Assembly: GCF_021800405.1 (NCBI RefSeq)
Contig: NZ_CP084550.1
Coordinates: 558,001-622,000 of the forward strand
Direction: 5' to 3'
DNA: 64,000 nt
From: Arthrobacter sp. FW306-07-I
Lineage (GTDB): Bacteria; Actinomycetota; Actinomycetes; Actinomycetales; Micrococcaceae
Under the pieces are notes generated by a model. The model was not told the DNA's origin. It saw nothing but the letters and a program-made list of their open reading frames with translations, and did not search any database. Numbering within the stretch: position 1 is the first letter of the stretch; the number at the start of each line of letters is the position of its first letter. Of this stretch, positions 1-64,000 are shown one piece after another. The position numbers were made by a program, and so were the translations under genes.

Positions 1-148
1 AGTGTTCCTCGCTCAGCGTGTTGGCCAGGTGGGCGGCAATGTCGGCAGGTGACGACGACGGCGGGCAGGCCAGCGGAAAGGTGACGGCCGCCAGCGCAGC
101 CAACGCGCCGGCGTCGTCCGCTGTTGCCCTGCGGATGGTGTGGGTCAT
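1..148 (-). CDS. GNAT-family N-acetyltransferase, N-terminal fragment
   Basis: Only the first 49 codons are in the window; the gene continues past base 1. The start is the ATG complementary to 146-148. The N-terminus reads MTHTIRRATADDAGALAALA, the usual beginning of a GNAT fold (first beta strand, then 'R-A-T-A-D-D-A' leading into helix 1). The acetyl-CoA binding motif lies outside the window, so neither substrate nor activity can be judged. It follows the 2-hydroxyacid dehydrogenase gene by only 14 bases on the same strand, so the two are probably co-transcribed. Confidence 0.6.
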   Translation of the reverse strand, partial: MTHTIRRATADDAGALAALAAVTFPLACPPSSSPADIAAHLANTLSEEH

Positions 149-162
149 GCTGTTCTTCCGGG

Positions 163-1122
163 TCAGGCGGTGATGGTTCGGATGGGGGAGCCGGCCAGCC
201 AGGCGGTGATGTCCTCAAGGGCGCCGCCGTAAAACTGTCGGTAGCTTTCCTGGGTGACGTAGCCCAGGTGGGGGGAGAGCACGGTGTTGGGCGCAGCCAG
301 GAGCGGGTGCCCGGCCTGCAGGGGTTCCTGGTCGAAGACGTCCAAGGCGGCGCCCCGGATCCACCCCTCATTCAGCGCTTTGATCAGCGACTCCTGATCC
401 ACGAGCGGCCCGCGGGCGGTGTTCACCAGGATGCCGTCAGGCCCCAGCAGCCGCAGCTCTGCCTCGCCCACCGTGTTCTCCGAGCGTGGGGAGAGCCGCA
501 GGTGGAGGGTGGCCACGTCGGCAACCGTGAAGAGCTCCTCCTTGGACACCAGCCGGGCACCGGCCTCCTTGGCCGCGTCCGCAGTGAGATTCTGGCTCCA
601 CGCCACCACATCCATGCCGAAGGCCTGCCCGTAGGTGGCCACCCGCCGTCCGATCTTGCCCAGCCCCACGATCCCCAGCGTCTTTCCGGCCAGCTCCACA
701 CCAACAGTCGACTGCCACGTTCCGGCCCGGAGGGAGTTCTCCTCCGCTGGAAGGTGCCGGGCGATGGCCAGCAGCAGGGCCCAGGTCAGTTCCGGCGCTG
801 CCGTGGGCGAACCGGGCGTGCCGCACACCGTTACTCCGTGCTCGGCCGCGGCTGCCACGTCGATGGCGGCGTTCGCCATTCCGGTGGTGACCAGCAGCTC
901 AAGCCCTGGAAGCTTCTCAAACACCTCGCGCGGGAACGCCGTCCGCTCACGCATCGCAATCACCATGGTGGTGTCCGCCAGCGCCGAAACCAGGGCGTCC
1001 CGGGAAGCGAAAGGCTCGCGGTAGGAGGTCACGGTGACCCCCTCCGCCTCCAAGGCCGCGAAGTCGGCGAAGCCGTGGGCTACGTCCTGGTAGTCGTCGA
1101 GGATGGCCAAGCGGTGCGTCAT
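163..1122 (-). CDS. D-2-hydroxyacid dehydrogenase family protein
   Basis: Predicted 319-residue cytoplasmic NAD(P)-dependent oxidoreductase of the D-isomer-specific 2-hydroxyacid dehydrogenase family, which interconverts 2-keto acids and D-2-hydroxy acids. The Rossmann motif GIVGLGKIG is at about 150-158. The catalytic triad is visible: Arg237 in NTARGPLVD, Glu266 in DQEPL and His285 in SPHLGYVT. The ATG at 1122 was preferred over upstream in-frame codons because homology to the family begins at MTHRLAILDDYQD and the upstream extension is Arg-rich and unlike the family. The true substrate (glyoxylate, hydroxypyruvate, phosphoglycerate or other) cannot be told from sequence. It is divergent from the MFS gene at 1266. 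Confidence 0.85.
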   Translation of the reverse strand: MTHRLAILDDYQDVAHGFADFAALEAEGVTVTSYREPFASRDALVSALADTTMVIAMRERTAFPREVFEKLPGLELLVTTGMANAAIDVAAAAEHGVTVCGTPGSPTAAPELTWALLLAIARHLPAEENSLRAGTWQSTVGVELAGKTLGIVGLGKIGRRVATYGQAFGMDVVAWSQNLTADAAKEAGARLVSKEELFTVADVATLHLRLSPRSENTVGEAELRLLGPDGILVNTARGPLVDQESLIKALNEGWIRGAALDVFDQEPLQAGHPLLAAPNTVLSPHLGYVTQESYRQFYGGALEDITAWLAGSPIRTITA

Positions 1123-1265
1123 GGGTGTCCTTCCCAGTTTGCTGCGTCCTTGGGTCACGTTCATCGTATGGCAGCGCCGGCCGGGAGGGCGCCTAAAACT
1201 CCAGCAACGCCGGGCATGATAGCAATGGGAGTGATGAATCCTCGCCCATTCCCGATTTTGTCCCT

Positions 1266-2459
1266 GTGAGCGGCCGCGTCCTGTCCCGCATTCCGAAAAG
1301 CTGGGTCCTGCTGGCCTGCATCGGCCTGCTTGCGCTGAACCTCCGCGGCCCTTTCGTCGCCGTCGCACCCCTGGTGGACCTCATGCAGGCGGAACTGCAT
1401 TTTTCGCCGGTCATGCTGGGGCTGCTGACCAGCATCCCCGTCCTCTGCTTCTCGCTCGCGGCTCCCTTGGCGTCCCTTGCGGCCCGGAAATTCGGTGCCG
1501 AGTTCGCCGTTACGCTGACCATCCTGGGAGTCCTGGCCGGCGTGCTGGTGCGCTCCGCCGGGGGCCCGGTGCTGGTGGTGGCCGGCACGGTGGTCCTTGG
1601 CGTGGCCATCACGGTGGGCAACATCGCGGTGCCGCTGATCATCCGCCGCGATTTCGCTCCGCGGCGGCAGGGGACGGCCATGGGAATCTACACCGCCGCG
1701 CTGAACATCGGGTCCTTCCTGACCTCGGTCATCATGGCTCCGCTTGCGGCCGCGACGGGGTGGAGAGTTGCCTTGGCCAGTGTTGCCGTCCTGGCCGTCG
1801 CCGCCGTGGTGGTGTGGGTCCTGGCGGTGGGACCGCGGACGGCATTCCTGGCTGAGGCTGAGGATGGCGGGGACGCGCCACTCGCGAGGGTGGGGGGTTC
1901 CGGCTGGATCACGTTCGGGCTTACGGCCGGGTTCGGTGGCCAGGCGTTCTCCTACTACGGAGTCACGGCGTGGCTGCCCAGCTACCTGCACGACGAGCTG
2001 GGCATGAGCGCCGCAGAGGCCGGAGCCGCCTCCTCGATCTTCCAGATCCTCGCCATAGTGGGCGGGCTCGGCGTGCCATTTGCAGCCAAATATATGAGCA
2101 CGACGGCGGTGGCGGTCACCCTGGGTGCCTTGTGGCTTCCCGTTCCGGTGGGGCTGCTTCTCGCGCCGCAGTTGTGGTGGCTGTGGTCAACGTCCGGCGG
2201 CATCGCCCAGGGCGGCGGCATCACGTTGATCTTCATCGCCATCATCAAGCTGGCCCGCGACCAGGCCTCCGCCGGGCGGATGTCCGCCACCGTCCAGGGC
2301 CTGGGCTACTGCCTCGGAGCGGTGGCCCCGCCGCTGGTGGGCTTCGTGCACGACAGCGCGGAGTCGTGGACCCCCGCGTTGCTGGTCATCCTGGTTTCGG
2401 TGCTGACCTTCTTCGTCAGCACCACCCTCTCTGTGCGGAAGGTGCCTAAAGGCCGCTAA
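1266..2459 (+). CDS. MFS transporter, CynX/NimT-like
   Basis: 397-residue integral membrane protein with about 12 hydrophobic segments. The N-terminal ALNLRGPFVAVAPLVD after the first membrane helix is typical of the CynX (cyanate)/NimT (2-nitroimidazole) branch of the major facilitator superfamily. A charged motif KFGAEFAV follows TM2, and a long loop near residues 195-210 separates the two six-helix halves. The start is GTG at 1266. It is divergent from the hydroxyacid dehydrogenase with 143 bases between the starts. The exported or imported compound is unknown; no cyanase or other substrate clue is nearby. Confidence 0.8.
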   Translation: MSGRVLSRIPKSWVLLACIGLLALNLRGPFVAVAPLVDLMQAELHFSPVMLGLLTSIPVLCFSLAAPLASLAARKFGAEFAVTLTILGVLAGVLVRSAGGPVLVVAGTVVLGVAITVGNIAVPLIIRRDFAPRRQGTAMGIYTAALNIGSFLTSVIMAPLAAATGWRVALASVAVLAVAAVVVWVLAVGPRTAFLAEAEDGGDAPLARVGGSGWITFGLTAGFGGQAFSYYGVTAWLPSYLHDELGMSAAEAGAASSIFQILAIVGGLGVPFAAKYMSTTAVAVTLGALWLPVPVGLLLAPQLWWLWSTSGGIAQGGGITLIFIAIIKLARDQASAGRMSATVQGLGYCLGAVAPPLVGFVHDSAESWTPALLVILVSVLTFFVSTTLSVRKVPKGR

Positions 2460-2492
2460 GGCGAGGTGCCGCCGTCGGGCTTCTTCTTTAAA

Positions 2493-2566
2493 CACCTCAC
2501 GCGAGATGCCATTTGAGCGCAATGTTTCCTTGGAACATTGCCGTTAAACGCCATCTCGCGGAGGTG
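2493..2566. repeat. long imperfect inverted repeat
   Basis: Left arm 2493-2530 and right arm 2532-2566 are nearly complementary. The outer CACCTC/GAGGTG, the CGCGAGATG/CATCTCGCG and the inner CAATGTT/AACATTG blocks pair exactly, with an internal bulge of about 11 bases. It sits between the convergent MFS and malate synthase genes, so it could terminate transcription both ways, although no T-run follows. It shares a CGCCATC core with hairpins near 7606 and 14511. Confidence 0.6.
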
Positions 2567-2659
2567 ACTGTGGTGCTCCGTTGCCGGACCGGCGCCCCGG
2601 ATTTCGGGGGGCCTGTTGCGAAGGGCGTGCCGGCCCGGCAAACGGAAGTTTCTTGAGTG

Positions 2660-4312
2660 TCAGGCCGCAGCCAGCTCCTCAACCGTTGCCTTCTCGCGGG
2701 CCTCGGTCAGGTAGCGGGCATAGGCGGGAAGCGTGAGGAAGGACGGGAACTCGGTGGCGAGGGTGACTTCCTCGAAGATGTCCCGGGCGTCCTCGAACCG
2801 GTCGCCGTCGAAGCGTTCCAGCCGGGCGAATTCCTCGTCCAGCAGTTCCTCCACCCACTCGTGGCTGACGATCTCGCCGTGGTCCGTGATGGCCCGGGCA
2901 TAGATCCACTGCCACAGCTGGGACCGGGAGATCTCGGCGGTGGCGGCGTCCTCCATGAGGTTGTGGATGGCCACCGCGCCGTTGCCGCGCAGCCAGGACT
3001 CGATGTAGCGGATCCCCACTTCGATGTTGTTCCGAATGCCCTGTTCGGTGATGGTGCCGTGCAGGGAAGCAATATCGATGAGGGCACGGTCGTCAGGGGT
3101 GACGTCCTCGCGGAGCTTGCCGAGCTGGTTGGGGCGGTCGCCGAGGACGCCGTCGAACACCTCACGGCAGATGGGCACCAGGTCCGGGTGGGCCACCCAG
3201 GAGCCGTCGAAGCCATCATTGGCCTCGCGGGTCTTGTCAGCGCAGACCTTCTCGAGGGCGTTGGCGTTGGCTTCGGGGTCCTTGCGGTTGGGCACGGCTG
3301 CAGCCATACCGCCGATGGCCATGGCGCCGCGCTTGTGGCAGGCCCGGACCAGCTGTTCGGTGTAGGCGCGCATGAAGGGGGCCGTCATGGTCACCTGGCT
3401 GCGGTCCGGCATCACGAAGCGGGGGCCGCGGGTGCGGAAGTTCTTGATGATGGAGAAGATGTAGTCCCAGCGGCCGGCGTTCAGGCCCGCGGCGTGGTCG
3501 CGCAGCTCGTAGAGGATCTCCTCCATTTCGAACGCGGCGGTGATGGTTTCGATCAGCACCGTTGCGCGGATGGTGCCCTGCGGGATGCCGAGCAAGTCCT
3601 GGGCCAGGATGAAGATGTCGTTCCACAGCCGGGCTTCGAGGTGGTTCTCGATCTTGGGCAGGTAGAAGTACGGGCCCTTGCCCTGGGCCAGAAGGCGGCG
3701 GGCGTTGTGGAAGAAGAACAAGCCGAAGTCCACGATGCCGCCGGCGACCGGCTGGCCGTCGATCAGCATGTGCTTCTCCGGCAGGTGCCAGCCGCGGGGC
3801 CGGACCACGATGGTGGGCAGGTCGCCGGCCGGGCGGAGCTTGTATTCCTTTCCCTCTTCGCTGGTGAAGTCGATCCGGCGCTCCAGCGCATCGGTGAGAT
3901 TCAGCTGGCCCTTGATGACGTTGCGCCATGTCGGGGTGGAGGAGTCCTCCATGTCCGCGAGCCACACCTTGGCTCCGGAGTTCAGGGCGTTGATGGTCAT
4001 CTTCTTGTCCACAGGGCCCGTGATTTCCACCCGGCGGTCCTCGAGGCCAGGTGCCGGGGGAGCGACCCGCCAGGACGGGTCATTCCGGATGTGCTCGGTC
4101 TCCCGGAGGAACCGCGGATCGGCGCCGGCAGCGATGTCAGCCCGCCGCGTGCGCCGTGCCTGCAGCAGCTCCTGCCGGCGGCTGGCAGTGGCCCGGTGCA
4201 GCTTCGCGATGAACGTCAGAGCGTCCGGGGTAAGTACTTCGTCCTGCCGGCAAATCGGCTGCGCGGTCAGGGTAATGCCATTGATCGTGAAGCTATCGGT
4301 GAAGCTGTTCAT
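2660..4312 (-). CDS. aceB: malate synthase A
   Basis: 550 residues, the usual length for malate synthase A. It condenses glyoxylate with acetyl-CoA to malate, the second step of the glyoxylate shunt, in the cytoplasm. The conserved active-site stretch [11 protein letters not shown] lies at about 171-181, with '[12 protein letters not shown]' at about 118-129 and '[17 protein letters not shown]' in the middle of the barrel. The ATG at 4312 has the ribosome site AAGGAGACTGAG just upstream. It lies downstream of isocitrate lyase on the same strand with a 250-base gap, so it may have its own promoter. Confidence 0.97.
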
Positions 4313-4562
4313 CTCAGTCTCCTTAAAGACAAAAGGGAAGTTCGACGGCGGGACTTACCTGGGTGGGCCGGGATCGGAAATCCTCCGCGTGCTATCCCCA
4401 TCTCCGGCGTAAGACCTCGCAAAGCTCGGTCGACGCCGGGGACAGGGCCCCTTTACGCACGCTTCCGGATTCCCCATCCCGGCCAGGCGACGTCACGCTC
4501 AGGCGCGTGCCGCCGTCGTGCCTCTTCGGTGAGCGAGGCGAATGGCTCACCTTGGGCGAAAA

Positions 4563-5879
4563 TTAGTGGAACTGGCCCTCTTCGGTCGATCCGACCAATG
4601 CGAGGGTGGAGGCGTTCGGGTTGAGCGCCGTGGAGATGCTGTCGAAGTAGCCGGTGCCGACTTCGCGCTGGTGCTTGGTTGCGGTGTAGCCGCGGGACTC
4701 GGAGGCGAATTCCTTTTCCTGGAGTTCGACGTAGGCGCTCATGCCTTCCCGGGCGTAGCCGTGGGCGAGGTCGAACATCGAGTAGTTCAGGGCGTGGAAG
4801 CCGGCCAGGGTGATGAACTGGAACGTGAAGCCCATGGCGCCGAGCTCGCGCTGGAACTTGGCGATGGTGTCGTCGTCCAGGTGCTTGCGCCAGTTGAAGG
4901 ACGGCGAGCAGTTGTAGGAAAGCATTTGGTCCGGGAACTCGGCCTTGACCGATTCGGCGAACTTGCGGGCCAGTTCCAGGTCCGGGGTGCCCGTTTCCAT
5001 CCAGATGAGGTCGGAGTACGGGGCGTAGGCCTTGGCGCGGGCGATGCAGGGTTCGATGCCGTTGCGGACCTTGTAGAAGCCCTCCGCGGTGCGCTCGCCG
5101 GTGATGAATTCCTGGTCCCGCTCGTCGACGTCGGAGGTGATGAGGGTGGCTGCCTCGGCGTCGGTGCGGGCGATGACGACGGTGGGGGTGCCGGCGACGT
5201 CAGCTGCCAGGCGGGCGGCGTTCAGGGTGCGCACGTGTTGCTGGGTGGGGATGAGCACCTTGCCGCCCAAGTGGCCGCACTTCTTTTCGGATGCCAGCTG
5301 GTCTTCCCAGTGAACACCTGAGGCGCCGGCCTGGATCATGGACTTCATGAGCTCGTACGCGTTCAGTGGGCCGCCGAAGCCGGCCTCGGCGTCTGCAACG
5401 ATCGGGACCAGCCAGTCCTCAACGGTCTGGATGCCCTCGGAGAACTCGATCTGGTCGGCACGGAGCAGGGCGTTGTTGATGCGACGGACCACGGTGGGGA
5501 CCGAGTTGGCCGGGTAGAGGGACTGGTCCGGGTAGGTGTGGCCCGAGTTGTTGGCGTCCGCTGCAACCTGCCAGCCGGAGAGGTAGATGGCGCGGAGGCC
5601 GGCCTTGACCTGCTGCACGGCCTGGTTGCCGGTGAGGGCGCCCAGGGCGTTGGTGTAGCCGCCGGTCTTCTGCTCTTCGGTGAGCTGCTTCCACAGCTTC
5701 TCCGAACCCCGCCGGGCCAGGGTGTGCTCTTCGGAGACGCGGCCGCGGAGGCGGACGACGTCGGAAGCTGAGTAGTCCCGGGTCACACCTTCCCAGCGGG
5801 GGTTGGCGGCCCACTCGAGCTCCAGGGCGGCGGCCTGCTCTTCGGGCGTCTGCTGGGTGGGCTCAAATGCTGCAGTCAT
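4563..5879 (-). CDS. aceA: isocitrate lyase
   Basis: 438 residues. Cleaves isocitrate to succinate and glyoxylate, the entry step of the glyoxylate shunt during growth on acetate or fatty acids. The catalytic cysteine is Cys201 in the signature KKCGHLGGK. Other conserved blocks are '[12 protein letters not shown]' (99-110) and '[10 protein letters not shown]' (161-170), a metal-binding region. The ATG at 5879 was chosen because AAGGAGATCAACG stands directly upstream; the reading frame extends further up without family similarity. It is divergent from a RamB-like regulator, with a shared inverted repeat in between. Confidence 0.97.
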
Positions 5880-5988
5880 CGTTGATCTCCTTGATTGAGC
5901 TCCGGATGGAGTAGGTGGGAGCCGCGTCGTTGAGGCTCCCACCGGCTTATCCGGCGCGGTGTTTCTTTCCGTGACAACTACTTTTCAG

Positions 5989-6018
5989 CACTTTCAACCC
6001 CCTTTCTAGATGAAAGTG
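5989..6018. promoter_or_regulatory. inverted repeat, candidate operator of the RamB-like regulator
   Basis: CACTTTCA (5989-5996) and TGAAAGTG (6011-6018) are perfect inverted 8-mers separated by 14 bases, in the 149-base region between the divergent aceA and regulator genes. A further GGAAAG follows at 6021. The position suits control of aceA and autoregulation. RamB-type regulators of corynebacteria bind the aceA/aceB promoters; whether this repeat is the site here is inference. Confidence 0.5.
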
Positions 6019-6028
6019 GTGGAAAGAA

Positions 6029-7540
6029 ATGCACTTCTTCACGTATTCTTCAGAAATGTCGCCTTCAAGTTGGAACAGAGACGTTTCCCAGCCTCCGTCC
6101 ACCGCCGCAGCGGAACTGGACGTTATCGCCCTGGGCCGCCGGGTCCGCCATCTGCGCAAACAAGCCGGGCTCACGCTCGATGACCTGAGCGCCGCCGTCG
6201 GCACCGCGCCCAGCCAGCTAAGCCTGATTGAAAACGGCAAGCGCGAGCCCAAGCTGACGCTGCTCCAGCACCTTGCTGCAGCGCTGAACGTCACCATCGA
6301 CCAGCTGCTCGGCGCTGAGCCACCCAGCCGCCGGGCCGCCCTTGAGATCGAGCTGGAACGGTACCAGCGGGGGCCGCTGTACGAGTCCCTGGACCTGCCC
6401 AAGATCCGCATCAGCTCGCGGCTGCCGCTGGATGTCCTGGAGGCCCAGGTGGGGCTGCTGCATGAGCTGGAACGCAAGATGAATGAGCAGGTGGCCACCC
6501 CCGAGGAGGCACGCCGCGCCAATGGTGAGCTGCGGGCGATGATGCGGGAACGGGGCAACTACTTTCCTGAGTACGAGGCCGAGGCACAAAAGGTCCTCAA
6601 GGAGGTGGGCTACACCACCGGTCCGCTGAGCCAGCACGTCATTGCGGATATCGCCGCGCACCTCGGTTTCACCCTGCACCACGTGGGGGATCTGCCGCAT
6701 TCCACCCGTTCAGTGACGGATTTGAAGAACCGCAAAATTTACCTGACGCAGAGCCAGCGGCAGGACCATGACCCCCGCTCGGTGTTGCTGCAGGCGCTGG
6801 GGCACTACGTCCTGGGCCACGAGACGCCCAAGAACTACGGCGACTTCCTTGCGCAGCGGGTGGCCACCAACTATTTCGCCGCCGCACTATTGCTGCCCGA
6901 GCAGGCCACCGTCGAATTTCTGCAGAAAGCCAAGGCGGCCAAGGAAATCGCGGTGGAAGACATCCGGGATGCCTTCGCCGTTTCCTACGAGACCGCGGCG
7001 CACCGCTTCACCAACCTGGCCACGAAGCACCTGGGCATCACCACGCACTTCCAGAAGACACACCAAAGCGGCATCATCTACAAGGCCTACGAGAATGACG
7101 GTGTGAACTTCCCCCAGGACCACACCGGCGCCATCGAGGGGCAGCCGTCGTGCAAGGCCTGGACGTCACGGGCAGTCTTCGATGTGCCGGACAAGTTCAG
7201 TGCCTACAGCCAGTACACCGATACGCCGTCCGGGACCTACTGGTGCACCGCGCGCACTGAGCGTTCCCCCAGCGGTGAATTCTCGCTCAGCATCGGGGTG
7301 CCGTACCAGCACGTGAAGTGGTTCCGTGGCCGCGAAACCAGCGCCCGCGCCACCTCCAACTGCCCCGACCCCACCTGCTGCAAGCGGCCGCCGGCCGAAC
7401 TGACCAACCAGTGGGCAGGCAACGCCTGGCCGTCGGCACGTGCCCACTCGCATCTGCTGGCTGCGATGCCTCCCGGAGCCTTTCCCGGCGTGGACGAGAC
7501 TGAGGTGTACAGCTTCCTGCAGGCCCACTCGGGGAGTTAG
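6029..7540 (+). CDS. RamB/ScfR-like XRE-family transcriptional regulator
   Basis: 503 residues. An XRE helix-turn-helix spans about 36-94 (GLTLDDLSAAVG ... QLSLIENGKREP). A middle region related to IrrE/ImmA peptidases follows, with LGHYVLGHE in place of a clean HExxH, so peptidase activity is doubtful. The C-terminal domain carries Cys residues (CPDPTCCKRPP) and is typical of short-chain fatty-acid/acetate regulators. Such proteins (RamB in corynebacteria) control aceA and aceB, and the divergent aceA neighbour supports the same job here. The ATG at 6029 has GGTGGAAAG upstream; the ATG at 6056 is a weaker alternative with no visible ribosome site. Confidence 0.85.
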   Translation: MHFFTYSSEMSPSSWNRDVSQPPSTAAAELDVIALGRRVRHLRKQAGLTLDDLSAAVGTAPSQLSLIENGKREPKLTLLQHLAAALNVTIDQLLGAEPPSRRAALEIELERYQRGPLYESLDLPKIRISSRLPLDVLEAQVGLLHELERKMNEQVATPEEARRANGELRAMMRERGNYFPEYEAEAQKVLKEVGYTTGPLSQHVIADIAAHLGFTLHHVGDLPHSTRSVTDLKNRKIYLTQSQRQDHDPRSVLLQALGHYVLGHETPKNYGDFLAQRVATNYFAAALLLPEQATVEFLQKAKAAKEIAVEDIRDAFAVSYETAAHRFTNLATKHLGITTHFQKTHQSGIIYKAYENDGVNFPQDHTGAIEGQPSCKAWTSRAVFDVPDKFSAYSQYTDTPSGTYWCTARTERSPSGEFSLSIGVPYQHVKWFRGRETSARATSNCPDPTCCKRPPAELTNQWAGNAWPSARAHSHLLAAMPPGAFPGVDETEVYSFLQAHSGS

Positions 7541-7546
7541 CAGAAA

Positions 7547-7650
7547 CGCCCCATGAGATCTTGCCGGTTTCTTCACGACGCGCCATCAGATCTTGCGGCC
7601 TTCTTCACGACGCGCCATCACTTTCTTGAGGAAAGTGATGGCGCGTCGTG
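7547..7650. repeat. 32-bp tandem units ending in a perfect 20-bp hairpin
   Basis: Two diverged units with core CATGAGATCTTGCC / CATCAGATCTTGCG are offset by exactly 32 bases (ATGAG at 7553, ATCAG at 7585). A third phase begins at 7617 but turns into a hairpin: 7606-7625 pairs perfectly with 7631-7650 (20 bp, loop TTGAG), containing CGCGCCATCACTTTC. The element begins a few bases after the regulator stop codon and may terminate transcription, but there is no T-run. Confidence 0.7.
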
Positions 7651-7666
7651 GCTTGTGCTGCGAAAG

Positions 7667-7773
7667 GTGAGCGGGCGTTGGGGTTTAAGCCGTCATAAGT
7701 GAGCGGGCGTTGGAGGATTTCCTGCGAAAGGTGAGCGGGCGTTTGAGGGTTTCCTGCCAAAGGTGAGCGGGCG
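7667..7773. repeat. tandem array, four GTGAGCGGGCG units at 32-bp spacing
   Basis: The 11-mer GTGAGCGGGCG starts at 7667, 7699, 7731 and 7763, exactly 32 bases apart. The intervening 21 bases are partly conserved (GAGG.TTTCCTGC.AAAG in units 2 and 3). The last unit abuts the end of the TAXI receptor gene. The array is not CRISPR-like: the conserved part is too short and the intervals are related to each other. Confidence 0.75.
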
Positions 7774-7779
7774 TCCCAG

Positions 7780-8814
7780 CTAGCCGTGCAGCGTCCGGTA
7801 CGCGTCCGCGGCGGCGGCGTGCAGGGGGACGCCGGCGGTGTTGATGAGGCTCTCCGCGCTAAGGAACTGAACGCCCAGGGTTGACTGCGGAATCAGCTCC
7901 CCGGCGTTGTGCACCAGCAGCTGCACCGTCCGCTCCACGGTGGCGTTGTCCAGGTCCCGGCGGCACAGGAGCAAGTTGGGTGCTCCCACCGTCCACACTG
8001 CCGGAACACCGGGATAGCTGCCTTCCGGGATCAGGACGCGGTCGTACATGCCGCCATATCGTCGGCGCAGTTCCGGCAGCAGACCCGACAAGTCCAGCAG
8101 TCCAAGTGCCACCTCCTGCTGGGCCGTCGCGATGGCAGCCGTGGGAACCCCGCCGGACCAGAACAGGGCATCAACCGTTCCAGCTTTAAGGGCGGCGATC
8201 CCGTCATTGAGGCCAAGGTTCTCGACGGCGGCAGTCCCGGCAGCGGGCGCAGCGGCATCCGCCGAGGTGCCCAGGCCTGCTGCCTGGAGCAGCCGGGGAG
8301 TGGTCAGGGACGTGCCCGATCCCGGCTGGCCAACCGCAACCCGGCGTCCTGCCAACCCGGAGATGTCCCGGATGCCGCTGTCCTTCCGCACCACGCAGTG
8401 GACGTAGTTTTCGTACACCTTCCCAATGGCGGCGATCTCCGCTCCAGCGCCCGGCTGGACGGCGGCGTCGGCCAGGGCTACGGCAAAGGCGGCCCGCCCG
8501 GCCTGCAGTTCGGCGATATTGTCCAGGCTTCCGCCCGTGGCCACCGCCCGCGCGTGCGCGGCAACGCCGTGGCGCTCCAGCGCGGCGGCCAGCAACGTTG
8601 AGAACTCCAGGTAGAACCCGCCCGGTTCGCCGCCGGCCACCACCAGGGTCTCGGGCCGGTCCCCGCCGGTACAGGCAACGAGGGAGGGCGGCAGCAACGC
8701 TCCGAGTCCGACGGCGAGGGCTGACTTCAGCACGGACCGTCGGGGCGGGAAGGGGCCAGGGAAGCCGGGGGAGCCAGCCGTGCCCGGGGAACCAGAAGCA
8801 CCAGGGTCAGGCAC
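7780..8814 (-). CDS. TAXI-family TRAP solute receptor, Tat lipoprotein
   Basis: 344 residues. The N-terminus has a twin-arginine motif RRSVLK (25-30), a hydrophobic stretch and a lipobox SLVAC with Cys48, so it should be folded, exported by Tat and lipid-anchored outside the membrane. The rest matches the TAXI (TRAP-associated extracytoplasmic immunogenic) solute-binding family: VVAGGEPGGFYLE, ATGGSLDNIAELQAG, AVGQPGSGT, DALFWSGGVP. The GTG at 8814 overlaps the histidine kinase stop by 8 bases (GTGCCTGA), which implies coupled translation. No TRAP membrane subunits are nearby, so a role as ligand sensor for the two-component system is more likely than transport; this is inference. Confidence 0.85.
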   Translation of the reverse strand: MPDPGASGSPGTAGSPGFPGPFPPRRSVLKSALAVGLGALLPPSLVACTGGDRPETLVVAGGEPGGFYLEFSTLLAAALERHGVAAHARAVATGGSLDNIAELQAGRAAFAVALADAAVQPGAGAEIAAIGKVYENYVHCVVRKDSGIRDISGLAGRRVAVGQPGSGTSLTTPRLLQAAGLGTSADAAAPAAGTAAVENLGLNDGIAALKAGTVDALFWSGGVPTAAIATAQQEVALGLLDLSGLLPELRRRYGGMYDRVLIPEGSYPGVPAVWTVGAPNLLLCRRDLDNATVERTVQLLVHNAGELIPQSTLGVQFLSAESLINTAGVPLHAAAADAYRTLHG

Positions 8815-10258
8815 GCGTACCACTTCCTTCGGACGAAGGGTCCACCCGCCCAGCCGGTAGCACGGGAAATTCGATCCGCGCTGACAACCCCTGCGGAGTG
8901 CCTTCGGCCAGGACCAGCCGTCCGCCGTTGGCTGCGGCAAGCTCGCCCACGATCGTCATGCCCAGCCCGGTCCCGGGAACGGAAGAGTGCCGCGGGGACC
9001 GCCAGAACCGGGTGGCAGCAGAGGCGCGCTCTGCGGCGGAAAGCCCCGGCCCGTCGTCGGAAATTTCCACAACCACCACGTCCTGTTCCCGCCGGACGGC
9101 CCCCGTGACCGTCGCGCCGGGCGCGTACTTGATGGCGTTGTTGAGAAGCTCGCCTGCCATCTGGGCCAGCTCCGCCGGATGGCAGGCAACCAGCACCGGC
9201 GGCTGCGGCGGGTCGGAAAGGGCCAACGTGGAGCCTGCCTGTTCCGCCAGCGGCGCTGCCCGCTCGATCTCCCCCTGAAGCACGGGATATGGATCCACCG
9301 GCTGGGCAGGCGGCTGCTGCGGCGTACTACCGGCAGCCCGGAGGTACCCTTCGGACGCCCGGTGCTCCGCGGCCGCAAGCTTCAGGACCCCGTCCAGGAT
9401 CTCCTCCACCCGGTCCAGCTCCGCCACGGCACGCTCGGCAGCATCGTGTTCGCGGGCCGTCTTGAGCTCGAGCTGCAGCAGGTCCAGCCGCAGCCGGAGC
9501 GCCCCCACCGGATTCCGGAGCTGGTGCGAGGTATCCGCGATCAGCTGGCGCTGCGCCGCCATGCTGGCGCTCACGGTCCTGGCCATCGCGGTGAAGGAAC
9601 GGCTCAATTCCCGCAGCTCCGGTGGCCCGTCCTCCGGGAGGCGTTCCATGCGCCCGGTCCGCTCCAGCTCATGCACTGCCGAATCCAGGCGGAGGACTGG
9701 CCGCAGGACCCAGCCGGTGACGCGGGCAGCCCCCACCAGGAGAATGGTGGCCAGCGCCACTGCGGCGACGCCCACCCCAAGCCAGCGCTCACGAAGCTTC
9801 TGCTGTGCCGTGTCCGCATGGACGTCCAGGACCACGGCGCCCAGGACTTGGCTGGCACTGCCGAAGGGCCGGAAGATGACGCGGGAGCCGGAGGCGAAGG
9901 GTTCAAGCGGTTCCAGGGACGTGCCGCTCACGTTCAGCCGGGCAAGGGACAAGGCGTTCTGCACGTCCGCCCGGTCGGCGGACAGGCCCCCGGAGGCCAG
10001 GGTCGCCGCCTGCACCCGGACCACAATGCCCTCGCCGTAAAGCCCGGAGTACGTGTCCATTTCCCGCTGCAGCCGCACAGTGTCTCCGTCGCCCGCCGCA
10101 TCGAAGGCCACCTGCGCCAGCCGGTTCAGCGAGGCCGCCCGGTTGATCTGCAGCTCCTGGGTCAACTCACGGGATGCCGACGTGAGGATGGTGCCCGAAA
10201 TGAGGAAGACCACCACCAGGCAGAGCACGCTGAGCACACCCAGGACCCGCAGCCTCAT
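8807..10258 (-). CDS. two-component sensor histidine kinase
   Basis: 483 residues. Membrane helices lie at about 5-27 and 161-183 around an extracytoplasmic sensor loop of about 130 residues. A HAMP-like linker and the dimerisation helix follow, with His245 in DTSHQLRNP. The ATPase domain shows the N box (ELLNNAIKYAPG), G1 (DDGPGL) and G2 (GTGLGM). The ATG at 10258 overlaps the response regulator stop as ATGA, so upstream in-frame extensions are rejected. The layout is like TctE/BctE tricarboxylate sensors, and the co-encoded TAXI lipoprotein could present ligand to the sensor loop. Confidence 0.92.
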   Translation of the reverse strand: MRLRVLGVLSVLCLVVVFLISGTILTSASRELTQELQINRAASLNRLAQVAFDAAGDGDTVRLQREMDTYSGLYGEGIVVRVQAATLASGGLSADRADVQNALSLARLNVSGTSLEPLEPFASGSRVIFRPFGSASQVLGAVVLDVHADTAQQKLRERWLGVGVAAVALATILLVGAARVTGWVLRPVLRLDSAVHELERTGRMERLPEDGPPELRELSRSFTAMARTVSASMAAQRQLIADTSHQLRNPVGALRLRLDLLQLELKTAREHDAAERAVAELDRVEEILDGVLKLAAAEHRASEGYLRAAGSTPQQPPAQPVDPYPVLQGEIERAAPLAEQAGSTLALSDPPQPPVLVACHPAELAQMAGELLNNAIKYAPGATVTGAVRREQDVVVVEISDDGPGLSAAERASAATRFWRSPRHSSVPGTGLGMTIVGELAAANGGRLVLAEGTPQGLSARIEFPVLPAGRVDPSSEGSGTRA

Positions 10259-10926
10259 GCGCCGGCCGCCTCCACCCGGTAGCCCACGCCGCGAACGTTG
10301 ATGATGAAGCCGGGCTTCTGCAGTTTGGCCCGCAGCCCTGTGAGGTGGACGTCCAGGGAACGGGATGATGCCAGGAAGGCATCGCCCCACAGTGCGTCCA
10401 GGATTTGTTCGCGGGTGACCACCGAACCGGCGTGCCGTGCCAGCAGGGCCAGGAGTTCGAATTCCGTGGCGGTGAGGGGCAGGGGCAGCCCGCCCTTGGA
10501 AGCCGCGTGCCGGTTGAAGTCGATGGCGAGGTCGTCCAGCACGATGATGTCTTCCTGCGGGGTGCCGCCCGCGCGCCCCGCCCGCCGGGTCACCGCCTCG
10601 ATCCGGGCCAGCAGTTCCACCAGCTTGACCGGCTTGACCAGATAGTCGTCCGCGCCGGAACGGAGCCCGAGCACCACGCTGCGTTCGTCGTCGCGGGCAG
10701 TCAGGATCAGGATGGGCACATCGGTGACCTGCCGGAGCTTGCGCAGGACCTCCAGTCCGTCCATGTCCGGCAGGCCCAGGTCCAGGAGAATCACCTGGAA
10801 GTTCCGGTGCGACAGCAGTGCGTCCGCGCCCCGGGCGAGCCGCTGCGGGTGGTGCCCGGCGCTTTCGACGGCGGCGGTAAGGGCGCCGGCCATGGCGTCG
10901 TCGTCCTCGACGATCAGCACGTCCAT
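10255..10926 (-). CDS. OmpR/PhoB-family response regulator
   Basis: 223 residues counting from the second ATG. The receiver domain has acidic residues VEDDD, phosphoacceptor Asp49 in LLDLGLPDMDG and Lys98 in DDYLVKPV. The C-terminal winged helix shows LTATEFELLALLA and SLDVHLTGLRAKL. The ATG at 10926 is preferred over that at 10932 because AAGGA lies about 8 bases before it but almost touches the first. First gene of the minus-strand regulator-kinase-TAXI operon, divergent from the MFS permease at 11166, its likely target. Confidence 0.93.
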   Translation of the reverse strand: MDVLIVEDDDAMAGALTAAVESAGHHPQRLARGADALLSHRNFQVILLDLGLPDMDGLEVLRKLRQVTDVPILILTARDDERSVVLGLRSGADDYLVKPVKLVELLARIEAVTRRAGRAGGTPQEDIIVLDDLAIDFNRHAASKGGLPLPLTATEFELLALLARHAGSVVTREQILDALWGDAFLASSRSLDVHLTGLRAKLQKPGFIINVRGVGYRVEAAGA

Positions 10927-10986
10927 AGCCATTTTCCTTGCTGTTTGTGCAGTGTCCGGTTCATCCCCCGCCTTTGGAGATTACCG

Positions 10987-11066
10987 CCTAAGGAACGGTT
11001 ATGCCCGACGGCGGCCGGCAGGCAGGGCGGGAAGGCGGGCCAGGCAAAACCTAAGGAAGTGTTAGG
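10987..11066. promoter_or_regulatory. CCTAAGGAA direct repeats, candidate response-regulator sites
   Basis: CCTAAGGAACGGTTA (from 10987) and CCTAAGGAAGTGTTA (from 11050) are direct repeats 63 bases apart, about six helical turns, in the divergent region between the response regulator and the permease. Tandem direct sites on one face of the helix are usual for OmpR-family regulators. Binding by this regulator is inferred from position only. Confidence 0.45.
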
Positions 11067-11165
11067 AAATGCCCTGCCACGTTGGCTGTGCGGTGGATCA
11101 CCCATACCGTTGATGAGGCCCTCCGGCGTTGGAGGACGCACGTCACCACAAGGAGGAACTCACCG

Positions 11166-12557
11166 ATGAGCACCCAACAAACCGCGCCCGTATCGGAGGC
11201 CGCCCAGACCCGGCGGGCCGTGGGCAACATCCTGAAGGGGTCCGCCGGCAACCTTGTGGAATGGTACGACCTCTACGTCTACACGGTCTTCGCAGCCTAC
11301 TTCCAAGCGCACTTCTTCAATTCCAAGGATGAACTCCAGGCGGGCCTCGAAGCGATGGCCGTCTTCTCGACGTCGTTCCTCATGCGGCCCATCGGCGCCT
11401 GGTTCTTCGGGCGGTACGCGGACCGCCACGGCCGGAAGGCTGCACTGACGCTCAGTGTCACCCTGATGTCCGCCGGCTCCTTCGCCATCGCCGTGCTGCC
11501 CACCCAGGACGTCATCGGCCTGTGGGCCATGATCCTGCTGGTGATCATCCGTGTGATCCAGGGCTTCTCCGTGGGCGGTGAGTACGGCACCAGCGCCACC
11601 TACATGTCCGAGGCTGCCACCACCAAGCGCCGCGGGTTCTTCTCCAGCTTCCAGTACGTCACGCTGGTGGGCGGCCAGATGCTGGCCCTGCTGGTCCTGG
11701 TAATCCTGCAGAACGTCATGCCCAAGGGCGACCTGAACGAGTGGGGCTGGCGCATTCCGTTCGCCATCGGCGGCGTCGCGGCCCTCGTCGTGCTGTGGCT
11801 GCGCCGCTCCATGGAAGAGACGGTTTCCGCCGAACAGATCAACGCCGCCAAGGCCCCCGCGAAGCCGGGCCAGGCGCAGCCGGGCACCATGAAGCTGCTT
11901 TTCACCGGCTACTGGAAGCCGCTGCTGGTCTGCATCGGCATCACCCTGGGCGGCACCGTGGCGTTCTACACCTACACCAACTTCATTCTGAAGTTCATGA
12001 ACGATACGTCCGGCATCGCCAAGACCGACACCTCCGTGATCAACTTCTGGGCCCTCTTCATCTTCATGCTGCTGCAGCCCGTCTACGGCATCATCTCGGA
12101 CAAGGTGGGCCGCAAGCCCCTGCTGCTTTGGTTCGGCATCACCGGCGTGCTGTTCACGTGGCCGCTGCTGTCCACCCTGGCCGGCACCAAGGATCCGTTC
12201 ACCGCGTTCCTGCTCATGATGGGCGGCCTGGTGATCGTGGGCGGCTACACCTCCATCAACGCCCTGGTGAAGGCGGAGCTCTTCCCGGCCTCCATCCGCG
12301 CCCTGGGCGTGGGCCTGGGCTACGCGATCGCCAACTCGCTGTTCGGCGGCACCGTGCCGCTGATCGGCGCGGCCTTCCAGAAGGCGGAGCGGGAGGACCT
12401 GTTCTTCACCTACGTCACGGTGGCCATCGCCATCTCGCTGGTGGTTTACATCTTCGCGCTGAAGAACAAGAAGACAACGCACCTGGACGACGAGCAGGGC
12501 CACGCCTGGGAACAGGCACCCCAAGGCGGCAAGGACAAGGACGCCCTCGGCGTTTAG
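11166..12557 (+). CDS. MFS transporter, metabolite:proton symporter (KgtP/MHS-like)
   Basis: 463-residue membrane protein with about 12 helices. Family marks are GNLVEWYDLYVYT near the N-terminus, FGRYADRHGRKAALT (the loop 2-3 motif), QGFSVGGEYGTSATYMSE in helix 4-5 and ISDKVGRKPLLL at the second repeat of the motif. These fit the metabolite:H+ symporter branch that includes alpha-ketoglutarate, citrate, shikimate and proline/betaine carriers. The ATG at 11166 has AAGGAGGAACTCACCG upstream. It is divergent from the TAXI/kinase/regulator operon, so its substrate is probably what that system senses. A strong hairpin terminator follows. Confidence 0.88.
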   Translation: MSTQQTAPVSEAAQTRRAVGNILKGSAGNLVEWYDLYVYTVFAAYFQAHFFNSKDELQAGLEAMAVFSTSFLMRPIGAWFFGRYADRHGRKAALTLSVTLMSAGSFAIAVLPTQDVIGLWAMILLVIIRVIQGFSVGGEYGTSATYMSEAATTKRRGFFSSFQYVTLVGGQMLALLVLVILQNVMPKGDLNEWGWRIPFAIGGVAALVVLWLRRSMEETVSAEQINAAKAPAKPGQAQPGTMKLLFTGYWKPLLVCIGITLGGTVAFYTYTNFILKFMNDTSGIAKTDTSVINFWALFIFMLLQPVYGIISDKVGRKPLLLWFGITGVLFTWPLLSTLAGTKDPFTAFLLMMGGLVIVGGYTSINALVKAELFPASIRALGVGLGYAIANSLFGGTVPLIGAAFQKAEREDLFFTYVTVAIAISLVVYIFALKNKKTTHLDDEQGHAWEQAPQGGKDKDALGV

Positions 12558-12589
12558 TCCGGAAGGCACCCAAGGGTGCCCGTCTCCCA

Positions 12590-12639
12590 AGGAGGCGTAC
12601 GACGGCGGCTGCCCGGCCGCCGTCGTACGCCTCCTTTTT
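12590..12639 (+). terminator. rho-independent terminator after the MFS permease
   Basis: A perfect 20-bp stem (12590-12609 with 12616-12635, arm AGGAGGCGTACGACGGCGGC) with the 6-base loop TGCCCG, followed by a run of T to 12639. It sits 33 bases after the permease stop codon. Confidence 0.92.
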
Positions 12640-12748
12640 GTTTCGGCTTGCTGCTGCTGCTGAATACCTGTTCCGAAGTGCCCGCTGAGGTGGGCGGACT
12701 ATATTGGGCCATGTCAGAACACCACCACAATCGCGGGAGTCTGCACCT

Positions 12749-14497
12749 ATGGCCAAGGAACTTGCCACCCAACTCATCGAACAACTCCAGGCTGCCGGTG
12801 TGCAGCGGATTTACGGGATCGTGGGTGACAGCCTCAACCCGATCGTGGACGCCGTCCGCCAGACGGGAGGCTCCGCGAAGGGCGGCATCGACTGGATCCA
12901 CGTCCGGCATGAGGAGGCCGCCGCCCTCGCCGCTGCCGCCGAAGCACAGCTCACCGGCAGGCTGGCCGTGTGTGCGGGTTCCTGCGGCCCCGGAAACCTG
13001 CACCTGATCAATGGCCTCTACGACGCCAACCGTTCCGGTGCCCCCGTGCTGGCCATCGCCTCGCACATCCCCAGCAAGCAGATCGGCAGCAGCTTCTTCC
13101 AGGAGACCCACCCGGACCGGCTTTTTAACGAGTGCTCGGTCTACTCCGAACTGGTCAGCACTGCCGAGCAGGCGCCGCGCGTGATGCACAGCGCCATCCA
13201 GCACGCGCTGGGTCTGGGCGGAGTCGCCGTCGTGACCCTTCCCGGTGACATCGCGGGCCTGGAAGCAGTAGGCCCAACTCCCGCGCCGGCCACCTTCCGG
13301 CCGGCAACCCTGGTCCCGGACCCGGCCAGCGTGCAGGCGCTCGCGGACGCCATCAATGACGCCGGCAAGGTGGCCATCTTCGCCGGGGCGGGCGTGGAGG
13401 GCGCGCACAGTGAGCTGATGGCGCTCGCCGAGCTGGCCAAAGCACCGGTGGGGCACTCGCTGCGCGGCAAGGATTTTGTCCAGTACGACAATCCGTTCGA
13501 CATCGGCATGACGGGCCTCCTTGGCTACGGGGCGGCGGCAGAGGGCATCGAGGACGCAGACCTGCTGATCCTCCTGGGCACGGACTTCCCGTACGACCAG
13601 TTCCTGCCGGACACCCGCACCGCACAGGTGGACCGGGCGGCGCAGCGGCTGGGCCGGCGGACCGACGTCGATATTGCCGTGCACGGCGACGTGCTCCCCA
13701 CGCTTCGCGCGCTGATCCCGCTGGTGAAGGCCAAGAAGAGCCGCCGGTTCCTGGACCAGATGCTCAAGAAGCATGACCGGCTGATGAACAAGGCCGTGGG
13801 CGCCTACACGCGCAAGGTGGAGAAGAAGCAGCCCATCCATCCCGAGTACGCGGCGTCGTTGCTGGACCAGGTGGCCGCCGAGGATGCCATCTTCACCGCG
13901 GACACCGGCATGTGCAACGTCTGGACTGCACGCTACATCAACCCGCTGGGCACCCGACGGCTGATAGGTTCCTTCCTGCACGGCTCCATGGCCAACGCCC
14001 TTCCGCACGCGATCGGCGCGCAGCTGGCGTACCCGGGGCGCCAGGTCATTTCGGTGTCCGGCGACGGAGGCTTGTCCATGCTGCTGGGCGAGCTCATCAC
14101 TGCCGCCGCGTACAAGCTGCCGGTCAATGTGGTGGTGTTCAACAACTCCACCCTGGGCATGGTGAAACTGGAGATGCTGGTGGACGGGCTGCCCGACTTT
14201 GGCGTGGATGTGCCGGACGCCAACTATGCGGCCGTGGCACAGGCGCTGGGTTTCCACGCCGTGCGGGTTACCGATCCGGGCCAGATCGAGGCGGCCTACC
14301 GGGAGGCGTTTGCGCACCCCGGCCCGTCGCTGGTGGAGCTCATTACCGACCCCAACGCGCTGTCCATTCCGCCGAAGATCTCCGGATCGCAGGTGATCGG
14401 GTTCGCCACCGCCATGTCGAAGGTGGTCCTCAACCGTGGCGCGGGAGAGGCCGTCAGCATGGCCCGCAGCAACCTCCGGAACATTCCGCGTCGGTAA
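12749..14497 (+). CDS. poxB: pyruvate dehydrogenase (quinone)/pyruvate oxidase
   Basis: 582 residues, standard length for PoxB, a peripheral membrane flavoprotein using thiamine diphosphate and FAD to oxidise pyruvate to acetate and CO2 with electrons to quinone. The N-terminal Pyr domain shows YGIVGDSLNPIVDA and the catalytic Glu in HVRHEEAAALAA. The C-terminal thiamine-diphosphate motif is SGDGGLSMLLGE ... VVVFNNSTLGMV. The ATG at 12749 matches the family N-terminus (MAKELATQLIEQLQ), and CGGGAG lies upstream; a longer in-frame start at 12704 was rejected. Single gene between two hairpins. Confidence 0.93.
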   Translation: MAKELATQLIEQLQAAGVQRIYGIVGDSLNPIVDAVRQTGGSAKGGIDWIHVRHEEAAALAAAAEAQLTGRLAVCAGSCGPGNLHLINGLYDANRSGAPVLAIASHIPSKQIGSSFFQETHPDRLFNECSVYSELVSTAEQAPRVMHSAIQHALGLGGVAVVTLPGDIAGLEAVGPTPAPATFRPATLVPDPASVQALADAINDAGKVAIFAGAGVEGAHSELMALAELAKAPVGHSLRGKDFVQYDNPFDIGMTGLLGYGAAAEGIEDADLLILLGTDFPYDQFLPDTRTAQVDRAAQRLGRRTDVDIAVHGDVLPTLRALIPLVKAKKSRRFLDQMLKKHDRLMNKAVGAYTRKVEKKQPIHPEYAASLLDQVAAEDAIFTADTGMCNVWTARYINPLGTRRLIGSFLHGSMANALPHAIGAQLAYPGRQVISVSGDGGLSMLLGELITAAAYKLPVNVVVFNNSTLGMVKLEMLVDGLPDFGVDVPDANYAAVAQALGFHAVRVTDPGQIEAAYREAFAHPGPSLVELITDPNALSIPPKISGSQVIGFATAMSKVVLNRGAGEAVSMARSNLRNIPRR

Positions 14498-14510
14498 CCT
14501 CCTTTCCACA

Positions 14511-14595
14511 CGCCATCACGCAGCGCCCTTAGAGCCGGAACGCCCCTGCACTGATTGCAGGGGCGTTCCGGGTGTTCGTGCGAAAGCTGATGGCG
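14511..14595. repeat. nested inverted repeat between convergent genes
   Basis: An inner perfect 14-bp stem GGAACGCCCCTGCA (14537-14550) pairs with 14556-14569 around a 5-base loop, and an outer pair CGCCATCA (14511-14518) / TGATGGCG (14588-14595) encloses it. It lies between poxB and the minus-strand kinase gene, so it probably ends both transcripts. The outer motif recurs in the elements near 2551 and 7613. Confidence 0.65.
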
Positions 14596-14607
14596 CGTTT
14601 TGTGGAG

Positions 14608-15465
14608 CTAGCGGGCGCCGCCCTGCCACAGGGCATCGAAGGGGGCGCCGGAGGCAACCCGGTTGCGGATGCCGGTGGTCACAAAGTCCTTGGCGGTCCG
14701 GGCTGCCTCCAGCGGGCTGGCGCCCTTGGCAAGCTCGGCCGTGACGGCGGCGGCCAGCGAGCAACCGGCGCCGGACACGGCCACCTCGCCCACCTTCGGC
14801 GCGCTGAGGACTTCGAGGGTTTCGCCGTCGTAGAACACGTCCACGGCGTCCGGGCCTTCCAGCCGCACCCCGCCCTTGGCCAGCACGGCCGCTCCGCTGA
14901 GCTCGTGGATGCGGACGGCAGCGGCCTTGAGGGATTCAACGTCGGTGATCTCCAGGCCGGAGAGCGATTCCGCCTCGAAGTGGTTGGGCGTGACGAAGGT
15001 GGCAAGCGGCAGGATCTGCGCTTTCAGGGCCTGGTCCGTGTCCAGCGCGTGGCCGGGTTCCTGGCCCTTGCAGATCAGCACCGGGTCCAGGACAACATTG
15101 GCGAAGCTGTTCTCCTGCAGCGCATTGGCCACCGTGCTGATGGTGGCCGGGCTGCCCAGCATGCCGATCTTCACCGTGTCCAAAGCCGAAGGGGCGCCCG
15201 ACGCCGGACCGTAGGCCGCCGTCGTCGCCTCCAGCTGGTCGGCAATCACCTGCTGGTCCACCGGCACGAAGCGGTGGTTCCAGCTGTCCTTCGGGTCGAA
15301 GGACACGATGCAGGTGAGGTTGGCGATGCCGAAGACACCCAGCTCCTGGAAGGTCTTCAGGTCAGCCTGGGCGCCGGCGCCGCCGGTGGCCTCGGAGCCT
15401 GCGATGGTGAGGACGACGGCGGGGGCGTCCGCGGACAGCGTTGCGTCAGGGGATACGGAAGTCAT
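14608..15465 (-). CDS. pdxK: pyridoxine/pyridoxal kinase, ThiD-like ribokinase family
   Basis: 285-residue cytoplasmic kinase. [21 protein letters not shown] (about 20-40), [15 protein letters not shown] and the C-terminal [18 protein letters not shown] mark the ThiD/PdxK group. [14 protein letters not shown] and [14 protein letters not shown] resemble, from memory of the family, the Bacillus ThiD-like PdxK, which phosphorylates pyridoxine, pyridoxal and pyridoxamine in vitamin B6 salvage; hydroxymethylpyrimidine (phosphate) kinase activity is also possible. The GAGC cysteine is conserved. No other thiamine genes are adjacent, which favours the B6 role slightly. The ATG is at 15465. Confidence 0.8.
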
Positions 15466-15567
15466 GCCCCCATCCTGCCACCCGGCGTCGGACGCTATCC
15501 ATGTAGGGGCGTAGAGCGGCTGTGATGAGCGAGTGTTCAGCGGTCCAAGCGGTTCATTATTTGACCG

Positions 15568-16479
15568 TCAGGCTGTCCCCTTGGCGATCTGCAGGAGCGC
15601 CCTGCCCAGCTCCGGCTGGCTGTAGGCAAATCCGGCGTCAAGAAGTTTCTGCGGCTGGACCCAGCGGCTTTTCAGGACCAGTTCGGTCTCCGTGTAAATC
15701 AGGACGGCGCCCGCCCGGAGGAGCCAGGCAGGGGTGGGCAGCCCGAAACGCGCGCCATAGGCCCGGCGCACCAGGCGCATCATTTCCTGGTTAGTGACGA
15801 CGTCCGGTGAGGCTATATTGACGGGCCCGGTGATGTCGGTCCGTGCGTGCAGGAAGAGGATGCTGCGGTACAGGTCCTCCACGTGGACCCAGCTGAACTT
15901 CTGCCGGCCGTCGCCCATATGCCCGCCCAGGCCCAGTCGCGCGAGGTTGGCGAATGGCCTCAGTGCACCGCCGCCCCGGCCCAGCACGATGGCGATCCTC
16001 AGCGGGATCTTCCGGGTTCCCGGAGTGTCCGCTGCGGTGAGGGCCGCTTCCCAGGCCCTTGCGACGTCCACGGAGAAGCCGGAACCAAGGTCGCCGCCGG
16101 CCTCGGACTGGGGACGGTCGCGTGCATCCCGGTAGATGGTGCCGGTGCTGGCATTCAGCCAGGTGGGCGGCGGGACCTGGCATTGCGCGATGGCCCGCCC
16201 CAGTGCCCGGGTGGTGGCCACCCGCGAGTCCAGAATGATTTTCTTGTTCCGCTGGTTGTAGCGGCACGAGACAGAGCGTCCGGCGAGGTTCACCACCAAG
16301 TCGGCGCCGTTGAGCACCCGGGCCATGCCGGCGTCGTCATCCCATGCGGCTGTGGAACCACCTGCTCCGTTGCGTCCTATGGTCCGCACCGTCCAGCCGT
16401 TCTCGCGGAAACGCCTGCAAAGATAGGTGCCAATGAAGCCGGAGGCGCCGGCCACTACGACTGTCTTTGCACTGTTCAT
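15568..16479 (-). CDS. TIGR01777-type NAD(P)-dependent epimerase (SDR superfamily)
   Basis: 303 residues. The dinucleotide-binding motif GASGFIGTYLCRRF is at the N-terminus, and DLVVNLAGRSVSCRYNQRNKKIILDSRV and NASTGTIYRD follow the extended-SDR pattern of the YfcH/TIGR01777 group. The C-terminus 'SRWVQPQKLLDAGFAYSQPELGRAL' matches the small DUF1731 domain that ends this family. Its reaction is unknown. The ATG at 16479 has GGGGGAAGAG upstream and follows the TetR gene by 26 bases on the same strand, so the two form an operon and this gene is probably under that TetR repressor. Confidence 0.82.
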   Translation of the reverse strand: MNSAKTVVVAGASGFIGTYLCRRFRENGWTVRTIGRNGAGGSTAAWDDDAGMARVLNGADLVVNLAGRSVSCRYNQRNKKIILDSRVATTRALGRAIAQCQVPPPTWLNASTGTIYRDARDRPQSEAGGDLGSGFSVDVARAWEAALTAADTPGTRKIPLRIAIVLGRGGGALRPFANLARLGLGGHMGDGRQKFSWVHVEDLYRSILFLHARTDITGPVNIASPDVVTNQEMMRLVRRAYGARFGLPTPAWLLRAGAVLIYTETELVLKSRWVQPQKLLDAGFAYSQPELGRALLQIAKGTA

Positions 16480-16505
16480 CTCTTCCCCCAATGTTCGCTT
16501 CTGTC

Positions 16506-17162
16506 CTAGTCGCGGATGCTGCCGCTCAAGTCGAGGACGTCGTCAAGCACCTTGCTGACACCCGGAATGCGGGCCAGTGAGAGGCCGCGGGCAATGAGCG
16601 GCGCTGCGCCGTCCACCAGCTTCCGGGTCCGCCGCTGGCCTTCCGAGGAGTCGTAGACCCAAAAGAGGGTGATCCCCATGTAGCAAAGCCACAGCAGTTC
16701 AGGCAGCTCGGCCCGCAGCTTCTTCGGTACGGCGGGGCTGGACCCGTCCACCGTGCGCCTGAAGATATCCAGCGCTGCCTCCCGCGCGGGCGTTGAGTCC
16801 GCCGAGAAGGGGTTCACCGGCGATGTGGGCCGGATGGCGGTGGCCACGAAGTCCGCGCCGAAAGCATGGTAGGGCGCCATGACGTCCAGGCCCGCGTGCA
16901 GAGTGGTTTTCAGGCGGTCCGCGAACCCGGCGGCGGCGTCCAGCAATTCGGCTGCCCGCGCGGCGTGTTCGGCCTGCACTTGGAGGTACAACTCGTGGAC
17001 CAGATCATCCTTGGACGAGAAGTAGTAGTAGGCATTGCCAACGGAAACGCCCGCCTCTGCAGCGATGGCCCGCATGGTGGTCTTCTCGAAGCCGATCTCG
17101 CGGAACATGCGCAGTGCGGTGTCCGCCACCCGCTGCCTGGTGTGTTCGCCCTTGGCTGCCAC
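16506..17162 (-). CDS. TetR/AcrR-family transcriptional regulator
   Basis: 218 residues. The N-terminal helix-turn-helix reads RQRVADTALRMFREIGFEKTTMRAIAAEAGVSVGNAYYYFSSKDDLV, a clear TetR signature; the C-terminal ligand domain is divergent. The GTG at 17162 was chosen because TTTGGAGGCGCCG gives a good ribosome site; the TTG at 17192 would start inside a likely operator. Two palindromes related to TTGAACATGTTCAA lie just upstream, pointing to autoregulation and control of the downstream epimerase gene. Confidence 0.88.
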   Translation of the reverse strand: MAAKGEHTRQRVADTALRMFREIGFEKTTMRAIAAEAGVSVGNAYYYFSSKDDLVHELYLQVQAEHAARAAELLDAAAGFADRLKTTLHAGLDVMAPYHAFGADFVATAIRPTSPVNPFSADSTPAREAALDIFRRTVDGSSPAVPKKLRAELPELLWLCYMGITLFWVYDSSEGQRRTRKLVDGAAPLIARGLSLARIPGVSKVLDDVLDLSGSIRD

Positions 17163-17178
17163 CGGCGCCTCCAAATTC

Positions 17179-17226
17179 CTGAACGTGTTCAAAAACAGTG
17201 TGCCACAAGTAGTTGAACATGTTCAA
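17179..17226. promoter_or_regulatory. paired palindromes, candidate TetR operators
   Basis: The perfect 14-bp palindrome TTGAACATGTTCAA lies at 17213-17226, and a near-identical CTGAACGTGTTCAA lies at 17179-17192, centres about 34 bases apart, immediately upstream of the TetR start. This is the usual place and symmetry for TetR autoregulation. The distance to the divergent transporter start at 17359 leaves control of that gene open. Confidence 0.6.
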
Positions 17227-17358
17227 ACGTCCACGGGAATTGGTCTGCCTGCGCCAAGGAGCGATCCCGTTCAAGGCGATGCGAGAATTGCCCGAGTGCT
17301 AATACAACCGGCGGTCCACAGCTGGTCGCCGGCCAACCACTCCCGAACGGACACCGTC

Positions 17359-18120
17359 ATGTCTTCTTCTTCCGGCCACAGTGCCATGCCCGATGCCGCC
17401 CTCCCGCGGCCGGCCCACCAAGGTGCCAGCTTCGCCGCCATCGGTTCGCCCTACTTCGGGATCATGCTGGCGACCATGGCCGTGGTGTTGATCCTCTCCA
17501 ACATAGGAGCATCCAAGGGCGTCGCCTTCGGCCCCATCGTCACCGACGGTGGCTTTTTCCTCTTCCCCCTCGCATACATCCTGGGCGACGTCATCAGTGA
17601 GGTCTACGGCTTCAAGGTGGCCCGCAAGGCCATTCTCACGACCTTTGCGATGTCCGTCTTCGCCTCGCTCTGCTACTGGGTGGTCATTGCGCTGCCCGGC
17701 TTCGACGACGAGTACGGAGCCGCGAAGCAGTCCGCCTTGGAAGGCGCCCTGGGCCCTGTGCCGCAGATCGTCCTCGCCTCGCTGCTCGCCTTCCTGGCCG
17801 GGCAGACCATTAACTCCTGGATCCTGGTGCGCATGAAGGCAAGCACCGGTGAGAAGTCCCTGTGGGCCAGGCTCATGGGCTCCTCCGGCGCTGGGGAATT
17901 CGTGGACACGCTGATCTTCTGCAGCATCGCCGCGTCCGTCATCGGCATCACTGACTTCGGCAGCTTCGTGAATTACGTGCTTGTGGGGTTCGTGTACAAG
18001 ACTTTGGTTGAGTTCCTTTTCGTCCCCGTTACCTCGCTGGCCATCAACTGGGTCAAGAGGCGCGAACCCAGTTACGGCCTCGCAACCCCGCCCGCGGCAG
18101 CGGTGACGAACGCCGCGTAG
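17359..18120 (+). CDS. queuosine precursor transporter (VUT/YhhQ family)
   Basis: 253-residue membrane protein with about six helices. The family marks are LILSNIGASKGVAFG, GGFFLFPLAYILGDVISEVYGFKVARKAI and GEFVDTLIFCSIA followed by NYVLVGFVYKTLVEFLFVPVT. YhhQ-type carriers import the queuosine precursors preQ0/preQ1. The tRNA-guanine transglycosylase gene that uses such bases lies about 2 kb away, supporting the role. The ATG at 17359 begins a polar, Ser/His-rich tail before the first helix; no strong ribosome site is seen. Confidence 0.85.
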   Translation: MSSSSGHSAMPDAALPRPAHQGASFAAIGSPYFGIMLATMAVVLILSNIGASKGVAFGPIVTDGGFFLFPLAYILGDVISEVYGFKVARKAILTTFAMSVFASLCYWVVIALPGFDDEYGAAKQSALEGALGPVPQIVLASLLAFLAGQTINSWILVRMKASTGEKSLWARLMGSSGAGEFVDTLIFCSIAASVIGITDFGSFVNYVLVGFVYKTLVEFLFVPVTSLAINWVKRREPSYGLATPPAAAVTNAA

Positions 18121-18162
18121 CTGCCGCCCGGCGTCGTGCGTTCCGGCTGTCTGGTTCCGGGA

Positions 18163-18218
18163 CGCCGGAACGGTGCGGGATCGCCGGAAGGAACCGGCGA
18201 CCTGGTCCCGTTCCGGCG
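18163..18218. repeat. CGCCGGAA-type inverted repeat
   Basis: CGCCGGAACGG (18163-18173) pairs with CCGTTCCGGCG (18208-18218), and a nested TCGCCGG/CCGGCGA (18181-18187/18194-18200) lies inside. It is followed by ATTTTGG. It lies between the convergent transporter and endonuclease-like genes. The same motif family recurs at 19254-19319 and 36546-36602. Confidence 0.7.
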
Positions 18219-18241
18219 ATTTTGGCCCTGGGGCGGCCGGG

Positions 18242-19177
18242 CTACCGTTGGAGTGCGGCTAGGACACGGGCTTTGAACTCCTGTTCGCGGAAGAGGTCGG
18301 CCCATTTCACGCGCAGGAAGGTCCAGCCGTTCTCGGTGAGTGCATTCTCCCGCTGCCGTTCCTGGAACAGCACCTCGGGCGTCGGCTTGTAATCGAAGTA
18401 CTTGGTTTTCCCGTCGAATTCGAGGGCCACCTTCTTTTCCTTCCAGGCGAAATCCAGGCGGTACTGGCCTGCCCCCGTGGCTACGGGGACTTGGGGCTCC
18501 GGCAGCGGAAGCTTCAGCCGTGTCAGGAGTTCGCGGGTGAGCGTCTCACCGGCTGACTCCGACCGTGGTTCTGCTTGGGTGAGTGCGAGCCGGAGGGTAC
18601 GGATCCCGCGGCGTCCCTGCAGGCCGTCAGCCATGCTTTCCATCAGCGCTTTGTCTGCACCGAGCCGGAGGGCGTGGTCCATCAGCACGAGCGCCTGGCG
18701 GTAGGTCAGCATCATGGCGCAATCCACTGCCGTCCGCTCAAGCGAGGTCACCCGGAGGCCGCCGCGAATCACCACCTCCGCCTCGGTCCAGGGCCGGGTA
18801 TGGCCGCAGACATCCTTACCGAGCCGCTCGCTTGAGGGGTTTCCTGGCAGTAGAAGGTGGATCAGGTTATCGACATCCCATAGATACAAACCGTGCAGCC
18901 GGGCCGCCGATGTGTGGCTGTACACATAGCCGCCCCGTGAGGTGGTCAGCGTCCCATGGGCATGGGCGTGAATCAACTGCCTGCTGCGAACAGGCCGCGA
19001 CTGCTTATCCCAGAGCTCGGCGCGGATGTAGCAGCCGTGGCGAAGGCGGACAAGCTTCCGGTTGAGCACCAGGGTCTTGATGGCCCGTCCGTTGAGGCCC
19101 TCCTCGTGCAGTTGCCCCGTTCGCCACAGGTTGCCGGTGCTCGGAAGTGCAAGGAGGCGGACTGGCTGTGGTGTCAT
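18242..19177 (-). CDS. AbiEi-like N-terminus with DUF559/Vsr-type endonuclease-like domain
   Basis: 311 residues from the ATG at 19177 (GTG at 19204 is an alternative). The N-terminal half (TGQLHEEGLNGRAIKTLVLNR..L..LRHGCYIR) resembles the winged-helix of AbiEi-type antitoxin/regulator proteins. The C-terminal 90 residues (QYRLDFAWKEKKVALEFDGK ... ERQRENALTENGWTFLRVKWADL) follow the restriction-endonuclease-like DUF559/Vsr fold, with Asp in RLDFAW and Glu-x-Asp in LEFDGK as candidate metal ligands. Proteins of this layout are common orphans in actinobacteria; the function is unknown, and nuclease activity is inferred. CGCCGGAA inverted repeats stand on both sides of the gene. Confidence 0.7.
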   Translation of the reverse strand: MTPQPVRLLALPSTGNLWRTGQLHEEGLNGRAIKTLVLNRKLVRLRHGCYIRAELWDKQSRPVRSRQLIHAHAHGTLTTSRGGYVYSHTSAARLHGLYLWDVDNLIHLLLPGNPSSERLGKDVCGHTRPWTEAEVVIRGGLRVTSLERTAVDCAMMLTYRQALVLMDHALRLGADKALMESMADGLQGRRGIRTLRLALTQAEPRSESAGETLTRELLTRLKLPLPEPQVPVATGAGQYRLDFAWKEKKVALEFDGKTKYFDYKPTPEVLFQERQRENALTENGWTFLRVKWADLFREQEFKARVLAALQR

Positions 19178-19253
19178 CCCCACAGGATCCTGCCGCTGCG
19201 GCACCGCCGGAAGGCGCCGCCGTCGTTATGTGTAAAACGTCCTGCGGCGCGGG

Positions 19254-19319
19254 CTCGCCGGAACCCGTCGAACTCGCCGCAACCTTCCGGCGATCCGGCA
19301 GCTTTCCGGCGAGTTTGAC
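19254..19319. repeat. CGCCGGAA-type inverted repeat
   Basis: CTCGCCGGAA (19254-19263) pairs with TTCCGGCGAG (19304-19313), and GTCGAACTCGCCG (19267-19279) pairs with CGGCGAGTTTGAC (19307-19319) with one mismatch, so two alternative stems share the right arm. A further CCTTCCGGCG lies in the loop. It lies upstream of the endonuclease-like gene and downstream of the hydrolase gene. Confidence 0.65.
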
Positions 19320-19332
19320 GGCGGGCGCCGGC

Positions 19333-20091
19333 TTAGCCCTTCAGCGCACCGTCCAGCAGTGCCCGCAGTTCCGTGAAGTGCCGCTCGGTGGCCTCGGGGT
19401 GGAACGCGGAGGTGTCCGCCATGGTGTAGCCATGCGGAGCGCCCTCGTAGATTTCATTGGACGCCTCAAGACCCGCGTTCTTGAGCGTTTCACCCAGCTG
19501 CGCGACGGCCTCCGGGGCCATGCTCCGGTCGTGGTCCGCATGGCCGAAGACGAACCGGGCCCTTGCGTCCTTGAGCCCCAGGTGCGGGCTGTCCGGCTCG
19601 TCGGTGACGAGGCCGCCCGCGTGGAAGCCGCCGCAAGCTGCCACCTGGTCGGGGTGGGAGGTGGCGGTGCGGACGGCGAGCCGGGCCCCCATGCAGTAGC
19701 CGGTGGTTCCGATGGGGCCGGGTGCAACGCCGTCGAGCTCCCGGAGCGCGGAAACCCAGGCGTCGATGTCCGGCAGCGCCTTGTCCGAGGTCAGCCGGCC
19801 CACCCTGGGGAAGGCGGCCTTGCCGGCTGCCTCCCGGCCTTCCTGGCTGGTCATGTCCCCGGCGGGGGCCAGCTCCCCAGCCGTTCCTTCCCGGTAGAAA
19901 ACGTTCGGTGCCAGCACCACGTAGCCCCAGTCGGCGATGCGCTGGGCCATCTCCTGGATTCGGGGACGCAGGCCGAAGGCATCCATGTAGAAGATGACGC
20001 CCGGGAAAGGGCCGGTTCCGTTGGTCGGGCGGGCTACCAAGGCCTCGGCGGCACCGTCAGCGGCAGGGATTTCGATGGATTCGATAGGCAT
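19333..20091 (-). CDS. dienelactone hydrolase family protein
   Basis: 252-residue alpha/beta hydrolase without signal peptide. The catalytic triad is visible as Cys in TTGYCMGARLAV, Asp in FGHADHDRSM and His in YEGAPHGYTM. The oxyanion region is PGVIFYMDAFGLRP. A cysteine nucleophile is typical of dienelactone hydrolase (carboxymethylenebutenolidase), which opens dienelactones in chloroaromatic breakdown, but many family members have other ester substrates, and no ring-cleavage genes are nearby. The ATG is at 20091; the gene precedes tgt only by orientation (36 bases downstream of its stop) and may share its transcript. Confidence 0.87.
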   Translation of the reverse strand: MPIESIEIPAADGAAEALVARPTNGTGPFPGVIFYMDAFGLRPRIQEMAQRIADWGYVVLAPNVFYREGTAGELAPAGDMTSQEGREAAGKAAFPRVGRLTSDKALPDIDAWVSALRELDGVAPGPIGTTGYCMGARLAVRTATSHPDQVAACGGFHAGGLVTDEPDSPHLGLKDARARFVFGHADHDRSMAPEAVAQLGETLKNAGLEASNEIYEGAPHGYTMADTSAFHPEATERHFTELRALLDGALKG

Positions 20092-20126
20092 GGGGCCACC
20101 CTACCGGAGGCACCCGGAAGCGGCTC

Positions 20127-21413
20127 TCAGGAGTAGTACCGGCCCAGGGTCTCGGCCTTGAAGTCGAAGAACGTGCCGGACTCGATGGCCAGCCGGGCAT
20201 CGTCCACCATTTTCACCACGAACCGCTCGTTGTGGATGGAGATGAGGGTGGCGGACACCATTTCCTTGGCCTTGAACAGGTGGTGGATGTAGGCGCGGGA
20301 GTAGTTGGCGCAGGCGTAGCAGTCACAGCCCTCCTGGAGCGGGCCGAAATCGCGTTTGTACTTGGCTCCGGAGAGGTTGAATCGGCCCTCCGGGGTGTAG
20401 AAGGCGGAGTTACGTGCCACGCGGGTGGGGGAGACGCAGTCGAAGGTGTCGGCGCCGTTTTCGATGGCGGTGAAGATGTCGTCCGGCTCGGAGATGCCCA
20501 GCAGGTGCCGCGGCTTGTCCTCCGGCAGTTCCTCATTGCACCAGCGCACGATGGTGCCGAGGTTTTCCTTCTCCAGCGCACCGCCGATCCCGAACCCGTC
20601 GAACGGCATGGCGCCCAGATCACGGCACGCCTTTCGGCGCAGGTCCTCGTACTGGGCGCCCTGGATCACGCCGAACAACGCCTGGTACGGCTTGCCGGTC
20701 CGTTCCTCCGTCAGGCGGAAGTGCTCCTCAAGGCACCGCTCCGCCCAGAGCCGGGTCCGCTCCAGCGACTCCTCCTGGTAGCGCCGAGAGTTCTGCAGCG
20801 TGGTGAGCTCGTCGAACGCGAACATGATGTCCGCACCGATCTGGTGCTGGACCTGCATGGAAATCTCGGGGGAGAACCGGTGCCGGTCCCCGTTCAGGTG
20901 GGACTTGAACCAGACCCCGTCATCGTCGATGTGTGCCAGGCGTTCCTTGCCGGGGGCTACGGCGTCATCCGGGCCGGAGGCGTCCACGGACTTCATGTCG
21001 ATGACCTTCTTGAACCCGGAGCCCAGGCTCATCACCTGGAATCCGCCGGAGTCCGTGAATGTGGGGCCGGGCCAGTTCATGAATGCGCCGAGGCCGCCGG
21101 CTTCGTCAAGGATGTCAGGTCCCGGCTGCAGGTAGAGGTGGTAGGCGTTGGCCAGCAGTGCCTGCGCGCCAAGGTCCGCCATGGATTCCGGGAGGACGGA
21201 CTTCACCGTTGCCTTGGTCCCGACGGCGATGAACGCCGGCGTCTGGATCTCACCGTGCGGGGTGGTGATGGTGCCGGTGCGGCCCAGGAACTCCCCGCCG
21301 TTTTCGGCCTCCTGCGCCTGGGAGGGCGGGCAGGACTCCGCCAGGCGCGTGCCCACCGTGAAGGAAAACTGTGAACGGGTATCCGGCAGGGCGAAGGCAG
21401 GGTTGGCTGGCAC
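20127..21413 (-). CDS. tgt: tRNA-guanine(34) transglycosylase
   Basis: 428 residues. Exchanges guanine at position 34 of GUN-anticodon tRNAs for a queuine precursor. The substrate-binding motif TDSGGFQVMSLG, the nucleophile region NGADTFDCVSPTRVARNS and the zinc ligands CDCYACANYSRAYIHHLF are all present. FDCVSPTRVARN differs slightly from the common FDCVMPTRNARN. The GTG at 21413 gives the shortest reasonable N-terminus; the open frame extends upstream into low-complexity sequence unlike the family. An insertion of about 20 residues (DMKSVDASGPDDAVAPGKERLAH region) makes it longer than the E. coli enzyme. Confidence 0.93.
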   Translation of the reverse strand: MPANPAFALPDTRSQFSFTVGTRLAESCPPSQAQEAENGGEFLGRTGTITTPHGEIQTPAFIAVGTKATVKSVLPESMADLGAQALLANAYHLYLQPGPDILDEAGGLGAFMNWPGPTFTDSGGFQVMSLGSGFKKVIDMKSVDASGPDDAVAPGKERLAHIDDDGVWFKSHLNGDRHRFSPEISMQVQHQIGADIMFAFDELTTLQNSRRYQEESLERTRLWAERCLEEHFRLTEERTGKPYQALFGVIQGAQYEDLRRKACRDLGAMPFDGFGIGGALEKENLGTIVRWCNEELPEDKPRHLLGISEPDDIFTAIENGADTFDCVSPTRVARNSAFYTPEGRFNLSGAKYKRDFGPLQEGCDCYACANYSRAYIHHLFKAKEMVSATLISIHNERFVVKMVDDARLAIESGTFFDFKAETLGRYYS

Positions 21414-21483
21414 CGTACCAGTGTGCCAGCAAAGCGCACGGCGCCAGTAAACCCGGCCCCAGTAAACCCCGGGACCGGTTAGC

Positions 21484-22212
21484 TCAGCTGGCCGGTTCCG
21501 AGGCCGGGTAGTTCGAAGCCCGCCAGGAATCCCAGGACTGCCGGATGGCGTCGAAAGCCCCTGCCCCAAGGTCGTAGGTGGAAGCGACAATCAGCGAGCC
21601 CTCGCCCTCCGCGCGGACGTCCTTGATGGCCGGGTGGTCGGCGACCACCAGCAGCCCCTCGCCGTGCTCCGCGTAGCTGTGCACCGTGAGGCCCACCTGG
21701 TGGCTGGTGCGGTACCAGACCTTGCCGCTGATCTCCTCGCCCGTGCCCAGCGTCACCTGGTACGGCTCACCCGCCGCCGGGAGGTCGGCGAGCCCCAGCT
21801 TCTCGATGGCTGAGCCGTTTCCCTCGGTCAAGTGCAGGAACAGGGTATGCCGCTTGCCGTGCGGGTGCCGTTCCAGGGCGAAGCGGAGCTGCTGCAGGAA
21901 CGTCAGCCAGCCCTGCGTGATGTCCTCGTCCCAGGCAGCCCACTCGGAGTCATGGTCCACGGCGGAGCGGGTGACACTGACCCGGGTGCCACCGGCCTCC
22001 GGGTGGAGCTCAAACGTGTCCCCGCCGTGCACGGTAAGGCTGGTGTGGTCCGGTGCTTCCTGCACATCGCTGGAGAAGTAGATCTCCTTAATCTCGGACT
22101 CGAGGTCCTCGGACTGCCAGCCATGCCACTGGGCCACCTTGGACGGTTCACGCAGCATGGTCCAGACCTGCGGCGCGTCGGCGTTGATCACTACGCTGAG
22201 ATTGTTGGTCAT
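21484..22212 (-). CDS. SRPBCC-domain protein (AHSA1/polyketide cyclase-like)
   Basis: 242 residues, no signal peptide. The first half (INADAPQVWTMLREPSKVAQWHGW ... VTRSAVDHDSEWAAWDEDITQGWLTFLQQLRFALERHP) is a START/SRPBCC lipid-binding fold of the AHSA1 type. The second half looks like a second, partial SRPBCC-like repeat (VWYRTSHQVGLTVHSYAEHGEGLLVVADHP). The ligand and role are unknown. ATG at 22212, 71 bases upstream of the tgt start region on the same strand. Confidence 0.75.
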   Translation of the reverse strand: MTNNLSVVINADAPQVWTMLREPSKVAQWHGWQSEDLESEIKEIYFSSDVQEAPDHTSLTVHGGDTFELHPEAGGTRVSVTRSAVDHDSEWAAWDEDITQGWLTFLQQLRFALERHPHGKRHTLFLHLTEGNGSAIEKLGLADLPAAGEPYQVTLGTGEEISGKVWYRTSHQVGLTVHSYAEHGEGLLVVADHPAIKDVRAEGEGSLIVASTYDLGAGAFDAIRQSWDSWRASNYPASEPAS

Positions 22213-22283
22213 AGCCCCGAATGTACGCCCCGGAAACTGCCCCGGGTAGGGGCAATTTCCCCGTCAGGCAGATGCCCGGAAGC

Positions 22284-23315
22284 TCAGGAGCGGACGGCCT
22301 CCAGCTCGTTGCTGATGCGCCGTTCCAGCTCCGACATCCCGATGGTTTCCGAGCCGCCGTGCGCCCGCAGGAAGAGCAGGGACTCCAGCCGCAGCAGCCG
22401 CCATTCGCGCTCGGCGTCATGGTTGGAGTTATCGATGGAGCGGAAGATTTCCTTGTCGTACAGGTTGGGTTCGTTGAGCGAGCGCTGCCGCACCTTGGCG
22501 GCCATGCGCGCCTTGAACGGGTCCGTTTCCTGGTTCTCCGGCGTGCGGATCAGCTTCTCGTAAACCTCGGCGCGTTTGTCCTGGCCGTCCTGCCGGCAGA
22601 TGTAGCTGGCCAGCGCCAGGGACGCCTCCACAGAGGTCCACCGGCCGGGGTTCCCGTCATAGGGCAGCACGGTCAAAAGGTCAGCCACGGACAGTGCGCC
22701 GTCGGCGTCCTTGAGGGTGATGAACAGTTCGTGCGCCAGGTCGCTGAGGTCCTTCAGGCAGCTTCCGGACTTGAAGTTCACGCCCTTGGACAGCCGGTCG
22801 GTCAGGAGCAGGACGCCCTCTGCGTCCGGGTGCGCCTCGGCGGCGGCTTCCACCACGGACTCGGGGGTGCCGGAAGGGGCCGGGATGAGCGCGAGTTCCT
22901 CCTCGCTGGGCCCGGTCACTGCGGGCGGCAGCGGCGGGAGGGGAGGCACGACGACGGCGGGGGAAACGGCGATCGGCCCGGTTCCGGGGCCGGGCTGCTC
23001 CTGCCGTCCGTCCTTGGGCGCGGCGGCTTCCGCCGGCGGGGTGGGCTCCGGAAGGTTTGCCGACAGCGGAAGCTGTGTGACGTCGTCGTGCGCTCCGTCC
23101 ACCACCGTGACCACGGTGCCGATGGCCACCCGCAGCGTTCCGCCGCCGGAAAGGCTTGCCAGCACCAGTGCCGGGGAGCCGAAGTCGTCGTGCTCAAGCT
23201 CCACCTGGTCGATTTCGGCAGTGCGCCGGCCGTCGGGGAGGAGGATGTGGCTGCCGGTGGTCAGAGATCCAGCCTGCTGTTCACTGTGGTGCCTGGCGGC
23301 TGGTGATTCGGTCAT
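22284..23315 (-). CDS. hypothetical protein with Pro/Ala-rich linker
   Basis: 343 residues. Residues about 18-75 form a beta-rich N-terminal unit (GSHILLPDGRRTAEIDQVELE ... LRVAIGTVVTVVDG). A Pro/Ala-rich linker follows to about 150, and the helical C-terminal half (LSDLAHELFITLKDADGALSVADLLTVLPYDG ... WTSVEASLALASYICRQ) resembles TPR-like repeats. There is no signal peptide or membrane helix. I do not recognise a family with a known function. ATG at 23315; it lies upstream of the SRPBCC gene on the same strand with a 71-base gap. Confidence 0.7.
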   Translation of the reverse strand: MTESPAARHHSEQQAGSLTTGSHILLPDGRRTAEIDQVELEHDDFGSPALVLASLSGGGTLRVAIGTVVTVVDGAHDDVTQLPLSANLPEPTPPAEAAAPKDGRQEQPGPGTGPIAVSPAVVVPPLPPLPPAVTGPSEEELALIPAPSGTPESVVEAAAEAHPDAEGVLLLTDRLSKGVNFKSGSCLKDLSDLAHELFITLKDADGALSVADLLTVLPYDGNPGRWTSVEASLALASYICRQDGQDKRAEVYEKLIRTPENQETDPFKARMAAKVRQRSLNEPNLYDKEIFRSIDNSNHDAEREWRLLRLESLLFLRAHGGSETIGMSELERRISNELEAVRS

Positions 23316-23403
23316 GGGAGTCCTTAAGTTCTCTTGCGGTCCGCCCTACAGTCTACAAAGGCGGGCGCCTAAAACCGGGGACCCCCACGTCCCGGCGGGG
23401 TGC

Positions 23404-23943
23404 CTAGAAGCCCACGCCTGCGAACGCCAGGGCCTGCCGGATGAGGCCGCCGCGGCCGCCGGAAAATTCCATCTGGACGCCCGGGCTGAGGACTTCCTCG
23501 GGGGTCATCCAGGTCAGTTCCAGGGCGTCCTGGCGGGGCTCGCACTCGCCCGTCACCGGGATGACGTAGGCCAGCGACACGGCGTGTTGCCGCTCGTCCG
23601 TGAACCCTGTCTGGGAGGGCGCGGGGAAGTATTCGGCCACAGTGAACGGCACGGGGCTCAACGGCAGCTGCGGGAACGCCAGCGGACCCAGGTCCTTTTC
23701 CATGTGGCGCAACAGGGCGGCGCGGATGGTTTCGCGGTAGATGACCCGGCCGGACACCAGGGAACGCACCATGGTCCCGTCCGAATCCGCCTGCAGCAGC
23801 GTGCCCACCTCGTTGACGTACCCCAGCGGATCCAGCCTGACCGGTACGGCTTCCACGTACACCATGGGCAGCCGCCCCCGCGCCTCAAAGAGGTCTTCTT
23901 CAGAGAGCCAGCCGGGATTCGGGTCAGGTGTGCGCACGTTCAT
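23404..23943 (-). CDS. Nudix-like DUF4916 protein
   Basis: 179 residues. The pattern GWLSEEDLFEARGRLPMVYVEAVPVRLD ... GRVIYRETIRAALLRHMEKDLG ... QHAVSLAYVIPVTGECEPRQDALELTWMTPEEV matches the actinobacterial DUF4916 group of Nudix-fold proteins. The canonical Nudix box GX5EX7REUXEEXGU is degenerate here: RETIRAALLRHMEKDLG lacks the EExG glutamates, so pyrophosphohydrolase activity is uncertain. ATG at 23943; 9 bases separate its start from the stop of the upstream VOC gene, so they are co-transcribed. Confidence 0.75.
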   Translation of the reverse strand: MNVRTPDPNPGWLSEEDLFEARGRLPMVYVEAVPVRLDPLGYVNEVGTLLQADSDGTMVRSLVSGRVIYRETIRAALLRHMEKDLGPLAFPQLPLSPVPFTVAEYFPAPSQTGFTDERQHAVSLAYVIPVTGECEPRQDALELTWMTPEEVLSPGVQMEFSGGRGGLIRQALAFAGVGF

Positions 23944-23952
23944 GCTTAAGTT

Positions 23953-24699
23953 CTACCCCATGGGGCGTCGCTGGGAGATCCACACCGTGGCGGGCGCGTT
24001 GGGGCTGCCCGCGTCGGGATTAGCCACGTGGAGGGTGCTCCCAAACGCCTCTTCGGTGAGGCTGGCGGTGAAACCGGCCGCGGTGAGTCGGTCCCGCAAC
24101 GGTTCCAGGCCGCCGTCGTATTCAAAGCCCAAACCCGAGCGGGGTGCCCCTGCTGCCGGACGCACCAGGAGGACGCCGCCGTTCTTGGCCGTGAAGTCCG
24201 CAGTTTCGTCGTTGTCGGGGACGGGACGGGGGCGGGCGCCCACATGCAGCAGCGTGCGGACGGCTCCCTCCGGGTCCGCCGTGTACCAGACCGCGACGAC
24301 GGCCAGGGCGGGGTCGGCGTCAGCGCACTGGGCGGCGTGGGCTGCTTTGTCGGCCATGAAACTGAAGCCGTCGGGGGCGCTGATCCGGCACGTTTCGCCG
24401 TGGGCCGCCGTGACCAGCTCAGCAGGCCGCGTTCCTTCCCCCTGCACTCCATCCTCTTCCTGCGCGGACAGGTTGGTGCGGCGCGCGAATTCGGCGACGT
24501 CGCCCACCTCCACCGCGAATTCGGTGTGGCCGTCCTGCCCGGACCCGGCCTCCGCCCCGTGGAGCGCCAGCCGGCCCGACGCGGAATCGAAAACCTGCCA
24601 GCCGCCGTCGTCCTCTGTCTGCACCATCCCCAGAGCGGTGAGGAACTGCTTCCAGGAGTCAGTGCGTGAGGTGAAGTGGACGGGGCGGACTCGAAGCAT
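23953..24699 (-). CDS. VOC-family (glyoxalase/bleomycin-resistance fold) protein
   Basis: 248 residues with two VOC-like halves: MLRVRPVHFTSRTDSWKQFLTALGM ... WQVFDSASGRLALHG, and ALAVVAVWYTADPEGAVRTLLHVGARP ... GGVLLVRP. The typical metal-ligand positions are not clearly kept, so it may bind a ligand rather than catalyse. The ATG at 24699 has GAAGGAC seven bases upstream; the longer frame to 24747 lacks family similarity. Forms a pair with the Nudix-like gene downstream. Confidence 0.75.
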   Translation of the reverse strand: MLRVRPVHFTSRTDSWKQFLTALGMVQTEDDGGWQVFDSASGRLALHGAEAGSGQDGHTEFAVEVGDVAEFARRTNLSAQEEDGVQGEGTRPAELVTAAHGETCRISAPDGFSFMADKAAHAAQCADADPALAVVAVWYTADPEGAVRTLLHVGARPRPVPDNDETADFTAKNGGVLLVRPAAGAPRSGLGFEYDGGLEPLRDRLTAAGFTASLTEEAFGSTLHVANPDAGSPNAPATVWISQRRPMG

Positions 24700-24805
24700 G
24701 GCGTTGTCCTTCGGGCTGGGGGACGGTCTGTAGGGCCATAATGCCACCTGAAGATCCGGTGCACACGGGGCTTGTGACCTGCCATTCCACAGGCAGAATT
24801 AGGCC

Positions 24806-25408
24806 ATGGCCGATGACCTTGAGGAATTGCTGGTGCCGGATGCCGCTGCCTGGCGCGCCTGGCTGGAGGAAAACCACAGCACCAGCCCGGGCGTGTGGCT
24901 GGTCCTGCACAAGAAGGGCGGGACGGTGACGGGCCTGGACTACGCGGCCGCACTGGACGAGGCACTGTGCTTCGGCTGGATTGACGGTCAGGGCCGGCGC
25001 CGCGATGACGAAAGCGTGTTCCAGCGGATGACCCCGCGCCGCCCCCGCAGCATCTGGTCCGCACGGAACGTGGGGCACGTCGCCCGGCTGGAAGAGGCCG
25101 GCAAGATGACCGACGCCGGCCGGGCGGCAGTGGAGGCGGCCAAGGCGGACGGCCGCTGGGAAGCGGCCTACGGCGGGCAGGCCGATGTGCAGGTTCCCGA
25201 GGACCTGGCCGCCGCCATCGCTGCAAACCCGGCCGCCCAGGCGATGTTCGATGTGCTCACCAAAACCAACCTGTTCTCCCTGGTGTACCGGACCAACTCG
25301 GCGAAGCAGGCCGCAACGCGGGAGCGCAGGATCACCGGTTTCGTTGAGATGCTGGCCCGCGGTGAGACGCCCTATCCGCAGAAGAGGCGGCCCGCCGGGC
25401 TGGACTAG
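24806..25408 (+). CDS. YdeI/OmpD-associated family protein
   Basis: 200 residues. The N-terminal AAAWRAWLEENHSTSPGVWLVLHKKG ... TGLDYAAALDEALCFGWIDGQGRRRDDESVFQRMTPRRPRSIWSARN is the signature of the YdeI/OmdA family, and the C-terminal KTNLFSLVYRTNSAKQAATRERRITGFVEMLARGE is its helical tail. The biochemical role of the family is unsettled. ATG at 24806; convergent with the GH76 gene, with a 4-base overlap at the stops. Confidence 0.85.
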   Translation: MADDLEELLVPDAAAWRAWLEENHSTSPGVWLVLHKKGGTVTGLDYAAALDEALCFGWIDGQGRRRDDESVFQRMTPRRPRSIWSARNVGHVARLEEAGKMTDAGRAAVEAAKADGRWEAAYGGQADVQVPEDLAAAIAANPAAQAMFDVLTKTNLFSLVYRTNSAKQAATRERRITGFVEMLARGETPYPQKRRPAGLD

Positions 25409-26685
25409 GGGAGGCCTGCGGCGGTTACGGCCGCGGCAGCCTCCAGCGCCATCCATGCCTGCAGTTGGGTGGCGAGCTCGACGGCGGCCCCCGGCGGATA
25501 CGTCGCGGCCGCCGGTTGGGCCGCATGCACCGAGAAAATGCTCCTGCCCTGCAGCCGCGCATTGGCCTCGCTGGGGCCAACAGGGCGGCGGCCGGACCAG
25601 AACGCCTCAGCAGTGTCCGTCACCAACCGGGCGGCCGTGGCACGGGTGGCCTGGGGAAGCCGGGTATCCGCTGCGGCAAGGGCCAGGTAACGGCAGAGGA
25701 TCCCGGTGAAGAGGCCGCCGTCGCCGGTTCCCTCGCAGCGGAGCACCGAGCGCTGGGCTGAACTGCCGTCCGGGCCGGCAGGAACCGTCAGCAGCCGCTC
25801 CACCGCGTCCACCAGGACGGCCGCCCTGGCCAGGTTCGCTTCGCCGCCCAGCTCCAGGAGCGCGCCCAGCACCGGGCCCTGGTTGTAGGTGTACACCGCC
25901 CGTTCCACCACCACGTCGCCGGCCGGGTTGAGGCGGACGCCGTCCAGGTAGAGGCCCTGCCCGGCGTCGAACAGGGTTGCATCCAGCCAGTCCAGCAGCG
26001 CCTGTGCCTTGATCGGCTGGCCCGTGCGGGCATAGAACAGTGCCACCGGCGCCGTGGCGGGGGTGTTCTTGAAGTCCCGCTTCTTGCTCCAGAACGTGCC
26101 GCCGCCCAGGTCGTCGGTGCAGGCCGCGTCGAACTGCAGCGCCAGCGACGCGCGGACTTTGGCGTTGCGGCGGCGGCCGGGGCGCCGTGTCTCCTCGGCC
26201 AGCCGGTCCAGCCGCAGGGTGGCCAGGGCAAGCCAGGCCATGTCGTCGTAATAGCTGTTCACAAAGGTCAGGGCGTTGCGGAGCCTGATGCCCGTCACCA
26301 GCCGCGAGGCCAGGTGGCCTGCGCTGGGCCGGTCCGGGCCGTCGAACCGGGCCGCGGGGGTCGCTCCGCTACCCAGTTCCCTCCTGCCGGTGTCCACCAG
26401 GCAGTCCACGTAATGCGCCTGCCACCAGTAGTGCCACGGGAGCGCCATAGCGGCGGCAGGCCGGGCCCGCCGGAGCAACGCGGACCACCGGCTGCCCAAA
26501 TGGGCGGCTTGATCCTGTTGTTCCTGCTGGGCCTGCCGGTCCGGGTGCCTGCCCTGCCACAGCACCGCACCCAGGTGGGTGCCGGGGAGGAACAGCAGCT
26601 TGTGGCCGAACAGGGCGGTGACGGAGCGGGCCGCATGGTTTGCCCTGTCTGGCCAGGCGGTCATGGAGGTGCTGCTGGACGTCAT
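25405..26685 (-). CDS. glycoside hydrolase family 76 (alpha-1,6-mannanase-like) protein
   Basis: 426 residues with an (alpha/alpha)6-barrel pattern. The catalytic pair Asp147-Asp148 is in NSYYDDMAWLALATLRL, the GH76 hallmark; WWQAHYVDCLVD, GGTFWSKKRDFKNTPATAP and YTYNQGPVLGALLEL agree with the family. GH76 enzymes cleave alpha-1,6-mannans. No signal peptide is visible, so the protein should be cytoplasmic, unlike most characterised members. ATG at 26685 preferred over GTG at 26694 because GGGTGGA lies upstream. Confidence 0.88.
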   Translation of the reverse strand: MTSSSTSMTAWPDRANHAARSVTALFGHKLLFLPGTHLGAVLWQGRHPDRQAQQEQQDQAAHLGSRWSALLRRARPAAAMALPWHYWWQAHYVDCLVDTGRRELGSGATPAARFDGPDRPSAGHLASRLVTGIRLRNALTFVNSYYDDMAWLALATLRLDRLAEETRRPGRRRNAKVRASLALQFDAACTDDLGGGTFWSKKRDFKNTPATAPVALFYARTGQPIKAQALLDWLDATLFDAGQGLYLDGVRLNPAGDVVVERAVYTYNQGPVLGALLELGGEANLARAAVLVDAVERLLTVPAGPDGSSAQRSVLRCEGTGDGGLFTGILCRYLALAAADTRLPQATRATAARLVTDTAEAFWSGRRPVGPSEANARLQGRSIFSVHAAQPAAATYPPGAAVELATQLQAWMALEAAAAVTAAGLP

Positions 26686-26761
26686 GCCGTCCACCCTAAC
26701 CGTGCCGACGGGGAGGCCAAGGCAGCGGGGCCTGTGCGAAGGGTGCGGCCCCGGGCGATTT

Positions 26762-26781
26762 CAGTTAACATTCATTAACTG
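26762..26781. promoter_or_regulatory. CAGTTAA-N6-TTAACTG palindrome
   Basis: The perfect inverted 7-mers CAGTTAA (26762-26768) and TTAACTG (26775-26781) lie 48 bases before the SDR start and suit an operator for the SDR/acyl-CoA dehydrogenase operon, for example of a TetR-type regulator encoded elsewhere. The regulator is not identified. Confidence 0.5.
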
Positions 26782-26829
26782 TTGCTCGAGGCCGCGCCGC
26801 GGCATGGGGACACGCATCAAGGAGGATGT

Positions 26830-27624
26830 ATGGACATCAAAGGCAGCGTCGCACTGGTGACAGGCGGTGCGTCCGGGCTGGGAGCGGCCACCGCACGGAG
26901 ATTGTTCGACGGCGGCGCCTCGGTGGTGCTCGTCGACCTGCCGTCCTCGAACGGGCAGGCAATGGCGGACGAACTCAACGGCCGCGCCGAAGCCGGCCAA
27001 TCCGCCGTCTTCGCCCCGGCGGACGTGACCAGCGAGGCTGACGTGCGGGCCGCCGTCGGGACCGCCGCGGGGCTGGGCCCGCTCCGGATCGTGGTGAACT
27101 GCGCCGGGATCGCCACCCCCGGCAAGGTGCTGGGACGCGACGGCGTGGTGCCCCTGGACACATTCAGCCGCGTCATCCAGGTGAACCTGGTGGGCACGTT
27201 CAACGTCCTGCGGCTGGCCGCCGAAGCCATGGTGGCCACCGAGCCCGCCGCCACCCCGCTGGGCGGCCCCGAACGCGGTGTCATCATCAACACGGCCTCC
27301 GTGGCGGCTTTCGACGGGCAGATCGGCCAGCCCGCCTACTCCGCGTCCAAGGGTGCGGTGGCGGCGATGACCTTGCCCATCGCCCGGGAGCTGGCGCGAT
27401 CGCTGGTCAGGGTGGTCACCATTGCTCCGGGCATCTTCGAGACACCCATGATGGCCGGGCTGCCGCAGGAAGCGCAGGATTCACTCGGCGCCCAGGTCCC
27501 GCACCCTTCCCGGCTGGGCAAGCCGGAGGAATACGCCAACCTGGTGGCGCACATCGTGGACAATGCCATGTTGAACGGCGAAACCATCCGCTTGGACGGT
27601 GCCATCAGGATGGGACCGAAATGA
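26830..27624 (+). CDS. SDR-family 3-hydroxyacyl-CoA dehydrogenase-like protein
   Basis: 264 residues. Classical SDR: cofactor motif TGGASGLGAATAR near residue 12, NCAGIA near 92, catalytic Ser in INTASVAAFDG and YSASK (Tyr/Lys). The end 'HPSRLGKPEEYANLVAHIVDNAMLNGETIRLDGAIRM' is characteristic of the type 10 17-beta-hydroxysteroid/short-chain 3-hydroxyacyl-CoA dehydrogenases. AAGGAGG precedes the ATG at 26830. The stop overlaps the acyl-CoA dehydrogenase start (ATGA), so both act in one acyl-CoA oxidation pathway. Confidence 0.88.
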   Translation: MDIKGSVALVTGGASGLGAATARRLFDGGASVVLVDLPSSNGQAMADELNGRAEAGQSAVFAPADVTSEADVRAAVGTAAGLGPLRIVVNCAGIATPGKVLGRDGVVPLDTFSRVIQVNLVGTFNVLRLAAEAMVATEPAATPLGGPERGVIINTASVAAFDGQIGQPAYSASKGAVAAMTLPIARELARSLVRVVTIAPGIFETPMMAGLPQEAQDSLGAQVPHPSRLGKPEEYANLVAHIVDNAMLNGETIRLDGAIRMGPK

Positions 27625-28826
27625 GCGCCCCGGACCTTTCGCTGTTGCCGGCCGCGGACTTCTTCGCGGTGGAATCGATGCTGGGCCAGGCCGAACGGAA
27701 CAAGCTGGCCGAGCTGCGGGACTTCCTGGCGGCCGAGGTTGCCCCTTACGCCGGGGACTGGTGGAACAAGGCCGAGTTTCCGGCGCACATCCTGCCCAAG
27801 CTGGCCGCCCTGGAACTGAGCACGCCCGTGCACCGCGGCTACAGCCACCTCTTCGCCGGACTGGTCATCGCGGAGATAACCCGGGTGGACACATCCCTGG
27901 CCACCTTCTTCCTGGTCCATCACGACCTCTTTGTGGAATCCCTCCACACCTTCGGCACCGAGGACCAGAAGGAGCGGTTGCTCGCTGACGCGTCGGAGTT
28001 GCGCACCACCGGTGCCTTCGCGCTCACCGAACCCCTGCACGGGTCCGACGTGGCCGGCGGCATGGAGACGCGTGCCAGGCGGGTTTCGTCGATGACAGGA
28101 GAAGCGGACGACGACGGCGACGCCTGGGTGCTCAACGGTGCCAAGCGCTGGATCGGCAACGGGACGTTCTGCGACTACATGCTGGTATGGGCCCGGGACG
28201 AGGCGGACGGCGCGGTCCGGGGCTTCATTGTCGACGCCACTTTGCCGGGGGTCAGCCGGAGCAGGATCGAGAACAAGATCGCCCTGCGCACGGTGCAGAA
28301 CGCGAACATTGAGTTCCGCGACGTCCTGGTGCCGGAAGCGGACCGCTTTGCCCGCATCAACAGCTTCGTGGACACCAAGGAACTGCTCCGCAGCTCCCGG
28401 ATCATGGTGGCCTGGCAAGCGGTGGGCCAGCAGCTGGCAGCGTTCGACGTTGCCCGGCAGTACGCGGTGGAACGCCACCAGTTCGGCCGGCCGCTGGCCC
28501 ATTTCCAGCTGATCCAGCAGCAGCTGGTGACCATGCTGGGCAACGCGGTGGCCAGCATGTCCATGATGGCCGGGATCGCCAGGCTGCAGGACCAGGACGC
28601 CGCCGACATGCCGCAGGTGGCCCTGGCCAAGTCCTACCTCAGTGCCCGGATGCGCGAAACCGTGGCGCTGGGCCGGTCGATTTTGGGCGGAAACGGCATC
28701 GTCACCGACTACCGGATGGCCAAGATCTTCGCCGACGCAGAGGCCATCTACACCTACGAGGGGTCATTCGAGGTCAACACCCTGATCGTGGGCCGGGCCA
28801 TCACGGGCATTTCGGCCATTTCCTGA
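27621..28826 (+). CDS. acyl-CoA dehydrogenase, glutaryl-CoA-dehydrogenase-like
   Basis: 401-residue FAD enzyme for alpha,beta-oxidation of acyl-CoA. FALTEPLHGSDVAGGMETRA is the FAD/substrate region, GAKRWIGNGTFCDYMLVWAR the central beta domain, and IYTYEGSFEVNTLIVGRAITG carries the catalytic Glu in the YEGS position used by glutaryl-CoA and medium-chain enzymes. VQNANIEFRDVLVPE is consistent with the GcdH branch. The exact acyl chain is not determinable. ATGA overlap with the upstream SDR. Confidence 0.9.
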   Translation: MSAPDLSLLPAADFFAVESMLGQAERNKLAELRDFLAAEVAPYAGDWWNKAEFPAHILPKLAALELSTPVHRGYSHLFAGLVIAEITRVDTSLATFFLVHHDLFVESLHTFGTEDQKERLLADASELRTTGAFALTEPLHGSDVAGGMETRARRVSSMTGEADDDGDAWVLNGAKRWIGNGTFCDYMLVWARDEADGAVRGFIVDATLPGVSRSRIENKIALRTVQNANIEFRDVLVPEADRFARINSFVDTKELLRSSRIMVAWQAVGQQLAAFDVARQYAVERHQFGRPLAHFQLIQQQLVTMLGNAVASMSMMAGIARLQDQDAADMPQVALAKSYLSARMRETVALGRSILGGNGIVTDYRMAKIFADAEAIYTYEGSFEVNTLIVGRAITGISAIS

Positions 28827-28839
28827 GCTTCCCCCGGCG

Positions 28840-29712
28840 CTAGGCGGGATAGGGCTGCTTCTCGCCGGCCTCCACCCGCACGTCCAGGCTGTTGTTCTTC
28901 ACGGGCATGGGGCAGGTGCCGAAGGGGGTGAAGGCGCTGGGGTAGTTGATGACCCGGTTGAAATCGAGGACCACGGAACCGTCGGGCCGCGGCCTGGAGA
29001 GGGAAAGCTTCCGCCAGTCACCTGTGGTGTCCCCGTTGGTTTCGTCGTGGAACGTGACGGTCAGGGCGCCGAGTTTCTCTTCCTCCGCCTGCAGCCGGAA
29101 CTCGTGGCTGCTGCCGGGCAGGCTGAAGACTACCTCGCCCACGCTGCGGTGCACGCCGTCCACCAATGGGTTCGCGGTGCCGATCGGTACGTCCACCGGC
29201 GCAGGGTAGGGCTCAAACCGGCCCGTCACTTCCCATTCCGGGTTGTAGGGGTAAGTGGGGACGGCGTCGAATTCCGTGAAGACCGGTGAGGTGTTGTCCC
29301 GGGTGCGGATGGCGTACCGCCCGCCGCGCATGGCCAGTTCCACCACCACCTGGTCCCCGTCCGGGCCGCCGAACTGCACCCACATCAGCGACTCCTCGTC
29401 CGCGAGGACGGCGGACACGGTGCCGTCCACCCGTTCGCCCGTCTCCACCAGCGTGAGCCCGTCTGAAGGGACCGCGGTGAGGAACGCCGTCGTGCCCTTT
29501 GCGTCAGTGGACCACAACCCCGGGGCGAGGTCGACGGCGGCGGGGGAGTCCCCGAGCCACTGGAAGGAGGTGAGGGTGAGCCAGCCATGGGGCGAGGCCA
29601 TGGCCTTGTCCCGGTTGGTGCGGAAACGATGCCAGCGCTCCACTTTCGCGGCTGGGGCGGTGGCAGTTGGTGCTGCGGCAGTTGAAGTTGGGGCGGCTGG
29701 GGTGGTGGCCAT
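28840..29712 (-). CDS. DUF1684 domain-containing protein
   Basis: 290 residues. After an Ala/Thr/Pro-rich start, WHRFRTNRDKAMASPHGWLTLTSFQWLGD and the C-terminal LDFNRVINYPSAFTPFGTCPMPVKNNSLDVRVEAGEKQPY are the hallmarks of DUF1684, a family of unknown role. No signal peptide. The ATG at 29712 has GAAGGAAC upstream; the frame continues upstream but is the shadow of the divergent reductase gene. Convergent with the acyl-CoA dehydrogenase 13 bases away. Confidence 0.85.
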   Translation of the reverse strand: MATTPAAPTSTAAAPTATAPAAKVERWHRFRTNRDKAMASPHGWLTLTSFQWLGDSPAAVDLAPGLWSTDAKGTTAFLTAVPSDGLTLVETGERVDGTVSAVLADEESLMWVQFGGPDGDQVVVELAMRGGRYAIRTRDNTSPVFTEFDAVPTYPYNPEWEVTGRFEPYPAPVDVPIGTANPLVDGVHRSVGEVVFSLPGSSHEFRLQAEEEKLGALTVTFHDETNGDTTGDWRKLSLSRPRPDGSVVLDFNRVINYPSAFTPFGTCPMPVKNNSLDVRVEAGEKQPYPA

Positions 29713-29815
29713 GGTTCCTTCCGTTGCGTGTGCTCCCGCTACAACCGCATGAATGGCGTGTTCATTCCGTACCAAGTCCTCTTGTTCCATGTGGTGCGGA
29801 GAGTAGCGTTCTGCC

Positions 29816-30502
29816 ATGAAGATCGCAGTTCTTGGCACGGGCACAGTAGGGCGCACGCTGGCAGCCGCGTTCAGCGCGTTGGGGCACCAGGTGGTTTTGG
29901 GCACGCGGGATCCTGTCGAAACCGCCGGCCGGACCAGCCCGGATCCCATGGGCGGGCCGCCATTCAAGGAATGGCAGGCAGGGCACGGCGATATCCTGCT
30001 GGGCACCTTCGCGGACGCTGCGGGTGACAGTGAGCTGGTGGTCAATGCCACGAACGGCGCCGCATCCCTTGCGGCCCTGGGCGCGGCAGGCGCCGCACGG
30101 CTGGCGGGAAAAGTCCTGGTGGACGTGTCCAACCCGCTCGACTTCTCGCAGGGGATGCCGCCGGTGCTGAACCCGGTCAACACGGAAAGCCTGGCTGAGC
30201 GGATCCAACAGGCGTTTCCCCTGGCCAGGGTGGTGAAGACGCTCAACACCATGAATGCCGGACTGATGGTGGATCCGCGCCGGCTGGCGGATGGAGACCA
30301 TTCAGTGTTCGTCTCCGGCGACGACGCCGAAGCCAAAAAGGTTGTCACCGGCCTGCTGGAATCGCTGGGCCACCGGGACATCATCGACCTGGGCGACATC
30401 ACCACGGCCCGCGGCGCCGAGATGGTGCTGCCGCTCTGGCTGCGGTTGTTCGGCGCGCTGGGGACCCCTGATTTCAACTTCAAAGTCATCCGCCGGGTTT
30501 GA
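29816..30502 (+). CDS. NADPH/F420 oxidoreductase-like NAD-binding protein
   Basis: 228 residues. The N-terminal Rossmann motif IAVLGTGTVGRTLAAAFSALGH with GTRDP and the later LVDVSNPLDFS, VVKTLNTMNAGLM and HSVFVSGDD place it in the NADP-dependent F420 reductase (Npd/Fno-like) group. Its real cofactor pair in this organism is unknown; F420 use is plausible in actinobacteria but not shown. The stop overlaps a possible TTG start of the next gene (TTGA). Confidence 0.82.
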   Translation: MKIAVLGTGTVGRTLAAAFSALGHQVVLGTRDPVETAGRTSPDPMGGPPFKEWQAGHGDILLGTFADAAGDSELVVNATNGAASLAALGAAGAARLAGKVLVDVSNPLDFSQGMPPVLNPVNTESLAERIQQAFPLARVVKTLNTMNAGLMVDPRRLADGDHSVFVSGDDAEAKKVVTGLLESLGHRDIIDLGDITTARGAEMVLPLWLRLFGALGTPDFNFKVIRRV

Positions 30503-31083
30503 ATGGGGAGGTGGACATCCTTGGCGGAGTGAATCGGGAGTGGCTGGCGGCGCTCACCTGGATAGCCGCCGCGGCTGCCGGCGCGGGCGTGCTGGTGTGG
30601 CGGCGAAGAAGAGTGGACCTCGCGGCGCTCGCCGCCGTCGTCGTCTTTATGGCAGTCAACATCGGTGCCGGCATCTACGTCCTGAACCACCTGGCGGACG
30701 GCCGCTGGGGCGGGGATGCGCAGGCCAAGCTCGCTCCGCCGTCGCTGTCCGGGACCCCTGTGGTGGGCCAGTTCCTGGAGCCCCTTGAGAGAGCGATGGC
30801 CGGAATGGCCGGCAGCGTCAACGACTTCATCGACTTCCAGGCCGCACTGCCTGTTGCACTGGGCTTCTTCGCGGCCGCAGGCTGGGCGCTGGCCGTTTCC
30901 GTCCCGCTGGCGCTGGCAGCCGCAGCAGTGCAGGCCCGGCTTGCACGCCGCCGGAAGGCCGAGGCTGTCGCATGGCAGGACGAGGTGGAAAAACTACGCA
31001 GGGAACTCGAAGCCGTCAAACGCCACGTGGGTATCACGACATCTTTTGAGACGGATTCCACTGCCGCGCAGGAGCGGGGGTAG
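30499..31083 (+). CDS. hypothetical membrane protein with C-terminal coiled coil
   Basis: 194 residues if it starts at the TTG at 30499 that overlaps the upstream stop; GTG at 30511 or 30529 are alternatives. Three hydrophobic segments are visible: about 18-34, 41-62 and 113-145, the last possibly forming two passes. A charged helix near 150-178 (ARRRKAEAVAWQDEVEKLRRELEAVKRHVG) looks like a coiled coil. No known domain is recognised. Its position after the reductase suggests a shared transcript, and the ppc gene starts about 80 bases downstream. Confidence 0.6.
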   Translation: MNGEVDILGGVNREWLAALTWIAAAAAGAGVLVWRRRRVDLAALAAVVVFMAVNIGAGIYVLNHLADGRWGGDAQAKLAPPSLSGTPVVGQFLEPLERAMAGMAGSVNDFIDFQAALPVALGFFAAAGWALAVSVPLALAAAAVQARLARRRKAEAVAWQDEVEKLRRELEAVKRHVGITTSFETDSTAAQERG

Positions 31084-31162
31084 CATCTTTAGCTAGTAAC
31101 GTGGCTCACAGTATCCAGCGCAGTGTACGAGCCAAGTCCGAACCCCTCGAAAGATTGTTTCA

Positions 31163-33970
31163 ATGGCTCACACTGCAACACCCCCCGAAACCGATCTTGC
31201 CTCCGAACTGCGCGCGGACGTCCGGCGCGTCTCCACGCTGCTGGGCGAGTCCCTGGTCCGCCAGCACGGGCCGGAGCTCCTGGACCTCGTGGAGCAGGTC
31301 CGGCTCCTGACCAAGGAATCCAAGGAAGCGGCGCGGGGCGGTGCGCACGCCACCGGTCCCTGGAGCGCGCACGACGTCGTTGCCCAGGTCCGTGAACTCC
31401 TCGGCTCCCTGCCCATCGAGCAGGCAACCGACCTGGTCCGTGCCTTCGCGTTCTACTTCCACCTGGCCAACGCCGCAGAACAGGTCCACCGCGTCCGCGG
31501 CCTGCGGACCCGCGCCGAAAAGGACGGCTGGCTGGCCAAGACCGTGGCGGACATCGCCGCGCAGGCCGGACCCGACGTCCTGCAGGAAGTGGTCAACGGC
31601 CTGGATGTGCGCCCCATCTTCACGGCACACCCCACCGAAGCCTCCCGCCGCTCGGTCCTGGACAAGATCCGCAAGCTCTCCGACGTCCTGTCCCAGTCCA
31701 CCGCGGAAGGGTCCACGGCCCGGCGCCGGCAGGACCGGCAGCTGGCGGAGATCATCGACCAGATGTGGCAGACGGATGAGCTGCGCCAGGTCCGCCCCAC
31801 CCCGGTCGATGAGGCCCGGAACGCCATTTACTACCTGGGCGGCATCCTCACCGATGCCATGCCCGAAATGCTGTCCGAACTCTCAGAGCTGTTGGGCGAG
31901 CACGGCGTCACCCTTGCCTCCAAGGACGCCCCCATCCGGTTCGGCTCCTGGATCGGCGGTGACCGCGACGGCAACCCGAACGTCACCGCGGCCGTGACCC
32001 GGGAAATCCTGCAGATCCAGAACCAGAGTGCCATCCGGATCAGCATTGGGATGATCGACGAACTGATCTCCATCCTCTCCAACTCCACTGCACTGGCAGG
32101 CGCGGACGAATCGCTGCTGAAGTCCATCGACGAGGACCTGCAGAAGCTCCCCGGCCTGGACAAGCGCGTCCTGGAGCTGAACGCCCAGGAGCCCTACCGG
32201 CTCAAGCTCACCTGCATCAAGGCCAAGCTCATCAACACCGGCAAACGCGTGGCTGCGAACTCCAACCACGAACACGGCCGTGACTACAGCGGCACGGACG
32301 AACTGCTGGCAGACCTGCACCTGCTGGAGCTGTCGCTCCGCAACCACTCCGCAGCGCTGGCTGCCGACGGTTCCCTGGCCCGGGTGCGCCGCGCCATCGC
32401 CTCCTTCGGCCTGCACCTGGCCACGCTGGACATCCGCGAGCATGCAGACCACCACCACGACGCCGTGGGGCAGTTGATGGACCGGATCGGCGGCCCTGGG
32501 CTGCGCTACGCCGAGCTGAGCCGCGAGGAACGCTTTGAGGTGCTTGGCTCCGAGCTGGCCTCCCGCCGTCCGCTGTCCGGCCACCCCATCAAGCTCGACG
32601 GTGCCGCCGACGGCACGTACGACGTCTTCCGGGAGATCCGCCGCGCCCTGCGCCTGTACGGCCCGGACGTCATCGAGACCTACATCATCTCCATGACCCG
32701 CGGTGCCGACGACGTCCTGGCCGCCGCCGTACTGGCCCGCGAGGCCGGACTCATCAACCTTTTCGGTGACAAGCCCTACGCCAAGCTCGGCTTCGCGCCG
32801 CTGCTGGAGACCGTGGAGGAACTGCGGGCCTCCGCCGAGATCATTGACCAGTTGCTCTCCGATCCCTCATACCGCGAACTGGTGCGGCTGCGCGGGGACG
32901 TCCAGGAAGTGATGCTGGGCTACTCGGACTCCAACAAGGAATCCGGTGTGATGACCAGCCAGTGGGAAATCCACAAGACCCAGCGGAAGCTGCGTGATAT
33001 CGCCGCCAAGCACGGTGTCCGCGTACGCCTGTTCCACGGCCGCGGCGGTTCCGTAGGCCGCGGCGGCGGACCCACCTACGATGCCATCCTGGCCCAGCCC
33101 AACGGTGTCCTGGAAGGCGAGATCAAGTTCACCGAGCAGGGTGAAGTCATCTCCGACAAGTACTCCCTGCCGGAGCTCGCCCGCGAAAACCTGGAGCTGT
33201 CGCTGGCCGCTGTGCTCCAGGGGTCCGCCCTGCACCGTGACCCGCGCACCTCAGAGGACCAGCGGGAACGCTACGGGCACGTCATGGAGGTGATCTCGGA
33301 CGCCGCCTTTGACCGGTACCGGAAGCTGATCGACCATCCCGACCTGCCCGCCTACTTCATGGCCTCCACGCCTGTAGAGCAGCTGGGTTCCCTGAACATC
33401 GGTTCCCGCCCGTCCAAGCGCCCGGATTCGGGTTCCGGCCTGGGCGGCCTGCGCGCCATCCCGTGGGTGTTCGGCTGGACCCAGTCCCGGCAGATCGTGC
33501 CGGGCTGGTTCGGTGTGGGATCCGGTCTCAAGGCCGCCCGCGAGGCCGGCCACTCCGCCCAGCTGGTGGAAATGATGGACCACTGGCACTTCTTCCGCTC
33601 CGTGCTGTCCAACGTGGAGATGACACTTGCGAAGACGGACATGGACATCGCCGGCTACTACGTGTCCACCCTGGTCCCGGAGGAACTCCACCACCTCTTC
33701 CGGACCATCCGCGAGGAGTACGAGCTCACCGTGGCCGAGGTGCGAAAGCTCACCGGCGAGGACATCCTCCTGGACGCGCAGCCAACCCTGAAGCGCTCCC
33801 TGGAAATCCGCGACCAGTACCTGGACCCCATCAGCTACCTGCAGGTGGAACTGCTGCGCCGCATCCGGACAGAATCCGAAATCAGCGGGGCCGAACCCGA
33901 CGAACGCCTCCAGCGGGCCATGCTCATCACCGTCAACGGCGTGGCAGCCGGCCTCCGCAACACCGGGTAA
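31163..33970 (+). CDS. ppc: phosphoenolpyruvate carboxylase
   Basis: 935 residues, full length. Fixes bicarbonate onto PEP to give oxaloacetate, the anaplerotic feed of the TCA cycle. The catalytic His is in [13 protein letters not shown], and [13 protein letters not shown] and [15 protein letters not shown] are the conserved PEPCase blocks. GSRPSKRP and the C-terminal [17 protein letters not shown] (family NTG end) are present. ATG at 31163 with GAAAG nine bases upstream. It is a stand-alone gene. Confidence 0.98.
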
Positions 33971-34004
33971 CCCTCCAACCCGGCGTTTGGATAGGGTGGA
34001 GGGC

Positions 34005-34310
34005 ATGCCTTCCTTCCAGACCCGCCTCAAGATCACCGGGCTTCGGCCGGGCAATCCGCCGGAGTCCGTCATGGACGCGGCGGTGGAGGCGCTGGGTACC
34101 CGACACCATGTGGAGGCGCACCAGCTCCAGCTCGCCGGAGGCGTGCCGCAGCTGAACCTGCGCTTCCTCGTGGAGGCGAGTGAATACAGCGGCGAGAACC
34201 GCCAGGCGGTGGAATCGGCAGCCATGATGCGCGACGCCGTCGAACGCGTTGCGCTGACGGGTGCACTGAGCGTGCTGCGGCGCAGCCGCGGCAAGTGGCT
34301 GCCCGTCTAG
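34005..34310 (+). CDS. conserved hypothetical protein
   Basis: 101 residues, no signal peptide or membrane helix. The frame begins with ATG at 34005 preceded by GGTGGAGGGC; an earlier GTG/TTG-type start near 33987 would overlap the ppc terminus region. Contents: FQTRLKITGLRPGNPPESVMDAAVEALGT, then an Arg/Glu-rich amphipathic tail. I do not recognise the family. It overlaps the DedA gene by 4 bases at the convergent stops. Confidence 0.55.
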   Translation: MPSFQTRLKITGLRPGNPPESVMDAAVEALGTRHHVEAHQLQLAGGVPQLNLRFLVEASEYSGENRQAVESAAMMRDAVERVALTGALSVLRRSRGKWLPV

Positions 34311-34930
34311 CCTGCGTCGGGGATGGGCTCGTCCTCCACCGGCGAGCGGTTGCCGCGCCGGCGGGTGACGATGATGCCCACGACGGCGCCGATCACCAGG
34401 CCCAGCGCCACGCCTATGAGGGAGCTGGCCCAGAACGGCAGCTTGGTGGTTGAACCGGTGAAGTACCCCAGGCCCACCAGCCAGCACGCCCACAGGACCG
34501 CTCCCAGACCGGCGCACAGGCCGAAGCCCCGGACCGAAACGTTGGCCACGCCAGACGCCGCCGAAGTGGCAAGCCGGCCGCCGGGGATGAACCGGGCGCC
34601 GATGATGGTTCCGTAGGTGGAGGACCGCCCCGCCTTGGCCAGCGCCGAATGAATGCCGGCATGGACGCGCCGGCCCCACTTCCAGCGGTCCAGCACATGG
34701 CTGAGGCGACGCCGGAAGAGATGGAACACCACCATGTCACCCAGCCAGGACGCCACGGCTGCGAGCACCAGCACCAGGAACACGTTGGCCCGACCGTCCG
34801 CGGACAGCGCGCCGCCGGTAATCACCACCATTTCGGACGGGATGGGCGGAAAAATGGCGTCGCCGATCACCATCGGGACGACCCATAAATAGAAGGTCGC
34901 TCCCCAGCTGTCGATGCTGCCGAAGTCCAT
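34307..34930 (-). CDS. DedA-family membrane protein
   Basis: 207 residues with about five hydrophobic segments. FPPIPSEMVVITGGAL (an 'FPPIPSE' motif with the conserved Glu), SWLGDMVVFHLFRR and IIGARFIPGGRLATSAASGVA (the conserved R-F-x-P-G-x-R motif) mark the DedA/VTT family, which includes undecaprenyl-phosphate and phospholipid flippases. The acidic and arginine residues needed for function are present. ATG at 34930; divergent from the macrodomain gene, 34 bases away. Confidence 0.85.
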   Translation of the reverse strand: MDFGSIDSWGATFYLWVVPMVIGDAIFPPIPSEMVVITGGALSADGRANVFLVLVLAAVASWLGDMVVFHLFRRRLSHVLDRWKWGRRVHAGIHSALAKAGRSSTYGTIIGARFIPGGRLATSAASGVANVSVRGFGLCAGLGAVLWACWLVGLGYFTGSTTKLPFWASSLIGVALGLVIGAVVGIIVTRRRGNRSPVEDEPIPDAG

Positions 34931-34964
34931 TGCCACAACGTACCGCACTTGGGAAACTGGCGGC

Positions 34965-35489
34965 ATGCGGATCTCTGTTCTGCAGGGCGACATTACGCAG
35001 CGGCGGGTGGACGTGGTGGTGAACGCCGCCAACGCGTCACTGCTCGGCGGCGGGGGAGTGGACGGAGCGCTGCACCGGGCCGCCGGGCCGGAGCTGCTGG
35101 CAGCGTGCAGAGAACTGCGGGAAAGCGCGTTGCCGCACGGCCTCCAAACCGGCGCCGCCGTGGCGACCCCCGCGTTCCAGCTGCCCGCCCGCTGGGTGGT
35201 GCACACAGTGGGGCCCAACCGGCATGCGGGCCAGACCAACCGTGCGCTCCTGGTGTCCTGCTTCAGCGAAAGCCTGCGGCTGGCCGACACTTTGGGTGCG
35301 CAGGAGATGGCCTTTCCCGCGGTGGGAGCCGGAGCCTACGGGTGGAGCGCGGCGGCTGTGGCGCAGGCAGCGCAGGACGCTGTGGCAGGGTTCCGGTCCT
35401 CGCACCCGGACAGCGGTCTGGAGCTGGTGGAGTTCGTACTGCACACCGCCGGGGTCGAGGCCGTGTTTAGGGAAGTGCTCGGGGTTTAA
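34965..35489 (+). CDS. macro domain protein (O-acetyl-ADP-ribose deacetylase-like)
   Basis: 174 residues. The complete macro fold: MRISVLQGDITQRRVDVVVNAANASLLGGGGVDGALHRAAGPEL carries the adenine-binding Asp (GDIT), the NAAN motif and the GGGGVDGA loop, and FPAVGAGAYGWSAAAVAQAAQDAV is the distal-ribose phosphate loop. MacroD-type proteins remove ADP-ribose or acetyl groups from O-acetyl-ADP-ribose. ATG at 34965. Confidence 0.93.
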   Translation: MRISVLQGDITQRRVDVVVNAANASLLGGGGVDGALHRAAGPELLAACRELRESALPHGLQTGAAVATPAFQLPARWVVHTVGPNRHAGQTNRALLVSCFSESLRLADTLGAQEMAFPAVGAGAYGWSAAAVAQAAQDAVAGFRSSHPDSGLELVEFVLHTAGVEAVFREVLGV

Positions 35490-35504
35490 GGACGGGCCAG
35501 AAGT

Positions 35505-36473
35505 TTAGGGATGTGCCCGGACCGCTTCGCTGAGCTCCAGGCCGCTGCGGTACTCCACGGGCTCCCCCGAGATAGGGTCCACGAAACGGATGCCGCGGGC
35601 CAGGAGTTGGAGCGGCTTGGCGTAATCGTCCGGGGCCTTGTCCAGCAGGTCCGGGTAGAAGGCGTCGTTGACGATCCCCAGTCCCAGGGAAGCCATGTGG
35701 ACGCGCAGTTGGTGGGTCTTGCCGGTGTGCGGTTCCAGCCGATACCGTGCCAGGCGGTGGGCACCCGAGGTTCCGGCCGCACCCACAGCCGTGCCGCCGT
35801 CGAACGTTTCCAGCCGCTCAATCCTGGTTTCAGCGTTCGGCTCGCCGTCGACGACTTCCGCCAGCAGGTAGCTGCGGGACTTGGTCATCCGGTTCCGGAC
35901 CACCACGGGAAATTCGACGGCGGGGTATCCCGGCGCGGGCTCGGCGGCGGAAACGCACTCGTACTCTTTCTGCACCTGCCGTTTCTCGAACAGCACCTGG
36001 TACTTGCCGCGCGTTAGCGGATTGGTGGAGAAGAGCAGGACGCCGGCGGTCATGCGGTCCAGCCGATGCATGGGGATCAGGTCCGGCAGGTCCAGCTGGT
36101 TGCGCAGCCGGACCAGGGCGGACTCCTGGATGTAGGTGCCGCCCGGCGTGGTGGGCAGGAAATGTGGCTTGTCCACCACCAGCAGGTGCTCGTCCTGGTG
36201 CAGGATGCTGAGCTCCACCGGCAGGCGGGTTTCCGGGGGCAGCGTCCGGTAGTACCAGATGAAGGTGTGGTCCTCCAGCTTGGTGTGCCGGGTCAGCGGT
36301 ACGCCGCCCTCGCCAACGATCTCGCCGGCGTCGAACCTGTCCTCGATGCCCTGCGGATCAATGTGGCCCCAACGGTGCATCATGTAGTCCATCGCGGTGT
36401 CCCACGGGCCCTCGTCCGGAAGGCGCAGGCGGGTGGCGTTGACGCCGTCGCGCACGGGGAGGGGGGATTGCAT
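35505..36473 (-). CDS. RluA-family RNA pseudouridine synthase
   Basis: 322 residues. The catalytic motif MHRLDRMTAGVLLFS holds the Asp nucleophile; LLVVDKPHFLPTTPGG, QKEYECVSAA and PHTGKTHQLRVHMASLGLGIVND are standard RluA-family blocks. There is no S4 domain. An N-terminal stretch of about 75 residues precedes the synthase core. The exact RNA target is unknown. ATG at 36473; GTG at 36476 immediately upstream is also possible. Confidence 0.9.
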   Translation of the reverse strand: MQSPLPVRDGVNATRLRLPDEGPWDTAMDYMMHRWGHIDPQGIEDRFDAGEIVGEGGVPLTRHTKLEDHTFIWYYRTLPPETRLPVELSILHQDEHLLVVDKPHFLPTTPGGTYIQESALVRLRNQLDLPDLIPMHRLDRMTAGVLLFSTNPLTRGKYQVLFEKRQVQKEYECVSAAEPAPGYPAVEFPVVVRNRMTKSRSYLLAEVVDGEPNAETRIERLETFDGGTAVGAAGTSGAHRLARYRLEPHTGKTHQLRVHMASLGLGIVNDAFYPDLLDKAPDDYAKPLQLLARGIRFVDPISGEPVEYRSGLELSEAVRAHP

Positions 36474-36545
36474 CACCGGTCCATTCTACCGGTGCCGAAT
36501 ATTGTCCTTCCTTTGAAGGCTCCCGTGACCGGTGCCTCCCCAAAC

Positions 36546-36602
36546 CGCCGGAACGGTGCGGGGACGCCGTACCGTTCCCGGGGTTCCCGCACCGTTCCGG
36601 CG
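36546..36602. repeat. perfect 17-bp inverted repeat of the CGCCGGAA family
   Basis: CGCCGGAACGGTGCGGG (36546-36562) pairs perfectly with 36586-36602 around a 23-base centre that contains another ACCGTTCC copy. It lies between the start of the pseudouridine synthase gene and the end of the MocR gene. It shares the CCGGAACGG core with the element at 18163. Confidence 0.75.
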
Positions 36603-36628
36603 ACCTCCGTGGGGAAGTTGTTCCCGGA

Positions 36629-38137
36629 TCAGGCGATGGCGACGGCGGGCGCCTGGGTCAGTGAGCGCCGAAGCTGGGGTGCGGCGTCGAGTTTGTCCTG
36701 GGCGGCCCGCAGGGCCAGCACCGCGGTCTCCAGCTTCGCCGGCGGGAGCGTGAAGGGCAGCCGCAGGTTGCGTTCGAATGCGCCGCCGATCCCGAACCGG
36801 GGGCCTGCCGCCAGCCTGATGCCAAAGTCCGGCGCCAGCACGGTAAGCGCCGTGCTGATGGGTCCGGGAAGCCTGCACCACACGGACAGGCCGCCGGGAG
36901 GCGGCGTCACCTGCCACGTCGGGAGGTGCTCCGCGAGGAGGCCGAGCAGTGCGGAGCGGTTGCGGCGCAGCGTCTGCAGCAGTGCGGGCAGTGGTTCTTC
37001 CAGCGCCCGGACCAGGTGGGCAGCGGCCAGTTGCTCCATGACGGGGCCGCCAAGGTCCAGGGTGGTGCGGGCTGCGGCGAAGCGCTGGATCATCGGTTCC
37101 GATGCCCGGATCCAGCCGGTGCGCAGGCCGCCCCAGTGGGACTTGCTCAGCGATCCGATGGACACAACGGAGCTGCTGAACCCGGCAAGGGGAGTTGTGG
37201 CAACGCCGTCGAGGTTGAGGTCCCGGAGCGTCTCATCCGCCACCAGCACGGTTCCGGCCGCCGCGGCGGCGCGGGCCAGTCGGCGGCGCTGGGCATCAGG
37301 CATGATCATGCCCGTGGGGTTGTGGAAGTCCGGGACCACGTATGCAAGTTTTGGCTGTTGCTGCGCCATGGCGGATTCCAGTGCCGGCAGGTCCCAGCCG
37401 GACTCCGCGAACGCCACCGGTACGGGACGGCACCGGGCCGAGCGGACGGCATCCAGCGCATGGGGGTAGCTCGGGTGCTCCACCAGGATGCGGTCCTGCC
37501 GGTCGGCGAGGGTGCGGATGATGATGGTCAGGGCGTGCTGGGCGCCGGACGTCACCATGATCTGGCCTGGGTGGGTCGGCACTCCGGCTGCTGAATACCG
37601 GTCCGCCACCGCTTGGCGCAGCGGCAGCAGTCCCAGGGCGTCGTAGCCGAAGCCGGGGAGCAGGGCGGGAAGCTCGGTCAGGGCCGCGGCAAAGGCCCGG
37701 TGCACCACCTCGCCGCTCGCGGGCAGCGCGGAATATGCCAGGTCGATAAGTCCCCCAGGCGCAGCCAGCCCGGGCGCAGTGAGCCCGGGTGCGGTGAGCC
37801 CTGGCGCCGGGGGGACGGCGGACGGTGGCTGGGGACCGAAGAGTGCCGGGCCGAACGGAGTGAGTTCGGGAATGCGGGTTTTGCCCCGGCTCCCTTGCCC
37901 GCTGCTGAGGAACCCCTGCTCGCGGAGGGAGGCGTAGGCCGCGGTCACCGTGGTGCGGCTGACTGCCAGGGCATCGCACAGCGAACGCTCACTGGGCAGG
38001 GCAGTATCGAGCGGTATCCGACCATCCAGGATGAGCAGCCGCACCACGTCGGCCAGTTCACGGTAGGCCGGTCCCGTTCCGCTGTTCCAAGGGCCAAGGA
38101 GGCGGGATAAGGCGAGGGCGGTAAGGGCGGCGGCCAT
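36629..38137 (-). CDS. MocR-family (GntR-HTH/aminotransferase) regulator, YczR-like
   Basis: 502 residues. An N-terminal GntR winged helix (RELADVVRLLILDGRIPLDTALPSERSLCDALAVSRTTVTAAYASLREQGFL) is joined by a Pro/Ala-rich linker with APGLT repeats to a fold-type I aminotransferase domain. PLP Lys is in SIGSLSKSHWGGLRTGW; VVPDFHNPTGMIMP and FGYDALGLLPLRQAV are typical. Such proteins control genes through PLP or an amino substrate. Its divergent partner is a YczE membrane protein, the known YczR/YczE pairing. ATG at 38137. Confidence 0.92.
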   Translation of the reverse strand: MAAALTALALSRLLGPWNSGTGPAYRELADVVRLLILDGRIPLDTALPSERSLCDALAVSRTTVTAAYASLREQGFLSSGQGSRGKTRIPELTPFGPALFGPQPPSAVPPAPGLTAPGLTAPGLAAPGGLIDLAYSALPASGEVVHRAFAAALTELPALLPGFGYDALGLLPLRQAVADRYSAAGVPTHPGQIMVTSGAQHALTIIIRTLADRQDRILVEHPSYPHALDAVRSARCRPVPVAFAESGWDLPALESAMAQQQPKLAYVVPDFHNPTGMIMPDAQRRRLARAAAAAGTVLVADETLRDLNLDGVATTPLAGFSSSVVSIGSLSKSHWGGLRTGWIRASEPMIQRFAAARTTLDLGGPVMEQLAAAHLVRALEEPLPALLQTLRRNRSALLGLLAEHLPTWQVTPPPGGLSVWCRLPGPISTALTVLAPDFGIRLAAGPRFGIGGAFERNLRLPFTLPPAKLETAVLALRAAQDKLDAAPQLRRSLTQAPAVAIA

Positions 38138-38140
38138 GTA

Positions 38141-38178
38141 GCCAGTATTTCAGACTGGATATGTAAACAAATGCCAGT
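38141..38178. promoter_or_regulatory. CCAGT repeats, candidate MocR operator
   Basis: Three copies of CCAGT lie in 38 bases between the divergent starts: GCCAGTATT at 38141, the opposite-strand form AGACTGGAT at 38152-38160, and GCCAGTTGG from 38173. Direct repeats of such half-sites are typical of MocR regulators. The binding is inferred from arrangement only. Confidence 0.45.
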
Positions 38179-38197
38179 TGGTTGCGAACATGGTTGC

Positions 38198-38818
38198 ATG
38201 ATGACCCGCAGACTGATCCAGCTCTTCACCGGCCTCGCCTTGTACGGCATCTCCCTGGCCATGTTCATCCGCGCCGGCCTGGGCCTGGATCCGTGGGACG
38301 TCTTCCACCAGGGGCTGGCCAACCGCACCGGGCTCAGTATTGGCCTGGTGGTCATCATCGTGAGTTTCCTGGTGTTGTTGCTGTGGATCCCGTTGCGGCA
38401 GATGCCTGGGTTCGGGACTTTGTGCAATGCCATCCTGGTCGGCGTCTTCGCGGACATCGGCCTGGCACTGCTCCCACCGGTGTCCCACCTGGCCGTCCAG
38501 ATTGTGCTCCTCGCGGGGGCCGTACTGGTAAACGCCATCGCCTCGGCCTGTTACATCGGCGCCGGCTTTGGGCCGGGTGCCCGTGACGGTCTCATGACTG
38601 GCCTGGCCCGCCGGACCGGATGGACCGTAAGGATGTCCCGCACGCTCATCGAGGTGACCGTGCTGGCGGCCGGCTGGCTGCTGGGCGGTTCGGTGGGCGT
38701 GGGAACGGTGGTGTACGCGCTGGCCATTGGCCCCCTGGTGCACGTGCTGCTGCCGCGCTTCACCGTGAATCCCGCACCGCGGAAGACCAGCAGGGAAAGC
38801 AGCGCGGCGAACTGTTGA
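38198..38818 (+). CDS. YczE/YyaS/YitT-family membrane protein
   Basis: 206 residues with about five hydrophobic helices. FTGLALYGISLAMFIRAGLGLDPWDVFHQGLANRTGLSIGLVVI and GAGFGPGARDGLMTGLARRTGWTVRMSRTLIEVTVLAAGWLLGG are the YczE signature. The function of the family is unknown; the adjacent divergent MocR regulator suggests an amino compound or vitamin B6-related substrate. ATG at 38198 or 38201; no obvious ribosome site, which leaves the start uncertain. Confidence 0.87.
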   Translation: MMTRRLIQLFTGLALYGISLAMFIRAGLGLDPWDVFHQGLANRTGLSIGLVVIIVSFLVLLLWIPLRQMPGFGTLCNAILVGVFADIGLALLPPVSHLAVQIVLLAGAVLVNAIASACYIGAGFGPGARDGLMTGLARRTGWTVRMSRTLIEVTVLAAGWLLGGSVGVGTVVYALAIGPLVHVLLPRFTVNPAPRKTSRESSAANC

Positions 38819-38837
38819 CTGCCTTGAACGCAGAACG

Positions 38838-39668
38838 TCAGCCAGGCGCAGGCTGGCATTTCGGGCAGAAGTAGATGTCTCGTTCCTCTTCGCCATTGGG
38901 CTTGCCCAGAAGTCCTCGCCGGATGGGTGTACCGCACTTCAGGCACGGCTGGCGTTCCCGGCCATACACCCAGTAGCCGGGCCTGCCGGCCATCCTGCCC
39001 ACCGGCATGCCACGGGTGTTGAGGATGGTGACCCGGCGTCCCGGGCCCAGGTTGACCTCCAGGAGCTGCTTGGCGTCGGTCATCATGGTCCGGACGTCCG
39101 GCACCTCGGAGACAGGCGTAGCAGGATGCACCCCTGAAAGGAAGCACGCTTCGCAGCGGTAGATGTTGCCGATGCCCGCGAGGTTCCGCTGGTCCAGGAG
39201 CGCTACTCCGATGGGGACTTCAGGGCGGGAGCGGATGCGGCGTTCTGCCTCGTCCAGGTCCCAGTCCGGGCCCAGGAGGTCCGGGCCGAGGAAGCCGACG
39301 ATGGCGTCCTCGTTAGCGGTTGCCACCACCTCCACGATGCCAAGCGAAAAGCCGACGGCGTCTGCCACTGCCGTCCGCAGCACGCACCTGGCGGTAAAGC
39401 CTGGTTTCCGCCACCTGCCGCCGGGCGGATAGACCTGCCACGCGCCTTCCATCTTCAGGTGCGAATGGATGGTCAGTCTTTTGTCTTCCGGGCTGACCAC
39501 CCGCATCAGCAGGTGCTTGCCGCGGGGGACAACCTCCTTCAGGGTCCAGCCGGCCAGGTTCAGCGTGGCGAACCGGGGCACGCGGAAATCCGACGCAATT
39601 AAAGTCTGTCCCGCCAGGGCCTCATGCAGTTGGTGGGCGGCCCGCCAGACGGAATCGCCCTCAGGCAC
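38838..39668 (-). CDS. nei: Fpg/Nei-family DNA glycosylase (endonuclease VIII-like)
   Basis: 276 residues. The N-terminal MPEGDSVWRAAHQLHEAL has the Pro2-Glu3 pair that catalyses base release by Schiff base; GKHLLMRV, HSHLKMEGAW and the H2TH region (LLDQRNLAGIGNIYRCEACFL) follow. The zinc finger is CLKCGTPIRR ... YFCPKC. It removes oxidised pyrimidines and nicks the abasic site. The GTG at 39668 overlaps the Lhr stop by 8 bases (GTGCCTGA), as in the nei/lhr pair of mycobacteria. Confidence 0.93.
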   Translation of the reverse strand: MPEGDSVWRAAHQLHEALAGQTLIASDFRVPRFATLNLAGWTLKEVVPRGKHLLMRVVSPEDKRLTIHSHLKMEGAWQVYPPGGRWRKPGFTARCVLRTAVADAVGFSLGIVEVVATANEDAIVGFLGPDLLGPDWDLDEAERRIRSRPEVPIGVALLDQRNLAGIGNIYRCEACFLSGVHPATPVSEVPDVRTMMTDAKQLLEVNLGPGRRVTILNTRGMPVGRMAGRPGYWVYGRERQPCLKCGTPIRRGLLGKPNGEEERDIYFCPKCQPAPG

Positions 39669-42600
39669 GGATCCTCAGTCCCTTCGGGGTGGAGTAGGCG
39701 CCTGCCGAGCTCAGGGCAGCAGCGACCGGGGTGTCCAGGAGGTCGTGACCGTTTACCTTCTCCATGAACAGCTTGTCCACCGCTCCGCGGGTCACCACCC
39801 CCACCAGCGCGGTAGCCGCTGCCGCCAGCACGGCGTCGTCCTCGGTGAAGGCCAGCAGGGTCTTTCCGCCGCGCTCCACGTAGAGGACCAGCGCGCCGTC
39901 CACCAGCACCACCAGCGCCCCCGCTTTCCGGCCCGGCCGGTGCCCCGTGCCGGCGTCCTCCTGCAGCGCGGGCCAGGGCAGGCCGGCACCGTAGGGGTTG
40001 GCGGGATCGGTGGCGGCGAGGGCCAGGGCCACGGGTTCGGTCTTGGCCAGTTGGTTGTCCTCGGAGTAGGAGCGGAGCCGGTCCACGGTGGCGGGAACCG
40101 CGAACTGGGCGGCGCCCAGGTGCTCGATGAAGTAGCCGCGGCGGCACCGGCCTGCTTCCTCGAGCCGCGCCAGCACCTTGTACATGAGTCCGAAGCCGCC
40201 CATGATCTGTTCCGCCATGACCGAACCCCTGGTCACCACGCCGTAACGGTCCAGCAGGAGTTCGGCGGTGGCGCGGGCATGGATAGTGGGATCGAGTTCA
40301 GGCTCCGGAAGCGCTGACCAGCGGCCTGCCGCGGTGGAAAGAGAGGCGGTACCCTGCGGTCCGTACCGCCCGCCGGCCAGTCCGGGGGAGCCCATGAGGC
40401 CGGTGCCATGGGAACGGCCCAGGCGGCTCAGCCGAGGCGCCCTGGCACGCGGGGCACGGGCTACCTGCCGGTGCGCGGTGTGGCCACCGGCGATCAGGGC
40501 GCGGACGGGGGCGAAGGTGTCGCCGGTGATCCTCCCTGCCCACGCCAGATCCCAGAGTGCTGCCACCACCTCTTGGTCGCTCAGGACGGCGTCCATGCCG
40601 CTGGCCACCTCCGTCAGTTGCCGGAAGAAGTATCCGCCGCCGTTGTTGCGCAGATGGTCCAGGAGCCGCCGGCCCGCGTCCCCCGGCTCGAACTCGGGTG
40701 CGGGGTTGAGCGTCAGCTCAGCTGAGTCCGCCAGGTGCAGGCTGATCCAGCCGTCGTTGCCGGGCAGGGCGCCTGCGCCGGACCAGAGCACTTCACCGGC
40801 GGCCATGAGTTCGTCCAGCATGGCGGGCTGGTAGTTGGACACGCGGGTGGCCAACACCAGGGGCTCCCACGCCGACGCCGGGACGGGCACCCCCGAGAGC
40901 TGGTCAATGGCCGTGATGATGCCGTCCAGTCCGCGCAGCGAGGGCTGGCCGCGGCCACCGCCTGGCGTCCTGACATGCTGCCACGCGGGCAGGAAGCGTC
41001 CGTAGGCAGCGGCATCCACAGGCTCCACTTCCGCCCGCAGGGCAGCCAGGGAACGACGGCGGAGCTTGCGCAGCACCTCGGCGTCGCACCATTCACTGGC
41101 AATGGAGTGCGGGACATCCGGCGCGGGCGCCTCAGCGGGCGGAGCTATCTCGTCAGTTGGCTGCGCTGGTTCATCAACCGGCGCTGATTCAGGAGGTGCA
41201 GTTTCATCCAACGCTGACTCTGCAAGTGCGGCTGCCGTCGAGGTGACATGTGGCCGGAATTCACCCTCCACCACGCGGCCGTCCGCTGCCAGCCGTTTCA
41301 GCGCGGTTCCCACCACGGCCACGCCCAGGCCCAGCCGGGCGGCTGCTTCGGCAGCAGTGAAGGGACCATGCGTGCGTGCGTACCGGGAGACAAGATCGCC
41401 CAGGGGATCGGCAACCGGTTCGATGAACGCCAACGGCACACCCATGGGCAACGGAACGCCGATGGCATCCCGCAGACGCGCTGCATCTTCTACAGCGGCG
41501 AAACGCTCAACCCCGCCGATGTTGACCTTGATGGCGCGGTTGGAGCGCTGGAGGGCGGCGAGGTGCGCTGCCGCTTCTGCCACGGTGGCGGCCGGGGTTT
41601 CAGGGGCTGCGGTTTCGACGTGCCCGGTTTCGAACTGCCCGGCCTCGACGGCCCCGGTTTCGGCAGGTTCATCAACAGATTCAACCGCCGGGACGCCGCC
41701 CTGCAACCGCGCCGCGGTTTCTTCAGGGGCCAGCGGACCCAGCAGCCGCAGCAGGTCCGCGACGCCTTCCATTCCGCGCGCCCTGCGGTCCGGCGCCAGG
41801 CGCTGCAACTCACGCTCGGTGGCTTCGATGACCTTGGCATCCAGGAGTTCGCGCAGCTCCACCCGGCCCAGCAGCTCGTTCAGGAGGGTGGAGTCCAGGG
41901 CCAGGGCGGCGGCGCGCCGTTCCGCGAGCGGAGAATCGCCCTCGTAGAGGAACTGCGCCACGTAGCCGAAAAGCAGGGACTTGGCGAACGGTGAGGGCTG
42001 CTGCGTGGTGGTCTGCAGGATCCGCAGTTCCCGCCGTTCCACGGACGCGGCGATGTCCTTCAAAGCGGGCAAATCGTAGACGTCCTGCAGGCATTCGCGC
42101 ACCGTTTCCAGGACGATGGGGAACGTGGGGTACTTCCGGGCCACGTCCAGCAGCTGGGCCGACCGCTGGCGCTGCTGCCACAGGGGCTGGCGTTTGCCTG
42201 GGGTCTGCCTGGGCAGCAGGAGCGCGCGGGCCGCACATTCCCGGAACCGCGACGCGAACAGGGCGCTGCCACCCACCTCCGCTGTGACGATCTGTTCCAG
42301 TTCCTCGGGATCAAAGAGGAACAGCTCGGCGCCGGGCGGCTCGTCTTCCATCATGGGCACCCGCAGCACGATCCCGTCGTCGGCCGCCATCGCCGAGCCG
42401 TCCAGCCCGTAGCGCTGGTGGAGCCGCTGCCCCACAGCCAGTGCCCACGGCGCGTGCACCGGCATGCCAAAGGGGCTGTGCAGGATCACGCGCCAGTCGC
42501 CGAGTTCGTCGTGGAACCGCTCCACCACCAGGGTGGTGTCGCTGGGGACCACCTCCGTGGCCTGTTTTTGCTCGGTGAGGTACTGGATGAGGTTGTTCGC

Positions 42601-44766
42601 CGCGAAGTCGTCCAGCCCGCTGGCCTTGCAGCGTTCGGCGGCGGGGCCGGCGTCGGAGGCCGAGAGCTCGCGGACAAAGGCGCCCAGCGCACGGCCCAGG
42701 TCCACTGGCCGCCCCAGGGAGTCACCCTTCCAGAACGGAAGCTTGCCGGGCTGCCCGAAGGCGGGGGAGACCAGGACACGGTCGTGCGTGATGTCCTCGA
42801 TCTTCCAGCTGGTGGCACCCAGTGCGAAGACGTCGCCCACGCGGGACTCGTAGACCATTTCTTCGTCCAGTTCGCCCACGCGCCGGCCGCCTTTCGGAGC
42901 GCGGGCCGGTTTTCCGTCCTCCGCAGGGGAAGCCACGCCTTCCTGCTCGGTGCCGATGATGTAGACACCGAACAAGCCGCGGTCCGGGATGGTGCCGCCT
43001 GACGTGACTGCCAGGCGCTGGGCGCCGGGCCGGCCCTCGATGGTGCCGGCGTTGCGGTCCCAGATGATCCTAGGCCGCAGTTCAGCGAACTCATCGGACG
43101 GGTAGCGGCCCGCCAGAAGATCCAGCGTGGCCTCGAACGCTGAGCGGGGAAGCGAGGCAAAAGGGGCCGAGCGCCGGACGGTGCTGAACCATTCCTCCAC
43201 ATCGATGCTGCCCAGGGCGGTGGCGGCCACGGTCTGCTGGGCCAGGATGTCCAGTGGGTTGGCCGGGATGCTGAGCCGTTCGATCTTGCCGTCCAGCATT
43301 CGCTCCACGGTGATGGCGGTGTGGACAAGGTCTGCCCGGTGCTTGGGGAAAAGGACGCCCTGGGAGATCTCACCCACCTGGTGTCCGGCCCGGCCCACCC
43401 GCTGCAGCCCGCTGGCCACCGAAGGCGGCGACTCCACCTGCACCACCAGGTCCACTGCACCCATGTCGATCCCAAGTTCCAGGGATGATGTCGCCACCAC
43501 ACAGCGCAACCGCCCGGACTTCAGGTCGTCCTCGATGAGTGCGCGCTGGTCCTTGGAGACGGAACCGTGGTGGGCGCGCGCCAGGACGGGGTCCGCCCCC
43601 GCGGAGCTTCCGGCCTGGGCCATCATGTGGGCCGGCGTGGCGGTTGACGCGGGAACGCCCGACGCCGTTGCCTCCTGGGTGCCGGAGGCACCAGCGTGCC
43701 CTTCCGGAGTGGGATCGTCCCAGCCGCCGCCCACCGCAATCAGCTGGCGTTCGGCGTAGATTTCGTTGAGCCGGGCCGTCAGGCGCTCTGCCAGGCGCCG
43801 GGAGTTGGCGAAGACAATGGTGGACTGGTTTGCCAGCACCAGGTCGACGATCTTCTCCTCCACATGCGGCCAGATGGATGCCTGCGGCTGGAGCCCGGAG
43901 GCCGGCCCGGAATCAAACGCTCCCGCGGCACCCTGCAGGTCCGACATGTCCTCCACGGGTACGGAGACCGTCAGGTCCCAGTTCTTCCTGGCGGGCGGGG
44001 CCACGATTTCCACGGGGGCCGAACCGGCAAGGAACTGGGCCACGAGTTCCTTGGGTTCCACCGTGGCGGAGAGTCCGATGCGCTGTGCGGGTTTGGGCAG
44101 CAGCGCGTCAAGCCGCTCCAGCGAGACAGCGAGGTGTGCACCGCGCTTGGTGCCGGCCACGGCGTGGACCTCGTCAATGATGATGGTGTCCACCTCGGCA
44201 AGGGTCTCCCGGGCCTTGGAGGTGAGCATGAGGAACAGGGACTCGGGAGTGGTGATGAGGATGTCCGGCGGACTGCTCAAAAGTGCGCGGCGGTCCGCGG
44301 CAGGCGTATCCCCGGACCGGACCCCCACCGTGATCAGCGGCGCGGGAAGTCCCAGCCGCTTGGCTGTCTGGGTGATCCCGATCAGCGGTGACCGCAGGTT
44401 CCGTTCAACGTCCACGCCCAAAGCCTTAAGGGGCGAAATGTAGAGGACGCGGGTCTTGCGTTTGGGCGGACGGGCCCGTTTGCCTTTGGCGGGCGCCTCA
44501 GCTGCCGGCGATTCAGGGGCCTGGGACGCAGACGCCAGGAGCCGGTCGAGTGCCCAGAGGAAGGCGGCGAGCGTCTTACCGGAGCCGGTGGGGGCAACCA
44601 CCAGCGCGTGCGAGCCGGAGGAAATAGCGTTCCAGGCCCCGGCCTGTGCGGGAGTTGGCTCGGAAAAGGCGCCCAGGAACCACTCCCGGGTGGGCCGGCT
44701 GAACTGGCCCATGGGTGCAGCTGCGCCGGAAGCACGGCTGCCGGCAGGACGCTGTTCCTGGTTCAT
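39661..44766 (-). CDS. lhr: Lhr-family ATP-dependent helicase
   Basis: 1701 residues, longer than the roughly 1500 usual for actinobacterial Lhr. Walker A VVAPTGSGKTLAAFLW is at about 57-72; IIDEVHAVAGTKRGAHL is the DEVH box; VATSSLELGIDMGAVDLVVQVESPPSVASGLQRVGRAGHQVG are motifs V and VI. The C-terminal two thirds contain the Lhr winged-helix and beta-barrel domains. Two acidic, Pro/Glu/Thr-rich insertions (around GAVEAGQFETGHVETAAPETP and ALDETAPPESAPVDEPAQPT) account for part of the extra length. ATG at 44766; co-operonic with nei. Confidence 0.94.
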   Translation of the reverse strand: MNQEQRPAGSRASGAAAPMGQFSRPTREWFLGAFSEPTPAQAGAWNAISSGSHALVVAPTGSGKTLAAFLWALDRLLASASQAPESPAAEAPAKGKRARPPKRKTRVLYISPLKALGVDVERNLRSPLIGITQTAKRLGLPAPLITVGVRSGDTPAADRRALLSSPPDILITTPESLFLMLTSKARETLAEVDTIIIDEVHAVAGTKRGAHLAVSLERLDALLPKPAQRIGLSATVEPKELVAQFLAGSAPVEIVAPPARKNWDLTVSVPVEDMSDLQGAAGAFDSGPASGLQPQASIWPHVEEKIVDLVLANQSTIVFANSRRLAERLTARLNEIYAERQLIAVGGGWDDPTPEGHAGASGTQEATASGVPASTATPAHMMAQAGSSAGADPVLARAHHGSVSKDQRALIEDDLKSGRLRCVVATSSLELGIDMGAVDLVVQVESPPSVASGLQRVGRAGHQVGEISQGVLFPKHRADLVHTAITVERMLDGKIERLSIPANPLDILAQQTVAATALGSIDVEEWFSTVRRSAPFASLPRSAFEATLDLLAGRYPSDEFAELRPRIIWDRNAGTIEGRPGAQRLAVTSGGTIPDRGLFGVYIIGTEQEGVASPAEDGKPARAPKGGRRVGELDEEMVYESRVGDVFALGATSWKIEDITHDRVLVSPAFGQPGKLPFWKGDSLGRPVDLGRALGAFVRELSASDAGPAAERCKASGLDDFAANNLIQYLTEQKQATEVVPSDTTLVVERFHDELGDWRVILHSPFGMPVHAPWALAVGQRLHQRYGLDGSAMAADDGIVLRVPMMEDEPPGAELFLFDPEELEQIVTAEVGGSALFASRFRECAARALLLPRQTPGKRQPLWQQRQRSAQLLDVARKYPTFPIVLETVRECLQDVYDLPALKDIAASVERRELRILQTTTQQPSPFAKSLLFGYVAQFLYEGDSPLAERRAAALALDSTLLNELLGRVELRELLDAKVIEATERELQRLAPDRRARGMEGVADLLRLLGPLAPEETAARLQGGVPAVESVDEPAETGAVEAGQFETGHVETAAPETPAATVAEAAAHLAALQRSNRAIKVNIGGVERFAAVEDAARLRDAIGVPLPMGVPLAFIEPVADPLGDLVSRYARTHGPFTAAEAAARLGLGVAVVGTALKRLAADGRVVEGEFRPHVTSTAAALAESALDETAPPESAPVDEPAQPTDEIAPPAEAPAPDVPHSIASEWCDAEVLRKLRRRSLAALRAEVEPVDAAAYGRFLPAWQHVRTPGGGRGQPSLRGLDGIITAIDQLSGVPVPASAWEPLVLATRVSNYQPAMLDELMAAGEVLWSGAGALPGNDGWISLHLADSAELTLNPAPEFEPGDAGRRLLDHLRNNGGGYFFRQLTEVASGMDAVLSDQEVVAALWDLAWAGRITGDTFAPVRALIAGGHTAHRQVARAPRARAPRLSRLGRSHGTGLMGSPGLAGGRYGPQGTASLSTAAGRWSALPEPELDPTIHARATAELLLDRYGVVTRGSVMAEQIMGGFGLMYKVLARLEEAGRCRRGYFIEHLGAAQFAVPATVDRLRSYSEDNQLAKTEPVALALAATDPANPYGAGLPWPALQEDAGTGHRPGRKAGALVVLVDGALVLYVERGGKTLLAFTEDDAVLAAAATALVGVVTRGAVDKLFMEKVNGHDLLDTPVAAALSSAGAYSTPKGLRIRA

Positions 44767-44810
44767 GCCTCCATCATGCCCCAAGCCACTGACACTCAAC
44801 TCCCGATGGA

Positions 44811-46376
44811 TCAGGGTTGCGCCTGGGTTCCGGCCTGCTGCAGATCCTTGGTGGCGGGGCCCTCGAGGAGCTTGCCCTCGTTGGTGAAGCGGGAGCCGTG
44901 CAGCGGGCAGTCCCACGTTCGTTCGTTGTCATTCCAGTGCAGGATGCCGCCCAAGTGGGTGCAGACTGCGGACAGACGGCAGGTGCTTCCGTCCACGGTG
45001 GAAACTGCTACCGGGCGGTTGCCGTCACGGTAGACCTTGCCCTGCCCTTCCGGCGGGGTGGCGGCAGCGGACGGACCAGTTGCCACAGGCGCCGGAGCCT
45101 GGTCCCTACCCCGTTTCAGGCCGTCGATTTTCCGGCCCTCCGCGGTCACCTTTCCCCAATCCGTGGCCATCCTGGCAGCCACGCCGGCGTTGAGCGTGAC
45201 GGCGGAGAGCGCACCTGCAGGCGACGTGATGCGGTGGTGGATGGTGTCCGCCCAAGGCACCTGGCCACCGAGGATGTCCGCGGAGATGCCCAGTGCGGCG
45301 GCTACGGCATTGGTCATTCCCCACTTGTTGTACCCGGTGCCGAAGTAGATCTGGCCCTTGCCGCGGGGGAGTTTGCCGAAGAACGGCATGAGGTTGGTGG
45401 GCATGTAGTCCTGCGCCGACCATGTGTGGGTGGTCACGGCGCCGGGGTAATGCTGCCCGGCCCAGTCCAGCAGGCCGGTGAGGTGTGCCTTTTCGGACTC
45501 TGTGCGGCCTACCTGGTGGCCGTGGCCGCCCACCAGCAGCAGGTTCCTGCCGTCCACTTCGTAGTCGCGGAGGGAGTGGGTGGGCTGCTCAACGGAGATG
45601 TACATTCCGGGCGGAGGTGCCTGGTCCTCCTGCAGCTGGAGTGCGGCCGCGTAGGAGCGGCTTGGCTTCAGCTTGGCGAAATACAGGCCGCGGTCCAGGA
45701 CGGGGATGCCGGTTGCCAGGACCACTTTGTCCGCCCTGACGCTGCCCCGGTCAGTCCGGACGGCGGATGGGGAGTCACCGGTGACGTCCCGGAGGCGAAC
45801 GCCGCTGACGACCCGTCCGCCCCGGCTACGGATGTCCGCCACCAGTGCGTCAAGGACGTCCATCGGGTTGATCTGGGCTTGGTTCCGCATGCGCACGGCA
45901 CCGTGTACCGGAAAGGGCAGGCCGGCGTCGCGGACGTAGTCCACGTCCAGCCCGGCGGTGGTAGCGGCGCTGATCTCTTCCCGCAGCTTTTCGGTGCCCT
46001 GGGCGGAGGCGGCGTAGGTGTAGGCGTCACGGCGCTGGAAGGGCACGCCCTGTTCCTCGAGGTAGCGCAGCAGCCATGCCTGCCCTTCCCGGTTTCCGTC
46101 AACGTACGCCTGCACTTGTTTTTGGGAGTATTGGCGGGCGAGCCGGGACAGGAACGTTCCCTGCAGCAGGGTCACTTTTGCTGTGGTGTTGCCGGTGGTC
46201 ACGGCGCCGGGGTGGCGGGCCTCAAGCACCAGCACACTCTGCCCGGAGCGGGCCAGCAGCAGCGCCGCGACCAAACCGGTGAGGCCGGCGCCGGCCACCA
46301 CTGTGTCGTACCTCGTGTCGGGTTCGAACGGGTCAGATGTGAAAGGTTCCCTGCGGTCCAGCCAAATCGACGTCAT
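44811..46376 (-). CDS. FAD-dependent oxidoreductase with C-terminal Rieske domain
   Basis: 521 residues. The N-terminal DTVVAGAGLTGLVAALLLARSGQSVLVLEARHPG is the FAD Rossmann site of a glycine-oxidase/DAO-type enzyme, followed by GATTKVTLLQG and a substrate domain. About 90 C-terminal residues carry the Rieske [2Fe-2S] ligands CTHLGGILHWND ... WDCPLHGSRF. The chemistry is probably a soluble electron-transfer oxidation. ATG at 46376. It precedes a region with a TAAGTATACTTA palindrome and is divergent from the DUF4383 gene. Confidence 0.85.
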   Translation of the reverse strand: MTSIWLDRREPFTSDPFEPDTRYDTVVAGAGLTGLVAALLLARSGQSVLVLEARHPGAVTTGNTTAKVTLLQGTFLSRLARQYSQKQVQAYVDGNREGQAWLLRYLEEQGVPFQRRDAYTYAASAQGTEKLREEISAATTAGLDVDYVRDAGLPFPVHGAVRMRNQAQINPMDVLDALVADIRSRGGRVVSGVRLRDVTGDSPSAVRTDRGSVRADKVVLATGIPVLDRGLYFAKLKPSRSYAAALQLQEDQAPPPGMYISVEQPTHSLRDYEVDGRNLLLVGGHGHQVGRTESEKAHLTGLLDWAGQHYPGAVTTHTWSAQDYMPTNLMPFFGKLPRGKGQIYFGTGYNKWGMTNAVAAALGISADILGGQVPWADTIHHRITSPAGALSAVTLNAGVAARMATDWGKVTAEGRKIDGLKRGRDQAPAPVATGPSAAATPPEGQGKVYRDGNRPVAVSTVDGSTCRLSAVCTHLGGILHWNDNERTWDCPLHGSRFTNEGKLLEGPATKDLQQAGTQAQP

Positions 46377-46465
46377 GCGGGTCCAACCTGCCTCCGGTCC
46401 AAGGCCTTCACAGGCCAATTTGTGATGGGTCTGTTACTGACCCTTACTATCCGCGGCGGATTTGC

Positions 46466-46477
46466 TAAGTATACTTA
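46466..46477. promoter_or_regulatory. perfect palindrome TAAGTATACTTA
   Basis: A 12-bp perfect palindrome in the 192-base region between the divergent FAD-Rieske and DUF4383 genes. Its AT-rich symmetry in GC-rich surroundings suits an operator or a bidirectional promoter element. The binding protein is unknown. Confidence 0.4.
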
Positions 46478-46568
46478 CGATGTCGGGGGTTAAGTCTACG
46501 GTCGAGCACCAATGGTCGTGCATCGCCCGGCAGCCAGTAATGCACCAACGACACAAGCAGGAGACATC

Positions 46569-47042
46569 ATGACAACCATGAATTCCGGCGGTCGCACCGT
46601 AGGCCGGACCAACATCCAAAAAGCCACCCTTGCCGTAGGCGTGGTGTTCCTCCTGGTGGGGGTCCTCGGGTTCATCCCGGGCATCACTTCCAACTACGAG
46701 TCCCTGGGGTTCGCTGGACACGGGTCCGGCGCCCTGCTGCTGGGCATCTTCCAGGTTTCGATCCTGCACAACATCGTCCACCTGCTCTTCGGCATCGCGG
46801 GCATCGCCATGGCCCGCACTGCGGCAGCGTCGAAGAACTACCTGGTGGTCGGAGGCGCCATCTATCTGGTGCTGTGGCTCTACGGCCTGCTCATCGGCCA
46901 GGACAGCGGAGCCAATTTCGTGCCGGTCAACAGTGCTGACAACTGGCTTCACTTCGTCCTCGGAGTCGCCATGATCGGCCTGGGCGTGGCGCTGTCCCGC
47001 GGGACGGCGCGCACAGGCCGCACCAGCACGGCAGCCCGGTAA
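46569..47042 (+). CDS. DUF4383 membrane protein
   Basis: 157 residues with four hydrophobic segments: AVGVVFLLVGVLGFIPG, ISILHNIVHLLFGIAGIAMA, NYLVVGGAIYLVLWLYGLLIG and NWLHFVLGVAMIGLGVAL. The FxxSxLHNxVHLLxG pattern (VSILHNIVHLLFG) and the second DNWLHFVLG His block are the DUF4383 hallmark. Function unknown; the family is often stress-linked in actinobacteria. AGGAGACATC precedes the ATG at 46569. Confidence 0.88.
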   Translation: MTTMNSGGRTVGRTNIQKATLAVGVVFLLVGVLGFIPGITSNYESLGFAGHGSGALLLGIFQVSILHNIVHLLFGIAGIAMARTAAASKNYLVVGGAIYLVLWLYGLLIGQDSGANFVPVNSADNWLHFVLGVAMIGLGVALSRGTARTGRTSTAAR

Positions 47043-47072
47043 CCACACTGCACTGCCGATAACTGAACAGGA

Positions 47073-47152
47073 CCGCCGTCGGGGTGGAAACCTCCGACGG
47101 CGGCCCAGGACTACTGAAGGCGGCCCGGCTTGATAGCCGGGCCGCCTTCAGT
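47073..47152. terminator. two successive hairpins between convergent genes
   Basis: First stem CCGCCGTCGG (47073-47082) with CCGACGGCGG (47094-47103). Second, perfect 18-bp stem 47113-47130 with 47135-47152 (ACTGAAGGCGGCCCGGCT arm) and the loop TGAT. They lie between the convergent DUF4383 and lipoprotein genes and can serve as bidirectional terminators, though T-runs are short. Confidence 0.8.
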
Positions 47153-47174
47153 CATTGACGGAATGGTTTGCGGG

Positions 47175-47837
47175 TCAGGCGGGCTGGAATGCTCCGATGG
47201 AGAGCAGGGCAATGTCTGCGTTGCTGCAGGCCGTTGTGGGCTGCGGGATGAACAGCGAGTCGGTGTCCTCCGGCGGGTAGATCCGGTAGCCGGCGGCATC
47301 CACGGGCGAGCAGCCCTGGTAGTTAAGGGCCTGCGTGTAGCGCAGCACCGCTGTGCCGGTCTGGCCGGGAGCCAGCAGGACGTCCACCACACCGGCGGAG
47401 TCGTCCCGCGTCGCCGGGGCGCCGATCGGTTCCCCGGCGGCGTCCGCCACCAGGGAAACGCCGGGAAAGCCCCTGAGGATGCAGGGTTCGGAGCCCTTGT
47501 TGGTGAGGTTCAGCTTCATGTAGACGCTGCCCGCGGCGCCGCCGCCGGAAGCGTCGGTGGCGGCGGTGAGGCCGGCTGCCTTGCACAGGCCGGGTGCGCC
47601 TGCGGCAGTGGTGGCGGGAGCCGGGGAGGACGGCGTGGACGTGGGCGGCGCCGAAGACTGCGTGGTGGCCGACGGTGTGGCTGACTGGCTGGCCTGCCCG
47701 CTGCCCGAGGGCGAGGGCGAGGGCGACGTCGTCGTCTGGGACTGCGGCTGGCTTGGACCGCACGCGGTGAGCAACAGTGCTGCCGCTGCAGCCGCCGTCG
47801 TTATAACCAACCCCTGGGAAATTTTCTGAGACCTCAT
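47175..47837 (-). CDS. DUF4232-containing lipoprotein
   Basis: 220 residues. A signal peptide ends in the lipobox ALLLTACG, so the protein is lipid-anchored outside the membrane. A long Ser/Thr/Pro-rich linker (about 30-85) leads to a beta-sandwich DUF4232 domain (LCKAAGLTAATDASGGGAAGSVYMKLNLTNKGSEPCILRGFPGVSLV) with Cys pairs. The ligand is unknown. ATG at 47837 with GAAGGTGGTGCC upstream. Confidence 0.87.
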   Translation of the reverse strand: MRSQKISQGLVITTAAAAAALLLTACGPSQPQSQTTTSPSPSPSGSGQASQSATPSATTQSSAPPTSTPSSPAPATTAAGAPGLCKAAGLTAATDASGGGAAGSVYMKLNLTNKGSEPCILRGFPGVSLVADAAGEPIGAPATRDDSAGVVDVLLAPGQTGTAVLRYTQALNYQGCSPVDAAGYRIYPPEDTDSLFIPQPTTACSNADIALLSIGAFQPA

Positions 47838-47896
47838 GGCACCACCTTCGCGGTACCAGTTGCCCGCGTCAACGATGCCACCTGCAGTAGCGGCAA

Positions 47897-47931
47897 TTTG
47901 ATGCCCGGATCGTGATGATCCGGGCATCAAA
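47897..47931 (-). terminator. hairpin after the small minus-strand operon
   Basis: A perfect 15-bp stem TTTGATGCCCGGATC (47897-47911) with 47917-47931 and a 5-base loop, 19 bases downstream of the 17-residue peptide stop on the minus strand, and before the lipoprotein gene. Confidence 0.75.
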
Positions 47932-47949
47932 CACGTCCCTGGGTGCCGG

Positions 47950-48003
47950 TCAGTCGGTCTCGGGGCCGGTGCAGTAGTGGCAGTCCTCCGGGCAGTCCGT
48001 CAT
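47950..48003 (-). CDS. 17-residue cysteine-rich peptide
   Basis: Reads MTDCPEDCHYCTGPETD and stops at 47950. The Cys pattern C-x3-C-x2-C suggests metal or redox binding. Its ATG overlaps the stop of the upstream gene as ATGA, and CGGGAG lies seven bases before the ATG, so translation coupled to the 76-residue gene is likely. It is too short for ordinary gene finders. No known family is recognised. Whether it is made is unproven, but the ribosome site, the overlap and the terminator just after it support a real gene. Confidence 0.5.
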   Translation of the reverse strand: MTDCPEDCHYCTGPETD

Positions 48004-48230
48004 GCCGGCACTCCCGCCAGGTCGAAGCCGTCTGCAATGTGGAACAGGCGCCGGCCGCCCGCAGGAGCTGTCACCCACACCACATCGCCGTCGTCGGTCC
48101 TGGCGTCCACCAGACCCCTGAACACGGTGCGTCCATTGTGCCTGACTTCCACTGCATCGCCGTTCTCGACGGTGTCCCAGCGGACAGGGCTCTTTATCGG
48201 GCTCTTAACGCGGCTCGTCATTGAAGTCAC
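48000..48230 (-). CDS. small hypothetical protein
   Basis: 76 residues from GTG at 48230, preceded by AGGA six bases upstream; the ATG at 48221 is an alternative. The sequence WDTVENGDAVEVRHNGRTVFRGLVDARTDDGDVVWVTAPAGGRRLFHIADGFDLAGV looks like a small beta-barrel (SH3-like) with a Lys/Arg-rich start. No known domain is recognised. It overlaps the 17-residue peptide start by four bases. Confidence 0.55.
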   Translation of the reverse strand: MTSMTSRVKSPIKSPVRWDTVENGDAVEVRHNGRTVFRGLVDARTDDGDVVWVTAPAGGRRLFHIADGFDLAGVPA

Positions 48231-48434
48231 GGTTTTTCCTTTGAGGGGGTCCGGCCGGCGCGGCCGTTGCCGCCCGGTGATGTCATCAAACAGCGGCGCC
48301 ACTGCCGGGCTCAATGGAGGAATGGCCACCAGCGCAGGCTGGACTTTGTGCACGGCTCCAGCAGAGCCTGTGACGGGGTGAAGGGGCCAGGGTTAGACTG
48401 CCTGCGTACGTGTTGGCGATCGAAGGAGAAGTTC

Positions 48435-48782
48435 ATGGACTACACCGGAAGCCAGTCGGAGAAGGCCGTTCCCGCGGGTGAACTGGGCCGCAGCCACATC
48501 GGGCAGACCATCAGTTTCCAGCCGAATGAGTTCACCGTCGTGTTCGGCAAGCTCGCAGGCATTGCCCGGACTGAGGCCATGGTCTACCTGTCCCTGACGG
48601 GCGTGGGAAACGGCACGCACCTGAAGGATGAATACGACCTGCCGGTGACCCATGAGGTCTTCGTTCCCGTGGACGTCATTTCCAACGCGGAGTCCACCAT
48701 CAAGGACCTGTTCGGGAAGGTCCAGGAAAACCTGCGCGGAGCCGGCCACAAGGGTGGCGAAGACAGGACTGACAAGCTCTAG
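48435..48782 (+). CDS. conserved hypothetical protein
   Basis: 115 residues, soluble, no signal peptide. Contents: GELGRSHIGQTISFQPNEFTVVFGKLAGIARTEAMVYLSLTGVGNGTHLKDEYDLPVTHEVFVPVDV, which suggests a mostly beta fold. CGAAGGAGAAGTTC precedes the ATG at 48435. No recognised family. Its transcript ends in the hairpin at 48797-48829. Confidence 0.65.
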   Translation: MDYTGSQSEKAVPAGELGRSHIGQTISFQPNEFTVVFGKLAGIARTEAMVYLSLTGVGNGTHLKDEYDLPVTHEVFVPVDVISNAESTIKDLFGKVQENLRGAGHKGGEDRTDKL

Positions 48783-48796
48783 CCTTTCAGCAGAAA

Positions 48797-48829
48797 TGAA
48801 GGGCGGCATCCCGGGGATGCCGCCCTTCA
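48797..48829 (+). terminator. perfect hairpin
   Basis: A 15-bp stem TGAAGGGCGGCATCC (48797-48811) with 48815-48829 and the 3-base loop CGG, 15 bases after the stop of the small gene. Only a short T-run, but the stem is strong. Confidence 0.75.
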
Positions 48830-48874
48830 CCGCCCTGGGCGTGGGCATTCCGCTTGCACTTTGGAAGGAAACTC

Positions 48875-49654
48875 ATGGGCAACGAGGCTTCATGGCAGGA
48901 AGTGGTCACGCAGGGCCGCTTCGCAGGCAAGACCGTCATCGTCACCGGTGCAGGCTCGGGCATCGGGAAGGCAACCGCGCTGCGGGTGGCAAAAGAGGGC
49001 GGGCGGGTGATAGCCGCCGATATCAGCAAGGAGCGGCTGGACGAGCTCGTGGAGCAGAACGCCGGACTGGACCTGGTCCCGGTGGCGGGGGACATCTCCA
49101 CGGAGGAAACGGTGGCAGCGGTGGTTCGCGCCGCGGGTGGCCGGGTGGATGCGCTGGCGAACGTTGCCGGCATCATGGACAACTTCGCGCCGATCCACGA
49201 CGTGGATGACGAGACCTGGGAGCGTGTGTTCCGCATCAACGTCACCGCCCTGATGCGGCTGACCCGGGCGGTGCTGCCGCTGATGCTCGATGCCGGGACG
49301 GGTTCTGTGGTCAACGTGTCCTCCGAAGCCGGCTTGCGGGGCTCAGCAGCCGGCGCGGCCTACACTGCGTCCAAGCACGCTGTGAATGGGTTGACCAGGA
49401 ATTCGGCAGTGATGTACGGGCCCAAGGGGCTCCGCTTCAATGCTGTGGCACCTGGCGCCACCATCACCAACATCGTGGCCAACTGGGGTTCGCAGTTGGC
49501 GGCCGAGCGCCTTGGCCCGCTGATGCAGGCCAACATCCCAGCACCGGCCACTGCCGCGCAGCTCGCGGCGTCGATCACGTTCCTGCTCAGCGACGACGGC
49601 ACCAACGTCAACGGTGCAATCCTTGCCTCCGACGGCGGGTGGTCGGCGCTGTAG
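48875..49654 (+). CDS. short-chain dehydrogenase/reductase
   Basis: 259 residues. Classical SDR: TGAGSGIGKATALRVAKEG, NVAGIMDNFAPIHDVDDETWERVFRINVTA, catalytic Ser in VVNVSSEAG and YTASK. End ASITFLLSDDGTNVNGAILASDGGWSAL is typical. The substrate is unknown. TTGGAAGGAAACTC precedes the ATG at 48875. Confidence 0.9.
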   Translation: MGNEASWQEVVTQGRFAGKTVIVTGAGSGIGKATALRVAKEGGRVIAADISKERLDELVEQNAGLDLVPVAGDISTEETVAAVVRAAGGRVDALANVAGIMDNFAPIHDVDDETWERVFRINVTALMRLTRAVLPLMLDAGTGSVVNVSSEAGLRGSAAGAAYTASKHAVNGLTRNSAVMYGPKGLRFNAVAPGATITNIVANWGSQLAAERLGPLMQANIPAPATAAQLAASITFLLSDDGTNVNGAILASDGGWSAL

Positions 49655-49684
49655 CTGACGCCGGCTAAGCTGCCTGGCGGCTTG

Positions 49685-49734
49685 AGGCGGGCGTACGACG
49701 GCGGGTGGCTCCCGGCGTCGTACGCCCGCCTTTT
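49685..49734 (+). terminator. rho-independent terminator
   Basis: 16-bp perfect stem AGGCGGGCGTACGACG (49685-49700) with 49716-49731, a 15-base loop and TTTT. It shares the GCGTACGACG core with the terminator at 12590 and serves the convergent SDR and secreted-protein genes. Confidence 0.9.
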
Positions 49735-49756
49735 CCCTATTCCGGGCGCGACGGAC

Positions 49757-50293
49757 CTACTTTGGGCAGGTGAGGTCCGGGTTGTAGGAAGCGAACATGC
49801 CGTCGGGGTTGTCCCGCCAAATCCATGCGTGGAGTGCGTACGAGCCGGGGAACGGTCCGTCCTCGAAATCGAGTCCGGCGAGCTCAGGACGTTCCGCCGC
49901 GGTCGAGAGGAACTCGGCTGCCACCAGTTCATACCGTCCGTCCTCATCGGGCATGTACACCAGCACCTCGGGTTTCCGGGCCTGGGTCTTGTCATCGATC
50001 AGTTCCTGCTTGGCGTAGTGGAAGCCCATCGCCCCCACCCCGCTTTTGTCGATGCATTCAGTGATTTTGCGGTAGCCGTCTGCTTCGGCATTTTCCAGCC
50101 AGCGGTAGTCGTCGGTGACGTGGCGCAGGGTCCTGACGAGCCGGCGCTGATCGTCATTGCTCCGCCAGTCGTCGCTGTGGTCCGGGTTCCCGTGCCCGGA
50201 TCCGCCGTGTGCCAGCGCTGTGCCGGGAGCAAGGCCCACGGCAAGCGCGGCAGCGGAGGCGACGGACAGCAGCCCCATTTTGGTGCGGTTCAT
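49757..50293 (-). CDS. secreted hypothetical protein
   Basis: 178 residues. A signal peptide (MNRTKMGLLSVASAAALAVGLAPGTALA) is followed by a His-rich mature N-terminus HGGSGHGNPDHSDDW. The rest (LRHVTDDYRWLENAEADGYRKITECIDKSG ... EVLVYMPDEDGRYELVAAEFLS) is a compact domain of a family of unknown function seen in actinobacteria. The His/Asp-rich start may bind metal. ATG at 50293. Confidence 0.8.
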   Translation of the reverse strand: MNRTKMGLLSVASAAALAVGLAPGTALAHGGSGHGNPDHSDDWRSNDDQRRLVRTLRHVTDDYRWLENAEADGYRKITECIDKSGVGAMGFHYAKQELIDDKTQARKPEVLVYMPDEDGRYELVAAEFLSTAAERPELAGLDFEDGPFPGSYALHAWIWRDNPDGMFASYNPDLTCPK

Positions 50294-50570
50294 TGTTGAT
50301 CTTCAGCCCTTTCGAGACCGAATCTGTTTCTGTTCAAGGGCGAAGCGATGGAAATGGTCTCCACCCTTCGCCAGGAGGCCGGCAGGATCCCCGGGACTGC
50401 CGGTGAGGGTGCGGTTGGGACGATTCCTTGTCCATTGGCCTGAGTGGTGCTTCAAGTATGCGCTGGCGCCAAAAGGAGCCGGTAGGCTACGCCCGGGTAA
50501 TGGGTTTCCCCTCGAACGTCCTGCGGAGACACCACCGGGGTACCCACGGATGTACGCCGCCATGCGGGGG

Positions 50571-51623
50571 CTACGCCGGCGCGGGGCCAGTGGACTCCCG
50601 GATAGTGAGATGGGTGGGCATGACAGCCAGTTGGCGGGTGGCGTTTCCTGACAACGGGTTGAGCTGTGCCAGGAGCATGGACACCGCCACCCTGCCCGCC
50701 TGTTCGATGGGGCTGGAGATGGTGGTCAGTGGTGGGTTGCAGAAGTCGGCGCCGAAGATATCGTCCGATCCGATAATGCTCATGTCTTGAGGGACGCGGA
50801 TGCCACGGGCCTGCAGGCGCTGCAACATGCCGATGGCCAGCAGGTCGTTGAAGACGATGCAGGCCGTTGCACCGGTCCTGACCGCTGCATCGGCAGCAGC
50901 AGCCCCCGAAGTAGTCTTCGGGGTGTAGGGGCCAATGCGGTGCACTTCCATTCCACGCTTGGTCGCATCCTCCTCGAAGACCTTCCACCGCATCTGGTTG
51001 GACCATGAGGTTGGTGGGCCTGCGACGTAGCAAACCTTGTGATGGCCCAGCGAGGCCAAGTGCTCCAGTGCCTGGATGATGGCGGAGGGCGTATCGATCA
51101 TCACGGTCGGAGCGCTGGTGGAAGCACGGTTGAAGGTCACCAGGGGCTGCGACTGTGAGACCTCGGCCAACTGGGCGTCCGACAGGCGGGAAGCAGCAAG
51201 GATGAACCCGTCCGCGGATTTCCGCATCTTATGCAGCGCGTCCAGCTCCATCTCGCTTGACTCCTCGGTGTCCACCAGGAGCTGGGTGACGCCGGCGGCC
51301 TTGAGTTGGTGCTGCGTGCCCCGGATGATGTCGAAGTAGAACGGGTTGGTGATGTCGGGAACCAGCACTGCCACTGCATTGGTCCGGCCCGAACTGAGCC
51401 CACGCGCTTGGGAACTGGGGACGTAGTTGAGGTCCGCTGCCGCTTCCTCGATCCGCACCCGGGTGCGGGGATTCACGCGGTCCGGCCGGGCGAGGGCACG
51501 TGACACGGTGGAGGTGGCGACCCCTGCGAGCTCGGCAACGTCGCGGATGGTGGGCGGCCGGTCCCGCTGTGCGCCCACGTCAGGACTGGCTTGGCGTGAC
51601 GCCTTCATTGTCGGGTCTGCCAT
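50571..51623 (-). CDS. LacI-family transcriptional regulator
   Basis: 350 residues. The N-terminal helix-turn-helix TIRDVAELAGVATSTVSRALARPDRVNPRTRVRIEEAAADLNYVP and the periplasmic-binding-protein-like core (VAVLVPDITNPFYFDIIRGTQHQLKAAG ... GSDDIFGADFCNPPLTTISSPIEQAGRVAVSMLLAQL) define it. Divergent from the sugar ABC/uronate operon, with an operator-like palindrome over the operon promoter; it therefore probably represses the operon until its sugar ligand is present. ATG at 51623. Confidence 0.93.
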   Translation of the reverse strand: MADPTMKASRQASPDVGAQRDRPPTIRDVAELAGVATSTVSRALARPDRVNPRTRVRIEEAAADLNYVPSSQARGLSSGRTNAVAVLVPDITNPFYFDIIRGTQHQLKAAGVTQLLVDTEESSEMELDALHKMRKSADGFILAASRLSDAQLAEVSQSQPLVTFNRASTSAPTVMIDTPSAIIQALEHLASLGHHKVCYVAGPPTSWSNQMRWKVFEEDATKRGMEVHRIGPYTPKTTSGAAAADAAVRTGATACIVFNDLLAIGMLQRLQARGIRVPQDMSIIGSDDIFGADFCNPPLTTISSPIEQAGRVAVSMLLAQLNPLSGNATRQLAVMPTHLTIRESTGPAPA

Positions 51624-51729
51624 CGCTGTGGCCTTTCCTCGCGGACCGGAATCGCCGGCCAAGTGGGGCCTCCAAGGCTACTCGCCGCTGGATGCCTGAT
51701 GCACCTATCTGAGCATTTATGGCAACTTT

Positions 51730-51768
51730 TGGCAACCGCTTGCCACTGGCTTGCCGTCTTCCTAGACT
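51730..51768 (+). promoter_or_regulatory. sugar/uronate operon promoter with LacI operator
   Basis: -35 TTGCCA (51740-51745) and -10 TAGACT (51763-51768) are separated by 17 bases. The 16-mer TGGCAACCGCTTGCCA (51730-51745), seven of eight pairs symmetric, matches LacI-family operators and covers the -35 box, with partial GGCAA/TTGCC half-sites on each side. The layout suits simple repression by the divergent LacI protein. Confidence 0.65.
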
Positions 51769-51843
51769 GGCTTTCGAGTCGCCTGCAGTGATTTCCGCCA
51801 CAGGACGGATGTGGCCATGCGGGTGTCCTAGAGGAGAAAAACA

Positions 51844-53205
51844 ATGAGGTTTAAATCGACTACTGGGCTCGCGGCGATTGTCACGGCTGCAGCACTGGCC
51901 CTGACCGGTTGCGGATCAGGCTCCGGTTCCGGAGGGGGCGGCTCCACCAACGCCGATGGGAAGGTGGACGGTACGGGCAAGACGCTCAACGTCCTGGTGG
52001 GCGTCCTGAGCCAGTACCCCGAGCAGCAGAAGCAGTGGCAGAGCGATATAGCGGCCAAGTTCAAGGCTGAGACCGGCGCGGACGTAAAGTTTGAAACCTT
52101 CGCTTCGGCCAACGATGAGCTCACCCGCATCCAGACGTCGGTGGTATCGGGCCAGGGCCCGGATATCTACGGACTTGGCACAACATTCACCCCCACGGCC
52201 TACGCCACCAAGGCGTTTGTCACCCTCTCCGATGACGACTGGAAGAAAGTTGGCGGCAAGGATCGCTTCAACCAGGCCGCCCTGGGCATCTCGGGCCCGG
52301 ACAAGGACCACCTGGCCGGCATCCCGTTCGTCAGCCGGCCCTTCGTCATGGCCTACAACAAGGACCTGCTGGCAGCGGCAGGCATCGACAAGCCCGCCAC
52401 CAGCTGGGATGAGCTGGCAGCCCAGGCCAAGAAGATGACCAACGGCGACACCTACGGCATCGCCACCGGCTACAAGGACAACTACGATCCCTGGAAGTTC
52501 ATCTGGGCCATGTCCGTGCAGGCCGGCAACCCGCTGGTGGACGGCAACAAGCTGAGAATGGATGACCCCACGGTCAAGAAGGCCTACCAGACCTACTTCG
52601 GCTGGTTGACCCAGGACAAGGTTGTTGACCCCGCGTCCGTGGGCTGGAGCAACAGCAACGCTGTGGCGGCCTTCGCCAGCGGCAAGGCCGGCTACCTGAT
52701 GATGACCACGTCCAGCTCCATCCCCACCCTCGACAAGTCCGCAGTTGCGGGCAAGTACGAGTACACCCTGATGCCCACCATCGCACCGGGTGAGACCCAG
52801 TCCAAGTCCGACGGCGATGCCGCCAGCATCCTGTCCGGCGACAACCTGGTGGTGGCTGACTACTCCAAGCAGAAGGACCTGGCCTTCGCGTACATCAAGC
52901 TGATCACGTCCAAGGAAGAGCAGCTGAACTACCAGAAGACCTTCGGTGACCTGCCCGCGAACGCCGAGGCGCTTGCCAGCCTGACGGATCCCAAACTGAA
53001 GCCGCTGGCCGATGCCGCTGCCAAATCCAAGGCAACGCCGTTCACCGGTGCCTGGGGCGACATCCAGCTGGGACTGCTCAACGTCACCGTCCAGTCCGTT
53101 CCTGACCTGGCCGCCGGCAAGGTGGACGAGGCCGCCCTCGAACAAAGGATCAAGGACGCCCAGAACAAGGGCCAGGCATCCCTGGACCGGGCCTCCAAAG
53201 GATAA
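51844..53205 (+). CDS. extracellular solute-binding lipoprotein of a sugar ABC transporter
   Basis: 453 residues. Signal peptide with lipobox ALTGC (Cys23), then a Gly/Ser-rich linker and a family-1 (MalE-like) binding fold: LNVLVGVLSQYPEQQKQWQSDIAAKFKAETGADVKFE, FVSRPFVMAYNKDLLAAAGIDKPATSWDELA. First gene of the operon; captures the substrate that the two permeases import. AGGAG lies upstream of the ATG at 51844. Confidence 0.92.
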   Translation: MRFKSTTGLAAIVTAAALALTGCGSGSGSGGGGSTNADGKVDGTGKTLNVLVGVLSQYPEQQKQWQSDIAAKFKAETGADVKFETFASANDELTRIQTSVVSGQGPDIYGLGTTFTPTAYATKAFVTLSDDDWKKVGGKDRFNQAALGISGPDKDHLAGIPFVSRPFVMAYNKDLLAAAGIDKPATSWDELAAQAKKMTNGDTYGIATGYKDNYDPWKFIWAMSVQAGNPLVDGNKLRMDDPTVKKAYQTYFGWLTQDKVVDPASVGWSNSNAVAAFASGKAGYLMMTTSSSIPTLDKSAVAGKYEYTLMPTIAPGETQSKSDGDAASILSGDNLVVADYSKQKDLAFAYIKLITSKEEQLNYQKTFGDLPANAEALASLTDPKLKPLADAAAKSKATPFTGAWGDIQLGLLNVTVQSVPDLAAGKVDEAALEQRIKDAQNKGQASLDRASKG

Positions 53206-53211
53206 GTTCTG

Positions 53212-54222
53212 ATGTCAACCGACGCCTCACATGAAGTCCGGCCCGCGGCAGATACCGCCGCGGGCCGGGCGCCCCAAAACGTCCCCGATTCCGGGCAGCA
53301 GCACGGCCACGAGGGCGGACTGCGCCGCAAAGGCCTGAGCGAACGAAACCGCCCCCTCTGGATGCTTATCCCCGGCGGCACCCTGATGATCATCATCATC
53401 GTGGTACCGCTCCTGCTGGGCATCTACATGTCGGTCCTCAACCTGGACCAGTACACCCTGCGGAAATGGATCAGCGCGCCGATCATCGGAGTGGAAAACT
53501 TCGTTGAAGCGATTACAGCTTCGCCGCTGCTGCACGCCGTCTGGCTCAGTGTCAGCTACTCGCTGCTGGCCATGGTGGTGACGCTGCCGCTGGGCATTGC
53601 CGCCGCGGTTGCCACGCAGAACGCGTTCAAGGGCCGGGCAGTGATCCGCTCGATCTTCCTCATCCCGTACGTCCTCCCATCCTTCGTGGTGGCCACCGTC
53701 TGGCGGACCATGCTCCAGCCCGGCGGAATCGTGGACGAGGCCCTGGCCACCGTGGGCATTCACGTCGGGCTGTGGCTCAACGGGCCGCAGACCTTTTGGA
53801 CACTGGTCCTGGTCCAGATTTGGGCCTCCTGGCCGTTCATCTACCTGTTGGCGCTGTCCGGCCTCCAGTCCGTGGACCACGAAGTACATGAAGCTTCGGC
53901 CCTGGACGGGGCACTGTGGTGGAACAAGCTGCGGTACGTGATCTTCCCCTACCTGAAAGGCCCGCTGTCGCTGGCCTTCCTGATCGGGATGCTGCACCAC
54001 ATCAACAACTTCACCCTTCCGTTCGTGCTGTTCGGCGTTCCGGCCCCGGCCGACGTCGAAGTCCTGCCCATCCTGACCTACGTCACCAGCTTCCAGAGCT
54101 TCCGCTTTGGCCTGAGCGCCGCCATGGCCTTCATCTCCCTGGTGCTCATCGCCATTCCGCTGTTCGTCTACCTCCGTGCCGTCAAGCTTGACGACGCCGA
54201 AACACCTGGAGCAAAGAAATGA
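53212..54222 (+). CDS. ABC transporter permease, MalF-like
   Basis: 336 residues with about six helices after a 45-residue polar N-terminus. The cytoplasmic EAA loop reads EVHEASALDGALWWNKLRYVIFPYLKGP. Pairs with the MalG-like permease that follows (ATGA overlap). A sugar ABC importer normally needs an ATPase; none is in the operon. Confidence 0.93.
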   Translation: MSTDASHEVRPAADTAAGRAPQNVPDSGQQHGHEGGLRRKGLSERNRPLWMLIPGGTLMIIIIVVPLLLGIYMSVLNLDQYTLRKWISAPIIGVENFVEAITASPLLHAVWLSVSYSLLAMVVTLPLGIAAAVATQNAFKGRAVIRSIFLIPYVLPSFVVATVWRTMLQPGGIVDEALATVGIHVGLWLNGPQTFWTLVLVQIWASWPFIYLLALSGLQSVDHEVHEASALDGALWWNKLRYVIFPYLKGPLSLAFLIGMLHHINNFTLPFVLFGVPAPADVEVLPILTYVTSFQSFRFGLSAAMAFISLVLIAIPLFVYLRAVKLDDAETPGAKK

Positions 54223-55142
54223 GCACCACGACAGCCACCCGGCGGAGTGCCCCAGCCTCTGACATCGACCGTCCGGGCTCGCACCGGCAGCACGAGGTGC
54301 TGCGGCTGCTCCCGACCCCGCTGCTGATTTTCGTCCTGGTGTTCCTGGGCGCCCTGGTCCTGATCCCGGTGCTGTACATCTTCCTGGCCTCGGTGAACTC
54401 GGACATCGGCGTGGCCAACGGCGAGTTCTGGCCATCGACAGTCACATTCGAGAACTACTCAAAGATCTGGACCAGCGTGGGCCTGGCCACCGGCCTTACC
54501 AACAGTGTGTTGGTGGCGGGCGCAACCGCTGTGGTTTCCGCCGCGATGTCCATCTCCACCGCTTTCGTACTGGTCCGCTACACCTTCCGCGGTCGGCTGA
54601 CCATCCTCCGTGGCCTGCTGGCCCTGCAGTCCGTGCCCGGCACCCTGATGGTGCTGCCGGTCTTCGTCCTGTTTTCCTCGGCCGCCACCTATCTGGGGAT
54701 CCAGGTCATCGGAACCCAGTGGGGCCTCTTCGTCACCTACCTGACGTTCGCCATGCCGTTCTCCACCTGGGTGATGGTCACCTATCTCCGCGGGCTCCCC
54801 AAGGAACTCGAAGAAGCAGCAAGGATCGACGGCGCGTCCAACGTCGGAGTCCTTTTCCGCATCATCCTGCCGCTCAGCTGGCCCGGCATCGTTGTCTCCG
54901 GCATCTTCGCGTTCCTGCTCGGCTGGAACGACGTGCTGTTCGCCTCGGTGATGACGCGCCCCGAAAGCCAGACGGCCGCCGTCGCACTTCAAATCTTTGG
55001 TGCTTCCCAGGAAGGCGGCGCCATTCCCTTCTACGGCCAGATGATGGCGGCAGCCCTGGTGTGCGCCGCACCGGTGGTCATTCTCTACCTGATTTTCCAG
55101 CGTTACCTAGTAGGCGGGCTGACCGCCGGAGGAGTTAAATAA
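54219..55142 (+). CDS. ABC transporter permease, MalG-like
   Basis: 307 residues, six helices, and the EAA loop ELEEAARIDGASNVGVLFRIILPLSWPGI. Forms the transport channel with the upstream permease and is served by the binding lipoprotein. ATG at 54219 overlaps the previous stop as ATGA. Confidence 0.93.
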   Translation: MSTTTATRRSAPASDIDRPGSHRQHEVLRLLPTPLLIFVLVFLGALVLIPVLYIFLASVNSDIGVANGEFWPSTVTFENYSKIWTSVGLATGLTNSVLVAGATAVVSAAMSISTAFVLVRYTFRGRLTILRGLLALQSVPGTLMVLPVFVLFSSAATYLGIQVIGTQWGLFVTYLTFAMPFSTWVMVTYLRGLPKELEEAARIDGASNVGVLFRIILPLSWPGIVVSGIFAFLLGWNDVLFASVMTRPESQTAAVALQIFGASQEGGAIPFYGQMMAAALVCAAPVVILYLIFQRYLVGGLTAGGVK

Positions 55143-55144
55143 CC

Positions 55145-55993
55145 ATGGTTTCGACCACCCAGGTCACCTGGCAGCTGTCAGGCTTCGGCGACGAGATCGA
55201 CGACGACCCCGCAGTCCAGATCGCAGTGCTGCAGGCCCTCGGCGCCAACCACATCGAGGTCCGCAGCGCGTGGGGCACCAACATCGTGGACCTCAGCGAC
55301 GATCAGCTCCAGGCCCTCGCGTCCCTGCTGTCGGAGAAGGGCATGAAGGTTTCGGCCATCGCTTCCCCGATTGGCAAGGTGGACGTCAGCCTCCCGGTGG
55401 AGCACGAAGTGGAGCGGCTGCGCCGTGCCGTGAATGCGGCCAAGGTCCTGGACGCCAGGTACATCCGCATCTTCTCCTTCTACTACGGCGAGTCCGTGCA
55501 GGTGGAAAGCATCCGCGACGCTGTCATGGAGCGCATGCGGGCCCTCGCCGATGTGGCGGAGGAAGCGGGTGTGATCCTCCTGCACGAGAACGAGAAGGAC
55601 ATCTTCGGGGATGTTCCGGACCGGGTCCTGGACATCATCGAGACCGTCAACTCGCCCGCCCTGAAGGTTGCCTGGGACGCGGCAAACTTCGTCCAGGTGG
55701 GGGTCAAGCCCTTCGACGAGGCATACACGAAACTGCGCCCGTACCTGGAATACCTGCAGGTCAAGGATGCACTGTTCGAGAACGGCCACGTCACGCCGGC
55801 CGGCGAGGGAGACGGTGACCTGCTCAGGACCGTGGAAGCACTCAAAGCCGACGGGTACCAGGGCTTCGCCTCCCTTGAACCGCACCTTGCGGGCGCCCAT
55901 GGGCTGGGCGGGTTCTCCGGCCCCACCGCCTTCGGCATCGCAGCCCGAGCCTTCGCAAAAGTCACCGCAGACGCAGGAGTCCAGACCGCATGA
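55145..55993 (+). CDS. sugar-phosphate-isomerase-like TIM barrel (AP endonuclease 2 family)
   Basis: 282 residues. The fold of xylose-isomerase-like TIM barrels: WQLSGFGDEIDDDPAVQIAVLQALGANHIEVRS at the start, candidate metal ligands Glu in LLHENEKDIFG, Asp in VAWDAANFVQVG and Glu in FASLEPHL. Such proteins act as sugar isomerases, epimerases, or eliminases/hydratases on 3-keto-sugars. Position next to a Gfo/Idh/MocA oxidoreductase favours the last. It overlaps that gene by 4 bases (ATGA). Confidence 0.85.
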   Translation: MVSTTQVTWQLSGFGDEIDDDPAVQIAVLQALGANHIEVRSAWGTNIVDLSDDQLQALASLLSEKGMKVSAIASPIGKVDVSLPVEHEVERLRRAVNAAKVLDARYIRIFSFYYGESVQVESIRDAVMERMRALADVAEEAGVILLHENEKDIFGDVPDRVLDIIETVNSPALKVAWDAANFVQVGVKPFDEAYTKLRPYLEYLQVKDALFENGHVTPAGEGDGDLLRTVEALKADGYQGFASLEPHLAGAHGLGGFSGPTAFGIAARAFAKVTADAGVQTA

Positions 55994-57150
55994 GCACCTT
56001 GAACGTAGCCATTACTGGATGCGGCGTCATCGGCCGCACCCACGCCGTAGCCCTCCAGTCCTTCCCGGAGGCCCGGATCGTCGCCCTCGTCGACGCCATT
56101 CCGGCGGCAGCCGAAGCGCTTGCCGATTTCATCGAGAAGCAGGGCGGGGAACGGCCCGCGCTGTACACCTCGCAGGCGGAGGCCTTTGCTGCGCAGGACA
56201 TTGACCTTGTCGCATTGGCAACGCCCAGCGGCCTTCACATCCAGCAGGGACTGGAGGTCCTGGCCGCCGGCAAGCACGTGGTGATCGAAAAGCCCCTCGA
56301 CGTGGACCTCACCCGGGCCCAGGAAATCGAGGCCGCCGCAAAGGAAGCCGCGGAAAAGGGAGTCGTTGCCTCGGTCATCAGCCAGCACCGGTTCGACCAG
56401 TCAAGCGTGGCTGTGGCGGACGCTATCGCCAAGGGACGTTTCGGCCGGCTCACCTCAGCCATCGCATCGGTGGCATGGTGGCGCAGCCAGGGCTACTACG
56501 ACTCCGGCGACTGGCGCGGCACGTGGGCCATGGACGGCGGCGGTGCGTTGATGAACCAGGGCGTGCACACCGTTGACCTGCTCCTCTGGTTCATGGGGCG
56601 CCCCGTGGAGATCCACGCGCACACCGCCCTGCTGGCCCATGAACGGATCGAAGTGGAGGACACCGCCGTAGCCACCGTCACCTTCGAAAACGGCGGACTG
56701 GCAGTCCTGCACGCCACCACGGCCGCCTACCCCGGGCTGACTGTCCGCGTCCAGCTCATGGGATCCGAAGGATCCGCCGTGGTGGACAACGACCGGCTGC
56801 AGTACTTCCACAGCAAGGACGCCGGCGGCGAGTCCGCGGACATGGGCCTCCAGGGCGGCGGCAACCAGGCCGAACAGGAACTGGCCAAGTACCCGGTGGA
56901 GGACTACAAAGCCGCGGACCCCACCACGTACCCCGCCGGGCACGTCCGCCAGTACCGGGACATTCTTGCCGCCATCGCCGGCGGCCGGCAGCCGGGCGTC
57001 ACCGTCAGTGACGCGGTCAACGCGCTCGCGGCCGTGCGCTCCGTCTACGTTTCGGCCACCCTCGGCCAGCCCGTCCTCTTCGACGACGTCCTTGCAGGCA
57101 AGTACAACGACCTTGAAGTCCGCACCGGCAGTGCGGCAGAAAGCGCCTGA
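55990..57150 (+). CDS. Gfo/Idh/MocA-family oxidoreductase
   Basis: 386 residues. N-terminal Rossmann motif VAITGCGVIGRTHAVAL, the EKPLDVDLTRA motif near 97-107 and the C-terminal GGGALMNQGVHTVDLLLWFMG with the substrate His. Members oxidise a hydroxyl of a sugar or inositol with NAD(P). Between two TIM-barrel genes it may make a 3-keto intermediate; the substrate is not determinable. ATG at 55990. Confidence 0.9.
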   Translation: MSTLNVAITGCGVIGRTHAVALQSFPEARIVALVDAIPAAAEALADFIEKQGGERPALYTSQAEAFAAQDIDLVALATPSGLHIQQGLEVLAAGKHVVIEKPLDVDLTRAQEIEAAAKEAAEKGVVASVISQHRFDQSSVAVADAIAKGRFGRLTSAIASVAWWRSQGYYDSGDWRGTWAMDGGGALMNQGVHTVDLLLWFMGRPVEIHAHTALLAHERIEVEDTAVATVTFENGGLAVLHATTAAYPGLTVRVQLMGSEGSAVVDNDRLQYFHSKDAGGESADMGLQGGGNQAEQELAKYPVEDYKAADPTTYPAGHVRQYRDILAAIAGGRQPGVTVSDAVNALAAVRSVYVSATLGQPVLFDDVLAGKYNDLEVRTGSAAESA

Positions 57151-57154
57151 CACC

Positions 57155-58060
57155 ATGAAGTTTTCAGTATTTACGGCATCAACCCCCGAATGGGCTCCCG
57201 AAGAGGCAGTGAAGCACCTCGCCGACCAGGGCTGGGACGGCGTCGAATGGCGCATCACCGACCAGGCAGAAGCAGATGCGCCAGGCTTCTGGGCCGGCAA
57301 CAGGGCCACCATCCCGCTCACCGGCATGGAGGACCACCTGGACCGGCTCGCCACCCTCACCAGCGGGGCCGGCCTGGAGTTCTCCGGCATCGGAGGGTAC
57401 GCCCGGTGTGACAACCACGCTGACGTGGACCGGATGCTGGCAGCCACGGCCAAGCTGGGCGCGGAAAAGGTTCGTGTCACCACGCTTCCGCTCGGGACGG
57501 CAGCCTGGGGCAACGAACCGGCCAGCGGCACGCCCTACCCGGAGCTCTTCGCGGCAGCCCGGCGTGACTTTGAATGGATCGCCGAGCGGGCAGCACACCA
57601 TGGAGTGAAGGCGCTGGTGGAACTCCACCACCGGACCATCACCGCTTCGGCATCCTCCGCCCTGCGGCTGCTGGACGGACTGGATCCGCAGCACGTGGGC
57701 GTCATCCATGACCTGGGCAACCTGCTTATCGAAGGCCAGGAGGACTACCTCCCCGCCTTCGAACTCCTGGGCGACTACCTGGCGCACGTCCACGTCAAGA
57801 ACGCGCTGTGGGTCAACAGCGGAGAAATCGACGAGTCCGGCGCGGCTGTCTACCGCAACGAGTGGGCTCCGCTCCGGTCAGGGCAGGGCAGTGTCCTCCA
57901 GTACTTCAAGGCGCTCGCGGCCTTTGGCTATGACGGGTGGGTGACTGTGGAGGACTTCTCCACCGAACTCCCGCTGGCCGAACGGACCGCGGACAACCTC
58001 GATTACCTGCGTTCCACGGCGGCCCTGGCAGGGCTCTCCGTCGCGGCAGGAAGGCGTTGA
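57155..58060 (+). CDS. second sugar-phosphate-isomerase-like TIM barrel
   Basis: 301 residues of the same superfamily as the gene at 55145 but diverged. The likely metal/acid-base residues are in VELHHRTIT, VIHDLGNLLI, HVHVKNAL and VTVEDFS. Its different active-site motifs suggest a different reaction from the first barrel. Weak ribosome site; ATG at 57155, four bases after the oxidoreductase stop. Confidence 0.85.
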   Translation: MKFSVFTASTPEWAPEEAVKHLADQGWDGVEWRITDQAEADAPGFWAGNRATIPLTGMEDHLDRLATLTSGAGLEFSGIGGYARCDNHADVDRMLAATAKLGAEKVRVTTLPLGTAAWGNEPASGTPYPELFAAARRDFEWIAERAAHHGVKALVELHHRTITASASSALRLLDGLDPQHVGVIHDLGNLLIEGQEDYLPAFELLGDYLAHVHVKNALWVNSGEIDESGAAVYRNEWAPLRSGQGSVLQYFKALAAFGYDGWVTVEDFSTELPLAERTADNLDYLRSTAALAGLSVAAGRR

Positions 58061-58062
58061 CC

Positions 58063-59466
58063 ATGGCACAGCCAATAGCGGACCACCCGGACCGGCTGCT
58101 GCCGGCCGATCCCGGGGTCCGGGACATCGCGCGGTCGCTCTTCAAGAAAGTGGAAGGGCTGCCCATCATCTCCCCGCATGGGCATGTGGATGCGGCAGTC
58201 ATCGAGCAGAACACGCCCTTTCCCGATCCCGCCGCGCTCCTGGTCACCCCGGACCATTACGTCACCAGGCTGATCCACGCCGGCGGGGTGCCCATGGACC
58301 AGTTGGGGCTCGGCAATCAGCCTGCTGATTCACGGGAGGTCTGGCGCCACTTCTGCGAGGCGTGGCCCAACTTTGAAGGAACGGCGTCCGGCTACTGGAT
58401 CCGGCAGGAGTTTGCCCACGTCTTTGGCCTGGCGGAGGAGCCGTCCAAGGACAACGCCGACCGGCTTTACGATGCACTCCAGGCCAAACTCTCCGAGCCG
58501 GGTTTCCGGCCGCGGGAGCTGTTCAAGGAATTCAACATCGAGGTGCTCGCCACCACCGATGACCCCCTTGACTCGCTTGACAGCCATGCCGCGCTGCAGG
58601 CGGACCCTTCGTTCGCCGCCCGCGTGCTGCCCACGTTCCGGCCGGACCAGTACCTGAACATGGCGCACCCGGCCTGGCAGGACAACGTGGAGCGCCTCAT
58701 CGGAGCTGCCGGGGACGGCGCCTCGGGCTACGCCGGCTACATCAAGGCCCTCGAGGCTCGCCGGCGCCACTTCGTGGAGCGCGGCGCGGTGTCCGCGGAC
58801 CACGGCGTCTTCACGCCCACCACGCTGAAACTGGACGACGGCGAAGCGGAGCGGCTTTTCGAGTGCGGCCGGACGGGCCAGGCGAGTGCTGCGGACCGGG
58901 ACGCCTTCGAGGCGCACATGATCTACCAGATGGCGCGGATGTCGGTGGAGGACGGTCTGGTCATGACCATCCACCCGGGTTCGTTCCGCAACCACCACAC
59001 GCCCACGTTCGAGGCCTTCGGCGCGGACACCGGCCACGACATACCGGTTGCCGTGAACTACACCGAGGCCGTGCGCCCGCTGCTGCAGGATTTCGGGACG
59101 GCGAAGGACTTCCACTTGGTCCTGTTCACCCTCGATGAGACGGTTTTTTCACGCGAACTGGCTCCGTTGGCCGGGTTCTACCCTTCGGTTTACCTTGGCG
59201 CTCCGTGGTGGTTCCTGGACGCGCCGGACGCCATGCTCCGCTTCCGTTCGGCGGTCACGGAGACGGCAGGGTTCTCCCGGTCCTCGGGCTTCATCGACGA
59301 CACCAGGGCGTTCTGCTCCATCCCCGCCCGCCATGACACGGCCCGGCGGATCGAGGCATCCTTCCTGGCCCGGCTGGTGGCAGAACATCGAATCACCGAG
59401 GAACGGGCACACGAACTCATCGTGGACATCATCGACGCATCACCACGGCGGGTGTTCAAGCTGTGA
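58063..59466 (+). CDS. uxaC: glucuronate isomerase
   Basis: 467 residues, standard UxaC length. Isomerises D-glucuronate to D-fructuronate (and galacturonate to tagaturonate). The metal ligands SPHGHVDA, the WRHFCEAWPNFEGT block, LATTDDPLDSLDSH and IHPGSFRNHHTPTFEAFG are typical. GGAAGGCGTTGACC precedes the ATG at 58063. Confidence 0.96.
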   Translation: MAQPIADHPDRLLPADPGVRDIARSLFKKVEGLPIISPHGHVDAAVIEQNTPFPDPAALLVTPDHYVTRLIHAGGVPMDQLGLGNQPADSREVWRHFCEAWPNFEGTASGYWIRQEFAHVFGLAEEPSKDNADRLYDALQAKLSEPGFRPRELFKEFNIEVLATTDDPLDSLDSHAALQADPSFAARVLPTFRPDQYLNMAHPAWQDNVERLIGAAGDGASGYAGYIKALEARRRHFVERGAVSADHGVFTPTTLKLDDGEAERLFECGRTGQASAADRDAFEAHMIYQMARMSVEDGLVMTIHPGSFRNHHTPTFEAFGADTGHDIPVAVNYTEAVRPLLQDFGTAKDFHLVLFTLDETVFSRELAPLAGFYPSVYLGAPWWFLDAPDAMLRFRSAVTETAGFSRSSGFIDDTRAFCSIPARHDTARRIEASFLARLVAEHRITEERAHELIVDIIDASPRRVFKL

Positions 59467-60890
59467 ACGCCGCCCCGCCTGCACCGGGCTCACTTCCTGT
59501 CCTGGACCGCAGCCTGAAGCCCATGCCCCAACCTCCGGTGCGCATCGTGCACCTCGGCCTGGGGGCATTCCACCGCTCCCACCAGGCCTGGTACACACAG
59601 CACGCCCCTGACGCCGCGGAGTGGGGGATCGCGGCGTTTACCGGCCGGCGCCCGGCCGCCGCAGAAGCGCTGTCGGCCCAGGACTGCCTTTACACGCTGG
59701 TGGAACGTTCGGCAGACGGGGACAGTTTCGAAGTGATCGGCAGCATCGTGGAAGCGGTGGACGGAGCCAACATCGCCCGGCTTTGTGAGCTTGTCGCGGC
59801 GGAGGAGACGGCGGTGGTCACGCTGACCATCACCGAGGCCGCGTACGGGCTTGCGGCAGATGGAACGTTCGACGGCGACGCTCCCGGTGTGGCGGATGAC
59901 CTCCGCGCGCTGTCGGCGGCGGCGTCCGGGGAAGCGGGAGTGCCCGGCACACCCTTGGGACGCCTGGTGCTGGCCCTCGCCAGGCGCCGGGACAGCGGGG
60001 CGGGACCGATCGCCGTCGTCAGCTGTGACAACCTGTCCGCCAACGGGGAGGTTGCCCGCCGCGCCGTCCTGGGACTGGCATCCGGATGGGGTTCCGGGCT
60101 GGCCGAATGGGTCGGGGCGAATGTCAGTTTCGTCAGCACCTCGGTGGACCGGATCACCCCGCGGACCACCGAGGCGGACATCGCTGAAGTCGCCGAACAG
60201 TGCGGCTACACGGACAGCTCGCCCGTGGTGGCCGAACCTTTCCGGAACTGGGTGCTCAGCGGGGATTTCCCGGCTGGACGTCCGCGCTGGGAGGACGCCG
60301 GCGCCGTCGTTGTTGCCGACATTGAGCCCTATGAGAACCGCAAGCTGTGGCTCCTCAACGGTTCGCACTCCATCCTGGCGTACGCCGGGCAGCTGCGCGG
60401 GCACGCCACCGTGGCCGACGCCCTGGCCGATCCCGCCTGCCGGAAGGCCGTGGAGGACTTCTGGGACGAGGCCGCACACCACCTGCAGGCGGCCGGGCTG
60501 GACATCCCTGCGTACCGGAAGGCGCTGCTGGAGCGGTTTGGAAATGCCCGGATCGCCCACCGGCTTGCCCAGATCGCGGCCGACGCCACCACCAAGCTGC
60601 GGATGCGCGCCGTGCCCGTCCTCACGGCGGAGCGGGCCAGCGGCCGAACCGGCAGCGGGGCTGCCCTGATGCTTGCCGCATGGATTGACTACGTGGCCGC
60701 CACCCAGGACTTCCAGGACCCGCTGGCCGAGGACATCCACGCGGCCAACGCCCTTGAGGGCAACGGGAGGGTCCAGGCCCTTCTCCGCCTGGTGAGTGCC
60801 GAGATCGCGGATGATTCCGACATTGTTTCCCTGGTGCACGGGCTGTGCGGATCCATCGCAGCCAAGACAGCCACCCCGTCACCTCTTTAG
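59463..60890 (+). CDS. uxuB: fructuronate reductase (mannitol dehydrogenase family)
   Basis: 475 residues. NAD-dependent polyol/uronate reductase. IVHLGLGAFHRSHQAWYTQ, VVSCDNLSANGEVARRAV and ENRKLWLLNGSHSILAYAG (catalytic Lys, Asn, His) define the family. The position between UxaC and ManD makes D-fructuronate to D-mannonate its step. GTG at 59463 overlaps the uxaC stop. Confidence 0.92.
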   Translation: MNAAPPAPGSLPVLDRSLKPMPQPPVRIVHLGLGAFHRSHQAWYTQHAPDAAEWGIAAFTGRRPAAAEALSAQDCLYTLVERSADGDSFEVIGSIVEAVDGANIARLCELVAAEETAVVTLTITEAAYGLAADGTFDGDAPGVADDLRALSAAASGEAGVPGTPLGRLVLALARRRDSGAGPIAVVSCDNLSANGEVARRAVLGLASGWGSGLAEWVGANVSFVSTSVDRITPRTTEADIAEVAEQCGYTDSSPVVAEPFRNWVLSGDFPAGRPRWEDAGAVVVADIEPYENRKLWLLNGSHSILAYAGQLRGHATVADALADPACRKAVEDFWDEAAHHLQAAGLDIPAYRKALLERFGNARIAHRLAQIAADATTKLRMRAVPVLTAERASGRTGSGAALMLAAWIDYVAATQDFQDPLAEDIHAANALEGNGRVQALLRLVSAEIADDSDIVSLVHGLCGSIAAKTATPSPL

Positions 60891-60929
60891 ACCCTGCTTT
60901 TTCACTTCCGGAAGGAACAGTTAGATCCC

Positions 60930-62159
60930 ATGAAAATCATTGCCGCTGATGTGTTTGTGACCAGTCCGTCCCGGAACTTCGTCACCCTCCGGATCACCAC
61001 CGAGGATGGTGTGACCGGTATTGGGGACGCCACGCTGAACGGTCGCGAGCTGGCGGTTGCCGCGTATCTGCGGGAGCATGTGGCGCAGTTGTTGATCGGG
61101 AAGGATCCGCACCGGATTGAGGATACGTGGCAGTTCCTGTACCGGAGTGCGTATTGGCGGCGGGGTCCGGTGACGATGGCGGCGATCGCTGCGGTGGATA
61201 TGGCGTTGTGGGATATCAAGGGCAAGCTGGCAGGGATGCCGGTGTACCAGTTGCTCGGTGGTGCTTCCCGGAGCGGGTTGCGGGCGTACGGGCATGCCTC
61301 GGGGGCCGATATTGAGTCGTTGTTTGATTCGGTGCGCGAGCATTTGGAGTTGGGGTATAAGTCGATCCGGATCCAAACCGCAGTTCCAGGCATCAAGGCT
61401 GTGTATGGGGTCGCGGCGCAGGCCCAGGCGTCGGGGGAGCGGTATGACTATGAGCCGGCGGGCCGGGGTGCGTTCCCGGTGGAGGAGGACTGGGACACCA
61501 GGGCGTACCTGCGGCATTTGCCTTCGGTGTTTGAGGCGGTGCGGAATGAGTTCGGTCCGGAGATCCCGTTGTTGCATGATGGGCATCACCGGATGACGCC
61601 GATCCAGGCGGCGAAGCTGGGCAAGGCCCTGGAGCCCTATGATCTGTTCTGGTTGGAGGACTGCACGCCGGCGGAGAACCAGGAGGGGCTGCGCCTGGTG
61701 CGCCAGCACACCACGACGCCGCTGGCGATCGGGGAGATCTTTAATACGGTGTGGGATTACCAGACGCTGATCAAGGAGCAGCTGATTGATTACGTCCGGG
61801 CGGCGTCCACGCACTTTGGCGGGATCTCCCCGTTGAAGAAGGTGATGGATTTCGCCGCGCAGTACCAGATCAAGTCCGGGTTCCATGGGCCGACGGATAT
61901 TTCCCCGGTGGGGTTCGCGGCGCAGCTGCACGTGGGGTTGGCGATCCACAACTACGGGATCCAGGAGTACATGCAGCATTCGGTGAAGACCAACGAGGTG
62001 TTCGAGCAGTCCATGACGTTCGTGGACGGGTACCTGCACCCGGGCGACAAGCCCGGCATCGGCGTGGAATTCAACGAAGAAGCCGCCGCAGCTTACCCGT
62101 ACCAGCAGGCCTACCTGCCCTACAACCGCCTCGTCGACGGCACCGTCCACGACTGGTGA
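60930..62159 (+). CDS. manD: D-mannonate dehydratase of the enolase superfamily
   Basis: 409 residues. Dehydrates D-mannonate to 2-keto-3-deoxygluconate. The ManD-type residues Arg147 and Tyr159 are present, with the metal ligands Asp217 (LLHDGHH), Glu243 ([10 protein letters not shown]) and Glu269 (AIGEIFN), and the later catalytic GFHGPTD His. The central 1 kb has more T/G-ending codons (TTG, GGG, GAT) than its neighbours; the ends look normal. GGAAGGAACAG precedes the ATG at 60930. Confidence 0.95.
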
Positions 62160-62228
62160 AACCGGCCCGCGGCCGGTAAGAATGCCCACGGCTGAAAACT
62201 GCCCATACGGGTGAGAAGGAAAATTTCG

Positions 62229-64000
62229 GTGAACAACAACAACCCCACCCCTGCCAAACCCCGTGTTGTGGTCATGGGGGTCTCCGGCTGCGGCAAGACA
62301 ACGGTGGGCGGCCTTGTGGCCCGCGAACTCGGCGTCCCGTTCCTCGACGGCGACTCCCTGCACCCCGTGGAGAACGTGGCCAAGATGGCGGCGGGCCATC
62401 CGCTGACCGACGAGGACCGCTGGCCCTGGCTGACGATCGTGGGCCGCGAGCTGGCTGCCGCCGGGGACAGCGGGCTGGTCCTGGCCTGTTCCGCGCTGCG
62501 GCGAACCTACCGGGACGCCATCCGGGAACAGGCTCCGGACACCATCTTCCTGCACCTGAACGGCAGCAAGGAGGTCCTCGCCCAACGTGTGGGCGGCAGG
62601 GCCGGGCACTTCATGCCACCCGCGCTGCTGGACTCCCAGCTCGCCACCCTCGAACCACTGCAGGAGGACGAGCGCGGCGTGGTGGTGGACATCGCCGCGC
62701 CCGTCCCGGAAGTCGTGGCCGGGGCACTCAAGGGGATTGCCGCCGTCGTACCTTCCGCCACGCGGGAGCAGGGCAGCCGGCCGCGGCAGTTCGACGTCGA
62801 CCTGGCCGCCGCCCCGTTCAATCTCGACGACGACGCGGTCGCCTGGGTGGAGGGCACCATTGGTGCGATGACGCTCGAGGAGAAGATCGGGCAGCTGTTC
62901 ATCAACCACAACAACGACTACTCACCCGGGTACCTCGACGGGGTGCTGGAGAACTACCACGTGGGCGGCATGCGTTACCGTCCGGGTCCGTCCGCTGCGG
63001 TGCAGGAACACATCCGCTACGCGCAGTCCAAGTCCCGGATTCCGTTGCTGGTTGCGTCCAACCCCGAGATGGGCGGGGCCGGCAGCTGCGACGACGGAAC
63101 GTTCGTATCCACGCATCTGCAGGCGGGCTCGCATCCGGACAAGAACATTGCCCGGCAGATGGGGCAGGTGGCCGGGGTGGAGACGGCGGCCCTGGGCTGC
63201 AACTGGGCCTTCGCACCGATCGTGGACATCCACTACAACTGGCGGAACACGGTCATTTCCACTCGCTCCTTCGGCAACACGCCGGAAGTTGTGGTGGAGC
63301 GGGCCAAGGAGTACTTCGACGGCATCAGCGAATCACCCACGGCATGCGCCATGAAGCACTTCCCGGGGGACGGTGTGGATGAGCGGGACCAGCACGTGGT
63401 CACGTCCTACAACACCCTCCCCTATGAGGAGTGGAACCGGACGTACGGACACGTGTACCGGGAGATGATTGCGCATGGCGTGCAGTCCATCATGGCCGGC
63501 CACATCGGGGCGCCGGAGGTATCCCGGCATTTCCGGCCCGGGCTGTCCGACTCCGAGGTCCTGCCTGCCACGTTATCCCCGGAACTCCTGCAGGACCTGC
63601 TGCGCGGGGAGCTCGGGTTCAACGGCCTGGTGCTCACCGACGCTTCGCAGATGGTGGGGCTGACCCAGGCCATGAGGCGCAAGGACCTGGTGCCTGCCAC
63701 CATCGCGGCGGGCTGCGACATGTTCCTGTTCTTCCGGAACCCCGCCGAGGACTTCCAGTACATGATGGACGGCTACAAGTCCGGGATCATCACCGAGCAG
63801 CGGCTGCATGATGCGCTGCGACGGATCCTGGGATTGAAGGCGTCGCTGGGGCTGCACCGGAAATCTGCTGATGAGCTGGTTCCGCCTGCCGAGGCGCTTG
63901 CCGTTATTGGGTCTGCTGAGCACCGTGCCGTGGCCGCTGAGATTGCAGACAAGACGGTGACGCTGGTCAAGGACACGGCCGGCAACCTGCCCATCACGCC
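62229..64000 (+). CDS. gluconokinase joined to family 3 glycoside hydrolase (cut by window end)
   Basis: An open frame of at least 590 codons from the GTG at 62229 (GAGAAGGA upstream), with no stop before the end of the window. Residues 1-177 are a GntK/IdnK gluconokinase: Walker A GVSGCGKTT, FLDGDSLHPVENVAKMAAGHPLTDEDRWPWL, ACSALRRTYRD, and HFMPPALLDSQLATLEPL. From about 185 the frame runs on as a NagZ-type GH3 enzyme: MTLEEKIGQLF, KHFPGDGVDERDQH (Asp387/His389 dyad) and the nucleophile Asp471 in VLTDASQM. No signal peptide, so cytoplasmic. The frame was checked at several points across the joint; a sequencing error there cannot be excluded. Confidence 0.85.
   Translation, partial: MNNNNPTPAKPRVVVMGVSGCGKTTVGGLVARELGVPFLDGDSLHPVENVAKMAAGHPLTDEDRWPWLTIVGRELAAAGDSGLVLACSALRRTYRDAIREQAPDTIFLHLNGSKEVLAQRVGGRAGHFMPPALLDSQLATLEPLQEDERGVVVDIAAPVPEVVAGALKGIAAVVPSATREQGSRPRQFDVDLAAAPFNLDDDAVAWVEGTIGAMTLEEKIGQLFINHNNDYSPGYLDGVLENYHVGGMRYRPGPSAAVQEHIRYAQSKSRIPLLVASNPEMGGAGSCDDGTFVSTHLQAGSHPDKNIARQMGQVAGVETAALGCNWAFAPIVDIHYNWRNTVISTRSFGNTPEVVVERAKEYFDGISESPTACAMKHFPGDGVDERDQHVVTSYNTLPYEEWNRTYGHVYREMIAHGVQSIMAGHIGAPEVSRHFRPGLSDSEVLPATLSPELLQDLLRGELGFNGLVLTDASQMVGLTQAMRRKDLVPATIAAGCDMFLFFRNPAEDFQYMMDGYKSGIITEQRLHDALRRILGLKASLGLHRKSADELVPPAEALAVIGSAEHRAVAAEIADKTVTLVKDTAGNLPIT

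Follow-up and report, generated by a model that had tools for sequence, protein, structure and literature searches.

A gluconokinase-family kinase fused to a family 3 glycoside hydrolase at the end of an Arthrobacter uronate operon

Introduction

At the downstream edge of the window (the whole 64,000-nucleotide stretch of Arthrobacter sp. FW306-07-I DNA that was analysed, to which all positions refer unless stated otherwise), one open reading frame encodes a GntK-type kinase followed by a family 3 glycoside hydrolase (GH3). Is this truly one gene, and if so, what might a kinase and a GH3 enzyme accomplish on a single polypeptide? In the literature searched, as far as the texts were available, we found no paper describing a kinase–GH3 fusion, and one lists such a gene as a plain GH3: in the available part of a report on Arthrobacter sp. 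PAMC25564, the GH3 gene at 226049-223737 is given in Table 2 as a beta-glycosyl hydrolase (PMC8171050). That gene coincides with the fusion in one of the genomes surveyed here (G046).

The kinase and the GH3 enzyme are encoded in one frame

The fused gene, on the forward strand, begins at a GTG codon at 62229, is cut by the window end at 64000 and continues to a stop at genome base 622529 (position 8529 of the genome stretch L004), giving a protein of 766 amino acids. An SD-like AGAAGGA (62214..62220, forward strand) lies 8 nt ahead of the start. Between the two domains is a linker of residues 166-190 (62724..62798, forward strand) that contains no stop, differs in length among relatives and is loose in a predicted model of the fused protein (P0001), with pLDDT below 50 at residues 176-187. 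Inspection of the reading frame revealed no stop codon between kinase and GH3 in the window's gene, and the closest in-frame start codons fall inside the domains, at GTG163 (the kinase end) and GTG207/ATG214 (within GH3), bearing out the original prediction of an in-frame fusion with an uninterrupted junction.

Across 150 genomes of the genus, the fusion is intact in 88, with a stop-free match over almost the whole length, and broken or partial in 8: G070 has an internal stop, the G053 match ends at 712, that of G131 starts at 54 and has an internal stop, and the frame is broken in G013, G050, G052, G092 and G146. (Counts by genome for the fusion, UidB/UidA and KDG kinase were read from listings by eye and then recounted.) The broken and partial copies are all that would favour an artefact of annotation or assembly, in which two genes had been run together by a lost stop, but one open frame in 88 independent genomes refutes that reading, which is barely conceivable. 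The fusion of kinase and GH3 in one gene is real. Nor does a separate GH3 protein made from an internal start hold as a general explanation: whilst some start codon is present at the junction in 37 of 71 fused loci, it stands behind an SD-like stretch in only two, and this candidate was rejected. These 71 fetched loci are a non-random part of the 88 intact ones, all in frame by choice.

The fused gene closes a uronate operon

The fused gene is the last of an operon that opens, on the forward strand, with an ABC sugar transporter comprising a binding protein and two permeases (51844..55142; PF01547, PF00528 twice), ahead of which a LacI-family regulator is encoded divergently (50571..51662, reverse strand; PF00356). 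Further forward-strand genes follow for a TIM-barrel isomerase, a Gfo/Idh oxidoreductase and a second TIM-barrel isomerase (55145..58060; PF01261, PF01408, PF01261), the glucuronate isomerase UxaC (57937..59466; NF002794, 562 bits against a cut-off of 387), whose true start probably lies further in than 57937, and a fructuronate-reductase-like (UxuB-like) protein with Mannitol_dh domains that scores under the NF011611 cut-off (59463..60890; 284 against 603 bits). Directly 5' of the fusion lies the gene for the D-mannonate dehydratase ManD (60930..62159, forward strand; NF043051, 690.6 bits, cut-off 550). The predicted link to a uronate operon is thus upheld, with UxaC, UxuB-like and ManD genes preceding the fused gene, and at every fused locus whose flank was covered the fusion is likewise next to uronate genes. 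The window's genome (G000) encodes a second ManD, 99% identical to the first (60930-62159), at L066:11270-12499, where it adjoins a galactonate dehydratase, an aldolase-like gene and a PfkB kinase.

The transporter varies. Of the 71 fused loci, 37 have the glucuronide transporter UidB (9 of them with UidA as well), 21 have the ABC set and 14 have neither, one locus having both UidB and ABC. Among genomes, UidB exceeds its cut-off in 59; the six of these without the fusion all have UidA, whilst among the 53 that carry it UidA is missing from 35. All 35 UidB-positive, UidA-negative genomes carry the fusion, although in two (G013, G146) it is frame-broken. The relation between UidA and the fusion gives a Fisher p of 0.003 across genomes and 0.007 across operons; the tree offers only two or three independent pairs for this pattern, none giving anything significant, and kinship may be its cause. 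The operon points to beta-glucuronides as the likely source of its substrate. The idea that the GH3 half strictly replaces UidA was rejected, both occurring together in 9 of the 71 fused loci and neither, within the stretch fetched, in 12 of 17 loci with a lone kinase behind ManD.

The GH3 half has features of a phosphorylase

GH3 membership is clear, with an N-terminal TIM-barrel domain at residues 215-535 (62871..63833, forward strand) that scores 198.5 bits against PF00933 (cut-off 27) and an Asp at the nucleophile position in all 104 aligned rows. These rows comprise 71 fused and 33 stand-alone GH3 rows, the latter representing 24 distinct genes. Alignment to 5VQD spans residues 191-766, indicating a complete GH3 enzyme. 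The putative acid/base dyad, Asp387-Gln-His389 (63387..63395, forward strand), aligns with the DQH of 5VQD and the DSH of YbbD, and the putative nucleophile Asp471 (63639..63641, forward strand) with the nucleophile position of both. All three residues, and Asp381 in the KHFPGDG motif (63369..63371, forward strand), are kept in every one of the 71 fused and 33 stand-alone rows, so the dyad and nucleophile are indeed intact, as had been claimed. The Asp noted in place of the GHG histidine is also there, as Asp381, but is no oddity, being shared by every row and by 5VQD.

What the original prediction missed is that the GH3 half appears to be phosphorylase-like. Its nearest solved relative is the beta-glucoside phosphorylase BglP/BglX (5VQD), whose Asp-His dyad it keeps, and the His/Asp acid/base pair of BglP/Nag3-type GH3 phosphorylases is present in 104 of 104 rows; on sequence grounds, this dyad would allow phosphate as an acceptor. 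(The fold search returned rows spanning the GH3 half only and does not inform on the kinase.) A NagZ-type GH3 enzyme, LpqI, has the same pair. It was nonetheless found, in the part of the report available, to be a hydrolase and not a phosphorylase (PMC6572805), so the pair does not make phosphorylase activity a general rule. According to the accessible portion of a 2022 review, it is because the pair admits phosphate that some GH3 enzymes are phosphorylases, two of them characterised (PMC8950772). As a possible carboxylate mark special to the fused clade, a WRN loop close to the sugar site was considered and rejected, since relatives beside beta-phosphoglucomutase have WRN too.

The kinase half belongs to the GntK family

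The kinase domain, residues 13-165 (62265..62723, forward strand), passes the TIGR01313 subfamily model (184.6 bits, cut-off 113.75) and fails the E. coli-type gluconokinase equivalog models (135.9 against 265 and 126.8 against 304 bits). The PfkB family is absent from its matches; this is a P-loop kinase, with GVSGCGKT at residues 17-24 (62277..62300, forward strand), and so not a PfkB-type KDG kinase. Within the P-loop, G17, V18, C21, G22 and K23 are near-invariant in an alignment of the fused kinases, a better check than the count of 56 in 71 from strict patterns and trimmed alignments, which is low for that reason. Among the 71 fused proteins the kinase half has diverged more than the GH3 half (mean pairwise identity 77% versus 89%), yet its motif residues are mostly kept.

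Two lines of evidence bear on the substrate. KDG is the metabolite after ManD, and KDG kinase the next step in the known pathway, according to the part of the source available (PMC6353982). Further, in 17 of 19 kinase-only loci a lone kinase lies behind ManD, the place occupied by the fused gene elsewhere. (The 19 are the higher scorers among the loci listed and represent fewer than 19 genomes: G065 and G048 contribute two each, and G074 and G046 also carry the fusion.) That the kinase is kept there without GH3 suggests that its substrate probably lies in the mannonate dehydratase pathway, with KDG likely and gluconate possible. Telling against a KDG-kinase step, KDPG aldolase was not found at E 1e-20 in 15 of 150 genomes, 10 of which have the fusion, and 28 of the 33 kinase loci listed from outside the genus have no ManD within 1 kb. 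The other five, from Rhodoglobus, two Tersicoccus, Cryobacterium and Microbacterium, have the kinase directly behind ManD. Elsewhere, the window's genome encodes a PfkB KDG-kinase-like protein and an aldolase-like protein, both below model cut-offs, together with a second GntK, so a KDG role for the kinase half would be unneeded there. A close orthologue of this PfkB gene is present in 37 of the 88 intact-fusion genomes, with G095 (a partial 66% match) scored as lacking it.

Distribution and origin of the fusion

As the search of other Arthrobacter genomes shows, the fusion recurs widely. In the protein database, the best 120 of 6550 matches are 750-786 amino acids long and all have both domains, with named carriers in Pseudarthrobacter, Arthrobacter, Paenarthrobacter and Specibacter. 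Across the order, GH3 was matched at E 1e-60 in 29 of 396 genomes. Six of these are from the genus itself, four being fused and two having open frames of 806 and 810 amino acids; in the other 23, no kinase match was found near the GH3 within the 1.5 to 10 kb covered on each side. Similarly, no kinase lies within the 1-kb flank of the Cryobacterium, Microcella and Microterricola GH3 genes (72-73% identity). In Arthrobacter agilis 4041 a GH3 half that includes the linker tail RQFDVD lies among different neighbours (L172:827-2755), with no kinase match within the 1-kb flank. Some stand-alone GH3 relatives are divergent to a TIM-barrel isomerase gene resembling 55145-55993 (L045:11283-12137, L176 and L178); the L045 isomerase is 66% identical, and the two Cryobacterium loci were likened by eye.

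Homologues are thus not all separate genes, though separate genes do exist: in Arthrobacter wenxiniae the kinase and GH3 each have their own start and lie 37 bases apart. An extra GntK-like frame (L173:3422-3916) comes after the separate GH3 gene in that species. In genome G002, a kinase not near ManD is followed by a short GH3 stub with a stop, which implies at least one loss of GH3; tests of the remaining 17 unfused loci detected no GH3 remnant. Fused and lone kinases are interspersed in the kinase tree, which requires 11 label changes, at least five of them on starred branches, and a single fusion origin was rejected on a tree in which 43 of 88 inner branches are weak. We infer that neighbouring genes became fused and that the GH3 half was later lost at least once.

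Relatives of the GH3 half have a second kind of partner. At 11 of 15 Demequina GH3 loci, the GH3 gene directly follows a beta-phosphoglucomutase-like gene, and in nine of the 11 (L031, L030, L032, L033, L034, L036, L037, L038, L044) the two share one stop-free frame. TIGR01990 was scored on two of the Demequina loci, where the mutases reach 207 and 212 bits (cut-off 189.4). The protein database also contains proteins of this architecture that are named as Opitutaceae. Beta-phosphoglucomutase uses beta-glucose 1-phosphate, and its presence beside or fused to GH3 speaks for phosphorolysis in the subfamily.

Possible functions of the fusion protein

The reading that we prefer, with a probability of roughly 0.4, is that of a two-domain cytoplasmic enzyme for glucuronide and glucuronate catabolism, in which GH3 splits glucuronides and the kinase acts on a later acid. 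Beta-D-glucuronides, or close relatives, would be imported and then split inside the cell by the GH3 half, as UidA does; the freed glucuronate would pass to UxaC, UxuB and ManD, and the kinase half would phosphorylate an acid further along, most likely KDG and otherwise gluconate. The two halves would then act at opposite ends of the pathway, and fusion would serve equal supply rather than channelling. The N-terminal ATP-dependent kinase supports the cytoplasmic setting proposed originally. The accompanying idea, that one protein frees and phosphorylates the same acid, is possible but finds no support in the operon, whose glucuronate would go to UxaC and not to the kinase. Several observations count against the glucuronide reading: the loci with both UidA and fusion or with neither, the broken frames in the two UidB-positive, UidA-negative genomes and the BglP-type relatives, which point to glucose rather than glucuronate.

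Should the halves instead be a plain hydrolase and a true gluconokinase, joined for co-expression only, their substrates would be separate and metabolically uncoupled. The split A. wenxiniae genes, the loss of GH3 with the kinase kept, the mixture of fused and lone kinases on the tree and the finding, in the part of the report available, that LpqI is a hydrolase (PMC6572805) all suit this rather unlikely explanation; the joining of the halves in 88 of 150 genomes, beside uronate genes wherever the flank was covered, does not. Somewhat more doubtful is a tandem of phosphorylase and kinase in which a beta-glycosyl-gluconate (such as a cellobionate-like aldobionate) would give beta-glucose 1-phosphate and gluconate, the latter going on to 6-phosphogluconate, so that one disaccharide would yield two sugar phosphates on a single polypeptide. 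The BglP-type nearest relative, the mutase neighbours of the Demequina enzymes as users of beta-glucose 1-phosphate and the gluconokinase family of the kinase fit such a scheme, and from the accessible parts of the sources the His/Asp pair is held to permit phosphorolysis (PMC8950772) and a GH94 cellobionate phosphorylase with gluconokinase is a known pair (PMC4537572). One stand-alone GH3 relative (72% identity) is also followed by a 6-phosphogluconate dehydrogenase gene, perhaps by chance. Against it, the operon serves glucuronate, the kinase is retained without GH3 and beta-phosphoglucomutase (TIGR01990, E 1e-35) was found in none of the 150 genomes of the genus, although looser HAD enzymes could serve.

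In a broader form, with a likelihood lower still, the fusion would represent a new class of self-contained phosphorylase-kinase, in which GH3 would phosphorolyse an acidic disaccharide, the freed acid would be phosphorylated by the GntK half and both products would leave as sugar phosphates. Taken with the mutase fusions, this would make the GH3 phosphorylases a subfamily that has repeatedly fused with a user of one of its own products. The conserved kinase–GH3 fusion in a glucuronide operon and the mutase–GH3 fusion together offer a testable clue to the role of the subfamily, one that bears on whether the cellular substrates of such enzymes are glucuronides or aldobionates; the available part of the 2022 review names only two characterised GH3 phosphorylases (PMC8950772).

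Comparison with known systems

The GH3 half is closest to BglP/BglX (PDB 5VQD, 5VQE), a retaining beta-glucoside phosphorylase that, unlike the fusion, has no kinase; near the sugar site, a SNPEMGGAGS segment replaces CNLERGGSG. The SN243 beta-glucuronidase (7QE1, 7QEA), also filed in GH3, shows 19-20% identity in a structural alignment. UidA, a GH2 beta-glucuronidase, is alike in operon position and proposed role but belongs to an unrelated family. With the GntK/IdnK gluconokinases (TIGR01313; PDB 3T61, 1KNQ) the kinase half shares the P-loop, HP, DR.PWL, CSAL and HFMP segments, differing in being joined to GH3 and sited behind ManD. Finally, the beta-phosphoglucomutase–GH3 fusions of Demequina and Opitutaceae have a GH3 of the same subfamily (39-43% identity across the GH3 half), likewise joined to an enzyme that would use the GH3 product, but with another partner and on the other side of the reaction.
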